This document shows, one piece after another, positions 1-64,000 of a DNA stretch of 64,000 nt. A program made the translations under genes and the position numbers. The notes beneath the pieces were generated by a model. It did not search any database. It saw only the letters and a list, made by a program, of their open reading frames with translations, and was not told where the DNA came from. Origin of the DNA: Gammaproteobacteria bacterium (GTDB taxonomy: Bacteria; Pseudomonadota; Gammaproteobacteria; Burkholderiales; Gallionellaceae). How positions within the stretch are numbered: position 1 is the first letter of the stretch; each line of letters begins with the position of its first letter. The stretch spans positions 131,096 through 195,095 of the forward strand of contig JAHJBC010000010.1 of assembly GCA_018813765.1 (NCBI GenBank), given 5' to 3'.

Positions 1-1200
1 CGTGCGGAATTCGCGCTCGCTTTCGATACAGGCGCGCCTGATATGCTCGCGCTCGGTGATGTCGCGCGCCACGCCCAGCACGCCGACCAACCTTCCCTGG
101 CTGTCGCGCATCGGCGTCTTGATGGTCTCGAACAAGCCGTGATAATCGACTGCGGCGAAGGACAGCCACTCCTCGTTTACACTCGGCTTGTCTGCCGCCA
201 TCGCCTTGCGGTCGTGTTCGCGGAAGAAGTCGGCCAACTCCTTCTCCACGAAGTCGTAATCGGTCCTGCCGACGATATTCTTTTCCTTCGCGCCGAAGAA
301 CTGCTCGAAGCGGCGGTTGCAGGCCAGATAGACGCCTTCCCGGTCCTTCAGCCAGACCAGGTCGGGGATGTTGTCGAGGAAGACGCGCAGGAACATCTCG
401 TCGACCTCAAGCCGCTCGTCCAGCAATCCCAGCGCCATGGTGCGGGTCAGGTCATGCTCGCTCAGCAGTCCGATCAGGCGCCCCTCCGCGTCGGTCACAG
501 CCAGGTGGCGCACCCTGGTCTGCAGCATGAGTTCGGCCGCCTCGTTGACGGTGGCATCGCCCGCGATGCACAGCACCGGCGCGGTCATTACCTCGCCCAG
601 CAGCACGCCGACCCGATCCGGTTCGCGCGCATAGAAGCGCACCACGTCGCGTTCGGTGACGATGCCGACCGGCTTGTCGTCCTCGACCACCACCACGCAA
701 GACTCGCGCTGCGCCTGCATCAGGTTGAGCGCCTGCATAAGGCTGCTGTGCGGAGGCAGGCTGGTGACCGACTGCTGCGCCATGGCGATGACCTGGCGGC
801 GTCCGGCCAGCGCCGTGAGGTTGAGATGCATGCGGAAATCGGTCTCGCTGACCACGCCCGCGACCGCGCCGGTGGCATCCACCAGCACGAGGTGGCGGAT
901 GCCTTCGCGCAGGCATATCTGGTAGGCATCCAGTGTGTTCTTGTCGCTGTCCACGGCCACGACCGGCGAGGACATGCAGGTATGCAACTGGGTTTCCTGT
1001 GGCAGGCCGGAGCGCATCGCGTGCAGGATGTTGCGCTCGGTGACGATGCCCACCGGACGGCGCGCATCGTTGCTGACCACAATGGAGGAATAGCGGTGTT
1101 GCGCCATGATGCGCGCGGCATCGCCCAGAGTCGAATCCACTCTGAGACAGGTGACATCGCGCGAAGCGATCTCGATCAGCGGGTGAAATTGATTGTTCAT
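1..1200 (-). CDS. Partial sensor protein with four CBS domains and a PAS domain
   Basis: The reading frame starts with ATG at 1198-1200 and is still open at the left edge of the window, so the C-terminus is missing. The visible 400 residues begin MNNQFHPLIEIASRD and hold two CBS pairs (about residues 8-128 and 140-265), seen as repeated V-GIVTERN / GIVTERDVV / LIGLLSEHDL motifs, each typical of adenosine-nucleotide-binding Bateman modules. A PAS domain follows (about 275-395; motifs DNIPDLVWLKDREG and VGVLGVARDITER), ending in the PAC motif that usually leads into an output domain. In this family the output is commonly GGDEF, GGDEF-EAL or a histidine kinase, but it lies outside the window. 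The next genes upstream are a Crp-family regulator and a CheB/CheR/GGDEF/EAL protein, so a c-di-GMP output is a reasonable inference. Confidence 0.85.
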   Translation of the reverse strand, partial: MNNQFHPLIEIASRDVTCLRVDSTLGDAARIMAQHRYSSIVVSNDARRPVGIVTERNILHAMRSGLPQETQLHTCMSSPVVAVDSDKNTLDAYQICLREGIRHLVLVDATGAVAGVVSETDFRMHLNLTALAGRRQVIAMAQQSVTSLPPHSSLMQALNLMQAQRESCVVVVEDDKPVGIVTERDVVRFYAREPDRVGVLLGEVMTAPVLCIAGDATVNEAAELMLQTRVRHLAVTDAEGRLIGLLSEHDLTRTMALGLLDERLEVDEMFLRVFLDNIPDLVWLKDREGVYLACNRRFEQFFGAKEKNIVGRTDYDFVEKELADFFREHDRKAMAADKPSVNEEWLSFAAVDYHGLFETIKTPMRDSQGRLVGVLGVARDITEREHIRRACIESEREFRT

Positions 1201-1243
1201 GGGCATCGGCCTGATATCGGGTCCGTCTTTCCGGCAACCCGTA

Positions 1244-1957
1244 TTATCGGTCGTTTCCCAGCAGGCGTGCGAACTCTTCCCGCACCACGTCGTAGCACTC
1301 GCAGCAGATCTTTTCCATGCGCGGGCGGTCGAGCACTTTGACATGCCCGCGGTTGTAGGCGATCAAGCCCTGGTCGCGCAGCTCGCCGGCCGCTTCGGTG
1401 ATGCTCTCGCGGCGCACACCCAGCATGTGGGCGATGGCCTCGTGGGTGAGGCGGAATTCGTCGGACAGCGACTTGTCGCCGATCATCAGCAGGTGCTGGC
1501 ACAGTTGCTGGATGAGCGAATGATGCCTGCCGCACACCACCGACTGCGCGACCTGCGTCAGCGATGCCTGGGCATAGAGCAGCAGGATGTTGTGCAGTTC
1601 GTCCGAACGCCCGATGATCTGCTTCAACGATTCGGCGGGAATATGCAGGGCATGGCCGGAAGTCTCCACGATGGCCCAGTAGGGGATGGCCCCGCCGCCC
1701 AGCACCTGCGCCACGCTGAACATGCCCTCGTTGCCGATCACCGCCACGCCGGCCGACTCGCCGTTCTCCAGCCGGTAGAACAACGAGATCGCGCTGTCGA
1801 TGGGAAAAAAGATCTGCTCGAGATTCTGTCCGGACTCGGCCAGCGTGTCGCCCGCCTTGAGGTGCAACACTTGCAGATGGGGCAGCAGCGTTTCGAGTTC
1901 CTGTTCGTGCAATACGGCCAGCAGGTGGTTCTGTCTCGGGTTATGACGATGCGGCAT
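1244..1957 (-). CDS. Crp/Fnr-family transcriptional regulator
   Basis: The 237-aa protein has an N-terminal cyclic-nucleotide-binding-like beta-roll (about residues 10-125; motifs HLKAGDTLAESGQ and AVIGNEGMFSVAQVLGG) and a C-terminal winged helix-turn-helix (about 150-225; motif THEAIAHMLGVRRESITEAAG). There is no N-terminal cysteine cluster of the Fnr type, so oxygen sensing by an Fe-S cluster is unlikely. The conserved Arg and Ser of a canonical cAMP pocket are not obvious, so the ligand is unknown. It lies 18 bp downstream of the large CheB/CheR fusion gene and 43 bp upstream of the CBS-PAS gene, and probably shares their transcript. A local signalling regulator is the safest description. 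Confidence 0.9.
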   Translation of the reverse strand: MPHRHNPRQNHLLAVLHEQELETLLPHLQVLHLKAGDTLAESGQNLEQIFFPIDSAISLFYRLENGESAGVAVIGNEGMFSVAQVLGGGAIPYWAIVETSGHALHIPAESLKQIIGRSDELHNILLLYAQASLTQVAQSVVCGRHHSLIQQLCQHLLMIGDKSLSDEFRLTHEAIAHMLGVRRESITEAAGELRDQGLIAYNRGHVKVLDRPRMEKICCECYDVVREEFARLLGNDR

Positions 1958-1975
1958 CTGCTCCCTCTGCTTCGT

Positions 1976-6583
<4,608 letters not shown>

Positions 6584-6808
6584 GGCTCATCACTTAATTT
6601 TGTTGATTTGGGATAGGCACGACTCCCTGTAATTCTCCCCGGTCGCGAGGGTATCAAAACAGTCCAAACGCAGTCTGTACGATAGCACACGCAAACTCGA
6701 ATACCGTCTAGTAACCCAGCATTAATCCAGACTACTCCCGAGGCATGCAAAACCCTTTCGGGTGTCGGGGAAAGCAGCCGCATCTGCTTTGGAAACGAGC
6801 CAAGGAAA

Positions 6809-9800
6809 TCATGAATAGGCGATCTGCACGTTCTGCGCGCCGCACAGCGTGCGCAACCCTTCCAGCAGTTCGTCCGGCAGGGTGACCTGCCAATCCTCGC
6901 TCAGCCGCAGCGGCGCGCTGCCAAGCAGATTGCGATAGTTGATCTGCACCGGGCATTTGCCGCCGCGGTAGGGTTTGAGCAGTTCGGCCAGTTGCGGCAC
7001 GCGGATGCGGTCGTCCATCGAGCAATTGATGTCCAGCCGCTTGGCAAAAGCAGCGCGGGCGGAGGCGAAGTCGTAGAGTTCGTCGGCGGTGACGCGCATG
7101 CCGCCCGAGTAGGCATCCAGTTCCGCCTTGCCGTTCACCACCAGCAACTCGTCGTCGCGTATCCAGTTGCGGTTCATGTCGAACAGCTCGCTGAACACCA
7201 CCACTTCCAGCGCGGCGCTGCCGTCGTCCAGCGTCACCACGGCCATCTTGCCGCGCCGCGTCTGCAGGATGCGCACGCCGCTGACCATACCCGCGAGCAC
7301 CAGTGCCTTGGCGTTGTTGCGGCGTCCGCCGCCGTTACCATAGCCGCCGCCACCGCCGCTGGGCGGGGTGATGATGTCCGGCGTGATGTCGGCCAGCTTG
7401 TGCTTCACGAAGTTGGACAACTCGGCCGCGAACTCCTGATAGGGATGGCCGCTCAGATAGAAACCCAGCGCGGTCTTTTCCTGCGCCAGTTGCTCGCGCA
7501 TCTTCCAGAGCGGCACGTCCGCCATCTGCAGCGGCATGGCCACGCTCTCGTCATCGCCGAACAGGCTGTTCTGGTTCGCCGCGCGCGCATGCTGCTCGGC
7601 ACTGCCCAGTGCCGTATCGAGCGAGGCGAGCATCTGATAGCGGTGAGGCTGTCCCGAGCTTGTCGAAGGGCTGATACCGTCGAACGCACCGGCGCGGATC
7701 AGCGCCTCGATGGCGCGACGATTGACGATGCGCTTGTCGACACGGCGGCAGAAATCGAACAGGTCTTTGAACGGTCCCGCCGCGCGCGCCGCCACGATGT
7801 TCTCCACCGCCGCCTCGCCGGTGCCTTTCACCGCGCCAAGGCCGTAGGCGATGGTCTTTTCATCCACCGGGGCGAAACGGAAACCGGACGAATTGACATC
7901 CGGCGGCAGGATGGCGATGCCCTGCTGCAAAGTATCCTGATAGAAGAAACTGACCTTGTCGGTGTTCACCATTTCCGAGGTCATGGTGGAAGCCATGAAC
8001 GCGGCGGGGAAATGGCACTTGAGATACGCGGTCTGGTAGGCGACCAGAGAATAGGCTGCGGCGTGCGACTTGTTGAAGCCGTAACCGGCGAACTTCTCCA
8101 TGGTGTCGAAGATCTCGTTCGCCTTCTTCTCGTCGATGCTGTTCTTGGCTGCACCGGCCACGAAGATGCTGCGCTGCTCGGCCATCTCCTCGGCCTTCTT
8201 CTTGCCCATCGCGCGGCGCAGCATGTCGGCGCCACCCAGACTGTAGCCAGCCACCACCTGTGCCGCCTGCATCACCTGCTCCTGGTACACCATGATGCCG
8301 TAGGTCATGCCCACCACTTTTTCCAGACAGGGGTGCGGGATGATGACCTGTTCCCTGCCGTGCTTGCGGTTGATGTAGTCGGGGATGAAGTCCATCGGGC
8401 CCGGACGGTACAGGGCGTTCAACGCGATCAAATCCTCCAGGCAATCCGGCTTCGCCTTCACCAGCGTGTCCTTCATGCCGCGCGACTCGAACTGGAACAC
8501 GGCGGTGGTGTTCGCGTTCTTGAACACCTTGTCGTAGGTCGGCTTGTCGTCGAGGGGGACGGTGTCGATGTTGAAGTCCTGCGTGCCTTCGACACCCGAA
8601 CCTTTGATATAGCGCACCGCCCAGTCGATGATGGTCAGCGTGCGCAAGCCCAAAAAGTCGAACTTCACCAGGCCGACCGCTTCGACGTCGTCCTTGTCGT
8701 ACTGACTCACCGTGCTTTCGCTGCCCTCGGCGCAATACAGCGGGCAGAAGTCGGTGAGCTTGCCCGGCGCGATCAGCACGCCGCCCGCGTGCATGCCGAC
8801 GTTGCGCGTCAAGTCTTCCAGGCGCATGCCCAGTTCCATCAACTCTTCCACGCCCTCCTCGCTGGCGATGACGGCATTGAACTCCGGCTCCATCTCGCGC
8901 GCCTTCGCCAGCGATACCGGCTTCACGCCTTCCACCGGCACCAGCTTGGAGAGCCGGTCGCACAGCCCATAGGGAAAATCGAGCACGCGGCCGACGTCAC
9001 GGATCACGCCCTTGGACGCCATGGTGCCGAAAGTCGCGATCTGCGACACGTTCTGCTGGCCGTATTTGTGGCGCACGTATTCGATCACGCGCTCACGACC
9101 GTCCTGGCAGAAGTCCACGTCGAAGTCTGGCATGGAGACGCGCTCCGGATTGAGGAAGCGCTCGAACAGCAGCTCGTAACGCAGCGGGTCGAGATCGGTG
9201 ATGCCGAGCGAATAGGCCACCAGCGAACCGGCGCCGGAACCGCGCCCCGGCCCCACCGGCACGCCATTGGGGAACTTGTCGTCGCGGAAGGATTTGGCCC
9301 AGCGGATGAAGTCGGCCACGATGAGGAAGTAGCCGGGGAACTTCATGTTGATGATGGTGTTGACCTCGAACTCCAGCCGCGCCTGGTATTCCGGCATTTT
9401 TGCCGCGCGCTGCGCCTCGTCCGGGTACAGATGCAGCATGCGTTGCTGCAAGCCGCGTTGCGATTCGCTGCGCAGGAAATCGTCCAGCGTCTCGCCGTTG
9501 GGTGTTGGGAAATCGGGCAAGTGCGGCTTGCCCAGTTTGAGCGTGAGGTTGCAGCGTTTCGCGATCTCCACGCTGTTCTGCAGCGCTTCCGGCAAATCGG
9601 CGAACAGCTCCGCCATCTCGGCCTGGGTCTTGAAATATTGCTGCGCGGTGAATGCCTTCTGGCGACGCTTGTCGTTGAGCACATAACCTTCGGCGATGCA
9701 CACCCGCGCCTCGTGCGCCTTGAAATCGTCGATGGCGAGGAACTGCACCGGATGCGTGGCCACCACCGGCAGCGCCAGTTCGTCGGCCAGCTTCACCGTA

Positions 9801-10348
9801 GCGCGCAGATGAGCTTCCTCGCGCGGCGCGCCGCAGCGCTGCACTTCCAGATAGAAACGATCGGGGAACAGTCCGGCATATTCCTGCGCCACGACTTTCG
9901 CGCTCGCCGCATTGCCGTTCAGCAGCGTCACGCCAATCTCGCCCAGGTGTGCGCCCGACAGCGCGATCAGACCATCAGTACCTTCCTTCAACCAATGTTT
10001 GCGTATCTCCGGTCGGCCGCGATACTGGTTCTCCAGATAGGCACGGGTAACCACTTCGCACAGGCGCAGGTAACCGGCATGGGATTGGCACAGCAGCAAC
10101 AGACGGAACGGTTGATCGCGCACCGCGTCGTTGGTGACGAACACATCACAACCGACCACGGGCTTGATACCCGCGCCGCGCGTCTCCTTGTAGAACTTGA
10201 CCAGCCCGAAGACGTTGGACAGGTCAGTGAGCGCCAACGCCGGCATCGCATCTGCCTTCGCCGCCCCCACCGCTTCACCGATGCGCACGATACCGTCGGC
10301 GATGGAATACTCGCTGTGTAACCTGAGATGAACGAAGGAGGGTTGCAT
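6809..10348 (-). CDS. dnaE: DNA polymerase III alpha subunit
   Basis: The 1179-aa protein is the replicative polymerase catalytic subunit. It begins with a PHP domain (HLRLHSEYSIADG, about residues 5-205), followed by the C-family polymerase core; the catalytic aspartates are in PDFDVDFCQDGRERV at about residue 405. The GPGRGSGAGSLVAYSLGI motif and the tandem helix-hairpin-helix and OB-fold region (about 870-1110) are also present. Length is a little above the usual 1160 or so. Near residues 892-901 the frame crosses a dispersed repeat that adds the peptide SPSTSSGQP, a local insertion that leaves the frame intact. The gene is preceded by two small unknown paralogues. The ATG at 10346-10348 is followed by the conserved family N-terminus MQPSFVHLRLHSEYS. 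Confidence 0.98.
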   Translation of the reverse strand: MQPSFVHLRLHSEYSIADGIVRIGEAVGAAKADAMPALALTDLSNVFGLVKFYKETRGAGIKPVVGCDVFVTNDAVRDQPFRLLLLCQSHAGYLRLCEVVTRAYLENQYRGRPEIRKHWLKEGTDGLIALSGAHLGEIGVTLLNGNAASAKVVAQEYAGLFPDRFYLEVQRCGAPREEAHLRATVKLADELALPVVATHPVQFLAIDDFKAHEARVCIAEGYVLNDKRRQKAFTAQQYFKTQAEMAELFADLPEALQNSVEIAKRCNLTLKLGKPHLPDFPTPNGETLDDFLRSESQRGLQQRMLHLYPDEAQRAAKMPEYQARLEFEVNTIINMKFPGYFLIVADFIRWAKSFRDDKFPNGVPVGPGRGSGAGSLVAYSLGITDLDPLRYELLFERFLNPERVSMPDFDVDFCQDGRERVIEYVRHKYGQQNVSQIATFGTMASKGVIRDVGRVLDFPYGLCDRLSKLVPVEGVKPVSLAKAREMEPEFNAVIASEEGVEELMELGMRLEDLTRNVGMHAGGVLIAPGKLTDFCPLYCAEGSESTVSQYDKDDVEAVGLVKFDFLGLRTLTIIDWAVRYIKGSGVEGTQDFNIDTVPLDDKPTYDKVFKNANTTAVFQFESRGMKDTLVKAKPDCLEDLIALNALYRPGPMDFIPDYINRKHGREQVIIPHPCLEKVVGMTYGIMVYQEQVMQAAQVVAGYSLGGADMLRRAMGKKKAEEMAEQRSIFVAGAAKNSIDEKKANEIFDTMEKFAGYGFNKSHAAAYSLVAYQTAYLKCHFPAAFMASTMTSEMVNTDKVSFFYQDTLQQGIAILPPDVNSSGFRFAPVDEKTIAYGLGAVKGTGEAAVENIVAARAAGPFKDLFDFCRRVDKRIVNRRAIEALIRAGAFDGISPSTSSGQPHRYQMLASLDTALGSAEQHARAANQNSLFGDDESVAMPLQMADVPLWKMREQLAQEKTALGFYLSGHPYQEFAAELSNFVKHKLADITPDIITPPSGGGGGYGNGGGRRNNAKALVLAGMVSGVRILQTRRGKMAVVTLDDGSAALEVVVFSELFDMNRNWIRDDELLVVNGKAELDAYSGGMRVTADELYDFASARAAFAKRLDINCSMDDRIRVPQLAELLKPYRGGKCPVQINYRNLLGSAPLRLSEDWQVTLPDELLEGLRTLCGAQNVQIAYS
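7645..7674. repeat. Dispersed repeat carried in frame inside dnaE
   Basis: The + strand carries GTCCCGAGCTTGTCGAAGGG (7651-7670) with short flanks. It is a half-palindromic unit (CCGAGCTTGTCGAAGGG and its complement) of a kind found dispersed in many proteobacterial chromosomes. On the coding strand it translates as SPSTSSGQP in a loop of DnaE near residue 895. Confidence 0.65.
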
Positions 10349-10456
10349 GATGCTCGTGGTAGAAAATCCGGAGAAATTTTACCACCGGTCGGCATGGCGT
10401 CCGACGAAGATTACAGCGAAAGTCAGGAAAAGATTACCGCAGCGGAGGTATGGTAC

Positions 10457-10738
10457 TTACCGGCACTCCGACTTGCTGCGCTCGCGAAACACGCGCTCTA
10501 TCGCGACCGAGAGGATGGAGATATCCTGCTGATGCAGGTCGGGAAAGGCTTCATGCAGCACGATGCGGACAAAATGGGCGGGGCTGCCGAGGCTGGGGTT
10601 CTGTTTCGGGTCCAGCAGGGGAAATACAACACGGTAGGCGCTCTCGAAAATGGCGCGCAGATCGGGACGGGCGCGGCGTTCGCTTGCGTCCGCGCACGAC
10701 GATGCACCTGCACTGACGCAAAGAGAATCAGCGCTCAC
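10457..10738 (-). CDS. Small unknown protein, paralogue of the adjacent upstream gene
   Basis: I do not recognise this 93-aa family. The start is taken as GTG at 10736-10738, which overlaps the stop codon of the upstream gene (GTGA), giving VSADSLCVSAGAS as the N-terminus; an ATG at 10786 lies deep inside the upstream gene and is less likely. The core closely matches the upstream neighbour: LRAIFESAY, HFVRIVLHEAFPDLHQQDIS and AIERVFRERSK. No signal peptide, membrane segment or metal motif is visible. The protein is predicted soluble and mostly helical. It sits 108 bp upstream of dnaE. The arrangement suggests a heterodimer or a duplicated small regulator, but this is only inference. Confidence 0.7.
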   Translation of the reverse strand: MSADSLCVSAGASSCADASERRARPDLRAIFESAYRVVFPLLDPKQNPSLGSPAHFVRIVLHEAFPDLHQQDISILSVAIERVFRERSKSECR

Positions 10739-10995
10739 TTGGCTATTTTGCGGCGCTCGCGGTACACGCGCTCGAGCGCGCCGCACAGCATGGAAATATC
10801 CTGCTGCGGCAGGTCCGGATAGGCGTCATGCACGGCGATGCGAATGAAATGGGACGTACTTGACACACTCGAACTCAGGATAGGCTCGACGATCAGATAG
10901 GCATCTTCGAATATCGCGCGTAAATGGGGATGGGTACGACGCTCGGCGATGCCGGGAGGCAGGGGTGCTTCTGGTGCGCTCGATTCTGGTGTCAT
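10735..10995 (-). CDS. Small unknown protein, first of a tandem paralogous pair
   Basis: The 86-aa protein has an 18-residue Pro/Ala/Glu-rich start, then the same core as its downstream neighbour: LRAIFEDAYLIVEPIL, HFIRIAVHDAYPDLPQQDIS and ALERVYRERRK. Shared signature: R-x-H/D-L-R-A-I-F-E-x-A-Y, then F-x-R-I-x-x-H-x-A-x-P-D-L-x-Q-Q-D-I-S. No function can be named. A clear AGGAGG Shine-Dalgarno sequence precedes the ATG at 10993-10995, whereas the second gene relies on a GTGA overlap, so the pair is translationally coupled. A TATAAT box stands about 30 bp upstream. Confidence 0.75.
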   Translation of the reverse strand: MTPESSAPEAPLPPGIAERRTHPHLRAIFEDAYLIVEPILSSSVSSTSHFIRIAVHDAYPDLPQQDISMLCGALERVYRERRKIAK

Positions 10996-11024
10996 TGCGA
11001 AACCCTCCTAAGGCTTATTTTTTT

Positions 11025-11030
11025 ATTATA
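11025..11030 (-). promoter_or_regulatory. Candidate sigma70 -10 box (TATAAT) for the small paralogue pair
   Basis: On the - strand GGCTATAATAAAA stands about 30 bases upstream of the ATG of the 86-aa gene, and AGGAGGG lies between them. No good -35 hexamer is seen at 16-18 bp, so the call rests on the perfect -10 box and its position. Confidence 0.4.
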
Positions 11031-11170
11031 GCCCTTGAAGGCTGTTGCACTCACGGTATTTCTTGGAAAGAAAGTCATTGATCGCTTACCACATTGGAGC
11101 GGCATGCTCGCGTTGACTGCCCTGATGCACCATCCGATTTAACCAACCGTTCCAGTCCGCTTTAAATCAC

Positions 11171-11202
11171 CAAAAAAACAAACCGCCCACGAGGGGCGGT
11201 TT
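11171..11202 (-). terminator. Intrinsic terminator after tRNA-Ser
   Basis: Read on the - strand, immediately after the tRNA 3' end, the inverted repeat AAACCGCCC-CTCGT-GGGCGGTTT forms a GC-rich stem and is followed by a run of T residues (GTTTTTTTGG). This is a standard Rho-independent terminator for the tRNA transcript. Confidence 0.85.
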
Positions 11203-11207
11203 GTGTT

Positions 11208-11298
<91 letters not shown>

Positions 11299-11394
11299 GA
11301 GACTCTGTTCGATTGACGGTTCTTTTGCCACCAGCCGTCCTCCGAAGGGCGCGCATTTTACCAGCAACTCGTGAAAATCGGGCAGAATGTTCTC

Positions 11395-12771
11395 ATGCGC
11401 ACCCTGCTTCCACTACAACTGGCCGTCGTCATCGCGTTGTGTGCCTGGCTGTGGGTCAAGTCCACCGCTGTCGACCCCCTGCCGGATTGGCGTCTGGGCG
11501 AGTTGGTGGTCATTGTGCCGCCGCCCGAAATGGAAACCGAGAATGCTTTCGAGTCGGAACTGGCCGAGATGTTTGCCCGCGAACTGCAAGTGAAGCTACG
11601 CCTGGTTCCGTTACCTGCCGACGAGGCGCTGCCCTCGCTGGTCGAGCGCCAGGCCCATCTGGCGACTGGCGCCATCGCTTCCAGCGATTACGTATTGAGA
11701 TTCGGCATGAGTTACCAGTCGCTGGACGAGATGCTGATCTGCCACGGCGCGACCCCGACCGGCATTGACCAGCTTGCCGGACGCAAGCTGGTCGTTGCCG
11801 CCGGTTCGCCGCAGGAGATCGCGCTGCGCAAGGTGCAACGCATACACGAGGAACTGAACTGGAGATCCCGCAGCAATAGTTCACCCGCCGAATTGCTGGA
11901 GGAAGTCGCCACCGGCAAACTGGACTGCACCGTAGCCAACGAGGAACAACTGGCCACGGAACGGAACTTCTACCCCCAACTGGGCGACGCGCTCGATCTG
12001 GGCACGCCTTCCGAGTTGAGCTGGGCCTTCTCCGTCACAGGCGACGACAAACTCTATTACGAGGCGCAGAAGTTCTTCTCGCGCATCAAGCAGGACAACA
12101 CGCTGCACCATCTCGTCGACCGTTACTACGGTTACAACGAACGCATCGCCGCACCCGATGCCGAGGCATTCATCACCAAGGCGCGCACCCTGTTGCCGCG
12201 CTATCGCCACTGGTTCGAGGAAGCGGCCGACCTGACCGGGATCGAGTGGCAGTTGCTGGCCGCGTTGGCCTACCGCGAGTCGATGTGGGACCCGAACGCC
12301 ACTTCCTACACCAATGTGCGCGGCATGATGATGCTGACCGAGAATACCGCCGACCAGATGGGCGTGGAAAACCGGCTCGACCCGCATGCCAGCATCCTGG
12401 CCGGCGCGCGCTATCTGCAACAACTGAAGGAACAGTTACCGCTACGCATCCGCGAGGAGGACAGGATGTGGATGGCGCTTGCAGCCTACAACCAGGGCAT
12501 GGGACATCTGGAAGACGCGCGCATCCTGGCATCGCATTCAGGGCTGAATCCGGACGTGTGGGCGGACGTGAAGCGCATGCTGCCTTTGCTCGCGCGCCCC
12601 TCCGTCTACAAAAAAACCAAACGCGGCAAGGCGCGCGGCGGCGAAGCGGTGGTGCTGGTGGAAACCGTGCGCCTGTATTACGACATGCTGAAACGACTGG
12701 ACGACCGGGAGACGCTCTACCTGCTGCCCTCGTTCGGGCAGATCGGCATCATCGGCAGGCTGGCAAACTAA
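11395..12771 (+). CDS. mltF: Membrane-bound lytic murein transglycosylase F
   Basis: About 458 aa. An N-terminal hydrophobic segment (LLPLQLAVVIALCAWLWV) is a signal anchor. It is followed by a solute-binding-protein-like regulatory domain (about residues 30-255; GELVVIVPPPE, ADEALPSLVERQAHLATGA) and a C-terminal SLT lysozyme-like domain (about 270-440) with catalytic Glu at about residue 295 in LAYRESMWDP, then VRGMMMLTENTA and MALAAYNQGMGHLEDAR. This domain order is characteristic of MltF, which cleaves peptidoglycan glycan strands to 1,6-anhydro products at the outer membrane. I chose ATG at 11395; an in-frame GTG at 11371 would add eight residues. It is a single + strand gene, converging on the LytTR regulator gene across a long palindrome. 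Confidence 0.93.
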   Translation: MRTLLPLQLAVVIALCAWLWVKSTAVDPLPDWRLGELVVIVPPPEMETENAFESELAEMFARELQVKLRLVPLPADEALPSLVERQAHLATGAIASSDYVLRFGMSYQSLDEMLICHGATPTGIDQLAGRKLVVAAGSPQEIALRKVQRIHEELNWRSRSNSSPAELLEEVATGKLDCTVANEEQLATERNFYPQLGDALDLGTPSELSWAFSVTGDDKLYYEAQKFFSRIKQDNTLHHLVDRYYGYNERIAAPDAEAFITKARTLLPRYRHWFEEAADLTGIEWQLLAALAYRESMWDPNATSYTNVRGMMMLTENTADQMGVENRLDPHASILAGARYLQQLKEQLPLRIREEDRMWMALAAYNQGMGHLEDARILASHSGLNPDVWADVKRMLPLLARPSVYKKTKRGKARGGEAVVLVETVRLYYDMLKRLDDRETLYLLPSFGQIGIIGRLAN

Positions 12772-12916
12772 TACATAACGACAGAAATCGTAACGAGTGA
12801 CTGGAGGACAAGGCGCCCGGAGCGCAGGAGCCGGAGTGTACACAAAGTACATGAGGACTCCGAGCACCGCGCAACGATGGCATCCAGTCCCGCAGTAGAT
12901 TTATGTCGTTATGAAT
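12771..12916. repeat. Palindromic MITE-like element between convergent genes
   Basis: The whole gap between the stop codons of mltF and the LytTR gene is a palindromic element. Its ends, 12771-12789 and 12898-12916, are inverted repeats matching at 17 of 19 positions. Inner arms also pair: GACTGGA with TCCAGTC, and GGAGTGTAC with GTACATGAGGACTCC around an ACAAA centre. It has no coding capacity. It may act as a bidirectional terminator. Confidence 0.8.
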
Positions 12917-13656
12917 CACATCTGCCTGAACAGGTGCGCATAGCTGCGGCTCACCGCAATCTTCTCCGGCCGGTCGCGCAGCTTGAGCGAGACCTTGCCG
13001 AGCAGGTCGTGATGCGCCGAGACGATCTGCTTCACATTCACCAGCGTGCCGCGGTGCACCTGCCAGAACTGGTCGGGGTCGAGCTGCGCGAGCAGGTCCT
13101 TGAGCGGCGTGCGCAGTAGCAGCTCGGCATTGCGCGTGAGCACGGTGGTGTATTTGTCGGCGGACTGGAAGTAGCACACCTCCTCCACCGCCACCATGCG
13201 CACGCTCTGCCCGACCTGGATGCGCAGCCAGCGTAGCGGTTCGGCTTTGCTCTGCGCCGCCAGCAGTTGTTGCAGTCGTGCCAGCATGGCATCCGGCGTA
13301 AACATGCCGCGCTGTTGCAGGCGCTCGACGCAGCGTTGCAGGCGCTCGTCCGAGACCGGCTTCAGCAGATAATCCGCCGCCGCCTGCTCGAAGGCCTGCA
13401 CGGCATGGTCGTCGAAGGCGGTGACAAACACCACGCGACAATCGTTAGCCGCCGCGCGTGCCGCATCCAGCCCGCTCTGCCCCGGCATGCGAATGTCGAG
13501 GAAGGCGATATCCGGTTTGAGTTCGCTCAACGCCTGTTCGGCGGCGACGCCGTCGTGCAACACGGCGACGATCTCCAACTCGGGCCACAACTTCGCCAAC
13601 CTGCGCTGCAGGTCGTCCGCAAGATGCTGCTCGTCGTCGGCGATGATGGCTTTCAC
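12916..13656 (-). CDS. LytTR-family response regulator
   Basis: The 246-aa protein has a receiver domain (about residues 1-115) with acidic pair DDE at 8-10, phospho-acceptor Asp in FLDIRMPG and Lys in YLLKPVSDE. A C-terminal LytTR DNA-binding domain follows (about 140-245; RIQVGQSVRMVAVEEVCYFQSADKYTTV, HRGTLVNVKQI, seen as separate blocks). Such LytR/AlgR regulators act with LytS-like kinases. The ATG overlaps the stop of the adjacent kinase gene by four bases (ATGA), so the two are translated as a pair. Its stop codon touches the palindromic element at 12771-12916. Targets are unknown; the envelope genes further upstream on the same strand are the natural candidates. Confidence 0.93.
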   Translation of the reverse strand: MKAIIADDEQHLADDLQRRLAKLWPELEIVAVLHDGVAAEQALSELKPDIAFLDIRMPGQSGLDAARAAANDCRVVFVTAFDDHAVQAFEQAAADYLLKPVSDERLQRCVERLQQRGMFTPDAMLARLQQLLAAQSKAEPLRWLRIQVGQSVRMVAVEEVCYFQSADKYTTVLTRNAELLLRTPLKDLLAQLDPDQFWQVHRGTLVNVKQIVSAHHDLLGKVSLKLRDRPEKIAVSRSYAHLFRQM

Positions 13657-14630
13657 AATGGCAACTCCAGTGTCGCTACAACGCCGCCTGCGGCCTTGCT
13701 CTCCAGTGTCAGCCTGCCGTTGTCGCCGAACAGCGTCGCCAGACGCGCACGCACGTTCGCCAATCCCGCGCCGCCGCCCTCATTGCCGACCAGGCCGATA
13801 CCGGTGTCGCACACTTCAATGCGCAGCGTCGTGGCATCGGCGCTCGCGCGGATGACGATCTCGCCGCCGCCTATCTTGGGCTCTATGCCGTGGCGCACCG
13901 CGTTCTCGACCAGCGGCTGCAGCAGCATCGGAGGGAAAGGAGTGCCGCGGGCATCTTCGGCCACATCGATGCGCCAGCGCAGCCGCTCGCCAAAACGGAT
14001 CTTTAATATCTGCAAATAATTTTCCAGCATGTCCAGTTCGTCACCCAGGACGGCGCTGTCGCTGCGCGCGCGCACCAGCGCGACGCGCAGCCAGTCGTTC
14101 AGGCGTTCGAGCAGCTGCCTGGCCAGCGCCGGATCGCTGTCGATCAGGCTGCCGACATTGGCCAGGGTGTTGAACAGGAAATGCGGTTCGATCTGCGCCT
14201 GCAACAGTTTCAGGTTGGCCTCGATCTCGCGTTTCTCGCTTTCGCTCTGTTCCATCTGCCGCTGCTTCTTTTCCATCCCGATGCGTTCGAAAAGCAGGAA
14301 AGTGATCACCCCGATAAGTCCGAAGAACAGCCCTATCGCCATCGACTTCAGGACATAGTTGCCGCTCCAGTTTCCCGTGCCGGTGATGGCAAATGCCAGC
14401 GACATACCGATCGCCACGCTGCCGGGCAATGAGATGCCGAGTACCGCCACACGCCGGAGAGGTCGCTTTACAAAATGGGCGACCCCCATATTGATGATCA
14501 ACACCGAAAAACCGATGCATTGCGAATATACGAATTGGTGCCAGAACGGCGACATGAACAGGTTCAACACTGCCGCAATCGCCGTGTTGAAGGTAAAGGT
14601 GGAGACAAAATAGGCGAGCAGCTTCTTCAT
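13653..14630 (-). CDS. LytS-like sensor histidine kinase
   Basis: About 325 aa from the ATG at 14628-14630 (MKKLLAYFVSTF). The N-terminal half holds four predicted membrane helices (about residues 5-125), then a coiled segment, then a His_kinase domain of the LytS/YehU type with phospho-acceptor His in LQAQIEPHFLFNTLANVG. A HATPase_c domain follows (N box LVENAVRHGIEPK, G box VCDTGIGLVGNEGGGAGLANVRARL). The periplasmic loops are very short, so the stimulus is probably sensed within the membrane. It overlaps the downstream LytTR regulator by four bases and begins four bases after the stop of the upstream barrel-protein gene. Confidence 0.92.
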   Translation of the reverse strand: MKKLLAYFVSTFTFNTAIAAVLNLFMSPFWHQFVYSQCIGFSVLIINMGVAHFVKRPLRRVAVLGISLPGSVAIGMSLAFAITGTGNWSGNYVLKSMAIGLFFGLIGVITFLLFERIGMEKKQRQMEQSESEKREIEANLKLLQAQIEPHFLFNTLANVGSLIDSDPALARQLLERLNDWLRVALVRARSDSAVLGDELDMLENYLQILKIRFGERLRWRIDVAEDARGTPFPPMLLQPLVENAVRHGIEPKIGGGEIVIRASADATTLRIEVCDTGIGLVGNEGGGAGLANVRARLATLFGDNGRLTLESKAAGGVVATLELPL

Positions 14631-14634
14631 GGTC

Positions 14635-15843
14635 TCAGATCGAGGACTTGAGCCCCAGCGTGAAGCTGCGCGTGAACAGCGCACCCGCTTCCTGCCGCGC
14701 GCCGCCCCGCGGCAACACGGCCAGCGCGAAGATGCTCAGGCGCGGATGCAGCGTGGTCTCGCCGTAGGCGGCAAACTCGTTGCCAGAGTCGGTCAGGTTG
14801 CGCGTGTACATCAGTCGCCAGTAGCCGGTCTCGCTCATCATGTTGGCCTGCCACACGGCGTGGAAGTAATCGCGCCCGAGCAGGCGCGGCATCAGGCCCA
14901 GCGGCAGACCGTACTGTGTGGTGGCACGCTCGAAGTAGGCCGCCTCTTCCGCCCTGCTGTAGCCGTGGCCGTCATGCAGATATTCGAGCATCAGCGACTG
15001 GCCGCTCTCGAAGGTGTACGAGGAACCAGCCAGCGCGGCGTTGCGTCGCGCCGAGGGCGACTGGATAACATAGGGTTGTGCCGCATCGGCAGGCGAGCCC
15101 AGCACCACCGGCAATACCGATGAGCTCCACTCGCCATACAACATCAGCTCGTCGCTCATCGTGTACTGGCCGTGCGCGCCGTAGAACGCGCCGAGGTGCG
15201 GCGCTTTGGCAACGACTGCGCCCCAGGCGATCTCTTCGCCGCGCGTGTCGAATTTCGCCAGCCAGCTGTTGCGCCAGGCGTCCGGTTGCACCGCGCCGTA
15301 GCCGGAACGCACCACGCGTGCCAGGGTGGCGCTGTTCCGCATGTCCGGCGTCCACGATACCTTCGCCACGTCCATGCCGACCAGTTCGCGCATCGGGTCG
15401 CTGCGGCCGTTGTCGAAATAGAACGGGCTGGACGGCGAGCGGAACTGCCCCGCGCCCCAGTTCAGCACATCGCGTCCGGCGGCAACGTTCCAGCCTTCCG
15501 CAGCGCGCACGCGCACCTGCCACAGACTGAGATAACCCTCGTTATCACGCTGAGTACCGAATGCGTTGCGCGACTCGCGCACGATGCCTATCGGCCGCGC
15601 GGTCACGCGTACGGTCTCGTTCTCTGCTTTGAGATTCATGCGTATCTCGGCCACCTCGCTGCGCTGCGGCAGTCGTGCAATCTGGTTGTAAGGGTTGAGC
15701 ACACTGTCGTCGCGCAGCACCATGCTGTTGCCATAGACGTAAAGCGTGCCATCCCACGAGGTATTCCACTCGGCCTCGTCTGCCTGCGCGGACAGTGCAA
15801 GTGCCAACAGTCCGGTGAATATCAGTTTTTCAATGCTTGGCAT
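14635..15843 (-). CDS. Predicted outer-membrane beta-barrel protein
   Basis: The 402-aa protein starts with a signal peptide (MPSIEKLIFTGLLALALSAQA, cleavage after SAQA). The mature chain is rich in alternating aromatic and polar strands and ends in a residue pattern (FTLGLKSSI) compatible with a barrel. Motifs such as GRDVLNWGAGQFRSPSSPFYFDNG suggest a porin-like fold of 14-18 strands. I do not recognise a named family. The chosen start gives a 14-base overlap with the upstream membrane-protein gene; a longer frame upstream has no signal peptide and overlaps that gene extensively. Placement between a two-component system and an ABC/LolA-like set suggests the outer-membrane part of an envelope export or lipid-handling system. 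Confidence 0.75.
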   Translation of the reverse strand: MPSIEKLIFTGLLALALSAQADEAEWNTSWDGTLYVYGNSMVLRDDSVLNPYNQIARLPQRSEVAEIRMNLKAENETVRVTARPIGIVRESRNAFGTQRDNEGYLSLWQVRVRAAEGWNVAAGRDVLNWGAGQFRSPSSPFYFDNGRSDPMRELVGMDVAKVSWTPDMRNSATLARVVRSGYGAVQPDAWRNSWLAKFDTRGEEIAWGAVVAKAPHLGAFYGAHGQYTMSDELMLYGEWSSSVLPVVLGSPADAAQPYVIQSPSARRNAALAGSSYTFESGQSLMLEYLHDGHGYSRAEEAAYFERATTQYGLPLGLMPRLLGRDYFHAVWQANMMSETGYWRLMYTRNLTDSGNEFAAYGETTLHPRLSIFALAVLPRGGARQEAGALFTRSFTLGLKSSI

Positions 15844-16483
15844 GACGATGTCCATCGATCCAGTAGCCCCACAGCACCAGCAGCCACTGCGCATGCCCTG
15901 CCCACGCGATGGCGGCCTCGTTCGGCGGTGGCGCTCCGAACAGGTTGGCGGCGTAGATGAGCAGCAGGAAAGCGACCAGCCCATGCAAACCCCAACGCCC
16001 AGCCGCATCCGTTGCAGTCGTGCTGCGCGCATAGAGCCAGACACCGATCGCAAATATCGAACCTTCCAGCAGCAGGGTGAGTGACAGCGATGACCAAACA
16101 TTCAGGCCGGCGAATATCGTGCTGCCGGGATACAGCGGCAGATCAGGTTGATGCACCATCAGGTCCAGCAGCCAGTGACTCAGCACCAGCAGACCGAGGA
16201 TCGTTGCATTCCGTGTATCGCGCTTCAAACCGTAGTGGATCGCGCCGAGCAGCACCGCCCAGCCGATGACGGCCAGCAGGCTATGCGAGATGGGATAGTT
16301 ATCGAAGACCAGCGGCGTGACGACGGTCGCACCCGGAACGATGCGCACCTGCTCCAGCCCGAGCAGCAGCAGCGTCGGCCACAACAGATCGATGAACTGC
16401 GCCGCCAAGAACAGCGTTCCCAGCGAGACCTTGGGCGCGATGGATTTGGCGCCAAAGCCGACACCGAAATGCGCGATGAACAT
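15830..16483 (-). CDS. Integral membrane protein, metal-dependent hydrolase-like (YdjM-type)
   Basis: The 217-aa protein has about six hydrophobic segments. It begins MFIAHFGVGFGAK, a His-containing start seen in the inner-membrane YdjM/LexA-regulated family sometimes annotated as membrane-bound metal-dependent hydrolase. Further His residues lie in YPISHSLLAV, LVLSHWLLDLMVHQPD and WIDGHRH; they cluster at membrane borders and could bind a metal. No enzymatic activity can be demonstrated from sequence. It is joined to the LolA-like gene by TAATG-type overlap at 16483 and overlaps the downstream barrel gene by 14 bases. Confidence 0.7.
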   Translation of the reverse strand: MFIAHFGVGFGAKSIAPKVSLGTLFLAAQFIDLLWPTLLLLGLEQVRIVPGATVVTPLVFDNYPISHSLLAVIGWAVLLGAIHYGLKRDTRNATILGLLVLSHWLLDLMVHQPDLPLYPGSTIFAGLNVWSSLSLTLLLEGSIFAIGVWLYARSTTATDAAGRWGLHGLVAFLLLIYAANLFGAPPPNEAAIAWAGHAQWLLVLWGYWIDGHRHAKH

Positions 16484-17211
16484 TATTGCATTTGTCCCAA
16501 GTCAAACTCCGAAGCCGCGATCTTCTTCACCTTCACCGTGCCGAACTCCATCACCGTCTCGGCATCGATGAGCGCGTCGCGGATGGTCATCCTGCTGATG
16601 AAGGGGATGCGCCTGCCGTCATGCTCGATGGTGTTGCCGTACTGGAAGCTGGCGGTCTTGAGCAGCTTGCCGCTGACCGAATAGAACTCGGCCTTGATGC
16701 CGACCACGCGCTTGACCGACACCCAATAGCGGATCTTGTCGTAAGTGGCACGTTTGTGTTTCGCGGCCAAGTTCAGCACATGACATTCCTCGCCGTCGAC
16801 ATTCTCGGTGCCCGCCAGCTCGGCATCATAGTCGCCCGCGTAGTTGGTGGCGGCGATGTCGCCGTTGGAAGCCTGCCCGCTCATGCGCTGGCGCGGCGAG
16901 ATGGGGATGGGCTTGGACAGGCCGGGACGCGTCATCCACATGTTGCGCTCCACCTGCAGGATCTTCGAGCCCTTGAAGCGTACCGGCTCCTGCGTCTCGG
17001 CCACGCTGGAATCGTCCACCGCCTTCACCAGGATGCGCTGCGGCTCATCGTTGCGCTCGCCGTCGCGCGATTGCAGCCTGATCTCCCACACGATGCCCGG
17101 CAGTCCGCCGCCGCGTGCCTGGTCGGAGTCCTTGAGGATGCTGTGGGCGTCGGGGGCGGCATAAGCATTTGCCGCAAACAGTAACAGCAAAGCACGAAAC
17201 AAGATCGTCAT
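16483..17211 (-). CDS. LolA-like outer-membrane lipoprotein-sorting protein
   Basis: The 242-aa periplasmic protein starts at ATG 17209-17211 behind GGAGAAG. Its signal peptide is MTILFRALLLLFAANAYA. The mature part has the fold signature of the COG2834 group (LolA/LppX-like beta-sheet cup): RNMWMTRPGLSKPIPISPRQRMSG is split into short strands, followed by LAAKHKRATYDKIRYWV and FGTVKVKKIAASEFDLGQMQ. Proteins of this group carry a lipidated substrate or lipid between membranes and often occur beside FtsX-like ABC permeases, as here. It is distinct from the housekeeping lolA at 23764-24399. Likely role: periplasmic carrier for the ABC unit at 17334-19300. Confidence 0.82.
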   Translation of the reverse strand: MTILFRALLLLFAANAYAAPDAHSILKDSDQARGGGLPGIVWEIRLQSRDGERNDEPQRILVKAVDDSSVAETQEPVRFKGSKILQVERNMWMTRPGLSKPIPISPRQRMSGQASNGDIAATNYAGDYDAELAGTENVDGEECHVLNLAAKHKRATYDKIRYWVSVKRVVGIKAEFYSVSGKLLKTASFQYGNTIEHDGRRIPFISRMTIRDALIDAETVMEFGTVKVKKIAASEFDLGQMQ

Positions 17212-17239
17212 GAACTTCTCCAAAAGCAAAAACCTTGAT

Positions 17240-17322
17240 CCACGAAAAACACAAAACTCACGAAAGGGGCAAACTCAAATTTGGTGACAAAATTTCGTTC
17301 GTGCTTTTCGTGTATTTCGTGG
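17240..17322. repeat. Imperfect palindrome within the envelope operon
   Basis: The segment starts CCACGAAAAACACAAAACTC and ends TTTTCGTGTATTTCGTGG, which are inverted copies with a few mismatches. It lies between the ABC permease stop and the LolA-like start. It is a typical dispersed palindrome and could form a hairpin in the operon transcript. Confidence 0.6.
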
Positions 17323-17333
17323 ACAAATGTGTA

Positions 17334-18596
17334 TCAAACATGCCCCAGTGCATCGATGATGTCCTTCTTCGCCGCGCGCCGTGCCGGCATGTAGGCCGCC
17401 AGTGTACCCACCAGCCCCATCAGGATGAAAGTGAACACGGTGCGTCCGAGGTCCAGATCGACCAGCAGCGGCACGGGGCTGGCGCTGTTGGGCGGAACAT
17501 AGGAAATGTTGGCGAGGTTGAGACCCCAGCGCACCAGCAGCGCGATCAGCAACCCGGTGACGCAGCCGATCAGCGTCAGCAACATCGACTCCATGGTGAA
17601 CAGCCGTATCACACCGCTGCGCTTGAGGCCGATGGCACGCAGGGTGCCGATCTCGCGGGTGCGCTCGATCACGGTCATGCCCATGGAATTGGCCACGCTC
17701 ATGATCACCACGGTCAGCACGATATTGAAGATGAAGCCGAAGATCATGTCGAACATGCCGTGGACCTGATTGTAGAAGTCGGACAGGTCCTGCCAGGTCA
17801 AAATCTCGACCTCGAAACCGGCGGCGGCAAGTTTCGCCATCAAGGTGTCGCGCATCGCTACAGTCCCGGATTCGTCATCGAGCAGGATGGTCAACCGCTG
17901 TGCGCGGCCTTCCGCATCGAGCAGGGTGCGCGCCAGCGCCAGCGAGACGAAGGCGAACTTGTCGTTGCTGCCCGCATTACCGGTGTTGAAGGCCTTGCCC
18001 AGCACGATGTCGGCGGCATTGGCCTGTCCGGAGAGCGTATTCACCAGCACCTGCGCCTGCTCGCCTTCCTTGAGGTGCAGCATCTCAACCAGCCCCTCGC
18101 TCAGGCTGACCACTTCGGGACGCTCGGGGTCGAGGCGCATCTTCATATTGTCGAACATGCCGCTCTTTTTCTCGGTCTCGGTCAGCGAACCTTCGCGCAG
18201 TTTGATGACCGCCTCCGGCTCGATCCCTTCGGCGATGAAGATGGTGCTGGCACGGCCGTTGGAGACCAGCCCGCTCATGCCCAGACGCGGTGCGACCAGT
18301 TTGACGTGCGCTTCTTCCCGGATCAGTTTGGTGATGGCGGTGACTTCCTCTGCCGTGAGCAGGTAACGCTCGGGATCGAGCTTGCCTTCGGTGCGCATGC
18401 CTTTTTTGTACAGCGTGAGGTGACCCAGCATCTCGCCGTGGATGGATTGGCGGCCGAGACCGTCGTAGACGTTATGCGTGTAACCGGCGAACAGCACGAT
18501 GGCCGCGAAGCCGAAGGCGATGGCGAGCATCGTCACCATCGAGCGGCGGCGATTGCGCATCAGGCCGCGCAGGGCGAGTTTGATCATGTTTTTCAT
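17334..18596 (-). CDS. ABC transporter permease, FtsX/MacB/LolCE-like
   Basis: The 420-aa protein has the four-helix type VII ABC permease topology: one helix near residues 20-42, a periplasmic domain of about 230 residues, then three C-terminal helices (about 280-310, 335-360, 380-405). The FtsX domain is visible in VLTVVIMSVANSMGMTVIERTREIGTLRAIG and ends PARRAAKKDIIDALGHV, the coupling-helix region. Such permeases do not carry solutes across the inner membrane but move lipids or lipoproteins, or transmit force to periplasmic partners. The gene overlaps the ATPase gene by four bases (ATGA). The LolA-like partner lies downstream after a palindromic repeat. Confidence 0.92.
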   Translation of the reverse strand: MKNMIKLALRGLMRNRRRSMVTMLAIAFGFAAIVLFAGYTHNVYDGLGRQSIHGEMLGHLTLYKKGMRTEGKLDPERYLLTAEEVTAITKLIREEAHVKLVAPRLGMSGLVSNGRASTIFIAEGIEPEAVIKLREGSLTETEKKSGMFDNMKMRLDPERPEVVSLSEGLVEMLHLKEGEQAQVLVNTLSGQANAADIVLGKAFNTGNAGSNDKFAFVSLALARTLLDAEGRAQRLTILLDDESGTVAMRDTLMAKLAAAGFEVEILTWQDLSDFYNQVHGMFDMIFGFIFNIVLTVVIMSVANSMGMTVIERTREIGTLRAIGLKRSGVIRLFTMESMLLTLIGCVTGLLIALLVRWGLNLANISYVPPNSASPVPLLVDLDLGRTVFTFILMGLVGTLAAYMPARRAAKKDIIDALGHV

Positions 18597-19300
18597 GCCG
18601 TCACCTCATCGCTCACGATATTGCCGTCGCGCAGCAGTATCTTGCGGTCCACATGGTCGAGCAAACGTTGGTCGTGGGTGGTGAACACGAAGGTCACCTT
18701 GCGCGCGCGATTCATCTCGCGCATCAGTTCCACCACCATGCGGCTGTTCTCCGAATCCAGGTTGGCGGTCGGCTCGTCGGCGATGACCAGCTTTGGCTCG
18801 ACCACCAATGCGCGCGCGATGGCCACGCGCTGGCGCTGGCCGCCGGACAATTTATCAGGCAAGGAACCCTTGAAACGCTCCAACCCCACATCCACCAGCG
18901 CGGCGGCAGCGCGTTCGCGCGCCTCGTGTTCGGCCACGCCCTGGATCTGCAAGGGCAGCATCACGTTCTCCAGCGCGGAGAGCACCGGCACCAGATTGAA
19001 ATTCTGGAACACGAAGCCGAGTTTCCTGCTGCGGAAATCGGTGAGCGCATCGTCGTCCAGCACGCGCGTGTCCTGCTCGTCGAAATGCACCTCACCCTCG
19101 GTGGGCGCGTCGATCAAACCGATGATGTTCATCAGGGTGGACTTACCGCTGCCGGAAGGCCCCCACACGGCCAGGAACTCGCCCGCGTGGATGTCCAGCG
19201 AGATGCTGTTTAGCGCGTCGATGGTGGTCTCGCCCAGCAGGAAACGGCGCTTGATGTTGCGCAGCTTCAGGATGGGCGGATGGCTGGTGGTGTCGCTCAT
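18593..19300 (-). CDS. ABC transporter ATP-binding protein, LolD/MacB-like
   Basis: 235 aa from ATG 19298-19300, preceded by GAGGTGAAC; a longer upstream frame lies inside the DUF2141 gene and is not used. The Walker A is GPSGSGKSTLMN, the Q loop is FVFQNFNLVP, the signature is LSGGQRQRVAIARAL, the Walker B is VIADEPTANLD and the switch His is in TTHD. This is the LolD/MacB subfamily, matching the FtsX-like permease with which it overlaps by four bases. The pair forms a cytoplasmic motor and inner-membrane permease unit. Confidence 0.95.
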   Translation of the reverse strand: MSDTTSHPPILKLRNIKRRFLLGETTIDALNSISLDIHAGEFLAVWGPSGSGKSTLMNIIGLIDAPTEGEVHFDEQDTRVLDDDALTDFRSRKLGFVFQNFNLVPVLSALENVMLPLQIQGVAEHEARERAAAALVDVGLERFKGSLPDKLSGGQRQRVAIARALVVEPKLVIADEPTANLDSENSRMVVELMREMNRARKVTFVFTTHDQRLLDHVDRKILLRDGNIVSDEVTA

Positions 19301-19307
19301 GTTCACC

Positions 19308-19727
19308 TCAATGGATGTGTATGGTTCTTGAGACGGTATTCTCGCCAATATCGAAAGCGGCTTCAGCAAAATCGGGCGGACCGAACATGCCGCGCGCATC
19401 ATTGGAAAAACCGTAATCTTCCTTCGGCACGCCCATGAAGTTCTTGTCCTGCCTGCCGTTCCGGTTGTTGTCGACATAGACGGCAACGGCGTATTTCCCC
19501 GGCGGCAGGTCCGGCACCCTCACAGTCAGGTTTTCGCCCGCCGCTTCACTGACGATGCCTTTGTAGAACTGCTCATCGGAAGGAAATTGCTCCGGCTGGG
19601 TAGCGGAGTAGACCGCGACGCGGATCTGGTTCCCGTCCATGCCTTTGCCTTGCAGTTCCAGCTTGAGTTCACCTGCCTGCACGCCGGTAGCTGCCAGCAG
19701 CGCTGCCATCATCAATCTTTTCATCAT
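19308..19727 (-). CDS. DUF2141 periplasmic protein
   Basis: 139 aa starting MMKRLMMAALLAATGVQAGE, with a clear signal peptide cut after VQA. The mature domain matches the DUF2141 family: RVAVYSATQPEQFP, PPGKYAVAVYVDNNRNGRQD and a C-terminal FSNDARGMFGPPDF. The family is a secreted beta-sandwich of unknown function, often encoded beside outer-membrane or lipid-transport genes. AAAGGGGAATT precedes the start. The ABC ATPase gene begins seven bases after its stop, so it is in the same operon. Confidence 0.88.
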   Translation of the reverse strand: MMKRLMMAALLAATGVQAGELKLELQGKGMDGNQIRVAVYSATQPEQFPSDEQFYKGIVSEAAGENLTVRVPDLPPGKYAVAVYVDNNRNGRQDKNFMGVPKEDYGFSNDARGMFGPPDFAEAAFDIGENTVSRTIHIH

Positions 19728-19822
19728 AATTCCCCTTTCTGTCTGTACCGCTGGCACTGTAAATATGAGACGCCAGAGATGGTAGCGAGTGGCATCGACA
19801 CCGAACTCCCGATTGCCTTCGC

Positions 19823-20935
19823 TCAAAACGCCTCCCGCACATAGATGATCATCCCCACGCCGTGATCCACCCAGGCCAGATCGCCGCGCACGTTGAAGCG
19901 CTGGTCGGGATTCAGGGCATAGCGAATGCCAGCGCCAAGGCTGGTGACGAAACGACCGGCAGTCATCTCGCCAAGCCGGGGGGCGACCTGCGCCGCTTCG
20001 GCGAACGCGGTCGCGGAAAATCTGCCGTGTATGGGAAAACGCCACTCCGATTGCAGCGCCAGCATGTCCCGGTCGCGGTAACGACCGTTCTCGATGCCGC
20101 GCAGGATCAGGGTCCCGTCCGGTGAAGACAGATAGCGGAACGGCACTTCTCCATTCGTGCGTCGCACCGTGGCGGCCAGCGCCAGCACCGAATCCTTCAT
20201 CCATTCCGTTTTCCGGTAATGGCGCACATCCCAGTTCTGCAGATTGAATTCCAGATCGCTGCCCAGGCCGGAGGCATATTTTGCATAGCGGTATCTGACC
20301 ACCACGCCTTCGGTGGGCGAGTTGGTGTTGTCGCGCGTGTCATAGCCGCCCTCGAACCCCAAACCGTTATAGGTGCCGTCGTCGTAACCGGGTACCCGCT
20401 CCGTTTCCAGCATGCCGCCCTGTTGCACCGTAATGTCGTTGCTGTCATACAGCCCCATGATGTCCAGCACGAAGTCGTCGCCGAAACGTCTTTCCAGCGT
20501 CAGCACTCCCTGCAGATTGGACGATTTGTATTTCTCCGCCGCATCGGGGGAATCCATGCCGATGCCGTAGTAATTGGCTTGCCAGATGCTGCGGCTCAGC
20601 ATGGCATTCAAGCGATAGCGTCCGGCATCGAAGAAAATATTCGGGGAGACCTGCACCCCGTATTGTCCCTTGGTCGTGCCGTAGATCATGGTGTCGATGG
20701 TCGATGCCTGCTTTCCCAGTTCATCGACGGGGAAAAAATAGAACAACATCCCCCCAAGCATCTGTCCGGTTTCCGGACTGCTGGCGATGATCGGAAAAGC
20801 CGCCCAGCGCTGCTGGTCGGTAGCGGCTATCGGTTTTGCGTCCGACGTATGCACGGCCAGTTCTTCGGCACATAGCGCCCCAGCCAGCGACAACAGACTG
20901 GCAGTGAACAGGATGCGCATATGGGATCGTCTCAT
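19823..20935 (-). CDS. BamA/D15-type outer-membrane barrel protein
   Basis: 370 aa from ATG 20933-20935 behind GAAAGGGGCAAC. A signal peptide (ILFTASLLSLAGALCA) is followed by a C-terminal 16-strand barrel domain of the bacterial surface antigen (D15) family: GVQVSPNIFFDAGRYRLNA, RRFGDDFVLDIMGLYDS, GGYDTRDNTNSPTEGVVVRYR and the final GVGMIIYVREAF with a C-terminal Phe. There are no POTRA domains before the barrel, unlike BamA or TamA. It may be a stand-alone lipid-channel or autotransported-chaperone barrel. It heads the envelope gene set that runs to the LytS/LytR pair. Confidence 0.85.
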   Translation of the reverse strand: MRRSHMRILFTASLLSLAGALCAEELAVHTSDAKPIAATDQQRWAAFPIIASSPETGQMLGGMLFYFFPVDELGKQASTIDTMIYGTTKGQYGVQVSPNIFFDAGRYRLNAMLSRSIWQANYYGIGMDSPDAAEKYKSSNLQGVLTLERRFGDDFVLDIMGLYDSNDITVQQGGMLETERVPGYDDGTYNGLGFEGGYDTRDNTNSPTEGVVVRYRYAKYASGLGSDLEFNLQNWDVRHYRKTEWMKDSVLALAATVRRTNGEVPFRYLSSPDGTLILRGIENGRYRDRDMLALQSEWRFPIHGRFSATAFAEAAQVAPRLGEMTAGRFVTSLGAGIRYALNPDQRFNVRGDLAWVDHGVGMIIYVREAF

Positions 20936-21043
20936 CGTTGCCCCTTTCGGTTCTGACGGAACGCACTGTAGACAGCCAGCAGCACCGATGGGAGCGGAAA
21001 GCGACGAAACGCAGAAAACAGGGTGCGAACCGCTCCCCGGCAC

Positions 21044-22360
<1,317 letters not shown>

Positions 22361-22373
22361 CTAATACATCGAC

Positions 22374-22443
22374 GTAGGATGGGTTGAGTGAAACGATACC
22401 CATCAAACGAACGGCGGGTATCGCTACGCTCAACCCACCCTAC
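22374..22443. repeat. Palindromic repeat, first copy of the GTAGGATGGGTTGA family
   Basis: The 70-bp segment starts GTAGGATGGGTTGAGTGAAA and ends TACGCTCAACCCACCCTAC, its inverted complement. A second copy is at 33256-33334 inside bioH. It occupies the rarA-serS intergenic space. Confidence 0.85.
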
Positions 22444-22447
22444 ATTT

Positions 22448-23764
22448 TTATTTGTTTTTTGCTTTTGCATCCAGCTCGCGCAGATGCGCCAGCTTCTCCG
22501 CGATCTTCGCTTCCAGCCCGCGCTCGGTAGGCTCGTAAAAACTCACACTCGGCATGCCGTCGGGGAAGTAGTTCTCGCCCGCCGCATAACCGCCCGCTTC
22601 GTCGTGCGCGTAACGATAGTCCTTGCCGTAATCCAGCTGCTTCATCAATTTGGTCGGCGCGTTGCGCAGGTGCAGCGGCACTTCGCGCGAACCGTCCTGG
22701 CTGACGAAGGCGCGGGCGGCATTATACGCGACATAGCCGGCGTTCGATTTGGCCGCGACGGCGAGGTACAGCACGGCCTGCGCCAGCGCCAGTTCACCTT
22801 CGGGCGAGCCCAGACGTTCATAAGTAGCAGCAGCCTCGTTGCATAGCTGGATGGCGCGCGGGTCGGCCAAGCCGATATCCTCCCAGGCCATGCGCACGAT
22901 GCGCCGCGCGAGATATCTGGGGTCGGCACCGCCGTCCAGCATGCGCACCAGCCAGTACAGCGCGGCATCGGGGTTGGAACCGCGCACCGATTTGTGCAGC
23001 GCGGATATCTGGTCGTAGAACGCCTCGCCGCCCTTGTCGAAACGGCGCATTTTCTGCGCCAGCGTGGCATCGAGGAACTTCGCGTCGATATTGTTCACTT
23101 TGGCCGCGCAGGCGGCGGTCTGCAATTGCTCTAGCACATTGAGCAGGCGCCGCGCATCGCCGTCGGCGTAGCCGATCACGCGCTCGCGCGCAGCCGCATC
23201 GAAGGTGACATCCGGCAATGCCGCCTGCAACGCGCGTTCGAACAGCAGCCCCATCTCGGCTTCGGACAGCGATTGCAGCACATACACCTGCGCGCGCGAC
23301 AACAGCGCGTTGTTCAATTCGAACGAAGGATTCTCGGTGGTCGCACCGATGAAGGTGACCAGCCCCTGCTCGACGAAAGGCAGGAAGGCGTCCTGCTGAG
23401 ACTTGTTGAAACGGTGGACTTCATCCACGAACAGGATGGTGTGGCGACCGTTCTGCTGCAGGGTCTGTTCGGCCTGCGCGATGGCGTCACGGATATCCTT
23501 CACCCCAGACAGCACCGCCGACAGCGGCACGAATTCGGCATCGAAGGCGGACGCCATCAGCCGCGCCAGCGTGGTCTTGCCCACCCCCGGCGGCCCCCAC
23601 AGGATCATGGAATGCAGTTTGCCGGACTGGAAGGCGAGACGCAGCGGCTTGCCTTCGCCCAGCAGATGCGACTGGCCGATGACCTCATCAATATGCCTGG
23701 GACGCAGGCGCTCGGCGAGCGGGGCAGCGGGTTGGTTGGGGGCGAACAGGTCTGCCGTGCTCAT
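22448..23764 (-). CDS. rarA: Replication-associated recombination protein A (MgsA-type AAA+ ATPase)
   Basis: 438 aa. The AAA+ domain has Walker [14 protein letters not shown] (about residue 55), Walker [16 protein letters not shown] (about 110), sensor 1 [14 protein letters not shown] and an arginine finger region (LLSRAQVY). The C-terminal MgsA/YrvN tetramerisation domain follows ([36 protein letters not shown]). RarA acts at stalled replication forks and interacts with SSB. Its start codon shares a base with the lolA stop (TAATG), and lolA-rarA-serS is a frequent betaproteobacterial arrangement. Confidence 0.98.
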
Positions 23765-24399
23765 TACTCGCCCAGAACGTCAGCGCCTTCAGGCGGAGTG
23801 AAACGGAAGCGCCCGGCCGACAGCGACGGATTCTTTCTCATTTCGGAAAAACGCAACACGGTGTGATGGCCGAAGGCATCGTGCAACTCCATCACCACCA
23901 GTTCGGATCTGGCGTTGAATGCCATTCGGATGATCTCGAACGATGACTCGGCGGATTTGGGCGTGGCCTGCAGCCATTCCAGCCCGTCGTCCGCACCCAC
24001 ATTCGCAAGCGCAAAGCCGCGCTCGATCTCGTTGCTGCCGGAGAGCAGCGCTGCCGGGCTGCTGCCCAGCGCGGCATCCAGCTTCTTCACTGTGACCTGC
24101 TGGAGGTCGGCGTCGTATATCCAGAATTTTTTGCCGTCGCCGACGATGAGTTGTTCATAGGGCTTGCGGTATTCCCAGCGGAACTTGCCGGGGCGCTCGA
24201 ACTGCATGGTGCCGGACGAGCGCTGGATGAGCTTGCCGTTCTTGTCCTGCACTTCCTGGGTGAAATTCGCCTGCGCGGAGCGCGTGGCAGCGATGAAGGA
24301 CTTGAGCTTGTCGGTCGCTGCGGCATACGCAAATCTGGGAACCATGCCCAAAATAACCAGCAATAGAATCGACCGCAAAAGACTAGGCAAAACTCTCAT
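23764..24399 (-). CDS. lolA: Outer-membrane lipoprotein carrier protein LolA
   Basis: 211 aa. A signal peptide (LLRSILLLVILGMVPRFAYA) is followed by the LolA domain: SAQANFTQEVQDKNGKLIQ, SGTMQFERPGKFRWEYRKPY, EQLIVGDGKKFWIYDADLQQVT and the C-terminal RFRFTPPEGADVLGE. LolA takes lipoproteins from LolCDE at the inner membrane and delivers them to LolB. It is directly upstream of rarA with a one-base stop/start overlap. The ftsK-lolA pair is normally adjacent; here a foreign-looking low-GC gene (24409-24982) lies between them. Confidence 0.97.
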   Translation of the reverse strand: MRVLPSLLRSILLLVILGMVPRFAYAAATDKLKSFIAATRSAQANFTQEVQDKNGKLIQRSSGTMQFERPGKFRWEYRKPYEQLIVGDGKKFWIYDADLQQVTVKKLDAALGSSPAALLSGSNEIERGFALANVGADDGLEWLQATPKSAESSFEIIRMAFNARSELVVMELHDAFGHHTVLRFSEMRKNPSLSAGRFRFTPPEGADVLGE

Positions 24400-24408
24400 A
24401 TTGAAAAC

Positions 24409-24982
24409 TTAAAAACCGGTATCGAAATCTTCGATCTTTTCACCACACATAGCTTCATCATAATCTTCTTTATCCGAAGGCTCAGTGTCGTAGTTACACC
24501 AAGAATAGTAGTCGACATGAGCCTCGCACTGCCCATCTCTTGAAATTCTCAGCACATCATGCCCGCCCTCATTACTTGTCAGATGAAATATCTCCCACTC
24601 AGTATGCGAGGCAGGCTCAGTCATCTTATTGTCTACCGACTGAATATTCTTCTTTATATCAAAGATAATGACTTCAACTTTGCCTTTCGTCATCTGTGTC
24701 TCATAGACATACTGCCCTTCCCAACCATCAGTACAGCCAGGCCCTTCTTCCAATGCTATGTATGAATTATTTTTTCGCAAAACTGCAACAAACTCGTTGC
24801 CCCCCTCCATAAGCAAACAGCTTCTGTGGAATTCTCATATGTTCTTTGCGATACGTTGGGACATACAGCAGATTTCCCTCCACATATCCAAGCACGGGAA
24901 AATTTGGCAAGCGCTTGTCTGCTGCTTGTGCAGAACTAACCCAATACAAACTTGCCAGCAACAAGATCATTGGAAAACGCAT
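24409..24982 (-). pseudogene. Low-GC secreted protein gene split by a frameshift at a G6 tract
   Basis: Two overlapping frames make one plausible protein. Frame 1 starts at ATG 24980-24982 behind GGAGG, with a signal peptide (MRFPMILLLASLYWVSSAQA) and mature start ADKRLPNFPVLGYVEG. It runs to AYGGG and then becomes out of frame. Frame 2 continues from the same point as NEFVAVLRKNNSYIALEEG to the stop at 24409. The junction is a run of six G on the coding strand (C at 24800-24805 on +); removing one G restores a protein of about 190 aa. The mature part is acidic with four Cys (PGCTDG, GQCEAH, SWCNYD, AMCGEK), so two disulfides are possible. No family is recognised. Base composition is clearly more AT-rich than its neighbours. 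Confidence 0.65.
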
Positions 24983-25036
24983 AAGTGCCTCCGGGGGAAA
25001 TGATGTAAGGCCTTCGACGGCATGGCCGTTTCAGAA

Positions 25037-27307
25037 TTATTCAGATCGACTTGGTGCCAGCACCTCGCGGTTGCCGTTGCCCTGCATCGGCGACACCAGA
25101 CCGGCCTTTTCCATCGCCTCGATCAGGCGTGCGGCGCGGTTGTAGCCGATGCGCAGGTGGCGTTGCACCAGCGAGATGGAGGGGCGTCTTGTCTTCAGCA
25201 CGATCTCGACCGCCTGATCGTACAGCGCATCAGCTTCGGCATCTCCACCGCCGCCGTCATATTCGCCATCGGCGGGTTCATCCAGCGAGGTCAGCACGCC
25301 CTCGACATAGTTCGGCTCGCCCTGTGCCTTGAGGTGTTCGGCGACGCGGTGTACTTCCTGGTCGGAGACGAAGGCGCCGTGCACGCGCTGCGGATAGCCG
25401 CTGCCCGGCGGCAGGTAGAGCATGTCGCCCTGGCCCAGCAGGGTCTCGGCGCCCATCTGGTCCAGGATGGTGCGCGAGTCGATCTTGGAGGACACCTGGA
25501 ACGCCACGCGCGTCGGCACGTTGGCCTTGATCAGACCGGTGATCACATCCACCGAGGGCCGCTGCGTCGCCAGCACCAGATGGATGCCGGAGGCGCGCGC
25601 CTTCTGTGCCAGGCGTGCGATGAGTTCTTCCACCTTTTTGCCCACCACCATCATCAGGTCGGCGAGCTCGTCGATGAACACCACGATGTACGGCAGTTCC
25701 TCCAGCGGTTCCGGATCCTCCGGCGTGATGCTGAACGGATTGGTCAGCGGCGTGCCCGCCTTGATCGCGTCGCGCACCTGCTGGTTGTAGCCGGCGATGT
25801 TGCGCACGCCGAGTGCCGACATCAGCTTGTAGCGCTTGTCCATCTCCTGCACGCCCCAGTTGAGCGCGGCGGCGGCCTGGCGCATGTCGGTGACCACGGG
25901 CGCCAGCAGGTGCGGGATGCCTTCGTAGACCGACAACTCCAGCATCTTGGGGTCGACCAGCAGCAGGCGCACCTGCTGCGGTGTGGATTTGTACAGCAGG
26001 CTCAGGATCATGGCGTTGATTGCCACCGATTTGCCCGAGCCGGTGGTGCCCGCCACCAGCACATGCGGCATCTTGCCGAGGTCGGCGACCACGGGATTGC
26101 CCGCGATGTCCTTGCCCATCGCCATGGTGAGCGGCGAGTGCATGTCGGCATACACCTGCGAACCCAGTATCTCGGAGAGTTTGACGATCTGGCGCTTGGG
26201 ATTGGGCAGTTCCAGCGCCATGTAGGCCTTGCCGGGGATGGTCTCGACCACGCGGATGCTCACCACCGACAGCGCGCGTGCCAGGTCCTTCACCAGGTTG
26301 ACGATCTGGCTGCCCTTCACGCCGACGGCGGGATCGATCTCGTAACGGGTGATGACCGGGCCGGGATAGGCGCCGACCACTTTGACCTCGACGCCGAAGT
26401 CCTTGAGCTTGCGTTCGATCAGACGCGAGGTGAATTCCAGCGTCTCGGCGGAGACCACCTCGACCTGCTGCGTGGTCTTGTCCAGCAGATGCAGCGGCGG
26501 CAGGTCGGAATCGGGGTCGGCGAACAGCGAGACCTGTTTTTCCTTTACTTCGCGTTTCGAGCGCGGCACTTCCATGACCGGCATCTCGATGTGGATGGGC
26601 TGGTGTTCCTCGACGCGCTTCTTTTCCTCTTCCACGATGGCGTCGCGCTGCTGCATGGCCTGCGCGCCGATGCGCTTGTCCTGCCAGGTCTGCCAGGCGC
26701 CGAGCGCCCACAGATACGATTCCTCCAGCAAACCGCCCAGCCAGTCGGCGAAACGCAGCCAGGATAGTCCGCTGAACAGGCTGAAGCTGGCCGCCAACAA
26801 CGCCAGCAACAGCAGCGTCGACCCGGTGTAGCCCAGCACATGCGCCAGTGCCCCCCCCAGCCCGGCACCCAGCATGCCGCCCGGCGCCAACGGCAACTCG
26901 ACTTGCCAGGTGTAGAGGCGCAATGCTTCCAGGGCGCTGCTGGAAAACAGCAACACGACGAAGCCGGAAAGCGAGACCCAGGCCGCGCGCGGTTCGAAGA
27001 TGCTGTCGGCGCGCAGCTTGCGATAGCCGACCCACACGTTCTGCAACATCAGGATGACCAGCCACCAGCCGGAGAAGCCGAACAGGTAGAGCAGCACGTC
27101 GGACAGCCACGCCCCGAACACACCGCCGGGATTGTGCGTGAGCGCATCGCGTACGCTGTGCGACCAGGCAGGATCGGCGCGGTCATAGCCGCCAAGAATG
27201 AGGACAAGATAGGCGGCCAGCGCCGCCAGCAACAGCCAGCGCGATTCGCGCAACAGCCCGAGCAGGCGCTCGGGCAAAGGCGGACGCTGTTGCAAGGGCA
27301 AGCCCAT
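25037..27307 (-). CDS. ftsK: DNA translocase FtsK
   Basis: 756 aa, a short FtsK with about four to five N-terminal membrane helices (20-180), a short linker without the long Pro/Gln region, and the RecA-like motor. Walker A is [14 protein letters not shown] (about residue 420), Walker B is [15 protein letters not shown], and the C-terminal gamma winged-helix domain (about 690-756; [22 protein letters not shown]) reads KOPS sites. FtsK pumps chromosome dimers at the septum and activates XerCD at dif. Its ATG shares one base with the stop of the upstream LuxR-type regulator (TGATG), an unusual neighbour for ftsK. Confidence 0.97.
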
Positions 27308-27990
27308 CAGTTCCCGTCCTGCTCCGGCGCGGGCGGCAGGAAGCCCAGGCGGCGTGCGGCGCTGACCGCCTCAAGCCGCGAGTTGACATGCAGGGCCTGG
27401 TACACCGCCGCGGTGTGAATCTTGACCGTGCCTTCGGCCAGGTTCATCTTTTTCGAGATTTCCTTGTTGGCCAGACCGGATGCCAGATAGGTCAGCACTT
27501 CGAGCTGGCGCGAGGTCAGGCCGAACTTGGCCGCGCGCTGCGAGCGCTTGCTCGCCTGCATCTCGCCCGGATCGACGTTGCTCACCGCCTGCTGCAGCAG
27601 TTGCGGCGGCAGATAGATCCCGCCTTCCAGCACCATGCGCAGCGCCGACAACATGATCTTGCTCGACGACATCTTGGAGATGAAGCCCATGGCGCCGGAT
27701 TCCATCACGCTCTCGATGTCGTCGCGGTGATCGGAGCCGGACACCACCACCAGCGGGATGTCGGGATGACGCACGTGGAAATACTGTATGGAAGGGATGC
27801 CCTCGCTGCCCGGCATGTTGAGATCGAGCAGGGCGAGGTCGATATTGGGGTTTTCCTTCACGATCTGCAGCGCATCCTGGAAGTTACCGGAATCCAGTAT
27901 CTCCACTTCGTCGGCCAACTGCTGCAAGACATAGCGCATGCCGTCGCGAAACAATGCGTGGTCATCCACCATCAGGACTTTGATTTTCAT
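27307..27990 (-). CDS. LuxR/NarL-family response regulator
   Basis: 227 aa. The receiver domain (about residues 3-120) has [10 protein letters not shown], phospho-acceptor Asp in [10 protein letters not shown] and switch Lys in GFISKMSSS. After a linker rich in charged residues, the LuxR-type helix-turn-helix is at about 160-215 ([26 protein letters not shown], in blocks). The hybrid kinase gene 54 bp upstream is the likely partner and has its own receiver. The stop codon overlaps the ftsK start (TGATG). The physiological signal is unknown; neighbouring SCO1 and TauE/SafE genes would fit copper or redox sensing. Confidence 0.93.
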
Positions 27991-28044
27991 TGCGTTCCTC
28001 CCGCTTCCTCTCCGCTCTCCATCATACCACTCCGCGCACCATCC

Positions 28045-29859
28045 TCAGGATTCGCCGTTTAGCGCGAAATACATCATCGCGCGCAGCCGGGCCGGCGCGA
28101 TCGGCTTGTGCAGCAGGATCGCGCCGCTGTTGTGGATCTCGTGCAGGGTCTCGCTGGCGGTATCGCCGGTGAGGATCACGGCCGGCAGTTGGCCCCACAG
28201 CTCGCGCATGCGCTTGATGACATGGATGGCGGTCGCCCCGTGCGGCAGGCGATAGTCGCACACCAGCAGGTCGGGGCGCAGCGCGGCGATATCCAGTTTG
28301 CGCATCACGTCCTCGGCATATTCCCCGACCACCACCTTGCATCCCCACTGCTCCATCAGGTCGCGCATCAATTCGCGGATGTCCGGATCGTCTTCCACCA
28401 GCGCCACCACGTTGCCGCTCAGGTCGTACTGCGAATGGGTGATGACGAATGGCTGGGCCGTATGCGTCGCATCGCCCCTCGGTACCGAGAAACTGAACGT
28501 GGAGCCCACCCCCGCCTGCGACTTGACCTGCACCTTGGTGCCCAGCAGGGTTTCGATGCGGCGTACGATGGCCAGCCCCAGCCCCAGGCCCTTGCGCCGG
28601 TCGCGGTGCGGATTGTCCGCCTGGTAATATTCCTCGAAGATGTGCGGCAAGGTCTCGGCGCGGATGCCGATGCCGGTGTCCTGCACTTCCAGTTCGACGT
28701 TGTCCGCCGTGCACTTGCAGCGCAACGACACCCCGCCGCTGTCGGTATAACGGATGGAATTGGAGATGAGGTTGCGCAGCATGCGTTCGAGCAGAAAAGG
28801 GTCGCTGTAGAGCACCACGTCGCATCCTTCCTGTACCTCTCCCTCCCCGGAGCAGACCGGCAACTTGAAGTCCAGGCCCTTGGCTTGCGCGAGCGGGGCA
28901 AAATCGCCATACAGGCGGTCGAGCAACGAGTCGAGGGTGAAATGCTGCCAACGCGGTTCGACGATGCCCGCATCCAGGCGCGAGACATCGAGCAGGTCGT
29001 CGAACATGTCCACCAGCGCGCTGACCGATTTGCCGATCTGCCCCGCAAGGCGCTGCGACTCCGGCTCCTTGGCCGTGTTCTGCAACGCTTCGGTGAACAG
29101 GCGCAATGCCTGCAAAGGCTGGCGCAGGTCGTGACTGGCCGTGGCGAGGAACCTGGACTTGGCGCGGTTGGCCTGTTCCGCCTCGCTGCGCGAAAGCTCC
29201 GCCTCATGCTTCTTGTCCATCAATTCCCAGACCAGATGCTCGTTGTCCAGCCTGCGTTGTTGCGACAACTCATAGGAACGGATCAACTCCAGCGCCGAGT
29301 TGAGCACGAAGATGCAGAACAGCGCCAGCATGCTGAACAATATCCAGTGCGTCCCATCGTTCTCCCAGGCGAGCCGCGCCAGCAGCGGCAGGATCATGCA
29401 AGCCTGGTAGATGATCATCGAAGGCGGGTGGAAAGGATTGCCGGTAGCCGCGCCAGCCGACAATCCCATCACCACGCAGATCAGCAGTGCCTGATAGGCC
29501 AGGTCGCCGGGCACGAACATCAGCACACCAGCGCTGCCCCAGATGACGGCAGCCAGCGCGGTCAGCCACTTGAACATACGATCCACAGCCAGACTCTGCG
29601 CCAGGTTCTGGGTGCGGGTGCGATAACGGCGCCAGAAGAAGAATTCGGCGATGTGGGCAATGTAGGCCACGGCCAGCCAACCCAGCAGCACGCCGTGGGA
29701 GACCACGTTCCACATCAGCATCACCAGCAGCGGCGCCAGGATAAATTCCGACAGCAGCATCTGCGGGTAGATGTTCAGGCGCGAACGTATCTGTTCCGCG
29801 CGGACCGGCAAGTTGACTTCGTTGATATCGAACCGCAGAAACTCGATGAGTGGGCTCAT
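28045..29859 (-). CDS. Hybrid sensor histidine kinase
   Basis: 604 aa from ATG 29857-29859. The N-terminal part contains about six predicted membrane helices (about residues 35-205). Then come a coiled coil, a HisKA domain with phospho-acceptor His in ATASHDLRQPLQALRLF (about 243), a HATPase_c domain (N box RMLRNLISNSIRYTD, G1 VQDTGIGI, G2 GLGLGLAIVRR) and a C-terminal receiver (about 480-600; LVEDDPDIREL, Asp in LLVCDYRLPHG, Lys in LLHKPIAP). This layout matches soluble-signal or intramembrane-sensing hybrid kinases. The start overlaps the SCO1 stop by four bases (ATGA), so SCO1 and kinase are coupled; the LuxR-type regulator follows. Confidence 0.92.
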   Translation of the reverse strand: MSPLIEFLRFDINEVNLPVRAEQIRSRLNIYPQMLLSEFILAPLLVMLMWNVVSHGVLLGWLAVAYIAHIAEFFFWRRYRTRTQNLAQSLAVDRMFKWLTALAAVIWGSAGVLMFVPGDLAYQALLICVVMGLSAGAATGNPFHPPSMIIYQACMILPLLARLAWENDGTHWILFSMLALFCIFVLNSALELIRSYELSQQRRLDNEHLVWELMDKKHEAELSRSEAEQANRAKSRFLATASHDLRQPLQALRLFTEALQNTAKEPESQRLAGQIGKSVSALVDMFDDLLDVSRLDAGIVEPRWQHFTLDSLLDRLYGDFAPLAQAKGLDFKLPVCSGEGEVQEGCDVVLYSDPFLLERMLRNLISNSIRYTDSGGVSLRCKCTADNVELEVQDTGIGIRAETLPHIFEEYYQADNPHRDRRKGLGLGLAIVRRIETLLGTKVQVKSQAGVGSTFSFSVPRGDATHTAQPFVITHSQYDLSGNVVALVEDDPDIRELMRDLMEQWGCKVVVGEYAEDVMRKLDIAALRPDLLVCDYRLPHGATAIHVIKRMRELWGQLPAVILTGDTASETLHEIHNSGAILLHKPIAPARLRAMMYFALNGES

Positions 29860-30440
29860 TTGATCGCCAGTAGTAATCGTATGTCCTGCACCAGCCATTC
29901 CGCGCGCTGGCCGTAAGGAGCGAGCAACACGGGTCTGCCGCCCGGCGCGATCAGGTAAGTCCCGGCCGAATGGTCAAGATCGTAGCCGCCGCTCTTGTTC
30001 TGGTGTACTTCCCATTTCACATCGAACGCTTGCGCCGCCGCTGCGGTCGCCATGGTATCACCGGACAAGCCCTTGAACGAAGGATGGAATGCGGGAGGAT
30101 ACTGGGCCAGCATCTCGCGCGTGTCGCGTTCCGGATCCAGAGTCACGAACAACACTTGCACCTTGTCCGCGTCCTTGTCCAGCAAGCGCATCACCTGCGC
30201 CAGATCGGCCAGCGTGGTGGGACAGACCTGCGGGCAATGCGTATAACCGAAAAACAGCGCCACCAGCTTGCCGCGGTAGTCGGCCAGACTGACTGCCTTG
30301 CCGTCCGCCTCGTACAGACGGAAATCGGACTGCGCGTACTTCGAGGTGACATCGCTGGCCTTGAACGGGGACGGCAGTTTCTGTTCGCAGGCCGAGAACA
30401 GGAAAAGACAAACGACCAGAAACAGATTACGCCGCCACAT
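29856..30440 (-). CDS. SCO1/SenC-family copper chaperone lipoprotein
   Basis: 194 aa from ATG 30438-30440 (MWRRNLFLVVCLFLFSACEQ), which provides a lipoprotein signal with lipobox FSAC. The thioredoxin-like domain has the copper-binding CxxxC in YTHCPQVCPTTLAD and the conserved His in YDLDHSAGTYLI. SCO1 proteins deliver copper to the CuA site of cytochrome c oxidase or act as redox sensors in the periplasm. It overlaps the upstream TauE/SafE-like gene by 14 bases and the downstream kinase by four. The coupling to a kinase gene supports a sensing role in addition to oxidase assembly. Confidence 0.93.
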   Translation of the reverse strand: MWRRNLFLVVCLFLFSACEQKLPSPFKASDVTSKYAQSDFRLYEADGKAVSLADYRGKLVALFFGYTHCPQVCPTTLADLAQVMRLLDKDADKVQVLFVTLDPERDTREMLAQYPPAFHPSFKGLSGDTMATAAAAQAFDVKWEVHQNKSGGYDLDHSAGTYLIAPGGRPVLLAPYGQRAEWLVQDIRLLLAIK

Positions 30441-31137
30441 GACACGCCCCCGTCCAACCATGAACCATGAATGTATAAGTCACCCTGATCAACCCATATA
30501 CACCGAATGCCGCCACCAGTCCTCCCGCTGCCAGTCTCACCCGCGGCGACTGCACCCAGCCCTTGATGCTTTCCCAGAACAGGCCGATGGCCAGCAGGTT
30601 GGGCAGGGTACCGAGTCCGAAAGCCAGCATGACGAGCGCGCCCTGCACTGTACTGCCGGAGGCCAGCGCGGTGAGCAGCACGCTGTACACCAGCCCGCAG
30701 GGCAGCCAACCCCACAGCGCCCCGAGCCCCAGCGCGCGCGGCACGGTGTTCACCGGCAATAGTTTCGTCGTATAAGGTTGCAGGCGTTTCCACAAGCCGC
30801 TGCCCAGATGTTCCATGCGCCGCACCACTCCCCACACCCCGGCCAGATACAGCCCGAGCGCGACCAGCATGAAAGATGACAAGGCGAACAGCAGATGCTG
30901 CACCGGTACTGCGTCGCGCATCAGCAAACCGGCCTGCCCCACCGCGCCAACCAGCGCGCCCGCCACGGTGTAGCTCAGGATACGACCGCTGCTGTAAGCC
31001 AGGTGGAACGGCCAGCGAGATCTCTCTTTTGGCACTTGTGTAGTAAAGATGCCGACGATGCTGCCGCACATGCCAAGGCAATGCACCCCGCCGAGCAGGC
31101 CAACCAGAAACACGGCAAAGATACTGAATTCAGTCAT
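30427..31137 (-). CDS. TauE/SafE-like (COG2836) inner-membrane protein
   Basis: 236 aa from ATG 31135-31137; a longer frame would lie inside bioD. Six predicted membrane helices. The first one includes GGVHCLGMCGSIVG, the cysteine motif conserved in the COG2836 group, which is related to DsbD/CcdA and is often found with cytochrome cbb3 oxidase maturation genes. Other markers are FHLAYSSGRILSYTVAGALVGA and GWLPCGLVYSVLLTA. A metal-transport or thiol-relay role in copper delivery is likely because SCO1 follows directly. It overlaps bioD by eight bases and SCO1 by 14. Confidence 0.85.
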   Translation of the reverse strand: MTEFSIFAVFLVGLLGGVHCLGMCGSIVGIFTTQVPKERSRWPFHLAYSSGRILSYTVAGALVGAVGQAGLLMRDAVPVQHLLFALSSFMLVALGLYLAGVWGVVRRMEHLGSGLWKRLQPYTTKLLPVNTVPRALGLGALWGWLPCGLVYSVLLTALASGSTVQGALVMLAFGLGTLPNLLAIGLFWESIKGWVQSPRVRLAAGGLVAAFGVYGLIRVTYTFMVHGWTGACHVAA

Positions 31138-31810
31138 TAGTCTCTTGTTTGTCGAGCAGTTCCAGTTGAAGATGCGCGGCAGCCGCCTGCGCGTCGGGCT
31201 GTGGCTGATGCGGCACGATGCCCAGCAACGGTGCTGCGATGCGCTCGCACAAAGTTTCGATGTTCTCCTGCAAGGCAGGCATGCTTTCATCCAGCACGTT
31301 GGCAACCCAGCCCGCGCATTCTAGCTGATGATCGTCGATTGCCCGCACCGTCAGCAGGGCATGGTTAAGGCAGCCCAGCCGCATGCCCACCACCAGGATC
31401 ACCGGCAGGTCGAGTTCCTTCGCCAGGTCGGCAGTCGTCTGCTTGTCGTTCAGCGGCACCAGAAAGCCGCCCGCGCCTTCCACGACCACCTCGTCCGCCT
31501 GCGCGGCCAGCTCGCGATACGAGGTCAGGATGCGCTTGAACTCGATGCGCACCCCGGCGTGCCGAGCCGCCAGATGCGGCGCGATGGCATGCGGGAAACA
31601 GTAGGGATTGACCTGGCCGTAGGTGAGCTGCATCGAACTGGCCGCGCGCAGGGCCAGCGCATCGTCGTTGTGGTCACGCTCGTCGCAACCCGCAGCCACC
31701 GGCTTGAACCCGGCCACGCGATCGCCCCTTGCCGCGAACGCATGCAGCAGCGCACAGCTCAGCAGCGTCTTGCCGACGCCGGTGTCGGTGCCGGTGATGA
31801 AGTAGCTCAT
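31130..31810 (-). CDS. bioD: Dethiobiotin synthetase
   Basis: 226 aa from ATG 31808-31810. It begins MSYFITGTDTGVGKTLLSCAL, the P-loop of this family, and has AGGFLVPLNDKQTTADLAKEL and LVVGMRLGCLNHALLT. BioD closes the ureido ring, converting 7,8-diaminopelargonate, CO2 and ATP to dethiobiotin. The start overlaps the bioC stop by four bases. It is the last biotin gene of the bioBFHCD operon; bioA is not in this window. Confidence 0.97.
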   Translation of the reverse strand: MSYFITGTDTGVGKTLLSCALLHAFAARGDRVAGFKPVAAGCDERDHNDDALALRAASSMQLTYGQVNPYCFPHAIAPHLAARHAGVRIEFKRILTSYRELAAQADEVVVEGAGGFLVPLNDKQTTADLAKELDLPVILVVGMRLGCLNHALLTVRAIDDHQLECAGWVANVLDESMPALQENIETLCERIAAPLLGIVPHQPQPDAQAAAAHLQLELLDKQETND

Positions 31811-32676
31811 AGTTTGAAATCCGTCTTGATGATCGCCCGCCCATCCGCTGTCGATTTGGGTGCAGGCCTCCAGGCATGGCCGTAGATGATCTCGAAAGTC
31901 GCGGGCAATTTGCCGTCGCGGCGCAGCTTCTCGTAATTCTCCGTCACGCGTTGCCAGGCAGCCTTGCCCATCATGCCTTGTGCACGCCCGCTGGTGGCAT
32001 TGTGCGCACCGATGCTCTTCAGATCCTGCATCACTGCGCGCACATCGTCGTAGGTCAGCGTGAGCTTTTCCATCTCCATCACCGGATCGGCGAATCCGGC
32101 GGCAACCAGCATGTCGCCGATGTCGTGCATGTCGGCGAAGCGGTTGAGGTGATTGTAGCCGTCCACGCCGTGAAAGGCCGTGCGCAATTCCTTCAGCGTA
32201 TCCGGGCCAAAGGTGGAGAACATCAGCAGGCCGTCGACTTTGATCGCGCGCTGCAATTCGACGAAAGTCGCGGGCAGGTCGTTGCACCATTGCAGCGCCA
32301 GGTTGGACCACAGCATATCCACGCTGCCGGAGGCGACGGGCAGCGCCTCGACATCGGCGCACAAATAACTCTCGCGCTGGGCGGCGAACAGTTTCTGCCA
32401 CCAGCTCGACGTGCCGCGCGCATGCTGCAGCATGCCGATGGCGATATCGAGCGCGGTCACCTCGGCTTTCGGGTAGCGCTCACCCAACTGGCGCGTACCC
32501 CAGCCGGTGCCGCTGCCGACATCCAGCACTCGCGCAGGTTGCAGTTTGATGATGTCCAGCTTCTCCAGCATGCGCACGCACACTTCGCGCTGCAGCACCG
32601 CCGCCGCGTCGTAGTCCTGCGCGGCACGGCTGAAGGCACGGCGCACCTGGCGCTTGTCTATCTCGAATTCATTCAT
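31807..32676 (-). CDS. bioC: Malonyl-[acyl-carrier protein] O-methyltransferase
   Basis: 289 aa. A class I SAM-dependent fold with motif I VLDVGSGTGWGTRQLGERYP (about residue 45), LWSNLALQWCNDL and GLLMFSTFGPDTLKELR. BioC methylates the malonyl group of malonyl-ACP, disguising it so that the fatty-acid system can extend it to pimeloyl-ACP methyl ester. It overlaps bioH by eight bases upstream and bioD by four downstream, so its product is made together with BioH, which removes the methyl group. Confidence 0.97.
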   Translation of the reverse strand: MNEFEIDKRQVRRAFSRAAQDYDAAAVLQREVCVRMLEKLDIIKLQPARVLDVGSGTGWGTRQLGERYPKAEVTALDIAIGMLQHARGTSSWWQKLFAAQRESYLCADVEALPVASGSVDMLWSNLALQWCNDLPATFVELQRAIKVDGLLMFSTFGPDTLKELRTAFHGVDGYNHLNRFADMHDIGDMLVAAGFADPVMEMEKLTLTYDDVRAVMQDLKSIGAHNATSGRAQGMMGKAAWQRVTENYEKLRRDGKLPATFEIIYGHAWRPAPKSTADGRAIIKTDFKL

Positions 32677-33493
32677 GCAGAAAACTCTTCACTTGTTCAA
32701 CAAAGATACCGGGGTGCGACAGGAACGGTGCATGCGACGCGCCCGCCACTTCGACCACGCGCGCCGACGGCATGGTCTGCGCCAGATAGTACGACGCCTC
32801 GGGCGGGGTCAGCTTGTCGCGCCCGCCCGCGATGAGCAACGTCGGCTGGGCGATCTCCGCCAAGCCTGCGCGCAGGTCGGCGTCACGCAATATCTCCAGC
32901 CCGCCGCGCAAGGCGCCCATGTCGGGCTCGCCTCGGCTGAACAGGCGCTCGCGCAGCAGCGCCAGCAGTTCGCGCTCATTCTCGCTGCCGCGCAATTGCA
33001 GTGCGATGAAGCGGCGCAGGGTGGCCGCATGGTTCTGCTCCAGCTCGTCGGCGAACTTGGCCAGCACTTCGCCCGCCATGCCGAACAGCCAGTCATCGCG
33101 TTCGGCGAAACACGGCGTGCTGGTGACCAGCACCAGCCGCCGCACCTTGGCAGGTTCACGCGCAGCCCAGTGCAGGGCGAGCTGGCCGCCCAGCGACCAG
33201 CCGCAGACGTTGAGCGTCTCCGGGAATTGTGCCGATAATTGGTCGACCACCCCCTGTAGGATGGGTTGAGCGTAGCGATACCCATCTTCCGATCCCGCTC
33301 CATGATGGGTATCGCTACGTTCAACCCAACCTACATCCCTGGAATATCCATAGCCTGGCAGGTCGACACTTAGCACCTGGAAATCTTCAGACAGCTTCTG
33401 CGCGACATCCGTCCACACGCCGCCGTGCATGCCCCAGCCATGGATCAGCAGCAGAGGTTCGCCGCTGCCTATGCTCTCAACATGCAAGCTCAT
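32669..33493 (-). CDS. bioH: Pimeloyl-[acyl-carrier protein] methyl ester esterase with an in-frame repeat insertion
   Basis: 274 aa from ATG 33491-33493. An alpha/beta hydrolase: oxyanion region LLLIHGWGMHGG, nucleophile Ser in CGWSLGGQLALHW, Asp in AGGRDKLTPPEA and His in AGASHAPFLSHP. All catalytic residues are present. Between GYGYS and VVDQLSAQFPE (about residues 54-80) the frame crosses a palindromic repeat, adding a foreign segment (VGWVERSDTHHG...DGYRYAQPIL). Without it the protein would have the usual length of about 248-255. BioH hydrolyses pimeloyl-ACP methyl ester. It overlaps bioF by 17 bases. Confidence 0.95.
   Translation of the reverse strand: MSLHVESIGSGEPLLLIHGWGMHGGVWTDVAQKLSEDFQVLSVDLPGYGYSRDVGWVERSDTHHGAGSEDGYRYAQPILQGVVDQLSAQFPETLNVCGWSLGGQLALHWAAREPAKVRRLVLVTSTPCFAERDDWLFGMAGEVLAKFADELEQNHAATLRRFIALQLRGSENERELLALLRERLFSRGEPDMGALRGGLEILRDADLRAGLAEIAQPTLLIAGGRDKLTPPEASYYLAQTMPSARVVEVAGASHAPFLSHPGIFVEQVKSFLHE
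33256..33334. repeat. Palindromic repeat inside bioH, second copy of the GTAGGATGGGTTGA family
   Basis: 79 bp starting GTAGGATGGGTTGAGCGTAG and ending ATCGCTACGTTCAACCCAACC-TAC. It is the same family as 22374-22443. It is open in the bioH frame and encodes about 26 residues. Confidence 0.9.
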
Positions 33494-34718
33494 GCAAGGC
33501 TCCGATGAGTTGTTCGACATCCGCCGCGCTGTGTGCGGCAGACAGGGTGATGCGCAAGCGCGCCGTGCCCTGCGGCACGGTGGGCGGGCGTATCGCCGCG
33601 ACCCAGATGCCGCGTTCGCGCAGGGCTTCGCTCAAGCGCAAAGCTTGGGCGTTATCCCCGATCAGCAGCGGCTGTATCGCGGTGTCCGACGGCATCAGCT
33701 GCCAAGGCAGGTCGGCCAGGCCGTTGCGCAGTTGCTCCACCAATTGCTTTAAGTGGGCGCGTCGTTTGTCACCCTGTTCGATCAGTTGCAGGCTCTGCGA
33801 CAACGCGACGGACAAGGCTGGCGGTGTCGCCGTGGTATAGACATAGCTGTGCGCGTGATTGACGAGCGTGTCGATAACGACCTGTTCCGCCGCGACGAAG
33901 GCACCGGAGACACCGGCGGCCTTGCCGAGGGTTGCCATGTAGATGATGCGGGAAGAGTCTAAATCCCCCCTGCCCCCCTTTGTTAAAGGGGGGTGTGAGG
34001 CGGCAGCGGGTTCAGGCACCCCCCTTTGCAAAAGGGGGGCTGGGGGGGATTTGAAGTGCGACAAACACCCGCGCCCCTGTTCCCCCAGCACGCCGAAGCC
34101 GTGCGCGTCGTCCACATATAGCCACGCGTCATGCAACTCGCACAGTGCCAGCAGTTCACTCAGCGGTGCGATATCGCCGTCCATGCTGAATACCGCATCG
34201 GTGATGACCAGCTTCCTGCCGCTTGGGGTCTGCGCCAGCAGTTGCGTGAGTTGCGCCATGTCGCCGTGGCGGTAACGTTTGGTGTCGGCGCGCGACAACA
34301 ACATCGCGTCGTTGAGCGAAGCATGGTTGAGCTTGTCGGCGAACACCGTGTCGCCCTTGCCCACCAACGCCTGCACCACGCCGAGGTTGGCCATGTAACC
34401 GGTAGAAAACAGCAGCCCTGCCGGTTTGCCGACGAAAGCGGCGAGCTGTTGTTCGAGCAGATGGTGCGGCACGAAATGTCCGCTCACCAGATGCGCTGCG
34501 CCCGCGCCTACCCCCCACTGTTGCGCGCCCTGTTGCAGGGCGGCGATCAGTTGCGGATGACTGGCAAGGCCGAGGTAATCGTTGCTACAGAACGCCAGAT
34601 ACGGCTCCCCATCCACCACGATATGCGGCGACTGCGGCGTGTCCAGCGCCCGCCGCCTGCGTAGCAGGTTTTGCGCGGCACGTTCGTCCAGCTCGTTTTG
34701 CAGAACGGAAAACGGCAT
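33477..34718 (-). CDS. bioF: 8-amino-7-oxononanoate synthase with an in-frame repeat insertion
   Basis: 413 aa from ATG 34716-34718, longer than the usual 385-390. A fold-type I PLP enzyme: FCSNDYLGLASHPQ, GLLFSTGYMANLGV, DDAHGFGVLG and the PLP lysine in MATLGKAAGVSG at about residue 266. Residues 223-253 are encoded by a palindromic repeat (33961-34052) located between GRGCLSHF and SSRIIYM, a loop near the active-site Lys. BioF condenses pimeloyl-ACP with L-alanine to give KAPA. The start shares a base with the bioB stop (TGATG). The enzyme is presumably active, because the core motifs are intact. Confidence 0.96.
   Translation of the reverse strand: MPFSVLQNELDERAAQNLLRRRRALDTPQSPHIVVDGEPYLAFCSNDYLGLASHPQLIAALQQGAQQWGVGAGAAHLVSGHFVPHHLLEQQLAAFVGKPAGLLFSTGYMANLGVVQALVGKGDTVFADKLNHASLNDAMLLSRADTKRYRHGDMAQLTQLLAQTPSGRKLVITDAVFSMDGDIAPLSELLALCELHDAWLYVDDAHGFGVLGEQGRGCLSHFKSPPAPLLQRGVPEPAAASHPPLTKGGRGDLDSSRIIYMATLGKAAGVSGAFVAAEQVVIDTLVNHAHSYVYTTATPPALSVALSQSLQLIEQGDKRRAHLKQLVEQLRNGLADLPWQLMPSDTAIQPLLIGDNAQALRLSEALRERGIWVAAIRPPTVPQGTARLRITLSAAHSAADVEQLIGALHELAC
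33961..34052. repeat. Palindromic repeat inside bioF
   Basis: 92 bp, starting AAATCCCCCCTGCCCCCC and ending GGCTGGGGGGGATTT as inverted arms; internal sub-arms CCCCCCTTTG and CAAAAGGGGGG also pair. It is a well-known type of dispersed palindrome. It is open in the bioF frame and yields a Pro/Leu/Gly-rich loop (KSPPAPLLQRG...LTKGGRG). Confidence 0.9.
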
Positions 34719-35713
34719 CAGTGCTTTTCGGTCAGCGGATACATACCCAGTTTCTTCATCAACACGCGGTCGTGATCCTCTGCCGGATTGCCGGTGGTGA
34801 GCAGTTTCTCGCCATAGAAGATTGAGTTCGCCCCGGCCAGGAAGCACAGCGTCTGCACCGCTTCGCTCATCTGCTCGCGCCCGGCCGAGAGCCGCACGTA
34901 AGCTTTCGGCATGGTGATGCGCGCGACGGCGATGGTGCGCACGAAATCGAGCGGATCGAGATCGGGCGCTTCCGCCAGCGGCGTGCCTTCGATCTTCACC
35001 AGGTTGTTGATCGGCACGCTGTCGGGATAGGGATCGAGGTTGGCCAGTTGCGCGATCAGCGCGGCGCGTTGGGTAATATTCTCGCCCAGGCCGACGATGC
35101 CGCCGCTGCACACGCTGATACCGGCACTGCGCACATGTTCCAGCGTATCCAGCCGGTCCTGGTAGGTGCGCGTGGTGATGATCTCGCCGTAGAGTTCGGG
35201 CGCGGTGTCGAGGTTGTGGTTGTAGTAATCCAGTCCGGCCTCGCGCAATTGCGCGGCATGCTCTTCGCTCAACATGCCCAGCGTGGCGCAGGTCTCCATG
35301 CCCAGTGCGCGTACCTCGCTCACCATCCTTGCCACGTTCTCCAGGTCGCGGTCGCAGGGCTCGCGCCAGGCCGCGCTCATGCAGAAGCGCGTCGCGCCGT
35401 TCTCGCGCGCGGCACGCGCGGCGGCCACCACGGCTTCGACTTCCATCAACTTCTGGTTCTGGATGTCAGTGGCATTGACCGAAGACTGCGAGCAGTAGCC
35501 GCAGTCCTCGGAGCAACCGCCGGTCTTGATCGACAGCAGCGTGGAGAGTTGCAGCGCATTGGGGTCGAAGTGCTCGCGGTGCACCTGCTGTGCGCGGTAC
35601 ATCAGGTCGGGGAAAGGCAATTTGAGCAGTGCTTCAACTTCGGCAACGCTCCAGCGTTGCGGCGATGCTGCGGGAGCGGCTGAACGGATTACTTCGGCAG
35701 TCTGGTTTTGCAT
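34718..35713 (-). CDS. bioB: Biotin synthase
   Basis: 331 aa from ATG 35711-35713 (MQNQTAEV). A radical SAM enzyme with the cluster motif C67-x3-C71-x2-C74 in [12 protein letters not shown]. Other family motifs: [41 protein letters not shown] and [10 protein letters not shown]. It inserts sulfur into dethiobiotin, using a [2Fe-2S] cluster as sulfur donor. It is first in bioBFHCD. An upstream in-frame start at 35788 would overlap the divergent comF promoter area and is less likely. The short divergent gap with comF must hold its promoter. Confidence 0.98.
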
Positions 35714-35732
35714 ATTTGTATTAATAAGTAGA

Positions 35733-36494
35733 ATGAAAAAGGCGCATTCACGACCCACAACCTGTCTGGGATCGAAAAACTTGTCCATTTTATCCCATCA
35801 CCCGTTTGACATCGGTGCAAATTTTGCTCGCCTGCTGCCCGCACAGCCATGCGTGCTGTGTGGCACGGGTAGCCTCAACGGCTTGATCTGCAAGGATTGT
35901 GATGCCGAATTGCCGCGCCTGCCGGAGGCACACTGCCCGGTCTGCGCGCTGCCTAGTCCGGTGGGCGGTGTGTGCGGACAATGCCTGCGACACCCGCCCC
36001 ACTTCGACCACTGCGTGGCCGCTTTCAGCTACGCCTTTCCGATGGACAAGCTGCTCCAGGAGCTGAAATACCGCGAACGCTTGATCCTGGTCGACCATCT
36101 TGCCGATGCGCTGGCTCGACACGTCACGCTGCGCCCGGACTTTCTCGTTGCCCTGCCATTGCATCCTGCCCGCTTGCGCGAGCGCGGCTTCAACCAGTCG
36201 CTGCTGCTGGCGCGGCGCATCTCGCGACGGCTCGGCATTCCGTTACTGCCCGACCTGTGCGAGCGTGTGCGCAACACGCCGCCGCAATCGGGACTGCCCT
36301 GGAAGGAACGCGACAAGAACATGCGCGGAGCTTTCGCCTGCGAGTCCGGCGACCGCATCAAAGGCAAACATGTCGCCATCGTGGACGATGTGATGACGAC
36401 GGGCGCTTCGACCGGCGAGCTTGCGCGCATGCTGAAACAGGCGGGGGCGAGCGAGGTCAGCGTTTGGGTGATCGCGCGGACGATGAAGGACTGA
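35733..36494 (+). CDS. comF: ComF-family phosphoribosyltransferase
   Basis: About 253 aa from ATG 35733; a TTG at 35781 would give a version 16 residues shorter. It has a double zinc ribbon of four CxxC-type pairs ([26 protein letters not shown]) and a C-terminal PRTase domain with the PRPP-binding loop [17 protein letters not shown]. Earlier blocks: [20 protein letters not shown] and [16 protein letters not shown]. ComF is required for natural transformation in many species, acting with ComFA/PriA in internalised-ssDNA handling. It is transcribed divergently from bioB and converges on mshN across a short tandem repeat that begins in its stop codon. Confidence 0.92.
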
Positions 36495-36535
36495 GTATCG
36501 AGTACTGAGTGTTGAGTCCTCAGCACTCAGCACTC
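36491..36535. repeat. Short tandem/inverted GAGTNCTGAGT repeats between comF and mshN
   Basis: CTGAGTATCGAGTACTGAGTG followed by TCAGCACTCAGCACTC. Heptad-like units GAGTRCT in both orientations form a hairpin. The same family is found at 49871-49909 and 53826-53943 inside prepilin leaders. It overlaps the TGA of comF. Confidence 0.7.
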
Positions 36536-36545
36536 CGTTGTCGAG

Positions 36546-37661
36546 TCAGTTGCCGAGTTCCGTGAGTTTGTTCTGCACATAGGCGGTCAGTTCGGCAGAG
36601 AGTGTCTGCATCGCCAATGCGCGTTGGTAGGCATCGCGCGCATCCTCGACGCGCTCTACCGCCTGCATCGATATCCCCGCCCCCATCCACCAGATGCCGT
36701 TACCGGGTGCAAGCTGCAATGCGATCTGGTAATGGGTGATCGCTTCCTTGTGGCGGTTCTGACGTTGCAACAGCGCAGCGACGAAAGCGTGGTATTCCGG
36801 CTGCCGGTCGGCATGGGGCAGCGTCTTCTCCAATGTCTCCAGCGCCAGCGGGATCGCATCGCGCTCCACCTGCATGCGTGCGAGCAGCATCGCAAAGGAA
36901 GACTCGTGCGAATCGCGCTGTAAACCCTCCTGCAGCAATATCTCGGCATCCGCATTACGATTGACTCCCAGCAACACGCCGACCAAGGCCCGGCGCGCGG
37001 CATGATGCAGCGGATCGAGGCGCAATGCCCTTTCGTATCCCGCGATCGCCTCGTCCGTATTGCCCTGCTGTGCCGCAAGAGCAGCCTTGTTGAATTCGTT
37101 TTCGGCATGTTGCCGCGGGCTGATCTGCTTGAGTGGATCGATCGCTTGGCTCTTCGCAGCGAGGCTCGGCGACCTTGCGATCTTGGCCGGCGCTTCGCGC
37201 TGCACCGGCGTCTTGCGTATCGTCTCCACGACAGCCCCTGGACTTTCGCTCTTCACCGGGCTCTCGCTCGCCGCCGGACTGGCGCGCAAACCGCCGGGCG
37301 AGGAGGTGGTAGCCAGTTCAAGACTCAGCTTGGATGCAGGCGGCTCGATCTGCGGCATGGAGGCGATATCCCCCGCGGACGCAGGCACGGATACGGGCAG
37401 GCTTGTCATATCGGCCGAACCGGATACCAGTTCAAATTTCGCGTCGTTCGACGCCGTGACCGGCACGGCATCGACAGATTCGCCGCGCCCGGAATACCAT
37501 TTGGCCGCCATCAACAGGAGCAGCAACGCAGCAACGGCCAACAGATAGAACCTGAGGTTCGACGACTTGCGCGGCGGGATGGCACGAATCGCCGCCTCGC
37601 CCAGCACGGTGTTTTCGCCGCGCTTCTCCAGTTCGTTCAGCATCTGGTTGATGAGGCTCAT
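36546..37661 (-). CDS. mshN: MSHA biogenesis protein MshN (TPR protein)
   Basis: 371 aa from ATG 37659-37661. The short cytoplasmic N-terminus MSLINQMLNELEKRG is characteristic of MshN, then one membrane helix (about 35-55), a long Ser/Pro/Ala-rich periplasmic linker (about 60-175) and a TPR domain (about 185-365) seen as NTDEAIAGYERALRLDP, NADAEILLQEGLQ and VEDARDAYQRAL. It likely supports secretin or motor assembly. It overlaps mshM by four bases (ATGA). It is the last gene of the pilus transcript. Confidence 0.93.
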   Translation of the reverse strand: MSLINQMLNELEKRGENTVLGEAAIRAIPPRKSSNLRFYLLAVAALLLLLMAAKWYSGRGESVDAVPVTASNDAKFELVSGSADMTSLPVSVPASAGDIASMPQIEPPASKLSLELATTSSPGGLRASPAASESPVKSESPGAVVETIRKTPVQREAPAKIARSPSLAAKSQAIDPLKQISPRQHAENEFNKAALAAQQGNTDEAIAGYERALRLDPLHHAARRALVGVLLGVNRNADAEILLQEGLQRDSHESSFAMLLARMQVERDAIPLALETLEKTLPHADRQPEYHAFVAALLQRQNRHKEAITHYQIALQLAPGNGIWWMGAGISMQAVERVEDARDAYQRALAMQTLSAELTAYVQNKLTELGN

Positions 37662-38614
37662 CGCAGCCAGATCCCCCACACGCCCAGCGCCAACAGCCCC
37701 AATGTCGCGACACCCAGCCACACCCAGGTCATCCAGTCCTTGCGCGACTCCGGCGTGTCGGCGGCCGCCTTGCGCACATGGCGCGCCTGCACCTGCTGGC
37801 GCCCTTCGGCATAGGCCAGCATCAGCGCCTTGTGCGCCACGATGTTGGCCAGCCGCGGCGTGCCGCGCGTGACGCGGTGCATGAGGCTGACCGCGCCGGG
37901 GTTGAACAGCGTCTCGCCCTTGAATCCCGCCACGGCCAGGCGATGGCGCAGATAGCGGTCCATCTCGTCGCGGTGCAGGCCCTGCAATTGGTACTGGAAG
38001 CTGATGCGCTGGCGCAACTGGCGTACCGAATTCTGCTTGAGGCGCTCGTCCAGCTCGGGCTGGCCGAACAGCACCACCTGCATCAGCTTGCGCTTCTCGG
38101 TCTCCAGATTGGTGAGCAGGCGCAGCACCTCCAGGCTTTCCAGCGGCATCGCCTGCGCCTCGTCCAGGCACACCAGCACACGTTTGCCCTCGCGCGCGAA
38201 GTTGAGCAGGGTCAGCGTCAATTCCTTGAGCAGACGATGCTGGTCGAATGAATCATCCATCTCGATGCGGAACTCGTCCGCCAGCGCCAGCAGCAGGCTG
38301 CGCGGTTCGAGATAGGGATTGGGAATGTAGGCGGTGATGAATTTCGCCGCATGGCGGCCGCTGGTGCCGCCGTCCTGGGTGCCGATGTCGGTGGTGGTCG
38401 CGCGGTCGCTGTTGAGCGTGGCGAGGAATTTGCGGCACAACAGTGTCTTGCCGTTGCCCACCTCACCCACGATCTTGATAAAACCCTCGCCGCTGCGCGC
38501 GGCGACCAGCAGGGTGTTCAGGCCTTCCTGATAATTGGTGCAGGCGAAGAAGAAACTGGTGTCGGGCGTCAGCGAAAAGGGATGCTCGCGCAGACCGAAG
38601 TGCGCCAGGTACAT
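37658..38614 (-). CDS. mshM: MSHA biogenesis ATPase MshM (ExeA-like)
   Basis: 318 aa. An AAA ATPase of the ExeA/GspA type: MYLAHFGLREHPFSLTPD, Walker A GEVGNGKTLLCR (about residue 50), Walker B VLVCLDEAQAMP, sensor region VVLFGQPELDERL and one C-terminal membrane helix (MTWVWLGVATLGLLALGVWGIW). ExeA-like ATPases help secretin multimerise through peptidoglycan binding and remodelling, although no peptidoglycan-binding domain is present here. It lies four bases after mshL and overlaps mshN. Confidence 0.94.
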   Translation of the reverse strand: MYLAHFGLREHPFSLTPDTSFFFACTNYQEGLNTLLVAARSGEGFIKIVGEVGNGKTLLCRKFLATLNSDRATTTDIGTQDGGTSGRHAAKFITAYIPNPYLEPRSLLLALADEFRIEMDDSFDQHRLLKELTLTLLNFAREGKRVLVCLDEAQAMPLESLEVLRLLTNLETEKRKLMQVVLFGQPELDERLKQNSVRQLRQRISFQYQLQGLHRDEMDRYLRHRLAVAGFKGETLFNPGAVSLMHRVTRGTPRLANIVAHKALMLAYAEGRQQVQARHVRKAAADTPESRKDWMTWVWLGVATLGLLALGVWGIWLR

Positions 38615-38618
38615 GATG

Positions 38619-40280
38619 CTATCTGGACATCTTGTTGATGCGCTCGCGGCTGCGCGTGATGTCGTCCGACCAGTCCTTGTCGCTGTCCACCACGGTCGGC
38701 TTGAGCAGGATCACCAACTCGCGCTTCTCGGTAGTCCTGGTGGTCTGGCCGAACACCGTCTTGGGCAGCATCGGCAGACCGGACTCATCCAACGCCGAAG
38801 CCTCGCGCATCAATCCGCCGATCGCCACGATCTGTCCGTCGCTGGCACGCACCACGCTATCCGTCTCCGAAACGGAACTGGAGGCCAGCGGCAGGTTGTA
38901 GGTACCCATTTCCGTGCCCAGATCCAGCGTCTTGTTGACGGTGGATACGGTACTCACCGACGGATGCACATGCAGGATGATCTCATTGTTCTCGTCGATG
39001 CGCGGCGTCACATCCAGCGAGATGCCGGAGAAGAACGGCTGCACTTTCACCGTCGGCGCGGTACCCGATGTCGTCGCCGTGGACGCGGTCCCGCCCGTCA
39101 CTTCCGTCACATAGAACTCGTCGGTGCCGACCTTGAGCACCGCCTTCTGGTTGTTCAGCGTCGCAATGCGTGGGCTGGACAGCACATGCACATCGCCCTG
39201 GCCTTCGAGGAAGCTCAGCAGCGCCGCGAAGTTGCTGGTCTGGAAGGCTAGGCCGAACATGGTACCGGCGATGGCGCCCGTAGGCAGGGCGGTAGATGCC
39301 AGCGAAGAAAGGGTGGAGCCCGGCGAGGAAGTCAGTATGCCGTTGCTCAGCGAACCGGAAGTGCCCAATGATGTTCCTGATGAGATCGCTCCGCCCGATA
39401 CGGCGCTGTTGGAACCGTTCCTGAATGCTCCCCAGTTCACGCCGGACTGGAAGGTATCGCTCAGCTTCACCTCGATGATCTTGGCTTCGAGGATCACCTG
39501 GCGCTCGATCGATATCTGCGATGCCCTGAGATAGGCCGCGACGTTTTTCAATTCGTCCGGCATGGCGCGCACCACGATCACCCCGGACATCGGGCTGACC
39601 ACCACACTGCGGCCTTTTTCGGTGCCAACGATGACCGCCAGCGTCTTGACCAGTTCATCCCAGAAATCGGCGCTGCTGGTCATGGTGACCTTGCTGCTGT
39701 CCCTGTTCTCGGTCGAGGACGAAGAACCGCCGCCGCTGCCGACGGCAACATCGGCCACCGAGCCGGAGGCCACGCGCAACGACGATTTGCCTTCGCGCTG
39801 CCCGGTCAGGTAATTGACCTGGTAGATGCGGGTCTGCAATGTCAGCGGCTGGATATAGATGCGCGCGCCATCCACCTTGTAGTCGTACCCATACAGTTCG
39901 CGTATCGCTTCCAGCGCATCGAACACTGTCACGTCCTTGAGGTTCAGCGAGATGGCTCCGGCGACTTCGGGATGCACCAGCATGCTGTAGCGCGTGCCGG
40001 ACACGATGGCCATGAACACCTGCGCTGCGGCAGTATTGTTGACCGCCAGGTCGAACTTGCCTTCGACTGGCTTGGTCGCGGTGCGGGGGGGAATCGCCAC
40101 GCCCAGCGGCGGCAACAGCGCTTGGTTCACCACATCGGCCTTGGCGGGACTGGCTGCGCGCTCCTGCACGGCCTTGTCCATCTCCTGCTTGATGCTGGCT
40201 GCCGGCGTATTTTTGCCGCTGCTGGCGCAGGCCGTCATCCATAGCGACAAGGCGACGATGATGAGTTGTTTCATTCGCAT
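38619..40280 (-). CDS. mshL: MSHA outer-membrane secretin MshL
   Basis: 553 aa. Lipoprotein signal (LIIVALSLWMTACASSG, lipobox MTAC). N-domains at about 90-300 (VNNTAAAQVFMAIVSGTRYS, AISLNLKDVTVFDALEAI) precede the secretin domain (about 310-545) with VLSSPRIATLNNQKAVLKVG and ASDGQIVAIGGLMREA. A Gly/Ser-rich insertion (GSGGGSSSSTEN) separates N1-like parts, and a second one (about 315-350) lies in the amphipathic gate area. It forms the outer-membrane pore through which the pilus emerges. SD AGGAG precedes the ATG at 40278-40280, with a second in-frame ATG at 40274. Confidence 0.97.
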   Translation of the reverse strand: MRMKQLIIVALSLWMTACASSGKNTPAASIKQEMDKAVQERAASPAKADVVNQALLPPLGVAIPPRTATKPVEGKFDLAVNNTAAAQVFMAIVSGTRYSMLVHPEVAGAISLNLKDVTVFDALEAIRELYGYDYKVDGARIYIQPLTLQTRIYQVNYLTGQREGKSSLRVASGSVADVAVGSGGGSSSSTENRDSSKVTMTSSADFWDELVKTLAVIVGTEKGRSVVVSPMSGVIVVRAMPDELKNVAAYLRASQISIERQVILEAKIIEVKLSDTFQSGVNWGAFRNGSNSAVSGGAISSGTSLGTSGSLSNGILTSSPGSTLSSLASTALPTGAIAGTMFGLAFQTSNFAALLSFLEGQGDVHVLSSPRIATLNNQKAVLKVGTDEFYVTEVTGGTASTATTSGTAPTVKVQPFFSGISLDVTPRIDENNEIILHVHPSVSTVSTVNKTLDLGTEMGTYNLPLASSSVSETDSVVRASDGQIVAIGGLMREASALDESGLPMLPKTVFGQTTRTTEKRELVILLKPTVVDSDKDWSDDITRSRERINKMSR

Positions 40281-40753
40281 GACTTCTCCTTCTTGCCCGC
40301 TACTACGGGCGGCGTCTTATGAATTATTCTTTTGAGTTTCTTGCGGGCGACCGGCGCAGCGTTCGCTGCGGGTTTCGCCAGCGGCGTATTGCAATGCTTG
40401 ATGCGGCTGCTTTGCATGACGACGCCGGGATACAGCGGCACTTCGCGCCGCCCTTCCGCGCCCTGCAACACCACGCTGTCCTCGCACACCGCCATCAGTC
40501 TTTCGCTGCCGATCCTGCCGCCCAGCTTCACCTGCTCGCCGTTGATGACGGCGGAACGGCGATCCGGCGCGATGATGATTGTGCGCAGCCCCTCGATCGT
40601 GGCCGCCTCCTTGGCGGCTGCCCCGCTATCGGTCGGAGCAAGGAACTCCGCAGCCGGCCGGGTCGGATCCGGCAAGGGCTCGGCGGCCTGCGCCAAGGCG
40701 CTCAGCAGCACCAGCGCGCTGGCAACTACGCAATTTTTCATACTTGTAGCCAT
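40271..40753 (-). CDS. mshK: MSHA biogenesis protein MshK
   Basis: 160 aa with a signal peptide (KNCVVASALVLLSALAQA) and the short pilotin/PilP-like motif DPTRPAAEFLAP, then GLRTIIIAPDRRSAVINGEQVKLG, in two blocks, a typical MshK/PilP homology region. The C-terminus is very basic (KKLKRIIHKTPPVVAGKK). It is expected to connect the inner-membrane MshI-J platform to the secretin. It overlaps mshJ by 16 bases and mshL by ten. Confidence 0.9.
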   Translation of the reverse strand: MATSMKNCVVASALVLLSALAQAAEPLPDPTRPAAEFLAPTDSGAAAKEAATIEGLRTIIIAPDRRSAVINGEQVKLGGRIGSERLMAVCEDSVVLQGAEGRREVPLYPGVVMQSSRIKHCNTPLAKPAANAAPVARKKLKRIIHKTPPVVAGKKEKSCE

Positions 40754-41415
40754 GTCTTGTCCAGACTCAGGGTATACAGGGTCAACGTCAATTCCACGGA
40801 CGGATACTGGATCACATTCATCTGCGCCCTGCCCCAGAACATCTGCGTGGGCAATCTTTCCAGCGCGGACAGATATTGCAACAGGTCGGCATAACTGCCG
40901 CGCACCGTGATCTTCACGCCATGCTTGTATATCTGCGTTTCCAGCCCGGTCGCCTGGGCCGTGGCGGCATCGCCGGTCGACTCGACGAGGGGACTCACCG
41001 GCAACGTGGTGAGCGCAACCAGTTGCAGGCGCTGATCGCGCTTGAGCACCTGCTCCAGCAATTCGGCCATCTTCTCCGGCGGCACCAGCTTGTCGCGCCG
41101 CTCCTTGAGATAGAGCTTGCCCTCGTCGATCTGCTTGCGCAGTTCGGACACACGCAGGTGTTGCGGCGATGATTCCGCATCCTCCCTGGCCTTCAGCAAG
41201 GCGGCGAGCTGCGCCTGGATTTCCTTCATCTTCTCGTTCTGTTGCTGCACCTGCGCGGAAAGGCTCTTCTGCTTCTGCAACAGCGGATTGAGGAACAGCG
41301 AATCGATCAGCGACAACAGCAGGAATACCGCCGCCGCAAAGATCAGGGCACGCTCGCGCAGCGACATGCCATCCACTTTGGCGACGATCTTGTCTATGCG
41401 CTCCTGCATGTTCAT
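40738..41415 (-). CDS. mshJ: MSHA biogenesis protein MshJ (PilO-like)
   Basis: 225 aa with a cytoplasmic start, one membrane helix (ALIFAAAVFLLLSLIDSLFL, about 24-43), a periplasmic coiled coil (about 50-120) and a ferredoxin-like C-terminal domain (YKHGVKITVRGSYADLLQYLSALE, in pieces). This is the PilO/GspM fold. It forms an inner-membrane assembly platform heterodimer with the MshI2/PilN-like protein encoded just upstream. The two genes overlap by four bases, which suits fixed stoichiometry. Confidence 0.92.
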   Translation of the reverse strand: MNMQERIDKIVAKVDGMSLRERALIFAAAVFLLLSLIDSLFLNPLLQKQKSLSAQVQQQNEKMKEIQAQLAALLKAREDAESSPQHLRVSELRKQIDEGKLYLKERRDKLVPPEKMAELLEQVLKRDQRLQLVALTTLPVSPLVESTGDAATAQATGLETQIYKHGVKITVRGSYADLLQYLSALERLPTQMFWGRAQMNVIQYPSVELTLTLYTLSLDKTWLQV

Positions 41416-42038
41416 TTCTTCACCTCCGCAATCAGCTCGGATTGCAGGCTGAATTCGATATAGCGCGGCGGCGGCTGGTTGGCATCCTTCTTCGGCTCTT
41501 GCAACTGCATGGCCGCAAAGGTCTTGCCGCGCATGACCTTTTCCGCGCCCAGGCGCCGGATGTACGCAGGCACCAGTTGCCCGTCCACCACCGCGCCGCT
41601 CATGCTCATCTGCGCCCCGTCGCCGGTGATGTCAAAAGCGGTCAGCCACATGCCCTTGACGGACTGGCGCGCGAATGCGCGGAGATATTCCGAATATCCA
41701 TTGGTGTTGCCGATGGCGCCGCTCTTCAGCAGGTTCAGCACCGTTTCCTGCGCCGCCGCCTGGATTTCCAGTTGCTTCAATTCTTCCTGCAGCAACTCCT
41801 GCTTGCGCTTGGGCGCGAATTCGTTGGTGTAATTGACGAGGCGGGTCTGCTCGGCAAGATAGCGCTTGTTGATCTCGTCGGTCTGCTTCGACAGCATGTC
41901 AACCTGGTACACGGCGTAGCCGTAAAACACTGCCGAACCGAGCACGATCAACCCCAGCGCCTGCAACATGGTGGTGACGGAGAAGTATTTCTTCTGCGTC
42001 ATGAACACCGGGTTGAACAGGTTGATCTGCTGGCTCAT
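41412..42038 (-). CDS. MSHA biogenesis protein MshI2 (PilN-like)
   Basis: 208 aa. The short N-terminus QQINLFNPVF is the PilN motif that docks onto PilM/MshI. It is followed by a membrane helix (about 20-42; LQALGLIVLGSAVFYGYAVY), a coiled coil and a ferredoxin-like periplasmic domain. It overlaps mshI by four bases and mshJ by four. It is the product of splitting PilM-like (mshI) and PilN-like functions, usual for MSHA loci in betaproteobacteria. Confidence 0.9.
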   Translation of the reverse strand: MSQQINLFNPVFMTQKKYFSVTTMLQALGLIVLGSAVFYGYAVYQVDMLSKQTDEINKRYLAEQTRLVNYTNEFAPKRKQELLQEELKQLEIQAAAQETVLNLLKSGAIGNTNGYSEYLRAFARQSVKGMWLTAFDITGDGAQMSMSGAVVDGQLVPAYIRRLGAEKVMRGKTFAAMQLQEPKKDANQPPPRYIEFSLQSELIAEVKK

Positions 42039-42991
42039 AGCGCCTTCTTCTCCTGGCGCAATGCCGCACCCAGAGCCGGCAACGCGTAGCAGGCATATTC
42101 GCTGTCGGCCAGCTCCGGCACCGCGACGATATCCATACCCTGCGCCAGATCCAGCATCTCCACCGGCAGCCCCAGGTTCTCGCGCAACACCTTGTCCAGA
42201 CGCAGCGATTCCGGCGCCACGACCAGCATGCGGCTCACCGGAATGTGGTGGAACTGGCGGTCGAAATAATCCAGCGAGCGTTGCACTTCGAGTTCCATGC
42301 GGTCCATGTATTGCTGGCGCAGGTTCTCGTCCGCATCCTGCAACTGCCCCAGCGTGATCTCAAGGCGGCGCGCGAGGAACAGCTCGCCGTCGCAGGTGAT
42401 GGTGAGCATGCCGCCCTCGTCGCCGAACGCCAGCATCGCCAGACCGCGCGCCTCTTCCTCGAACAGCGCGGCGATGTTGCGCTGCGCCATCTCGGGAATG
42501 TCGATCACGCTCAAATCGATCCTGGCTTTTTCGAACAGGCCGATGCGCTTGCGTATCGTCTCGTTTGACGCCGCGACCGCATACAACGATTGCGGCCGAT
42601 CACCGCCGTACCTCTGGGTCGGAATCTGCAATACGTCGATGGTTGCATCGTCGACGTGGTAGCTGAGCACATCCTTGATCTTCCAGCGGATCGCGGTCTT
42701 CAACTCGTCGACCGGCACGTTTGGCGCATCCACCATCATCATCTGGTATTCGCTTCCGGACAGCAGCGTGGTGAAGCGCGCATCTTCGATCTTTTCATCC
42801 TTGCGTATCCGCTCCAGCGCAGACGCCGTCACCTCGGTGAGGGGGTGGAAGGAACACTGGGTGATCTGCGGGCGAGCGCCCACATATTTCGCACGAACGA
42901 CATGGACGCCGCGCTTTCCGATAACGACAGCAGTCCATCCGCTGTCGCGGTTGCTACGCTTGAAAATCTTTGACAGCAACGGCATCTCCAT
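42035..42991 (-). CDS. mshI: MSHA biogenesis protein MshI (PilM-like actin-fold)
   Basis: 318 aa, cytoplasmic, with no signal or membrane helix. Weak actin-like ATPase signatures are spread through the chain (GWTAVVIGKRGVHVV, LGDL-type strands, AMLAFGDEGGMLTITCDGELFLARR), as in PilM. It recruits the PilN-like N-terminus on the cytoplasmic face and may contact MshE. It is separated from mshQ by 159 bp containing a palindrome, the longest internal gap in this part of the operon. It begins a tightly packed seven-gene assembly module running to mshN. Confidence 0.92.
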   Translation of the reverse strand: MEMPLLSKIFKRSNRDSGWTAVVIGKRGVHVVRAKYVGARPQITQCSFHPLTEVTASALERIRKDEKIEDARFTTLLSGSEYQMMMVDAPNVPVDELKTAIRWKIKDVLSYHVDDATIDVLQIPTQRYGGDRPQSLYAVAASNETIRKRIGLFEKARIDLSVIDIPEMAQRNIAALFEEEARGLAMLAFGDEGGMLTITCDGELFLARRLEITLGQLQDADENLRQQYMDRMELEVQRSLDYFDRQFHHIPVSRMLVVAPESLRLDKVLRENLGLPVEMLDLAQGMDIVAVPELADSEYACYALPALGAALRQEKKAL

Positions 42992-43067
42992 AATTGGCGT
43001 GAAGTTAATTCACTAACCTATTGCTGTCAAGGGATTTTTTGGGAATCAGATGTCTAACGTCGGACAA

Positions 43068-43154
43068 CTGCTGACTATTTCCCGACATCCGACGGCGAAT
43101 CTGCGGTCAGGGCTATTCCCGCAGACCCACCACCTGTCCGGAAATAGTCATCAG
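43068..43154. repeat. Inverted repeat between mshQ and mshI
   Basis: Arms 43068-43082 (CTGCTGACTATTTCC) and 43140-43154 (GGAAATAGTCATCAG) pair at 14 of 15 positions. An inner stem TCTGCGG/CCGCAGA (43100-43106 and 43119-43125) sits inside. The mshQ stop codon is in the right arm. It may attenuate transcription from the adhesin gene into mshI. Confidence 0.65.
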
Positions 43155-46100
43155 TTCTCGCGGCGGTAGATGTAGTTGTTCCTGTTGCTGTATACGCCGA
43201 AGGTCACCCGCCCGAGTACGCTGCCGGTCTGCAAATAAGTCGGCGCATCCAGCCCAATGTCGGCACTGCCTGTCACTCCTGGCGCTGCCAGCGTAAAGCT
43301 CCGCAGCCCGCTCGCTACTGTCACATCCCCGCCCCCGACTGCGTTGATGTTTGCGGCGGCGAGCGTCCCGGAGATGATGGCCTTCGTCAGGTTGGTCGCA
43401 GTGTTGAATGAAGTGACATTGTCGGTAGTGCTGACCAGCCAGTTATTCCCGTCCCAGTACTGTACAGTAGCGGTAACTCCCAGCGGCAACCTCTCGGATC
43501 CGTAGGCGTTCGACACTTTTAGTCGCCCGCTCACAATCTGCACGCCGCCTTCCACCGAGGTTCCGGTCGGATCGACCAAGCGTTTCGAAGTCACGCCATC
43601 CCCACCGGTCGCTTCGGTTGCACGGATATAGATATTGGACGGAGCGCTCACGGCAGAGAAGGTGTACGCCTCAGTGTTCGAAGTGATCGTGCCCGCCGCA
43701 AACGCCGACATACTGGCCACACCGAGCCACCCGGCACCGGTCACAGCATCGTCCGTACCGAGGTTGCCCACGACTGTCAGCGATGTCATCTTGGCCAATC
43801 CGGTCGTAGCGTTGTAGTTGGAAGTTACTCCGCCTGCTGCATTCATGGCCGTCACCGTCAGCGCGAACGTCTGTCCGGAATAGGCGATGCCGTTGTAAGT
43901 CGCCGGACAACTCGCGTCAGGACAACCCATGGGAACGCCCGCGACCTGCGACACGACCGTGTCGAAATGGTGTGGGTAGAAGCGCCCCACGTTGCCGCTG
44001 GTCGTGCCGGTCACATTACCTGCGCCCAGATAGTTGCCGTCGCCAACGCTAGGCGTCAGCGTAACGATGCCGACTTCGCCCCAAGCGAAAGCCGTCCCTG
44101 TCGCCACGCCGGAGGTGAAGCTGCCGAATGTGCCGGTGATGGCTGGCGCGGTCGCCATGTTCGCCAGCACATTGGCCGGGGTGAGCAGCACAGTCTCGGG
44201 TGTCGCTTCATGTCCGTAGTTGGGCGTAGCGTTGCCGAGCGTGTTGATTGCGGTCACGGTCACGCTGAACGGGTCGCCGGCGCGGATGAATGTCAGACCT
44301 CCCGTTGCAAAAGCAGCCGGATTGTTGCCGGAAGGCAGCGCCCCCGCACCGCAATTGTTCGCATCCGCAGTGGTGCATCGAATCTGCGACAGCACGAAAC
44401 CGGCCGGCCGCACCACGAAGGGGCCGCTCTGCCCCACCTGCGTGGCGGCAGCACTGTTGCGCGCATACAACTCCACCTGCCCGACATCGGCATAGTTGAA
44501 CGTATAGGGACCGACACTTGGATTGGTTGCGGCAAAACTGAGATCGACACCGGTTGTCCAGTTAGCGGGAGCACCGCCGTTTGGTTCGCACAGTTCCAGT
44601 GCGCTCGCGGTCGCGGAGAAGGTCGCCTGCACTCCAGCGTCCGCCGCCGGGTTGTGGCAGCTCAGGCCGAACTCCATGTTGACTGTGGTCGCGCTGGCCC
44701 CGCTCAGTTGATTGGGCACGGACGAGGTGTTCACCGCAGTGATATACACGTTCGTAAAATCCTGCCCGGCCGTCAACGATGACCAGGACAGGATGTTGCA
44801 AGTCTGCCCTGCCCCGCCGAACGCGATGCCATGCACGCACGGGCCATCGGTGTATACGAAACCGGGAGTCAGCGTGGTCGTATTGGTCGCGGTGTTGTTG
44901 GCGCTGACAGTATCGGTCACCGTGCCGGACACCGTCGCGGTGTTGGTGATCGTGCCCGTCGCACCCGCATCGACGGCGACCGTCAGCGTGATGGGCGGAG
45001 CGGACGCGCCATTGGCCAGCGAACCGACGTAACTGCAAGTGACGTCGGGCGCATTCCAGGTGCAGGTCCATCCCGTCCCGATGCCGGAGTAATAGCCCAG
45101 TCCGGCCGGCAGGGTATCCACCACCTGGATGGTGCCCGACATGTCCTGTGGCCCGTTGTTGGTCACGGTCAGGATATAGGTGCCGTTAGAACCCGGCACC
45201 AGCGGCCCACTGCGCGACTTGGTAATGGAGAGGTCGGCATTCGCCTGCGGCGTGCCCACGCAGACGTCGTCGATATGCCAGTAGTCGTTGTCGAACGAAC
45301 TGCCGTTAAGCTGACGGAAACGCAGACGGAAGCCGGTATGTTGTGCATCAGCAGGCAGGACGTGGCTGGCGTTGTATATCGTGCCTGCGGCCGCACTGCC
45401 AGGATAGGTCGCCAGGTTAGTCCACGCCCCGGAACTGTTTCGATACTCGACCACCAGGTCTTCGTTGGCATCCGGGTCACGCGTCGCTGTCGTGCCGCTT
45501 TTCACCCAGTACACGATGTCGCCGCTCACGCCGGTCATGTCGGTGCGCAGGGTGGAGACCACCACGTAGCCCCAGCGCAGGTCGAGTTCGTGCGTAGCCG
45601 AGAGGAAGTCGGTAGTCCTGAGATCGGCATCGCCGATGGCCGCAGTAGGGGGCGCGCCTTCGGCCGAGATGCTCCAGCGCCCTAGTCCGGCTTCGAAGTT
45701 GTCGCAGAACGCACCTGTGTAACTACTTTCCGGCGCCTCGGTGATGATCACGTTATCGAAGTGCCAGTAGTCGTAGCCGACCACGCCGGGTGCCCCGCCT
45801 GTGGCACCGCCGTTCGCATCACCGCTGCCCGCCGGCTGGTAGAACTGCAGTTTGAAATTCGCATGCATCGCATCGGCCGGCAACTGGATCACCGGCGTGA
45901 ACACCTGGCCCTGCATGACACCGGTGGGATATTGCGCCAGCACTTTCCAGGTGTTGTCGCTGGCCAGATATTTCACCAGATAATCCTCGCCCACCGCCTC
46001 GGGATATTCGCTGAACGAGTCGCCGCCCCGTCGCATCCAGAAACTCAGCAATGCAGACGGGTAGGTGGACAAGTCGATGGTACGGCTTTCCACGGTGACG

Positions 46101-48349
46101 ACGCTCCAGCGCGTGAACATCGAGCGGGTCGGATTGGCGCGGTTGGTGGTGGCATTGAAGGGTGGGATGTCGGTATCTATGCCCGCGCAACCGCTGTTGC
46201 CGACCACGCCGTTGCAATCCGCCCCCGGGCCGGGCGTGATCGTCCAGCCGTTGCCCACAGCACCGGGGTTGGCGCGCTCGAAATCGTCGCAGAAGATCGC
46301 ACTTGCGCCGCACACCGGAACCTCGAGGGTATAAATCTGCCCTGCGAAATCACCGTTGTTTAATCCCGCCCCGCCCAAAGGCACGCCACCGATGATGATC
46401 GAGTCGTTATCCACCAGATTCAGCCCCAGCGTGCCGGTCGCACCGGTGCCGGTGTTCGCCGTCACAGTCCATACCCGACCGCTGCCCGTCACACCCGTAA
46501 TGGTGGCACCCGTCGCTGCACCTCCCATCACGAGCGCAAAATCCATTGCATCCACGCCGGTCGCGTCACCGCTGAACAGCACATCCCACGAGACCGAGGT
46601 ATTGGCAACCGTGGGGTTGGGACTGACGCGGTTGATCGAAGCGACCCAGGGTACGGTCGGCGTGTAATAAACGGTGATCGGCATATGATCCACCGTGATC
46701 GTATGCGCGCCGCCATTGTTGCTCGGCTTGGTTGCAGCGAAGGCGGCGCCGAAGGTAGGCAGATTAATTTCAGCCGCCGTCCAGCCGCCCCATAGATCGG
46801 TTGCGCCGCCATGTGCCATGGCGACATCCGCAGTCGTATAGGTCGTGGCGCTCGACCTGTCGACCGCCTGGATCACATCGGCCCTGACCAGTCGCATGGC
46901 GGCATCCTCGCTGCCGCCATTGGCAGTGCTGCTCGACTTGCGCTCGACGTTGACAACAATGCCGACCACAGGCGCAGTCGCCGGGATCGCAAATCCGTAG
47001 CCGGTACATTTCAGGAAATGCGTGGTGCTCCCGTCCACGCTTGCGCTCGCATATGCGTTATCGCTGGCAAGCGGCCCCGTCAAGGTGCCCCAGGTTCGGG
47101 TACCGATTCCGGTCGCATCGACGCAGGCGGTCGGATTCGCCGTGACACTGACCCCCGTGGGGCAGGCCGCAGTCGTGAAAGTCAGATTGGCGCCATAGGT
47201 AGTGCCATAGGAGTTCACACCGACGGCGTGAAAGTCATAGGTTGTCCCGCATGGTAGCCCGTTCAGTGATACTGATACCCCCGTGCTGCCGGAGCCGGCC
47301 GCCAGCGGGCTTTGTGTGGCAGTGACCGTGTAATCGTAGGCACCAATCCCATATTCGAAAGTCACCGTGGTGGCAGCCCCATTGTCGCTGACCGTTCCGT
47401 TCAGCATCGCACCGGTCGTGGTGAGCGAGGTGGCCGCATTCGTGGTGACCGTCGGCGCGCCGATACAGGGATTGGCACCCTGTATGGTGTAGGGGACCGG
47501 GCAGGCTGCGGGGAAGATCGTACCGGCCAGGTTCCAATACCCCGCACTCGGGGCAATCACCGTCGAAGTGCCGTTGTAGGTGACGGTGTTGCCGCCGGCA
47601 TTGGCATTGAAAGTGCCGACCCACTGTACGGCAGGCTGGGTGAGGGTCAGACTGGAGTTGGCACCTTGCGTCCAGGTGGATGTCGCATCGCCATTGCCGT
47701 CCAGATTCCGTAGCGTCACTGTGCCGTTGTTGGCAAAGGTACCGCCGTCCTGGATTTCAATGTAGGAGTTCGGCGCGTTGATCGTGCCGTTGAGGATGAC
47801 ATTCGATGTATTGTTGTTATCGAGACGGATAATGCGATTGCCGTTGTTCTGGCCGGTTCCGGTGATGATCCCGTCTATGGTCAGCGTGGCGTTATTCTGA
47901 TCTCCTACGCGTATCTCGCTGTCGAGTGTCAGATTCAGATTGGAACCGGCAGGTATGGTGGTATTTGCATCGATCTGGATGCGCCCGATATCGATGATGG
48001 TGCCCGTGCCGGAAAGCGTCTGCCCGTTGCCCTCCATGATCAGGTTGCCGTTATTGCCACTGCCGTCGTAGGTGCCGTTGATCAGCACACTGCCGGTGAC
48101 GGTCAGGTCGTTGCCGTTGTCGTCCAGCGTCGCCCCGGCGTTGATCGTAAAGCCTACGATGTCCGGATTCGTGTTCATCGTGATGTTGTGCGCGATCACG
48201 ACGTCATCGGTATTGTTCGGCACATGACCGCACGACCAGCGTCCGGACCAATTCCAGTTTCCCGCACTCAGACTGGTACACACCGCCGCTTCGGCAGTAC
48301 CCGCCAGCAAGGCCAGCATCACGAATATCGTCTTTATTATTTTTTTCAT
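43151..48349 (-). CDS. mshQ: MSHA tip adhesin-like giant protein MshQ
   Basis: 1732 aa from ATG 48347-48349 (MKKIIKTIF), behind GGAGAAAAAA; an upstream start at 48376 would add nine residues. Signal peptide cleaved after GTAEA. Order: Asn/Gly-rich beta-helix-like region (about 20-270) opening with a Trp-rich repeat (SAGNWNWSGRWSCGHVPNN); Ig/FN3-like segments (about 290-680); two tandem MAM/laminin-like units (about 683-880 and 881-1033; FCDDFE and FCDNFEAGLGRWS, both ending YWHFDNV or YWHIDDV); a DUF11-type domain (about 1036-1163; ADLSITKSRSGPLVPGS); and a C-terminal DUF6701/MshQ domain ending RVTFGVYSNRNNYIYRREN. It is expected at the pilus tip, made competent by MshO/P. The 43-bp gap to mshP is tight. 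Confidence 0.93.
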   Translation of the reverse strand: MKKIIKTIFVMLALLAGTAEAAVCTSLSAGNWNWSGRWSCGHVPNNTDDVVIAHNITMNTNPDIVGFTINAGATLDDNGNDLTVTGSVLINGTYDGSGNNGNLIMEGNGQTLSGTGTIIDIGRIQIDANTTIPAGSNLNLTLDSEIRVGDQNNATLTIDGIITGTGQNNGNRIIRLDNNNTSNVILNGTINAPNSYIEIQDGGTFANNGTVTLRNLDGNGDATSTWTQGANSSLTLTQPAVQWVGTFNANAGGNTVTYNGTSTVIAPSAGYWNLAGTIFPAACPVPYTIQGANPCIGAPTVTTNAATSLTTTGAMLNGTVSDNGAATTVTFEYGIGAYDYTVTATQSPLAAGSGSTGVSVSLNGLPCGTTYDFHAVGVNSYGTTYGANLTFTTAACPTGVSVTANPTACVDATGIGTRTWGTLTGPLASDNAYASASVDGSTTHFLKCTGYGFAIPATAPVVGIVVNVERKSSSTANGGSEDAAMRLVRADVIQAVDRSSATTYTTADVAMAHGGATDLWGGWTAAEINLPTFGAAFAATKPSNNGGAHTITVDHMPITVYYTPTVPWVASINRVSPNPTVANTSVSWDVLFSGDATGVDAMDFALVMGGAATGATITGVTGSGRVWTVTANTGTGATGTLGLNLVDNDSIIIGGVPLGGAGLNNGDFAGQIYTLEVPVCGASAIFCDDFERANPGAVGNGWTITPGPGADCNGVVGNSGCAGIDTDIPPFNATTNRANPTRSMFTRWSVVTVESRTIDLSTYPSALLSFWMRRGGDSFSEYPEAVGEDYLVKYLASDNTWKVLAQYPTGVMQGQVFTPVIQLPADAMHANFKLQFYQPAGSGDANGGATGGAPGVVGYDYWHFDNVIITEAPESSYTGAFCDNFEAGLGRWSISAEGAPPTAAIGDADLRTTDFLSATHELDLRWGYVVVSTLRTDMTGVSGDIVYWVKSGTTATRDPDANEDLVVEYRNSSGAWTNLATYPGSAAAGTIYNASHVLPADAQHTGFRLRFRQLNGSSFDNDYWHIDDVCVGTPQANADLSITKSRSGPLVPGSNGTYILTVTNNGPQDMSGTIQVVDTLPAGLGYYSGIGTGWTCTWNAPDVTCSYVGSLANGASAPPITLTVAVDAGATGTITNTATVSGTVTDTVSANNTATNTTTLTPGFVYTDGPCVHGIAFGGAGQTCNILSWSSLTAGQDFTNVYITAVNTSSVPNQLSGASATTVNMEFGLSCHNPAADAGVQATFSATASALELCEPNGGAPANWTTGVDLSFAATNPSVGPYTFNYADVGQVELYARNSAAATQVGQSGPFVVRPAGFVLSQIRCTTADANNCGAGALPSGNNPAAFATGGLTFIRAGDPFSVTVTAINTLGNATPNYGHEATPETVLLTPANVLANMATAPAITGTFGSFTSGVATGTAFAWGEVGIVTLTPSVGDGNYLGAGNVTGTTSGNVGRFYPHHFDTVVSQVAGVPMGCPDASCPATYNGIAYSGQTFALTVTAMNAAGGVTSNYNATTGLAKMTSLTVVGNLGTDDAVTGAGWLGVASMSAFAAGTITSNTEAYTFSAVSAPSNIYIRATEATGGDGVTSKRLVDPTGTSVEGGVQIVSGRLKVSNAYGSERLPLGVTATVQYWDGNNWLVSTTDNVTSFNTATNLTKAIISGTLAAANINAVGGGDVTVASGLRSFTLAAPGVTGSADIGLDAPTYLQTGSVLGRVTFGVYSNRNNYIYRREN

Positions 48350-48391
48350 TTTTTTCTCCAGCCGGCGCATTCGCACCGGTAAGGCAAACCC

Positions 48392-48856
48392 CTACTCCCT
48401 CATCTTCGCATTCAGCACACGCTCGACGCGATTCTCCGTCCCCGCCGTTCCCCATACTGCACTGGCGGTGATGTCGTAGCTCCACACCACATCCCCGACG
48501 GTCGATCCGTCCGGCGGCCAATCCGTGTCATCGACTGCCGATGCTGCGGCGATGCTTACTGTCACCGCAAAGTCCGATAAGTTCCCCGCCAGCGCCGTTG
48601 GCGTGCTGGGCGCAAAGACCACCGTCGGCACCGGAGCCGACATGCCAACATTCGTCTGGACGTTGTACGCCGCCCATTCTATGCCCGCGCTGGCCGCCTG
48701 GTAGGCCCGCGAACCCATCGCGTCCATCGCCAATCCCTGATTCTGCGTGGTCGAAAAAGACACCATCGCCGCGCCCAAGCCTGCCAGCACCACCAGCAAG
48801 AAGATGGCGGAGACGAGGCTGAAGCCGCGTTGCTTGCATTTCATATTCAATTTCAT
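48392..48856 (-). CDS. mshP: MSHA minor pseudopilin MshP
   Basis: 154 aa from ATG 48854-48856 (MKLNMKCKQRG). Prepilin leader ends in Gly and the mature chain starts FSLVSAIFLLVVLAGLGAAMV. Position +5 is Ser, not the Glu of most pilins, as in GspK/PilX-type tip pseudopilins. The rest is a Ser/Thr/Ala-rich globular domain. A longer in-frame start at 49012 runs through a dispersed repeat and is rejected. It follows mshO after a 152-bp gap filled with that repeat, and precedes mshQ. Confidence 0.9.
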   Translation of the reverse strand: MKLNMKCKQRGFSLVSAIFLLVVLAGLGAAMVSFSTTQNQGLAMDAMGSRAYQAASAGIEWAAYNVQTNVGMSAPVPTVVFAPSTPTALAGNLSDFAVTVSIAAASAVDDTDWPPDGSTVGDVVWSYDITASAVWGTAGTENRVERVLNAKMRE

Positions 48857-48896
48857 GCCTGCAATTTCCGTTATCCGAGCATCCTTCTGTCGCATA

Positions 48897-48974
48897 CCCT
48901 CATCCCCTTCCCTTCTCCCAAGGGGAGAAGGGAGCCAAGCCCCTCTCCCACCGGGAGAGGGGTTGGGGTGAGGG
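48897..48974. repeat. Palindromic repeat between mshO and mshP
   Basis: 78 bp from CCCTCATCCCCTTCCCTTCT to GGTTGGGGTGAGGG, with sub-arms CCCTTCTCCC/GGGGAGAAGGG and CCCCTCTCCC/GGGAGAGGGG. It is related to the smaller copy at 62305-62344. It is open in the mshP frame, but the mshP start lies downstream. Confidence 0.85.
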
Positions 48975-49008
48975 AACCGCCGCATGGCCTGCATAACTAC
49001 ATTGTCCA

Positions 49009-49983
49009 TCACGGTATGTTGTTGATATGCACTTCATGGTAAAGGTTCACGCTTTCGTTGCCGCGCGTGATCGTTAATCTTGCCGCCAGCAAACTGTTGC
49101 GCTGGTTATCGGTGTTATAGACGAAAGTGCAGCCGCTCACCTTCTGGGCAAGGATCGCTCTCGATCCGCCGGGCGGAGGCGCTGCCAGCACAGGATTGAA
49201 ACCGTAATTCCAGTAACGCCTAAGTTGGCAAGTGCCATCTCCGTCCGCACCGATTCCGCACGGGTTTCCGTTGGGGCTCATGCAGGCATAGGTCACGGCC
49301 CGCTGGGCAGCAGGCACAACTGAAAAACGATGTCCCTCAAGTTCCGACGAGGCGGGCAATGTCGCACCGGATGTGAACTGCACAGTGGTTGTTCCTGCCG
49401 CCGAAACCATGCGCCTCACGCCGGTTGCCGAATCCACCGCCTGATACGGTTGGCTTCCGTCCGATTGCGTGCTACCGATCACGATGGCATCGCCGACACT
49501 GGTTGCGATCTGTGTGCCAACGATCTCGAAACAGGTATCCGGAGCATCGAACGAAAGATTGTCGCCCGCCGCACCGCACAACCCGGAACCACTTGCCGCA
49601 TCAACCCGATAGCGTCCGCCTGCAGTCGTCGGCAGGAATTCAAAATACGTCGATCCCGCCGGTGTCGGCATGCGTATGCTGTTCGGCACCGCCGTGCGCA
49701 GGTCGCGTCCCAGCCTGCGCAGCGCGGTATCGGCGATATCGGTCATCTCGGCGCGGCGCGCGCTGTCCACATAGCCCTGCACCGGCGCACGGATGAACAT
49801 CGCCACCATGCCCGCGATGATGCCGGTGATGACGATGACGATGATCATCTCGACCAGGGTGAAGCCTTGGGAGTGCCGAGGGATGAGTGCTGAGTGCTGA
49901 GTGCTGAGAAGAAGCGGGCGCGCAGGGACATTGGCCTGCCCGGCCTGAATCCTGAATCCCGAATCCTGAATCCTGTTTTTCAT
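49009..49983 (-). CDS. mshO: MSHA minor pseudopilin MshO with an expanded leader peptide
   Basis: 324 aa from ATG 49981-49983, which shares one base with the mshD stop (TGATG). The type IV prepilin cleavage site is G-FTLVEMIIVIVITGIIAGMV, but the leader is about 40 residues long instead of 6-15, because two short-tandem repeats were taken up between the start and the Gly: RIQDSGFRIQ from a TGAATCC repeat and LSTQHSALIPRHSQ from a GAGTGCT repeat. The mature protein has the Cys pairs CGAAGDN, DTCFEIV, ACMSPNGNPC expected for MshO. It probably works with MshP and MshQ at the tip. Confidence 0.92.
   Translation of the reverse strand: MKNRIQDSGFRIQAGQANVPARPLLLSTQHSALIPRHSQGFTLVEMIIVIVITGIIAGMVAMFIRAPVQGYVDSARRAEMTDIADTALRRLGRDLRTAVPNSIRMPTPAGSTYFEFLPTTAGGRYRVDAASGSGLCGAAGDNLSFDAPDTCFEIVGTQIATSVGDAIVIGSTQSDGSQPYQAVDSATGVRRMVSAAGTTTVQFTSGATLPASSELEGHRFSVVPAAQRAVTYACMSPNGNPCGIGADGDGTCQLRRYWNYGFNPVLAAPPPGGSRAILAQKVSGCTFVYNTDNQRNSLLAARLTITRGNESVNLYHEVHINNIP
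49871..49975. repeat. Two short-tandem repeat tracts inside the mshO leader region
   Basis: 49871-49909: units of GAGTGCT(GA) repeated four times. 49945-49975: TGAATCC units repeated four times. Both are within the coding region of the MshO leader and keep its frame. Confidence 0.8.
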
Positions 49984-50492
49984 CAGTTGCCTGCCCTGTA
50001 ACCCGTTGCTTCCACCGTCGTACCTGTGGGATCAGCGACGGTAACGGTGATCACTACGGCACTGCCCGCCGTAATGGCCGTGCCGCCAAGCGTCGGTATC
50101 TGTGCCACTGCTACGCTGGTGATGTTGTATCCACCCAATCCCCCCACCAGAGTGTTGGACGAGAAATCGCGGATGCCGCCCGTGGTGCTGTAATTGCAGT
50201 AGTCCCACACCGATGTCACTCCCGAGCGCGCCAAATCCGGCCCCAGCGCCATGGTACAGGCGACACCGGAAAGGTCCTGCAACCTGATCTCCTCCAGCAT
50301 CGATTCGGCCACCGCCAGCGCCTGCTTGCGCAGCAGCGGGTCGGCGCTGCTGCGCGTGACCCGGTCCATCACCAGCAATATCCCGGCCATCGCGGTGCTG
50401 ATGATGACGATGAAGATGATGAGTTCGATGAGGCTGATGCCGCGTTGAACAAGCCGCCGCACGTTTGCCACCGATGGCAACTTGCCACTCAT
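49983..50492 (-). CDS. mshD: MSHA minor pseudopilin MshD
   Basis: 169 aa. The leader MSGKLPSVANVRRLVQRG is basic, 18 residues, with cleavage before ISLIELIIFIVIISTAMAGILL; +1 is Ile and Glu+5 is kept. The globular part has two Cys (GVACTMAL, WDYCNYS) likely to form a disulfide. It overlaps the ORF6N gene by four bases (ATGA) and mshO by one. In the standard locus mshC is directly upstream, whereas two extra genes intervene here. Confidence 0.92.
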   Translation of the reverse strand: MSGKLPSVANVRRLVQRGISLIELIIFIVIISTAMAGILLVMDRVTRSSADPLLRKQALAVAESMLEEIRLQDLSGVACTMALGPDLARSGVTSVWDYCNYSTTGGIRDFSSNTLVGGLGGYNITSVAVAQIPTLGGTAITAGSAVVITVTVADPTGTTVEATGYRAGN

Positions 50493-51022
50493 GTCTTGCT
50501 TCCTTTGATTATTGCAGTAAAGCCAATTGGGCGACTCATGTCACCCGGTTGTTTCATCAATTGGCGAATCCCGTTCATCAACCCGACAATAGCCTGATCA
50601 TGGCCGGAAACCTTGCGCTCCAATTCCAGCAGCTTTGCCGCCAATTCTTTGTTGGTTGCAAGCATTTCGCGCAGTTGTACGAACGTACGCACCACCAACA
50701 AACTCACCTCGACAGCGCGATCAGATTTCAGCACATTGCCCAGCATCAAGGCGCCGTGTTCGGTGAAAGCGTAGGGCAAAGTCCGCGAATATTTGAGTCT
50801 GGCGAGGTGGTCACAATTTGTGACCACCTCCGTTTTTTCAGTTTGGGTAAGCCGGAACATGAAATCCGCAGGAAAACGGTCAATATTACGTTGCACCGCC
50901 TGATTCAAAGCTTTGGTCGGAACTCCATATAGTTCAGCCAAATCGGCATCAACCATCACCTTTTGGCCGCGCAATACCAGGATTCGCTGCGCAACAGACT
51001 CGGTTGCGATAATTTCTGTCAT
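50489..51022 (-). CDS. ORF6N-domain protein embedded in the pilus operon
   Basis: 177 aa. An N-terminal ORF6N DNA-binding-like domain (about residues 8-95): LRGQKVMVDADLAELYGVPT, ALNQAVQRNIDRFPADFMFRL and the family peptide VVTNCDHLARLKYSR, then LPYAFTEHGALMLGNVL. The C-terminal half is a helical coiled coil (REMLATNKELAAKLLELE). ORF6N proteins are usual in phages and mobile islands as regulators with KilA-N-like folds. Here the gene is coupled by ATGA at both ends: to a small upstream gene and to mshD. The coding sequence contains a 27-bp palindrome at 50804-50830. This suggests a captured regulator; whether it controls pilin expression is unknown. Confidence 0.85.
   Translation of the reverse strand: MTEIIATESVAQRILVLRGQKVMVDADLAELYGVPTKALNQAVQRNIDRFPADFMFRLTQTEKTEVVTNCDHLARLKYSRTLPYAFTEHGALMLGNVLKSDRAVEVSLLVVRTFVQLREMLATNKELAAKLLELERKVSGHDQAIVGLMNGIRQLMKQPGDMSRPIGFTAIIKGSKT
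50804..50830. promoter_or_regulatory. 27-bp palindrome inside the ORF6N gene, possible operator
   Basis: GAGGTGGTCACAATTTG followed by TGACCACCTC is a near-perfect palindrome with a single odd centre. It encodes EVVTNCDHLA in the ORF6N protein. A partial copy stands 15-38 bases upstream of the ORF6N start at 51037-51060. A binding site for the ORF6N protein itself is possible but unproven. Confidence 0.45.
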
Positions 51023-51288
51023 GGCTTCTCTTTCGCGAGGTGGTCACAATTTGCCACCACTTGATTTGAGTCACTCACCAACGTCATCTGGTGTTGCTGA
51101 TGTTTCGGCTCCGCCTGCTCGAGCGGCGTCATCAGGCTCCGCACTTTCTCCCCACCCTGCTGCGCAAGTTGCGGATTCTGCTTCCACATCTGGATGAAGA
51201 ATTCGCGCATCCGCTCCGACTGCTCCAGCCGGGCTGGCATGATGGGTTCGGGAATGGTCTGGCGCACAGGCGCCTTTGCTTCAGACAT
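51019..51288 (-). CDS. Small unknown protein upstream of the ORF6N gene
   Basis: 89 aa from ATG 51286-51288 (MSEAKAPVRQTIPEP); a longer frame to 51459 covers dispersed repeats and overlaps mshC, so it is rejected. The chain is hydrophilic and helical (QSERMREFFIQMWKQNPQL, GGEKVRSLMTPLEQAE). Its C-terminus, QVVANCDHLAKEKP, repeats the ORF6N peptide VVTNCDHLA, encoded by a partial DNA duplication. No function is recognised. The stop codon overlaps the ORF6N start (ATGA). Confidence 0.6.
   Translation of the reverse strand: MSEAKAPVRQTIPEPIMPARLEQSERMREFFIQMWKQNPQLAQQGGEKVRSLMTPLEQAEPKHQQHQMTLVSDSNQVVANCDHLAKEKP
51037..51060. repeat. Partial copy of the ORF6N palindrome just upstream of the ORF6N start
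   Basis: GAGGTGGTCACAATTTG (51037-51053) is identical to the left arm and centre of 50804-50830, and then diverges to CCACCAC. It ends the coding region of the small gene at 51019-51288 and covers the translation initiation region of the ORF6N gene. Confidence 0.75.
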
Positions 51289-51373
51289 TCGGGGCTTCCC
51301 ACAATCTAAACTATCAGGCGGAATATGAACGATAGCCGTAATCCCACATAAAGTATCGTCCGGCAAAGCCGGA

Positions 51374-51417
51374 CTCCTACAGGGATACTGTAGGAGCGCG
51401 ACTTGTTGCGCAATTGA
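51374..51417. repeat. Degenerate copy of the CTCCTACA/TGTAGGAGCGC palindrome
   Basis: CTCCTACAGGGATACTGTAGGAG followed by CGCGACTTGTTGCGCAATTGA. It is the right half of the 55234-55300 element with a shortened left arm. It lies in the mshC to small-gene intergenic space, together with further GC-rich repeat remnants up to 51440. Confidence 0.7.
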
Positions 51418-51448
51418 ACTCCGGCTCCCGCTCTGCGGGAATGACAAC

Positions 51449-51874
51449 CTAGTGCACATAACCCGTCTCAGCCTCGATGGTGATGGTGGTACCGCCTACT
51501 GTCGTCGTCGTTCGAGCATTCGGCACCGGGCGCCCCATGAAGTCGAAGGCTGGCGACAGCGTACCGCCCAGCGTCACACCGTTCGGCACCACGCAAGTGA
51601 TGACGCCCGCCACCACCGCCGTGCTGCAATTCACAGGTGTTCCGTTCGATATGTTCACCCTGACTGGGGCAGCTACTGGTGCATGCGATGCGATGGCGAC
51701 CTTTTGCGCATAGCGCAAGGCCGCCGCGACCTGGTCGGCCGTGGCACGATTGCGGAACGCATCGGTGTCGGCAAAACGCGGCATGGCCACCACCGAGATG
51801 ATGCCCAGAATGACGATGATGGTGATCATCTCGACCAAGGTGAAGCCGCATTGCTTTTGTACGACCTGACTCAT
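51449..51874 (-). CDS. mshC: MSHA minor pilin MshC
   Basis: 141 aa. The leader MSQVVQKQCG is cut before FTLVEMITIIVILGIISVVAMPRF, the canonical class IVa pilin helix with Glu+5. The small globular domain has two Cys (VNCSTAV, ITCVVPN), presumably a disulfide, and ends GGTTITIEAETGYVH. It follows mshA beyond a strong terminator, so it depends on read-through or its own promoter. After it come the small unknown gene and the ORF6N gene. Confidence 0.88.
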   Translation of the reverse strand: MSQVVQKQCGFTLVEMITIIVILGIISVVAMPRFADTDAFRNRATADQVAAALRYAQKVAIASHAPVAAPVRVNISNGTPVNCSTAVVAGVITCVVPNGVTLGGTLSPAFDFMGRPVPNARTTTTVGGTTITIEAETGYVH

Positions 51875-51963
51875 TTTTCAGTACCTTGCGATCACTTTCA
51901 TTTTCGTTGCGCGTCCGGGGGTTCGCTCTTTAGTTGCAGTGTAGCAAAACGCATTCCTGCCCC

Positions 51964-51996
51964 ATAAAAAACAAGGGGGCCGAAGCCCCCTTGTTT
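51964..51996 (-). terminator. Intrinsic terminator after mshA
   Basis: On the - strand ACAAGGGGGC-TTCG-GCCCCCTTGT forms a perfect 10-bp stem with a UUCG tetraloop, followed by TTTTTAT. It is the textbook Rho-independent form. It isolates mshA from mshC and allows a high level of pilin transcript. Confidence 0.95.
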
Positions 51997-52038
51997 CATG
52001 CATCGGGTCGTCAAATCATGACCCGCTTCCCGCAAGAC

Positions 52039-52494
52039 TTATTGACATCCAGTTTGAGTAGCGTTCAAAACCACCGTAGCGGGAGTAGCAGAATCGGCGG
52101 CCTCGGTATATATAACATTACAGTTTGCTGCTGTCGCTCCGATTGGGCTAACGGTGAGGGTTGTACCAGCGGCGGTGAGGTTGTAGTTGACTCCAGTTGC
52201 CCCAAGCCCGGCGAGTGCAGCCATTTCGCTATCTGCCGGATAACCATTGATATTGGTTGCAGTCACCCCCTCGATTGTTTCCGTACCAGTAGTTAGCGTC
52301 GTATTGCGAACAATGAAGGTGGAATGCGCGATGGCAGCAGCAGAACGCAGCGCACCTGCTGCACCCTGTACGCTTGCAAGCCGCGCATCACCTTGCAGGT
52401 TGGCAAAACGCGGCAGCGCAGTCGCCGCCAAGATGCCCAGAATCACGATCACCACGATCAATTCGATCAGGGTAAAACCTTGTTGCTTCTTCAT
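52039..52494 (-). CDS. mshA: MSHA major pilin MshA
   Basis: 151 aa from ATG 52492-52494 behind AGGAGAGATT. The leader MKKQQG is cut before [30 protein letters not shown], a typical class IVa start with Glu+5. The globular domain is Ala/Thr-rich, ending with a Cys pair (ANCNVIY and QTGCQ) that closes the D-region disulfide. Thr/Ser-rich loops could be O-glycosylated by the PglL/Wzy-like enzyme at 60276-62063. A sigma54-like site stands about 105 bases upstream and a strong terminator follows, so it can be monocistronic. Confidence 0.95.
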
Positions 52495-52598
52495 AATAAT
52501 CTCTCCTTGTGTTGGAGGCCGCAGCCCCGTTTGTTGCTTCTTCCGCCCGATTTTTCGATGCCGCAGCACCGGGTTCGGTCGGACGCATTGGCAATGTA

Positions 52599-52613
52599 GC
52601 CAGAAGCATGCCA
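52599..52613 (-). promoter_or_regulatory. Candidate sigma54 promoter for mshA
   Basis: On the - strand TGGCATGCTTCTGGC fits the sigma54 pattern TGGCAY-R-N4-TTGC with correct GG-GC spacing and one mismatch (TGGC for TTGC). It would give a leader of about 90 bases before the mshA ATG. No activator site was identified. Confidence 0.4.
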
Positions 52614-52689
52614 GAAATCAAGCTGATTTTTTCGTTGCAGCAAGGGCTTAGCGCGCTTGCTTAAAGGTTTTATCGACGTTGTTCCGACA

Positions 52690-53307
52690 TTAATGACCGA
52701 TCCAGGACAGCAGGAACACCAGCACATACAGACTGCCCAGCACCAGCATCATGCCGACCTGCCTTCCGTGGCTGTATACATATTCGTCCACGCCTGCGCG
52801 CGGCATCTCCGCCGGTTTCAGCGCGCGGCGCAGGGATAGCCACTGGTTGGCGCCTTGTTCGAAGTCGCGCAGCAAACTTGGGCGCAGCAGCAGGAACAGG
52901 CTGACCAGCAGTGCCAGCAGCGCGCCCAGCAGTGAGCTCAGCACCAGTGCATCCAGCAGCCCGCCTGTCAGCGAAGGCGGCAGGCTATAGTGACGCGAGA
53001 GGCCGATGATCGCTTGTTCGCGGTCCAGCTTCACCGTGAAGTAATAGAGGATGTAGAGCGCGCCCAGCAGGGTAAGCGTGCCGCTGGCGTAGCGGTAACG
53101 ATAGAACCAGGGATCAATGGACACGCTGCGCTCCAGCGATTGGTCCAGATGGCGCGTGGAGACCCAACGATTCAGAACACTGCTCAGCTTCTGCAACAAA
53201 TGCGGGCGATACAACAACAACGCCCCGGCGACCAGACCCACCAGGCTGCCGACGATGAGGAAGATCACGGCAGATTGCAGTAGCCAGGATTGGGCGAGCG
53301 GAGTCAT
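52690..53307 (-). CDS. Unknown inner-membrane protein with an internal duplication, in the MSHA operon
   Basis: 205 aa from ATG 53305-53307 (MTPLAQSWLLQS); a longer frame overlaps the upstream pseudopilin. Four hydrophobic helices are arranged as two similar halves. First half: GALLLYRPHLLQKL, NRWVSTRH, FYRYRYASG, LLGALYILYYF. Second half: SLFLLLRPSLLRDF, NQWLSLRR, EYVYSHGRQ, VLGSLYVLVFL. The shared pattern is LLxRPxLL-N-W-S-R-Y-G-LGxLYxL. I know no named family with this form. It is encoded eight bases after the pseudopilin gene and directly upstream of mshA. A role in pilin biogenesis, or a position analogous to MshF, is possible. Confidence 0.75.
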   Translation of the reverse strand: MTPLAQSWLLQSAVIFLIVGSLVGLVAGALLLYRPHLLQKLSSVLNRWVSTRHLDQSLERSVSIDPWFYRYRYASGTLTLLGALYILYYFTVKLDREQAIIGLSRHYSLPPSLTGGLLDALVLSSLLGALLALLVSLFLLLRPSLLRDFEQGANQWLSLRRALKPAEMPRAGVDEYVYSHGRQVGMMLVLGSLYVLVFLLSWIGH

Positions 53308-53314
53308 ATCTGTC

Positions 53315-53953
53315 TCAATCGACCCAGCGGTAAGGCTCGGTCGGCTTGAACAGGGTGGTGGCCAGCTCCTTACCGGAGTCGGGCTTACCAAGTGCCGGTT
53401 CGTAGCCGAGATGAACATGGAAGCGTATCCATTTCCTGCCGTCGCTGCCCGGCGTAAAACTGTCGGCACGATCCAACACATAGATCAGCTCGCGCGATTT
53501 CAGGTCGAACATCCAGTGGCCGGGGGCGACGGCGCCCGGGGTTGGATCGTAGAACTCGCCGGAATAGTTCTGCGGTTTTTGCTGCAGCCAGTCCATTGGA
53601 TTGTCGGTAGCGAGTTTGCTCAACTGTTGTTCGCTGGCCGCGCCGCGCGTCAGCAGCGCGCCGTAGCGCATCACCAGCGCGCTCTGCAGCGCTCCTTCCA
53701 CCTGCTGCATGGCAGCTTTTTCGGCCCGTTCCTGATAGTAGGGAACGCGCGTCAGAAACAGCCCGGCCAGGATCGCAATGATAGAGATAACGGCGATGAG
53801 TTCGAGCAGCGTAAAACCTTTAACAGAGTGCTGAGTGCTGAGTGCTGAGTGCCGAGAAGGAAGTGCTGAGTTCCGAGTGCCGAGTTCCGAGTGCTGGGGC
53901 ACCCGCTCTTCACTCAGTACTCGGCACTCAGAACTCAGCACTGGCTTTATCAT
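53315..53953 (-). CDS. MSHA pseudopilin (MshB/MshF-like) with an expanded leader peptide
   Basis: 212 aa from ATG 53951-53953, overlapping the mshG stop by four bases (ATGA). It begins MIKPVLSSECRVLSEERV and reaches the cleavage site only after about 46 residues: KG-FTLLELIAVISIIAILAG. The leader contains GAGTGCT-type repeats (53826-53943), reading as SSECRVLS, HSELGTRNSAL and HSALSTQHS. The mature part (YYQERAEKAAMQQVEG, NPMDWLQQKPQNYSGEF, APGHWMFDLKSRELIYVLD) resembles MshF C-terminal features and lacks Cys. Position after mshG agrees with mshF/mshB of other loci. Confidence 0.8.
   Translation of the reverse strand: MIKPVLSSECRVLSEERVPQHSELGTRNSALPSRHSALSTQHSVKGFTLLELIAVISIIAILAGLFLTRVPYYQERAEKAAMQQVEGALQSALVMRYGALLTRGAASEQQLSKLATDNPMDWLQQKPQNYSGEFYDPTPGAVAPGHWMFDLKSRELIYVLDRADSFTPGSDGRKWIRFHVHLGYEPALGKPDSGKELATTLFKPTEPYRWVD
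53826..53943. repeat. GAGTGCT/CAGCACT repeat cluster inside the pseudopilin leader
   Basis: About 118 bp. It starts GAGTGCTGAGTGCTGAGTGC and ends with ACTCAGAACTCAGCACTGG. Direct GAGTGCT/GAGTTCC units in the left part and inverted CACTCAG units in the right part can form a hairpin. It is translated as the leader of the 53315-53953 protein. Confidence 0.85.
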
Positions 53954-55191
53954 CTGTGCAACGCCGCTTTGCCCAAGTCCCACATCGGCAGGAAAATGCC
54001 CAGCGCCAGCACCAGCACCAGCGCGCCCAGCATCACGATCATGATGGGTTCGATGTTGGCGCTGAGGGTCTTGATCTCGTATTCGACTTCGCGTTCGTAC
54101 ATGCCGGCGATCTCGAACATGAGGCCGTCCATGTCGCCGGTCTCTTCGCCCACGGCGATCATCTGCAGTACCGTGGGATTGAACACGCCGGTGGCCGCCG
54201 CCGTGCGCAGGATGCTTTCGCCGCGTTCGACGCCGTCACGCATCTGTTCCACCTTGGTGCGCATGTATTCGTTATCCACCACCAGCGCGACCGAGTTCAA
54301 CCCCTGCACGATGGGGATGCCGCTCTTGAACGACAGCGCCAGGCTGCGCGCGAACCGCGCCAGTGTGGCCTTGAGGATGATCCTGCCCGCGATGGGAATG
54401 TGGAACTTGTAGCGGTCCCATTTGTAGCGACCGTCCACGGTGTTGATCCAGGCGCGGAAAGCAGCCACGGCACCAATCAGCAGCCCCAGCAGCAGTGGCC
54501 AGTAGTTCACCATGAAGTCGGAGAATCCCATCAGGATCCTGGTCATCAGCGGCAACTCGGTATGAAAGCTTGCGAACACCTTGGCGAAAGCGGGAATGAC
54601 GAAGATGTTGACGATGACGATGGCGATGGCCATGGCGATCAGCACGAACATGGGATAGCGCACCGCGGACTTGATGCGCTCCTTCATTTCGCGCTCGAAT
54701 TCGAGATGGTCGTACAGACGCAGGAAGGTCTGGTCCAGCATGCCGGTCATTTCGCCGACCTGCACCATGCTGAGGTAGAACGGCGAGAATATCTTCGGGT
54801 GGCGGCGCATCGCGGTGGAAAGTTCGCGGCCGCTGTCCAGGCTTTCGCGCAGGTCCTGCAGCATCGCGGTGAACGCCGGATTCTGCGAGGATTCCTGCAG
54901 TCCGGCCAGCGCGCGCATGATGGGCACGCCGGCCTTGAGCAAGGTGTACATCTGGCGGCTGAACAACATCAGTTCCAGCGTGTCGACCTTCTTCTCCGGC
55001 GTCAGCCGCTGCAGCAGGCTGATCTCGGGATTGCTGCCGCTGCGCGCCGCCTGGGTGGTGAGCTTGATCTCGATCGGCACGATGCCGGTGTTGATCAACT
55101 GGTCGGCGATGACGCCGCTGTCGGCTCCTTCCAGCGAGCCCTGCACCAGGTCGCCGCGACTGCTCCGGCCTTTATAGGCGAATACGGGCAT
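53950..55191 (-). CDS. mshG: MSHA inner-membrane platform protein MshG (PilC/GspF-like)
   Basis: 413 aa. It begins MPVFAYKGRSSRGDLVQGSL, an N-terminal cytoplasmic part, then two T2SSF domains (about 70-195 and 270-395) with three membrane helices (FVLIAMAIAIVIVNIFVIPAF; LLLGLLIGAVAAF; IVMLGALVLVLALGIFLPMW). Motifs LKAGVPIMRALAGLQESSQNP and FKSGIPIVQGLN mark both halves. It is the rotary platform that MshE drives. It overlaps the pseudopilin gene by four bases. A 67-bp perfect hairpin precedes it in the mshE-mshG gap. Confidence 0.95.
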   Translation of the reverse strand: MPVFAYKGRSSRGDLVQGSLEGADSGVIADQLINTGIVPIEIKLTTQAARSGSNPEISLLQRLTPEKKVDTLELMLFSRQMYTLLKAGVPIMRALAGLQESSQNPAFTAMLQDLRESLDSGRELSTAMRRHPKIFSPFYLSMVQVGEMTGMLDQTFLRLYDHLEFEREMKERIKSAVRYPMFVLIAMAIAIVIVNIFVIPAFAKVFASFHTELPLMTRILMGFSDFMVNYWPLLLGLLIGAVAAFRAWINTVDGRYKWDRYKFHIPIAGRIILKATLARFARSLALSFKSGIPIVQGLNSVALVVDNEYMRTKVEQMRDGVERGESILRTAAATGVFNPTVLQMIAVGEETGDMDGLMFEIAGMYEREVEYEIKTLSANIEPIMIVMLGALVLVLALGIFLPMWDLGKAALHR

Positions 55192-55233
55192 CAGACCATC
55201 CCTGCGGATTGCCGCGCGGACAGAAATCCATGA

Positions 55234-55300
55234 ATCGATCGCGCAACAAGTTGCGCTCCTACAGGGACTTTGTAGGAGCGCAACTTGTTGCGCGATTGAT
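55234..55300. repeat. Long palindrome between mshE and mshG
   Basis: Arms 55234-55263 and 55271-55300 (30 nt each, one mismatch) flank a 7-nt loop. Core: GCGCAACAAGTTGCGCTCCTACA and its complement. Each arm itself contains the small palindrome GCGCAACAAGTTGCGC. It would form a strong mRNA hairpin. A degenerate copy is at 51374-51417. Confidence 0.9.
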
Positions 55301-55349
55301 TTGCAGATTCACCCGCGCAGGGGAATGACGGGTTAATAGAGAGCTTCAC

Positions 55350-57053
55350 TCAATCCTCGACCTGGTTGCTGATGCGCATCACTTCGGACACCGAAGTGTG
55401 GCCCAGCCTCATTTCGCGCAGGGCCGCGTCGAGCAGCGTCCTGCCCTTCAGGTGCTCGCGCGCCACCTGCATGAAGTGCGTGTTGTCTTCGTGCGCGGCG
55501 GCATCCACCAGCGCCTGGCTCATCTCCAGCATCTCGTACACGCCCATGCGGCCGTGGTAGCCGGTGCCGTTGCAGTGCGAGCAGCCGCGCCCGTGCAGCA
55601 GCGTGCCCCAGTCGCCGCGAATAACGCCTTCCGCTTCCAGCCACTCGGATTCCTGCGGCGACGGCACATGCGCCTCGCTGCAACTCTCGCACACGCGGCG
55701 CAGCAGACGCTGTGCCAGCACGCACTGCACCGAGGAGGCGACCATGTACTTGGGCGCGCCCATGTCGACCAGGCGGAACAGGGTACCGGCGGTATCGCGC
55801 GTGTGCAGCGTGGAGAACACCAGGTGGCCGGTCATGGCGGCGCGCATGCCGATTTGCGCGGTCTCGGCATCGCGCATTTCGCCGACCAGGATCACGTCCG
55901 GGTCCTGACGCAAGGCGGAACGCAACACGCGCGAGAAGGTCAGTTCGATCTTCTCGTTCACCTGCACCTGGTTGATGCCGCGCAGTCGGTATTCGACCGG
56001 GTCTTCCACGGTGATGATTTTCTGGTCCACGGTGTTGATCTCGGCCAGCCCCGCATACAACGTGGTGGTCTTGCCGGAGCCGGTAGGGCCGGTGACCAGC
56101 ACCATGCCGTTGCTGCGCTGGATGATCTCGCGGAAGCGCTTGAGCATGTCGGCGGGCATGCCGAGCTTGTCCAGCGTGAGGAAGCTGCCGCTCTGGTTGA
56201 GCAGACGCATGACCACCGATTCGCCGTATTGCGTCGGCATGGTGGAGATACGCACGTCGATGGCCTGCTCGCGCACGCGGATGTTGAAACGACCATCCTG
56301 CGGCAAGCGCTTCTCCGAGATGTCGAGGCCGGACATCAGCTTCAGGCGCAGCGCCAGCGCGGAGGCGATCTTGCTGTCGGCTTCGGTCTGCAGGTGCAGC
56401 GCGCCGTCGATGCGGAAGCGTATCTGCAAGCGCCCTTCCTGAGGTTCGATGTGGATGTCGGAAGCGCGCACCTGGGTGGCGTCGTCGAACATGGTTTGCA
56501 GCAGCTTGACCACCGGCGCCTCTTCGGTGCCGACATTGTCGCTCAGCGCGCCGAAGTCGATGTAGGAGTCGCCCATGTCCTCCGAGACTTCGCGCGCCAG
56601 GCCGCTGATCTCTTCGGTGCGGCGGTAGACTCGATCTATGGTCTCCAGCAACTGGCCTTCGGTGACCACGGCGACGTCGATGTCGCGCTTGAGGACTTTG
56701 GCGACCTCGTCGAAAGCGAACAGGTCGGTCGGATCGGCCATGCCGACCAGCAGCATGCCATTGCGTTCTTCCAGCGCCACCGCGCGGAAACGCCGCGCCT
56801 GGTTCTCCGGCAGGCGGCGCACGATTTCGAGGTTGACGTTGTAGTATTTGAGGTTGATGTAGGGGATGTTGAGCTGCTTGGCGATGGCTTCGGAGATCTG
56901 GTCCTCGCTGACGAAGGCGTTATCCACCAGCACGCGGCCGAGCTTGCGACCGCTGCGCTTTTGCTGCTCCAACGCGAACTGGAGTTGATCCAGCGAGATG
57001 AGTTTCTGCTGCACCAGCAGATCGCCCAAGCGAATTTTCTCCGGACGCGCCAT
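55350..57053 (-). CDS. mshE: MSHA extension ATPase MshE with c-di-GMP-binding MshEN domain
   Basis: 567 aa. The N-terminus has two tandem MshEN motifs: RLGDLLVQQKLISLDQLQF (from about residue 8) and LGRVLVDNAFVSEDQISEA (about 36-58), each keeping the R/K-L-G and spaced Leu and Gln positions of the c-di-GMP receptor. The GspE core follows: Walker A GPTGSGKTTTLYAGL (about 326), Asp box and Walker B VILVGEMRDAETA, His box VFSTLHTRDTAGTLFR, and a zinc tetracysteine CESCSE and CSHCNG. It powers pilus extension. It is the first gene of the locus, with a 94-bp divergent gap to trmL. Confidence 0.97.
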   Translation of the reverse strand: MARPEKIRLGDLLVQQKLISLDQLQFALEQQKRSGRKLGRVLVDNAFVSEDQISEAIAKQLNIPYINLKYYNVNLEIVRRLPENQARRFRAVALEERNGMLLVGMADPTDLFAFDEVAKVLKRDIDVAVVTEGQLLETIDRVYRRTEEISGLAREVSEDMGDSYIDFGALSDNVGTEEAPVVKLLQTMFDDATQVRASDIHIEPQEGRLQIRFRIDGALHLQTEADSKIASALALRLKLMSGLDISEKRLPQDGRFNIRVREQAIDVRISTMPTQYGESVVMRLLNQSGSFLTLDKLGMPADMLKRFREIIQRSNGMVLVTGPTGSGKTTTLYAGLAEINTVDQKIITVEDPVEYRLRGINQVQVNEKIELTFSRVLRSALRQDPDVILVGEMRDAETAQIGMRAAMTGHLVFSTLHTRDTAGTLFRLVDMGAPKYMVASSVQCVLAQRLLRRVCESCSEAHVPSPQESEWLEAEGVIRGDWGTLLHGRGCSHCNGTGYHGRMGVYEMLEMSQALVDAAAHEDNTHFMQVAREHLKGRTLLDAALREMRLGHTSVSEVMRISNQVED

Positions 57054-57147
57054 AATTCCCCCTGATTAGACTGATACACGCAATTGCCGCACAGGCGGAA
57101 ATTAGCCGTTTTTCCCTGTACTGACAAGCATTCTGAGTAATTTCTTC

Positions 57148-57618
57148 ATGTTCAACATCATCCTGTTCCAGCCGGAGATACCCCCCAACACCGGCAACAT
57201 CATCCGCCTGTGCGCCAATACCGGCTCGCAGTTGCATCTGATTCGTCCGCTGGGGTTCGCCCTGGACGACAAACACCTGCGTCGTGCCGGTCTGGATTAC
57301 CACGAATATGCGAGTGTTCGGGAATACGACACGCTTGTCGAATGTCTGGACATCTTGCATGACTCTCGCGTGTTCGCTTTCACCACCAAAGCCTCGCATC
57401 CCTACCATGAAGTGCAATACCAGCGCGGGGATGCGTTCCTGTTCGGCCCCGAGAGTCGCGGCCTGCCAGCGGAAGTGTTAGCAGCATTCGTGCCCGAGCG
57501 GCGATTGCGATTGCCGATGTTGCCGGACAACCGCAGCTTGAACCTGTCGAATACGGTGGCGGTGGCGGTGTTCGAGGCGTGGCGGCAGTGCGGATTCGCG
57601 GGAAGTCAGATCGCTTAG
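57148..57618 (+). CDS. trmL: tRNA (cytidine(34)-2'-O)-methyltransferase
   Basis: 156 aa, the usual length. A SPOUT-type deep trefoil knot fold: NIILFQPEIPPNTGNIIRLC, GSQLHLIRPLGFALDDK, FLFGPESRGLPAEVL, and the SAM-binding RLPMLPDNRSLNLSNTVAV. TrmL 2'-O-methylates wobble C34/U34 of tRNA-Leu (CAA and cmnm5UAA). It is divergent from mshE and convergent with gpsA, with a perfect palindrome as the probable terminator between them. Confidence 0.97.
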   Translation: MFNIILFQPEIPPNTGNIIRLCANTGSQLHLIRPLGFALDDKHLRRAGLDYHEYASVREYDTLVECLDILHDSRVFAFTTKASHPYHEVQYQRGDAFLFGPESRGLPAEVLAAFVPERRLRLPMLPDNRSLNLSNTVAVAVFEAWRQCGFAGSQIA

Positions 57619-57623
57619 ATACT

Positions 57624-57686
57624 GGGAGCGCCGACGTCCTCGTCGGCAGGATGTTGATCAAAGCCGACGAGGACGTCGGCGCTCCC
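57624..57686. terminator. Perfect 24-bp inverted repeat between trmL and gpsA
   Basis: Arms 57624-57647 and 57663-57686 are perfect complements (GGGAGCGCCGACGTCCTCGT... and its reverse), with a 15-nt loop. It begins five bases after the trmL stop and ends two bases before the gpsA stop. There is no T-tract, so it is better described as a dispersed palindrome that may serve both genes as a bidirectional barrier. Confidence 0.85.
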
Positions 57687-57688
57687 AT

Positions 57689-58681
57689 TCAACCTATGAA
57701 CTCACTGCCGGGCTTGCGGCTGAGCAGGGCCTCGACCGCCTGGTCGGCGGGAAGGTCTTCGTACAGCACACGGTAGACTGCATCGCAGATCGGCATGTCC
57801 ACGCCGTGCTGTTGCGCGATGAAATGCACCTCGCGTGCGGTGTAGACGCCTTCGGCCACATGGCCGAGTTCGCTGAGGATGTTGGCGAGGGACTTGTGTT
57901 GCGCCAGCAGCATGCCGACCTGGCGGTTGCGCGAGAGGTCGCCGGTGCAGGTGAGGATGAGGTCGCCCACGCCGGACAATCCGCCCAGCGTCTCTGCCTT
58001 GCCGCCCATCTGCAGACCCAGCCGCGTCATCTCGGCCAAACCACGCGTAAGCAGGGCGGCACGGGCGTTGAGCCCCATCTTCATGCCGTCGCAGATGCCT
58101 GCCGCGATGGCCAGCACATTCTTGACCGCGCCGCCGATCTCGACTCCGACCACATCGGTGCTGGAGTAGATGCGCAGGCGCGAATGATGCAGGGCTTGCG
58201 CCATGCGCTGAGCGAACTCGCCGTCGTTCGACGCCAGCGTCATGGCCGTTGGCTGGCTGCGCGCCACTTCCTGCGCGAAGCTCGGGCCGGAGAGCACGCC
58301 GCGCGGAAAGCTGGCCGGCAGTATCTGCTCGGCGACCTGGTGGGGGAATAGCGAAGTCTCGCTTTCGAAACCTTTGCACACCCAGATCACTGGAATCGGC
58401 GACGACTGCCGGGCAAGTTGTTGCAAGGTGCCGCGCAGACCTGCGACGGGAACGGCGACGATAGCCAGTTCGGCACCGGCCAGCGCTTCGTTCAGTGAAG
58501 TGGAAAGCATGAGCTGGTCGGGAAGCGGGATATCCGGGAGGAAACGCTGGTTGCAACGGTCCCTGACCATCGCCTCAATCTCGACCTCCTCGCGCGACCA
58601 CAGCGTGACCTGATGGCGCGGCGCGAAACTGACCGCAAGTGCGGTCCCCCATGCGCCGGAGCCGAGTATGGCAATCTTCAT
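57689..58681 (-). CDS. gpsA: Glycerol-3-phosphate dehydrogenase [NAD(P)+]
   Basis: 330 aa. N-terminal Rossmann motif KIAILGSGAWGTALAVSFA, the signature GPSFAQEVARSQPTAMTLAS, and the C-terminal catalytic Lys in GGAVKNVLAIAAGICDGM. It reduces dihydroxyacetone phosphate to sn-glycerol 3-phosphate for phospholipid synthesis. It is followed by the SH3 protein gene, which starts upstream in order secB-SH3-gpsA (one transcript). The ATG abuts the stop of the SH3 gene. Confidence 0.98.
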   Translation of the reverse strand: MKIAILGSGAWGTALAVSFAPRHQVTLWSREEVEIEAMVRDRCNQRFLPDIPLPDQLMLSTSLNEALAGAELAIVAVPVAGLRGTLQQLARQSSPIPVIWVCKGFESETSLFPHQVAEQILPASFPRGVLSGPSFAQEVARSQPTAMTLASNDGEFAQRMAQALHHSRLRIYSSTDVVGVEIGGAVKNVLAIAAGICDGMKMGLNARAALLTRGLAEMTRLGLQMGGKAETLGGLSGVGDLILTCTGDLSRNRQVGMLLAQHKSLANILSELGHVAEGVYTAREVHFIAQQHGVDMPICDAVYRVLYEDLPADQAVEALLSRKPGSEFIG

Positions 58682-59113
58682 TCAATCACCCCACACTTGA
58701 GTGGATTTCAGAAAACCGGTGCTGCCATCCTCGTGCCGCACTTTGACCCAGCCGTTACCGGTGCTGTCCAGCCACTCCAGGCCAAGCTGTTTCGCCGCCT
58801 TGAACACCAGTTCGGACCGTTCATCCGGACTGCGGTACACATTGGCAAGTTTGGCCGTGACCAGGACATAGCGCTTACTGCTCACATTGCGCTTCTCGAT
58901 CCAGAACAGCTTGCCCGAGATGTCGCGCACCTTGACCCAGTCTGACAGCACCACGACCTGTTCCAGCGGCAGGTAACGCGTGGCAACGAACATCCTCTTC
59001 GCCTTGAGCGAGTTGGCGTCGTACAGAATGGCCGGTTCGGCGACGGAGATATAGTCGAAGGCGCATGCCTGACCGGCGACCAGCATCGACAGCAGTAGCG
59101 CCAGATATCTCAT
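58682..59113 (-). CDS. Periplasmic SH3-domain protein
   Basis: 143 aa from ATG 59111-59113, sharing a base with the secB stop (TGATG). The signal peptide is MRYLALLLSMLVAGQACA. Two bacterial SH3-like segments: about 30-80 (SLKAKRMFVATRYLPLEQVVVLSDWVKVRD, in parts) and 85-140 (YVLVTAKLANVYRSPDERSEL, GNGWVKVRHEDGSTGF). Such proteins bind peptidoglycan or envelope partners. Gene order gpsA-SH3-secB-grxC is common in betaproteobacteria. Confidence 0.85.
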   Translation of the reverse strand: MRYLALLLSMLVAGQACAFDYISVAEPAILYDANSLKAKRMFVATRYLPLEQVVVLSDWVKVRDISGKLFWIEKRNVSSKRYVLVTAKLANVYRSPDERSELVFKAAKQLGLEWLDSTGNGWVKVRHEDGSTGFLKSTQVWGD

Positions 59114-59610
59114 CAGTGCTTGGTCTCGGCACCCTCGGTTTGAGGCTGTGCCTGCGCCTGCTGTTTCTGCTGGTGATAGATCGCCTCGAAGTTGATCGGG
59201 TTCAGCATCACCGGAGCGAAACCGCCGCGCACCGAGGCATCCGACACGACTTCGCGCAGATAGGGATAGAGGATGTTGGGACAGACCACCGCCAGCATCG
59301 TCTCCATCTCGGCGGGCGGCAGGTTGCGGATCTGGAATATGCCGGCTTGCTTTGCTTCGATCAGGAACATCACCTTGTCCTTCTCGGGCAGTTTGGCCGT
59401 GACGGTGGCGGTGACGATGACCTCGAACACGCCGTCCTCGACGGATGCGGCCTGGCTCTGCAATTGCATGTCGATCTGCGGATTCTCGCGAACCAGGAAG
59501 ATTGCCGGTGCATGCGGCAATTCCAGCGACAGGTCCTTCACATAGAGTTTTTCGATGTTGAAGAACGGCTGTTCGTTCGCCGGAGCTTGTTCTTGTGCTT
59601 TGTCGGTCAT
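59113..59610 (-). CDS. secB: Protein-export chaperone SecB
   Basis: 165 aa. Acidic homotetrameric chaperone: FFNIEKLYVKDLSLELPHAP, FEVIVTATVTAKLPEKDKVMFLIEAKQAGIF in blocks, VCPNILYPYLREVVSDAS and GGFAPVMLNPINFEAIYHQQ. It keeps precursors unfolded and hands them to SecA. Nine bases separate it from grxC, the standard grxC-secB-gpsA gene order. The mshQ adhesin and barrel proteins in this window are plausible clients. Confidence 0.98.
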   Translation of the reverse strand: MTDKAQEQAPANEQPFFNIEKLYVKDLSLELPHAPAIFLVRENPQIDMQLQSQAASVEDGVFEVIVTATVTAKLPEKDKVMFLIEAKQAGIFQIRNLPPAEMETMLAVVCPNILYPYLREVVSDASVRGGFAPVMLNPINFEAIYHQQKQQAQAQPQTEGAETKH

Positions 59611-59619
59611 GCCTTTTCC

Positions 59620-59883
59620 CTACCCTTTCTTTCCCAGTAATCCATCCAGTTCGCCCGCCTGGTCCATTGCGGCCATATCGTCGTATCCGCCGACATGGGT
59701 ATCGTTGATGTAGATCTGCGGGACGGTGCGGCGCTGCGTCTTCGCAATCATCTCGTCGCGCAGTTCCGGATGCAGGTCGATGCGGATCTTTTCGATCTCG
59801 GTGAAACCCTTGCGCTTCAGCAGGTGCTCGGCGCGCACGCAATAGGGACACACTTCGGTGCAATACATGACGATCTTCGCCAT
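59620..59883 (-). CDS. grxC: Glutaredoxin 3
   Basis: 87 aa, the usual length. Active site CPYC in MYCTEVCPYCVRAEHLL, TVPQIYINDTHVGGYDDM with the cis-Pro GSH site. It reduces disulfides with glutathione. The rhodanese gene stops one base before its start; secB follows after nine bases. Confidence 0.97.
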   Translation of the reverse strand: MAKIVMYCTEVCPYCVRAEHLLKRKGFTEIEKIRIDLHPELRDEMIAKTQRRTVPQIYINDTHVGGYDDMAAMDQAGELDGLLGKKG

Positions 59884-59884
59884 G

Positions 59885-60298
59885 TCATTTCTCCAGCGGC
59901 AGGCTGGCCTTTTGCCAGGCCATCACGCCGCCGTCGAGATTGTACGCCTGGGCGAAGCCCTGCTTGCCGAGCAGCGCGCAGGCCGAGGCGGAACGTTGTC
60001 CGCTGCGGCACACCACCAGGATGGGGCGCTCGCGGAATTTCTCCAGTTCACCGATGCGGTCGCGCAGCTTGCCCAGCGGGATCAGTTTGCTATTGAGGAT
60101 ATGGCCGGAGTCGTATTCTCCCTGCTCGCGCACATCCAGCACCAGCGCGTTCTTGTGGTTGATGAGCTGGGTGGCGGCGATGTGGTCGACATCCTTGATG
60201 CCGCGCAGGCGGTTGCCGAAGAATGACCAGAACAGCATAAAGCCGCTGGTCAGCGCGATCAGGATGGTCCAGATGTTATTTGCCAAATACTGCTGCAC
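59885..60298 (-). CDS. Membrane-anchored rhodanese-like protein
   Basis: 137 aa. One N-terminal membrane helix (NIWTILIALTSGFMLFWSFFG) and a rhodanese domain (about 35-130) with VLDVREQGEYDSGHI and active-site Cys in VVCRSGQRSASACALL. Single-domain rhodaneses of this type are encoded next to grxC-secB in many betaproteobacteria. The N-terminal coding part overlaps the upstream ligase gene by 23 bases. Confidence 0.92.
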   Translation of the reverse strand: MQQYLANNIWTILIALTSGFMLFWSFFGNRLRGIKDVDHIAATQLINHKNALVLDVREQGEYDSGHILNSKLIPLGKLRDRIGELEKFRERPILVVCRSGQRSASACALLGKQGFAQAYNLDGGVMAWQKASLPLEK

Positions 60299-62063
60299 TT
60301 CGATACTCCTCGTTCTTTCGGGTTGCGAATTCTAACAGAGCGGAAAAACGCGCGGGGTCTTTGCGCGCCATCTCTTCGAGACCGGCGCGGAACGTCGCGT
60401 ATCCGGCGGGGTAAGCCCAGATCGCATCTTCAAGCTGTGCCCTGGCTTCCTCTTCGCGACCTGACAAGGCTAGCAACTGCACCTGATTGTAGGCGCCGGG
60501 GGCGATGGGAATGTAGCGCAGGGCGCTTTCGTTCAGGTCGAGCTTCTGCTCGAGATGGTCGGCACTGACTTCCATGGTGCTGGCGATGAACAGTTCCGCA
60601 TAGGAACCCAGCAGCGGGATTTGATGCACAGCCAGCAGTTCCTGCTGCATGCGCGGCACCACGTCGACCTCGCTGGCCGCCCTGCTGCGCAGGGTCATGA
60701 CACCTTCCAGGCGCTGGTAACCCGGCAGCAGTTGCACCATCGAGACCACCCCCAGCAACAGCATGGTGCCCATCGAAACGCGCCCGAGCCTGCGCAATTC
60801 CAGTTTGTAGCCGGAGGTGTCGAACAGACCCAGCATGACTGCCGCAATGCCGATGAAATAGAGATACCACAGCGGATATTCGAGCAGGCTGTGGATCGCC
60901 AGTACCGCCAGCACACCGAAGCCCCACCAGTGATAGATATCCCGCTCGGTTGTACGCGCCTGCCACAGCCACAAGCCGCATGCAGCCAGCAGTATGGCAA
61001 GACCGAACAGGCCGCCCTCAGCCGCAAGCTGCATCACGATGTTGTGCGCATTGTTGTAAAGACCGGAGACACCCGGATTGCGCAGCTCTGCCGCCAGTTG
61101 CAGATGCTCCCAGGCGAACTGTCCGAATCCGGCGCCCAGCAGGGGGAATTTGGCGAATATCAGCGCGGCCTCGCGCCACAGATGCAGGCGTATGTGACCG
61201 CTGGCATTGTCGCCGGCCAGCCTTTCCATCGTTGTTACGCTGCCTGTTGTTCCTTCCAGCCATGGAATCTGCACCACCAGATGCATGAGACCGAAACCCA
61301 GCACCAGCAGCAGGCAGTAGTTCAACAATGGGCGCAACGTCCGATCACGCCGCTGCCACAGAAATGCCAATCCGGCCGCGAACAACAGGTAGAGCAAGGA
61401 GCTGCGCGAGCCGGACAGCACCATGACGAACAGCATGGGCAAGGCCAGCAATGCCACCTGCCATACGCGCATCGACAGCCTTATGTACAGCAGGCCAAGC
61501 GAGATCAGCCCCAATGCCAGATAGTTGGCATAGTGGTTGGGCTGGGCGATATTGCCATAGACGGCAACCGATGTTTTTGCGGTGATGACCGAATTCAGGA
61601 ATGTATTCCAGCGGAAATGCTGCAGGATGCCCGCCAGCGTATTCAACTCCGCGCCGACCAACAGAAAAACGGCCAGCGCCGTCACCACGGTAGCCAGTCC
61701 CAGTTCGGCGCGCAGACGCTGACCCAGCATGATGAGCATGGAGGCAAACAGGAAATACAGCGCCAGCAGCATCATGCGGTCGAAGTGCGTGATGCGGTCG
61801 AGAATGAACTGCACCATCACCAGCATCATCAAGCCGACGGGCAGCAGGACAATGCGCGGCACCTCGGGCGCCTGCCAGAAGCGCGCCGTCAACAGCAAGG
61901 GCATGGCGCACAAACCGAGCAATGCCGTACCCCATTCCTGATAGAAGGTGGTGATGGGGTAGGCGTGGTGGTAGTACAGAAAAGGCAAAACCCACATCAG
62001 GCCGACCAGGGCCAGACTGATGTGGGCTAGGGTGATCGAGGGGGGAAGGTTTCTTATTAGCAA
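60276..62063 (-). CDS. PglL/Wzy-family O-oligosaccharyltransferase or O-antigen ligase
   Basis: 595 aa from a TTG start at 62061-62063, which overlaps the stop of the DUF2892 gene. About twelve membrane helices. The Wzy_C/PglL signature is in the large periplasmic loop after helix 9-10: GSGRSSLL... and GAGFGQFAWEHLQL, then LYNNAHNIVMQLAAEGGLFG, and HSLLEYPLWYLYFIGIAAVM. A C-terminal Wzy_C_2 / TPR-like domain (about 460-590) is typical of pilin-glycosylating ligases. Because a Ser/Thr-rich MSHA pilin locus lies 3 kb away, pilin O-glycosylation is likely, but an O-antigen ligase cannot be excluded. Confidence 0.8.
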   Translation of the reverse strand: MLIRNLPPSITLAHISLALVGLMWVLPFLYYHHAYPITTFYQEWGTALLGLCAMPLLLTARFWQAPEVPRIVLLPVGLMMLVMVQFILDRITHFDRMMLLALYFLFASMLIMLGQRLRAELGLATVVTALAVFLLVGAELNTLAGILQHFRWNTFLNSVITAKTSVAVYGNIAQPNHYANYLALGLISLGLLYIRLSMRVWQVALLALPMLFVMVLSGSRSSLLYLLFAAGLAFLWQRRDRTLRPLLNYCLLLVLGFGLMHLVVQIPWLEGTTGSVTTMERLAGDNASGHIRLHLWREAALIFAKFPLLGAGFGQFAWEHLQLAAELRNPGVSGLYNNAHNIVMQLAAEGGLFGLAILLAACGLWLWQARTTERDIYHWWGFGVLAVLAIHSLLEYPLWYLYFIGIAAVMLGLFDTSGYKLELRRLGRVSMGTMLLLGVVSMVQLLPGYQRLEGVMTLRSRAASEVDVVPRMQQELLAVHQIPLLGSYAELFIASTMEVSADHLEQKLDLNESALRYIPIAPGAYNQVQLLALSGREEEARAQLEDAIWAYPAGYATFRAGLEEMARKDPARFSALLEFATRKNEEYRSAAVFGK

Positions 62064-62266
62064 CTGCCTTTGACGCCGAACTTGGCGAGGATGCTGTTCA
62101 GCGGGCAGATCTGCGTGAAGCCACTTTGGAACAGGTTCAGTCCGACAAAGGCGGTGAAGAACAGGAAATACTCGCTGACGAACAGCGGGCTGGCCTGCAC
62201 ACCAAGAGACAGCGACAGCAGGATGAAGAAACCTGCCACGATGCGGACGATACGTTCTGCGTTCAT
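62057..62266 (-). CDS. DUF2892 small membrane protein
   Basis: 69 aa from ATG 62264-62266 behind AAGGAGTATC. Two membrane helices (IVRIVAGFFILLSLSLGV; YFLFFTAFVGLNLFQSGF) and a C-terminal TQICPLNSILAKFGV. The motif MNAERIVRIVAGFF and CPLNSILAKFG are characteristic of the DUF2892/YgaP-like family, often next to rhodaneses. The last codons overlap the ligase start. Confidence 0.85.
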   Translation of the reverse strand: MNAERIVRIVAGFFILLSLSLGVQASPLFVSEYFLFFTAFVGLNLFQSGFTQICPLNSILAKFGVKGSC

Positions 62267-62304
62267 GCTTGATACTCCTTTAAGTTCTTTCGCCTTTCTC
62301 GCTT

Positions 62305-62344
62305 GCCCCCTCGCCCGCAAGCGGGAGAGGGTTGGAGGGAGGGC
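62305..62344. repeat. Small palindromic repeat upstream of the DUF2892 gene
   Basis: CCCCCTCGCCCGCAAGCGGGAGAGGG followed by TTGGAGGGAGGG. It belongs to the same family as 48897-48974. Confidence 0.7.
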
Positions 62345-62362
62345 GGATTTTGGTTGAGGATT

Positions 62363-64000
62363 CTAATCGAATTTTTTGTACAGCGTAGCGTAATACAGCA
62401 CCGGGATGACGATCAGCGTGAGCATGGTCGAGACCAGGATACCGAAGATCAGCGCCAACGCGAGACCGTTGAAGATCGGGTCGTCGAGGATGAACAGCGC
62501 GCCCAGCATGGCCGCCAGCCCGGTCAGGATGATCGGCTTGGCGCGCGCCGCCGCCGCATTCACCACCGCGTGCTGCAGGTCCACCCCGTCGCGCAATTGC
62601 AGGTTGACGAAATCCACCAGCAGGATGGAATTGCGCACGATGATGCCGGCGAGCGCGATCATGCCGATCATCGAGGTCGCGGTGAACTGCGCGCCGAACA
62701 GGGCATGCCCCGGCATCACGCCGATGATGGTCAGCGGGATGGGCGCCATGATCACCAGCGGCACTACATAGCTCTTGAACTGCGCCACCACCAGCAGATA
62801 GATCAGGATCAGGCCCACGCCGTAGGCGATGCCCATGTCGCGAAAGGTCTCGAAGGTCACCTGCCACTCGCCGTCCCACTTCAATGCATAACCCGCATAG
62901 GGATCGGAAGGCTGGTGGAAGAACCATGACTCCAGCGTGCCGCCCTGCTCCAGTTCCATGTCGCCTGTCTTGCCGTTGATGGCGAACATGCCGTATAGCG
63001 GGCTATCCAGATCGCCGGCCATGTCGCCGGTCACATACACCACCGGCAACAGGTCCTTGTGATAGATGGGGTAGTCGCGCTGCGTGTGCACCGCCTGCAC
63101 CACTTCCGACAGCGGCACCAGTGCGCCGTCGCGCGAGCGCACCTTGAGTTTCAGCACGTCGTCGATGCGGCTGCGCTTCTCCGCCGGCAGGCCGAGACGC
63201 AGCGGCGGCGCATATTTCGCATCCATGTCGTGCAAGGCGGTCACATCCTGTCCGGACAACGCGATCTGCACCGCATCCACGATATCGCTCTGCGCCACAC
63301 CCAGCAACGCTGCCTTGCTCTGCATCACGCGCAGCACCAGCTTGGGTGCGACTTCGCTCACCGTATCGTCGATACCGACGATGTCCTGAGTCGCCACGAA
63401 CTGCTCGCGCACCTTGCTCGCCACCTGGCGCGCGCCGTTGTAGTCCGGCCCGTAGATCTCGGCCACGATGGGCGACAACACCGGCGGACCGGGCGGCACT
63501 TCCACCACTTTCACTTTTGCGCCCCACACCTTGGCGATCTTCTCGATCGGCTCGCGCACCGAGGTGGCGATTTCGTGGCTGCTGCGGTCGCGGTGGTGCT
63601 TGTCCTGCAGATTGACCTGAATGTCGCCCTGTTCCGGTGCGCTGCGCAGGTAATACTGGCGCACCAGCCCGTTGAAGTTGATCGGCGATGCGGTACCGGC
63701 ATAGGCCTCGTAGTCGGTCACTTCCGGTACGGTTGCCAGATAGGCGCCAATGTCGCGCATCACACCCGCGGTCTGTTCCACCGCCGTACCGGTGGGCATA
63801 TCGATCACCACCTGGAACTCCGATTTGTTGTCGAACGGCAGCATCTTCAGCACCACCAGCTTGACCACGGCCAGCGACACGGCGATCAGCAAGGCCGCCA
63901 TGATTCCCAGCCACAGCTTGCGCCGCATCGGTTTGCCGTGCTCGTGGTTCAGGAACGGCCCCAGGCGCTGGCGGAAGAAACGCGCAAGCCCCGTCTCCTC
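62363..64000 (-). CDS. Partial RND-family efflux transporter permease
   Basis: The last 545 residues of an RND inner-membrane permease; the N-terminus is beyond the right edge. The visible part includes the periplasmic porter region (VIDMPTGTAVEQTAGVMRDIGAYL, PGPPVLSPIVAEIYGPDYNG), and the second transmembrane half with MIGMIALAGIIVRNSILLVDFVN and GLAALLGALFILDDPIFNGLALALIFG-like helices. The SILLVDF segment and lack of a DxD charge relay in the fragment fit the HAE1/CzcA-like or MexI groups; substrate cannot be named. A short gap separates it from the DUF2892 gene. Confidence 0.93.
   Translation of the reverse strand, partial: EETGLARFFRQRLGPFLNHEHGKPMRRKLWLGIMAALLIAVSLAVVKLVVLKMLPFDNKSEFQVVIDMPTGTAVEQTAGVMRDIGAYLATVPEVTDYEAYAGTASPINFNGLVRQYYLRSAPEQGDIQVNLQDKHHRDRSSHEIATSVREPIEKIAKVWGAKVKVVEVPPGPPVLSPIVAEIYGPDYNGARQVASKVREQFVATQDIVGIDDTVSEVAPKLVLRVMQSKAALLGVAQSDIVDAVQIALSGQDVTALHDMDAKYAPPLRLGLPAEKRSRIDDVLKLKVRSRDGALVPLSEVVQAVHTQRDYPIYHKDLLPVVYVTGDMAGDLDSPLYGMFAINGKTGDMELEQGGTLESWFFHQPSDPYAGYALKWDGEWQVTFETFRDMGIAYGVGLILIYLLVVAQFKSYVVPLVIMAPIPLTIIGVMPGHALFGAQFTATSMIGMIALAGIIVRNSILLVDFVNLQLRDGVDLQHAVVNAAAARAKPIILTGLAAMLGALFILDDPIFNGLALALIFGILVSTMLTLIVIPVLYYATLYKKFD

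Follow-up and report, generated by a model that had tools for sequence, protein, structure and literature searches.

Repeat-bearing leaders of minor prepilins at tight operon junctions in a Gallionellaceae genome

The leader of the minor prepilin MshO, encoded within a window of 64,000 nucleotides (the whole stretch of DNA that was analysed), was found to consist largely of imperfect seven-base repeats that recur throughout the genome, and the leaders of other minor prepilins at comparable junctions have been occupied by different inserts on several occasions. We consider it probable that the leaders of minor prepilins, which are predicted to be cleaved off by a peptidase, tolerate repeats at tight operon junctions.

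The mshO leader and its operon

The minus strand of the window carries an MSHA pilus operon in which an MshE-like ATPase, a GspF/PilC-like protein and several prepilin genes are encoded together (Table 1). The names mshA to mshQ are presumed assignments in line with the first-pass annotation, and 'ppX' is a label given here to the minor prepilin gene that follows mshG. The MshE-related cyclic di-GMP domain (NF053729) was recovered with 72.1 bits (cut-off 38). A tblastn search with the window proteins retrieved the same gene set in most of 28 regions from the genus, some of which are cut by contig ends.

Table 1. Positions of the repeats and of the genes that carry or adjoin them in the window
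Feature	Position	Strand	Basis or remark
Heptamer family copy, inverted pair	36491..36537	.	pattern search; classed intergenic
Palindromic CCCTCTCCC/GGGAGAGGG-type repeats near mshP	48898..48980	-	upstream of likely mshP start
mshO-like minor prepilin gene	49009..49983	-	ORF, 324 codons; Pfam N_methyl
mshO leader, 39 codons preceding the cleavage-site Gly	49867..49983	-	start ATG 49983-49981 overlaps mshD stop
GCACTCA-type heptamer array, mshO leader	49871..49908	-	Tandem Repeats Finder, ~5 imperfect units
GGATTCA-type heptamer array, mshO leader	49944..49975	-	Tandem Repeats Finder, 4-5 imperfect units
mshD-like prepilin, upstream of mshO	49983..50492	-	stop overlaps mshO start; N_methyl
ppX minor prepilin	53315..53953	-	N_methyl 26.5 bits; ATG overlaps mshG stop (ATGA); 45-residue leader
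ppX leader: inverted heptamer pair and further array	53826..53945	-	Tandem Repeats Finder and RNA fold
mshE-mshG gap with palindromic REP-like insert	55192..55349	-	junction measurement

MshO has the GFxxxE cleavage motif and subsequent hydrophobic stretch of a type IV prepilin, and profile searches assigned it to N_methyl (PF07963; residues 36-60, 35.3 bits, cut-off 21.2) and TIGR02532 (25.8 bits, cut-off 16.3). For the preceding mshD the N_methyl score was 21.0 bits in one search, below that cut-off, and 23 bits in another, above it. The first-pass annotation had placed the start of mshO at an ATG that overlaps the mshD stop, with the G-FTLVEMI site about 40 residues away, and both statements agree with the sequence: the junction reads TGATG, the two codons having one base in common, and direct reading gives MKNRIQDSGFRIQAGQANVPARPLLLSTQHSALIPRHSQ followed by GFTLVEMI, that is 39 residues, or 40 with the Gly. 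The window mshO contains no further in-frame ATG, GTG or TTG ahead of the cleavage site.

The two arrays within this leader both have a period of 7, with 4.6 copies, 92% matches and a score of 57 for the GGATTCA type and 5.4 copies, 83% matches and a score of 55 for the GCACTCA type, and by inspection they are free of stop codons in any frame. At lag 7 the leader shows an identity of 0.53 (z 6.9 versus 100 dinucleotide shuffles), and with up to one mismatch allowed CTCAGCACTCAG matches the window 12 times, where 0.38 matches are expected. The earlier claim that two different repeats are present thus stands as far as both arrays exist, but the two fit one loose dispersed pattern, NAYTCRG. The GGATTCA array corresponds to the left-arm type of the ppX hairpins of relatives and the GCACTCA array to the right-arm type. 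No RNA hairpin and no palindrome was found in the window mshO leader itself (fold z +1.57 versus shuffles), which has the appearance of two element halves joined into a chimera.

Repeats also occur at other places in the operon. Those near mshP are probably intergenic and not part of the mshP leader, because several in-frame ATG codons lie between them and the mshP cleavage site. The mshE-mshG junction measures -1 or +2 nt in 22 of the 24 operons measured; the present genome is one of the two exceptions (G012 being the other), with a REP-like insert of 158 nt that lies upstream of the own start of mshG, which encodes no prepilin. Between mshC and mshD an ORF6N-domain gene (50489-51022) and a small ORF (51019-51459) were observed; in relatives this gap ranges from 22 nt to more than 1300 nt, and small genes seem to come and go at this junction.

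Leader inserts of minor prepilins in related genomes

An mshO homolog was recovered from 28 of 34 genomes of the genus, with the same operon in all 28 regions fetched (a second, partial match in G002, L093, was left out). With the leader counted from the farthest in-frame ATG in a span of 75 codons, it is short in 22 of these genomes and long in 6. The close relatives, whose alignment the first-pass annotation had called for, have mostly short leaders, and the contents of the six long ones differ. The leader of the window genome (G000) has 39 residues encoded by heptamers, and that of G005 has 35 residues in which no repeat was recognised. In G012 a 26-residue leader carries the palindrome GTCGGGCTTCAGCCCGAC, which belongs without mismatch to a family matched 39+34 times in that genome, and in G001 a leader of 21 residues carries an unrelated palindrome of the CCCTCTCCCGCAAACGGGAGAGGG type, matched by reading the leader to a pattern with 7+7 matches (both counts take in the two strands). 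The leaders of G018 (25 residues) and G016 (18 residues, with a single-copy palindrome) have a start nearer to the Gly, which makes the long form optional. The long mshO leaders of the relatives do not have period 7 (z of 1.3 or less). On a tree of the 28 genomes based on MshE, MshG and MshO, the distinction between long and short requires at least 5 changes. Counted from the mshD stop, the Gly lies at a distance (116 nt in the window) that equals 2 modulo 3 in 27 of 28 genomes, including all 6 with a long leader.

Heptamers are more evident at ppX, which was usable in 25 of the 28 operon regions. Its leader is short in 7 cases, shows period 7 in 14 (z of 5.2 or more) and is long in another way in the remaining 4. 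In the window the arms of the inverted pair lie at ~53911-53945 and ~53862-53893, with the further array at ~53826-53856, and RNA of 53850-53953 is predicted to fold with -63.5 kcal/mol (z -9.21). Likewise, a fold better than that of shuffles (z -3.3 or lower) is predicted for 12 of the 14 heptamer leaders, the ones lacking a clear fold being those of G018 (z -1.3) and G012 (z -1.5). Read by eye, the heptamer types of the different genomes are GAGTGCT, GGATTCA, GGATACG, GGATTTG and GGATTGA, and the type differs even between the close relatives G013 and G030. With states assigned by eye, and with four genomes filling less than half of the tree columns, heptamer presence at ppX requires at least 8 changes on the tree; when leader state is scored as heptamer type, other insert or no insert, the minimum in the 25 genomes rises to 13. 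Relative to the mshG stop, 23 of 24 usable junctions have the same frame, all 14 heptamer leaders among them; G001 was left out of this count as its mshG is cut by a contig end. The exceptions to frame conservation, G015 at mshO (with a short leader) and G026 at ppX, are open and have a start of their own, so that no copy in an off phase was observed. Some ppX leaders contain an internal GTG, TTG or ATG, like the GTG inside the ppX loop of the window, and in some genomes a shorter product may arise from such a start. In G012 and G031 (L120, C95:9017 and L127, C3:36538, respectively) a CCCTCGCCCGC-type palindrome was observed within the heptamer leader of ppX, where one element thus adjoins or lies inside another.

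Inserts of a different kind were found in minor pseudopilins of type II secretion. The leaders of gspH and gspI in the window genome (43 and 42 residues) contain, in frame, the dispersed CCCCCTTTTGCAAAGGGGG palindrome, for which that genome has 65+64 matches and the control 0. In gspK two CCCTCTCCC-type palindromes lie downstream of the first possible ATG; they are followed by another ATG nine residues before the Gly, and the palindromes may lie outside the leader. Of 19 genus genomes, 11 have a gspH leader of two residues and 5 (G000, G029, G005, G020 and G021) an insert-like long one; a later ATG is present in gspH of G011 and G024. The gspI leaders of these 19 genomes differ in content and not all are recognisable as repeats; in those of G008 and G028 no repeat was recognised.

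The length of the leaders varies with the role of the protein. The nearest ATG lies more than 20 residues from the Gly in 16/25 ppX, 8/19 gspI, 8/19 gspH, 8/28 mshC, 8/28 mshD, 9/28 mshP and 1/18 gspJ genes, versus 0/28 rows for mshA (one of which, from G002, is a mis-hit to mshC) and 0/19 for gspG, so that the leaders of the major pilins are short in this genus. Given that mshC, mshD and mshP are flagged as well, the nearest-ATG measure is unspecific. When GTG and TTG are also allowed as starts, the leader is obligatorily long in 7/25 ppX, 5/19 gspI, 3/19 gspH, 2/28 mshO, 5/28 mshD, 1/28 mshC, 1/28 mshP and 0/18 gspJ genes; this start-free measure supports ppX, gspI and gspH, but alone it does not separate mshO from mshD.

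Considering the other inserts in the mshO leaders of relatives and the occupied leaders of ppX, gspH and gspI, the initial suggestion that leader regions tolerate insertions is supported. Selection for insertions, the accompanying suggestion, is not shown: leaders in the genus are commonly short, and the window mshO leader lacks a hairpin.

Distribution of the repeats within and beyond the genus

An exact search for three copies of TGAATCC gave no match in the window genome, because the units are imperfect. Searched with a degenerate heptamer pattern at up to 2 mismatches, the 3.14 Mb genome contains 102 matches (47 forward and 55 reverse), compared with 5 for the reversed control. Grouped by hand, the 100 matches listed represent at least 22 places, 19 of which are outside the window; C1:116882, C2:15725, C7:13239, C7:108324 and C10:121844 are defined by two-mismatch matches only and may be due to chance, given the 5 control matches. 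At 10 or more of the 22 places, among the matches listed, a minus-strand array is followed by a plus-strand array, in the order (GAGTGCT-like)n then (GCACTCA-like)n, as exemplified by 36491-36537. A second form has the arms (GGATTCA)n then (TGAATCC)n; at C7:64078 this GGATTCA type occurs in mirror pattern order, with GGATTCA first. At up to 1 mismatch the pattern was found in 30 of the 61 genomes of the relatives set, including the window genome, and the reversed control had matches in 8.

In view of these copies elsewhere in the genome, the arrays of mshO probably arose by insertion or copying and not by expansion at the site. The earlier proposal of two independent expansions therefore needs revision: mshO and ppX of this genome use one dispersed heptamer family, and it is the distribution among relatives on the tree that demonstrates independence. 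Heptamers were also found within genes whose products have FlgJ, NuoG-like, FGAR-AT (purL-like) or Mur-ligase domains, which means that prepilin leaders are not the sole coding sites where they are tolerated. In the case of FlgJ, an inverted pair (L034 2297-2378, C3:6296-6377) is translated in the linker that joins the rod-binding domain (residues 50-96) to the glucosaminidase domain (147-282).

To obtain a background, 464 kb of the window genome (20 chosen stretches and the window) was subjected to a 15-mer repeat screen with a simple gene caller, elements being defined by at least 23 covered bases; a 12-mer screen was replaced as it was dominated by GC-rich coding motifs. The set comprised 412 genes and 36 elements: 23 intergenic, 4 interior and 9 within codons 1-60 of the longest open frame. 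Three of these 9 are those of mshP, mshO and ppX in the window and the other 6 are on five genes. Repeats were present at the leaders of 4 of 16 Pfam prepilins as compared to 5 of ~407 other genes (p 1.6e-4), where the count of 4 was made by reading leaders and mshP is on neither side of the test; without mshO and ppX, the pair that began the inquiry, the numbers are 2 of 14 (p 0.02). One of the 16 prepilins, L054, has a short leader without repeat. As gene starts were predicted crudely, the enrichment at prepilin leaders is only indicative.

A pattern scan of 84,980 species genomes yielded 14 stretches, all picked for carrying heptamers, which inflates their period-7 scores. Eight of them were scored, and the leader had a z above 5 in six (L094, L097, L099, L102, L104 and L107), 4.1 in L103 and 0.3 in L100; five further leaders lacked the length for scoring, and L105 fell outside the scored set. 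L097 is a member of the genus and identical to G016 over 8000 bases, while the period-7 leaders of L094 and L107, of L099 and L102, and of L104 come from records named Deltaproteobacteria, Acidobacteria and Armatimonadetes, respectively. In a scan at the level of the order 139 of 300 genomes matched, and the matches listed gave 30 loci, two of the genus and 28 examined beyond it, among which there were three candidates: a gspJ palindrome (L185), a gspH leader with z 5.3 (L192) and a gspG leader with z 3.1 (L194). Repeat-bearing prepilin leaders thus recur in distant bacteria, but the phenomenon does not look common.

Possible explanations and relation to known repeats

Prepilin leaders are described in passages of PMC10191384 as cytoplasm-facing, variable in length and cut off by the prepilin peptidase, and one such peptidase (PF01478) is encoded in the window genome. 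We propose that copies of a dispersed heptamer-array element, often with two inverted arms, occupy the mshO leader, and that translation would proceed from the ATG at the mshD stop through the repeats. The prepilin peptidase would then remove the whole 40-residue leader and leave the mature pilin unchanged, so that the insert, being removed with the leader, would be harmless. Because the genes of these operons overlap or lie almost end to end, an insert placed between two of them would survive only if it is in frame and if the downstream protein has a disposable N-terminus, such as minor prepilins may provide. The short leaders of the major pilins may reflect a high expression that is perhaps intolerant of inserts. 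A wider version, in which the leaders of minor prepilins form a general bacterial safe harbour for repetitive DNA and heptamer-hairpin elements repeatedly arrive and get replaced at the junctions, possibly by a preference for stop/start overlaps or by way of a hairpin-adjusted dose of minor pilins, we put forward as a tentative and rather doubtful extension.

The folds of the ppX leaders could also be explained by a regulatory RNA hairpin that slows translation and keeps minor pilins scarce, with selection keeping the hairpin while the heptamer sequence turns over. The 12 of 14 well-folding leaders, with that of the window as a strong example, and the arms that are still complementary in G013 and G030 despite their differing heptamer types are consistent with this, but 7 of 25 ppX leaders are too short for a hairpin, G018 and G012 lack a clear fold and the mshO leader of the window folds no better than its shuffles. 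Moreover, the genome commonly has inverted heptamer pairs at other places, and complementarity therefore needs no selection in place, which makes such regulation unlikely to be the explanation. The same arrays, located directly after the start codon and with a unit length that is not a multiple of three, recall a phase-variable contingency locus, in which slippage by 7 bp would shift the frame and toggle MshO or ppX; simple repeats near N-termini are a known theme of phase variation according to passages in PMC4692102. The arrays are, however, short and imperfect (~4-5 units each) and do not form a long near-perfect tract, and a period of 7 does not mark the inserts that lengthen the mshO leader in relatives. 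Free switching should furthermore give some out-of-frame snapshots, whereas the 6 long mshO and 14 heptamer ppX leaders, with one genome per species, are all in frame. We hold a contingency function to be improbable.

Frame conservation likewise bears on the question of whether intergenic repeats have been misread as leaders, in which case the true starts would lie downstream of the repeats and the frame would be open by chance. Later ATG codons do exist in mshP, in gspK and in gspH of G011 and G024, and with GTG and TTG allowed many ppX rows have later starts, among them the GTG in the ppX loop of the window. Yet the maintenance of one frame at 27 of 28 mshO and 23 of 24 ppX junctions is unexpected for untranslated repeats, and for mshO of the window a start after the repeats, which the first-pass annotation had raised as an objection, is contradicted by this conservation together with the absence of a later start codon. 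Misreading is thus very improbable as a general account. An error of sequencing or assembly, finally, might be suspected considering that many of the genomes are drafts, but since the arrays are shorter than 120 bases and occur with conserved frame in 14 different ppX genes, hardly any weight can be given to it. Tolerance of repeats in minor prepilin leaders is therefore the reading that we prefer.

Parts of this picture have precedents. In Rickettsia, palindromic elements constitute repeated palindromic DNA that is kept in frame inside protein genes. A dispersed palindrome that is read in frame within a gene is also what is found in gspH and gspI of the window genome and in mshO of G012, but the mshO of the window has no palindrome. 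Unlike the Rickettsia elements, several unrelated short repeat families here share one functional site, which is predicted to be cut off the protein. The heptameric GGGNATC repeats of Xanthomonas and Nostoc are, according to passages in Rehm et al. 2015 (PMC4692102), scattered and present as convergent inverted pairs in 70 and 75 cases, capable of forming stem-loops, and in two related species they occupy the same places with variable length and sequence. The seven-base units, the dispersal and the inverted pairs (here at least 22 places, at least 10 of them paired) are alike. However, the GGGNATC repeats are rich in G, lie mostly between genes and are depleted in coding regions in that description, whereas the present arrays are translated as prepilin leaders and their CACTCAG type is not G-rich; the GGG tract of each unit is lacking from the CACTCAG units and occurs only in some GATTCGGGATTC stretches. 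The TAACTGA repeats of the Beggiatoaceae, as presented in parts of PMC4679880, are similar in being dispersed heptamers, some of which overlap genes or lie inside them near the ends, with stops in one orientation, but they are mostly direct repeats upstream of genes, and the word 'pilin' is absent from the text. The palindromes of gspH, gspI and the mshO of G012 and G001 resemble, in being short and multi-copy, REP elements, the GTAG/CGTC-tagged palindromes outlined in portions of PMC3733652, from which they differ in that REP elements are named for being extragenic. Heptamer hairpins and in-frame palindromes are thus already known, and no connection between repeats of this sort and prepilin leaders came up in the openly accessible literature (titles and beginnings of abstracts), among the matches listed.

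The recurrence of these inserts has some practical bearing. Since unrelated inserts have hit one leader, predicted to be cleaved, several times, the system provides a natural assay for protein segments that are free to change. Within the same operon, the mshE-mshG junction and the leaders of the major pilins are by contrast tight in most genomes. Annotators and signal-peptide predictors should be aware that prepilin leaders of 40-70 residues made of repeats are possible. Such a leader in addition offers a site with fixed flanks at which the turnover of the poorly understood heptamer elements can be followed.

Some heptamer places elsewhere in the window genome have features of their own. The longest run, of around 10 near-perfect ACTCAGC units, is located at L035 2210-2285 (C3:27209-27284) and is a candidate for copy-number variation. 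Several arrays are clustered at L037 2501-5560 (C4:292500-295559), one of them just upstream of an ORF with MKGIILAGGSGTRLYP, whose product we take to resemble glucose-1-phosphate thymidylyltransferase. In a gene with CusB/HlyD-type domains (L031 899-2494) a reverse-read array (2383-2409) lies near the N-terminus, and its units have CGA instead of TGA at the would-be stop.
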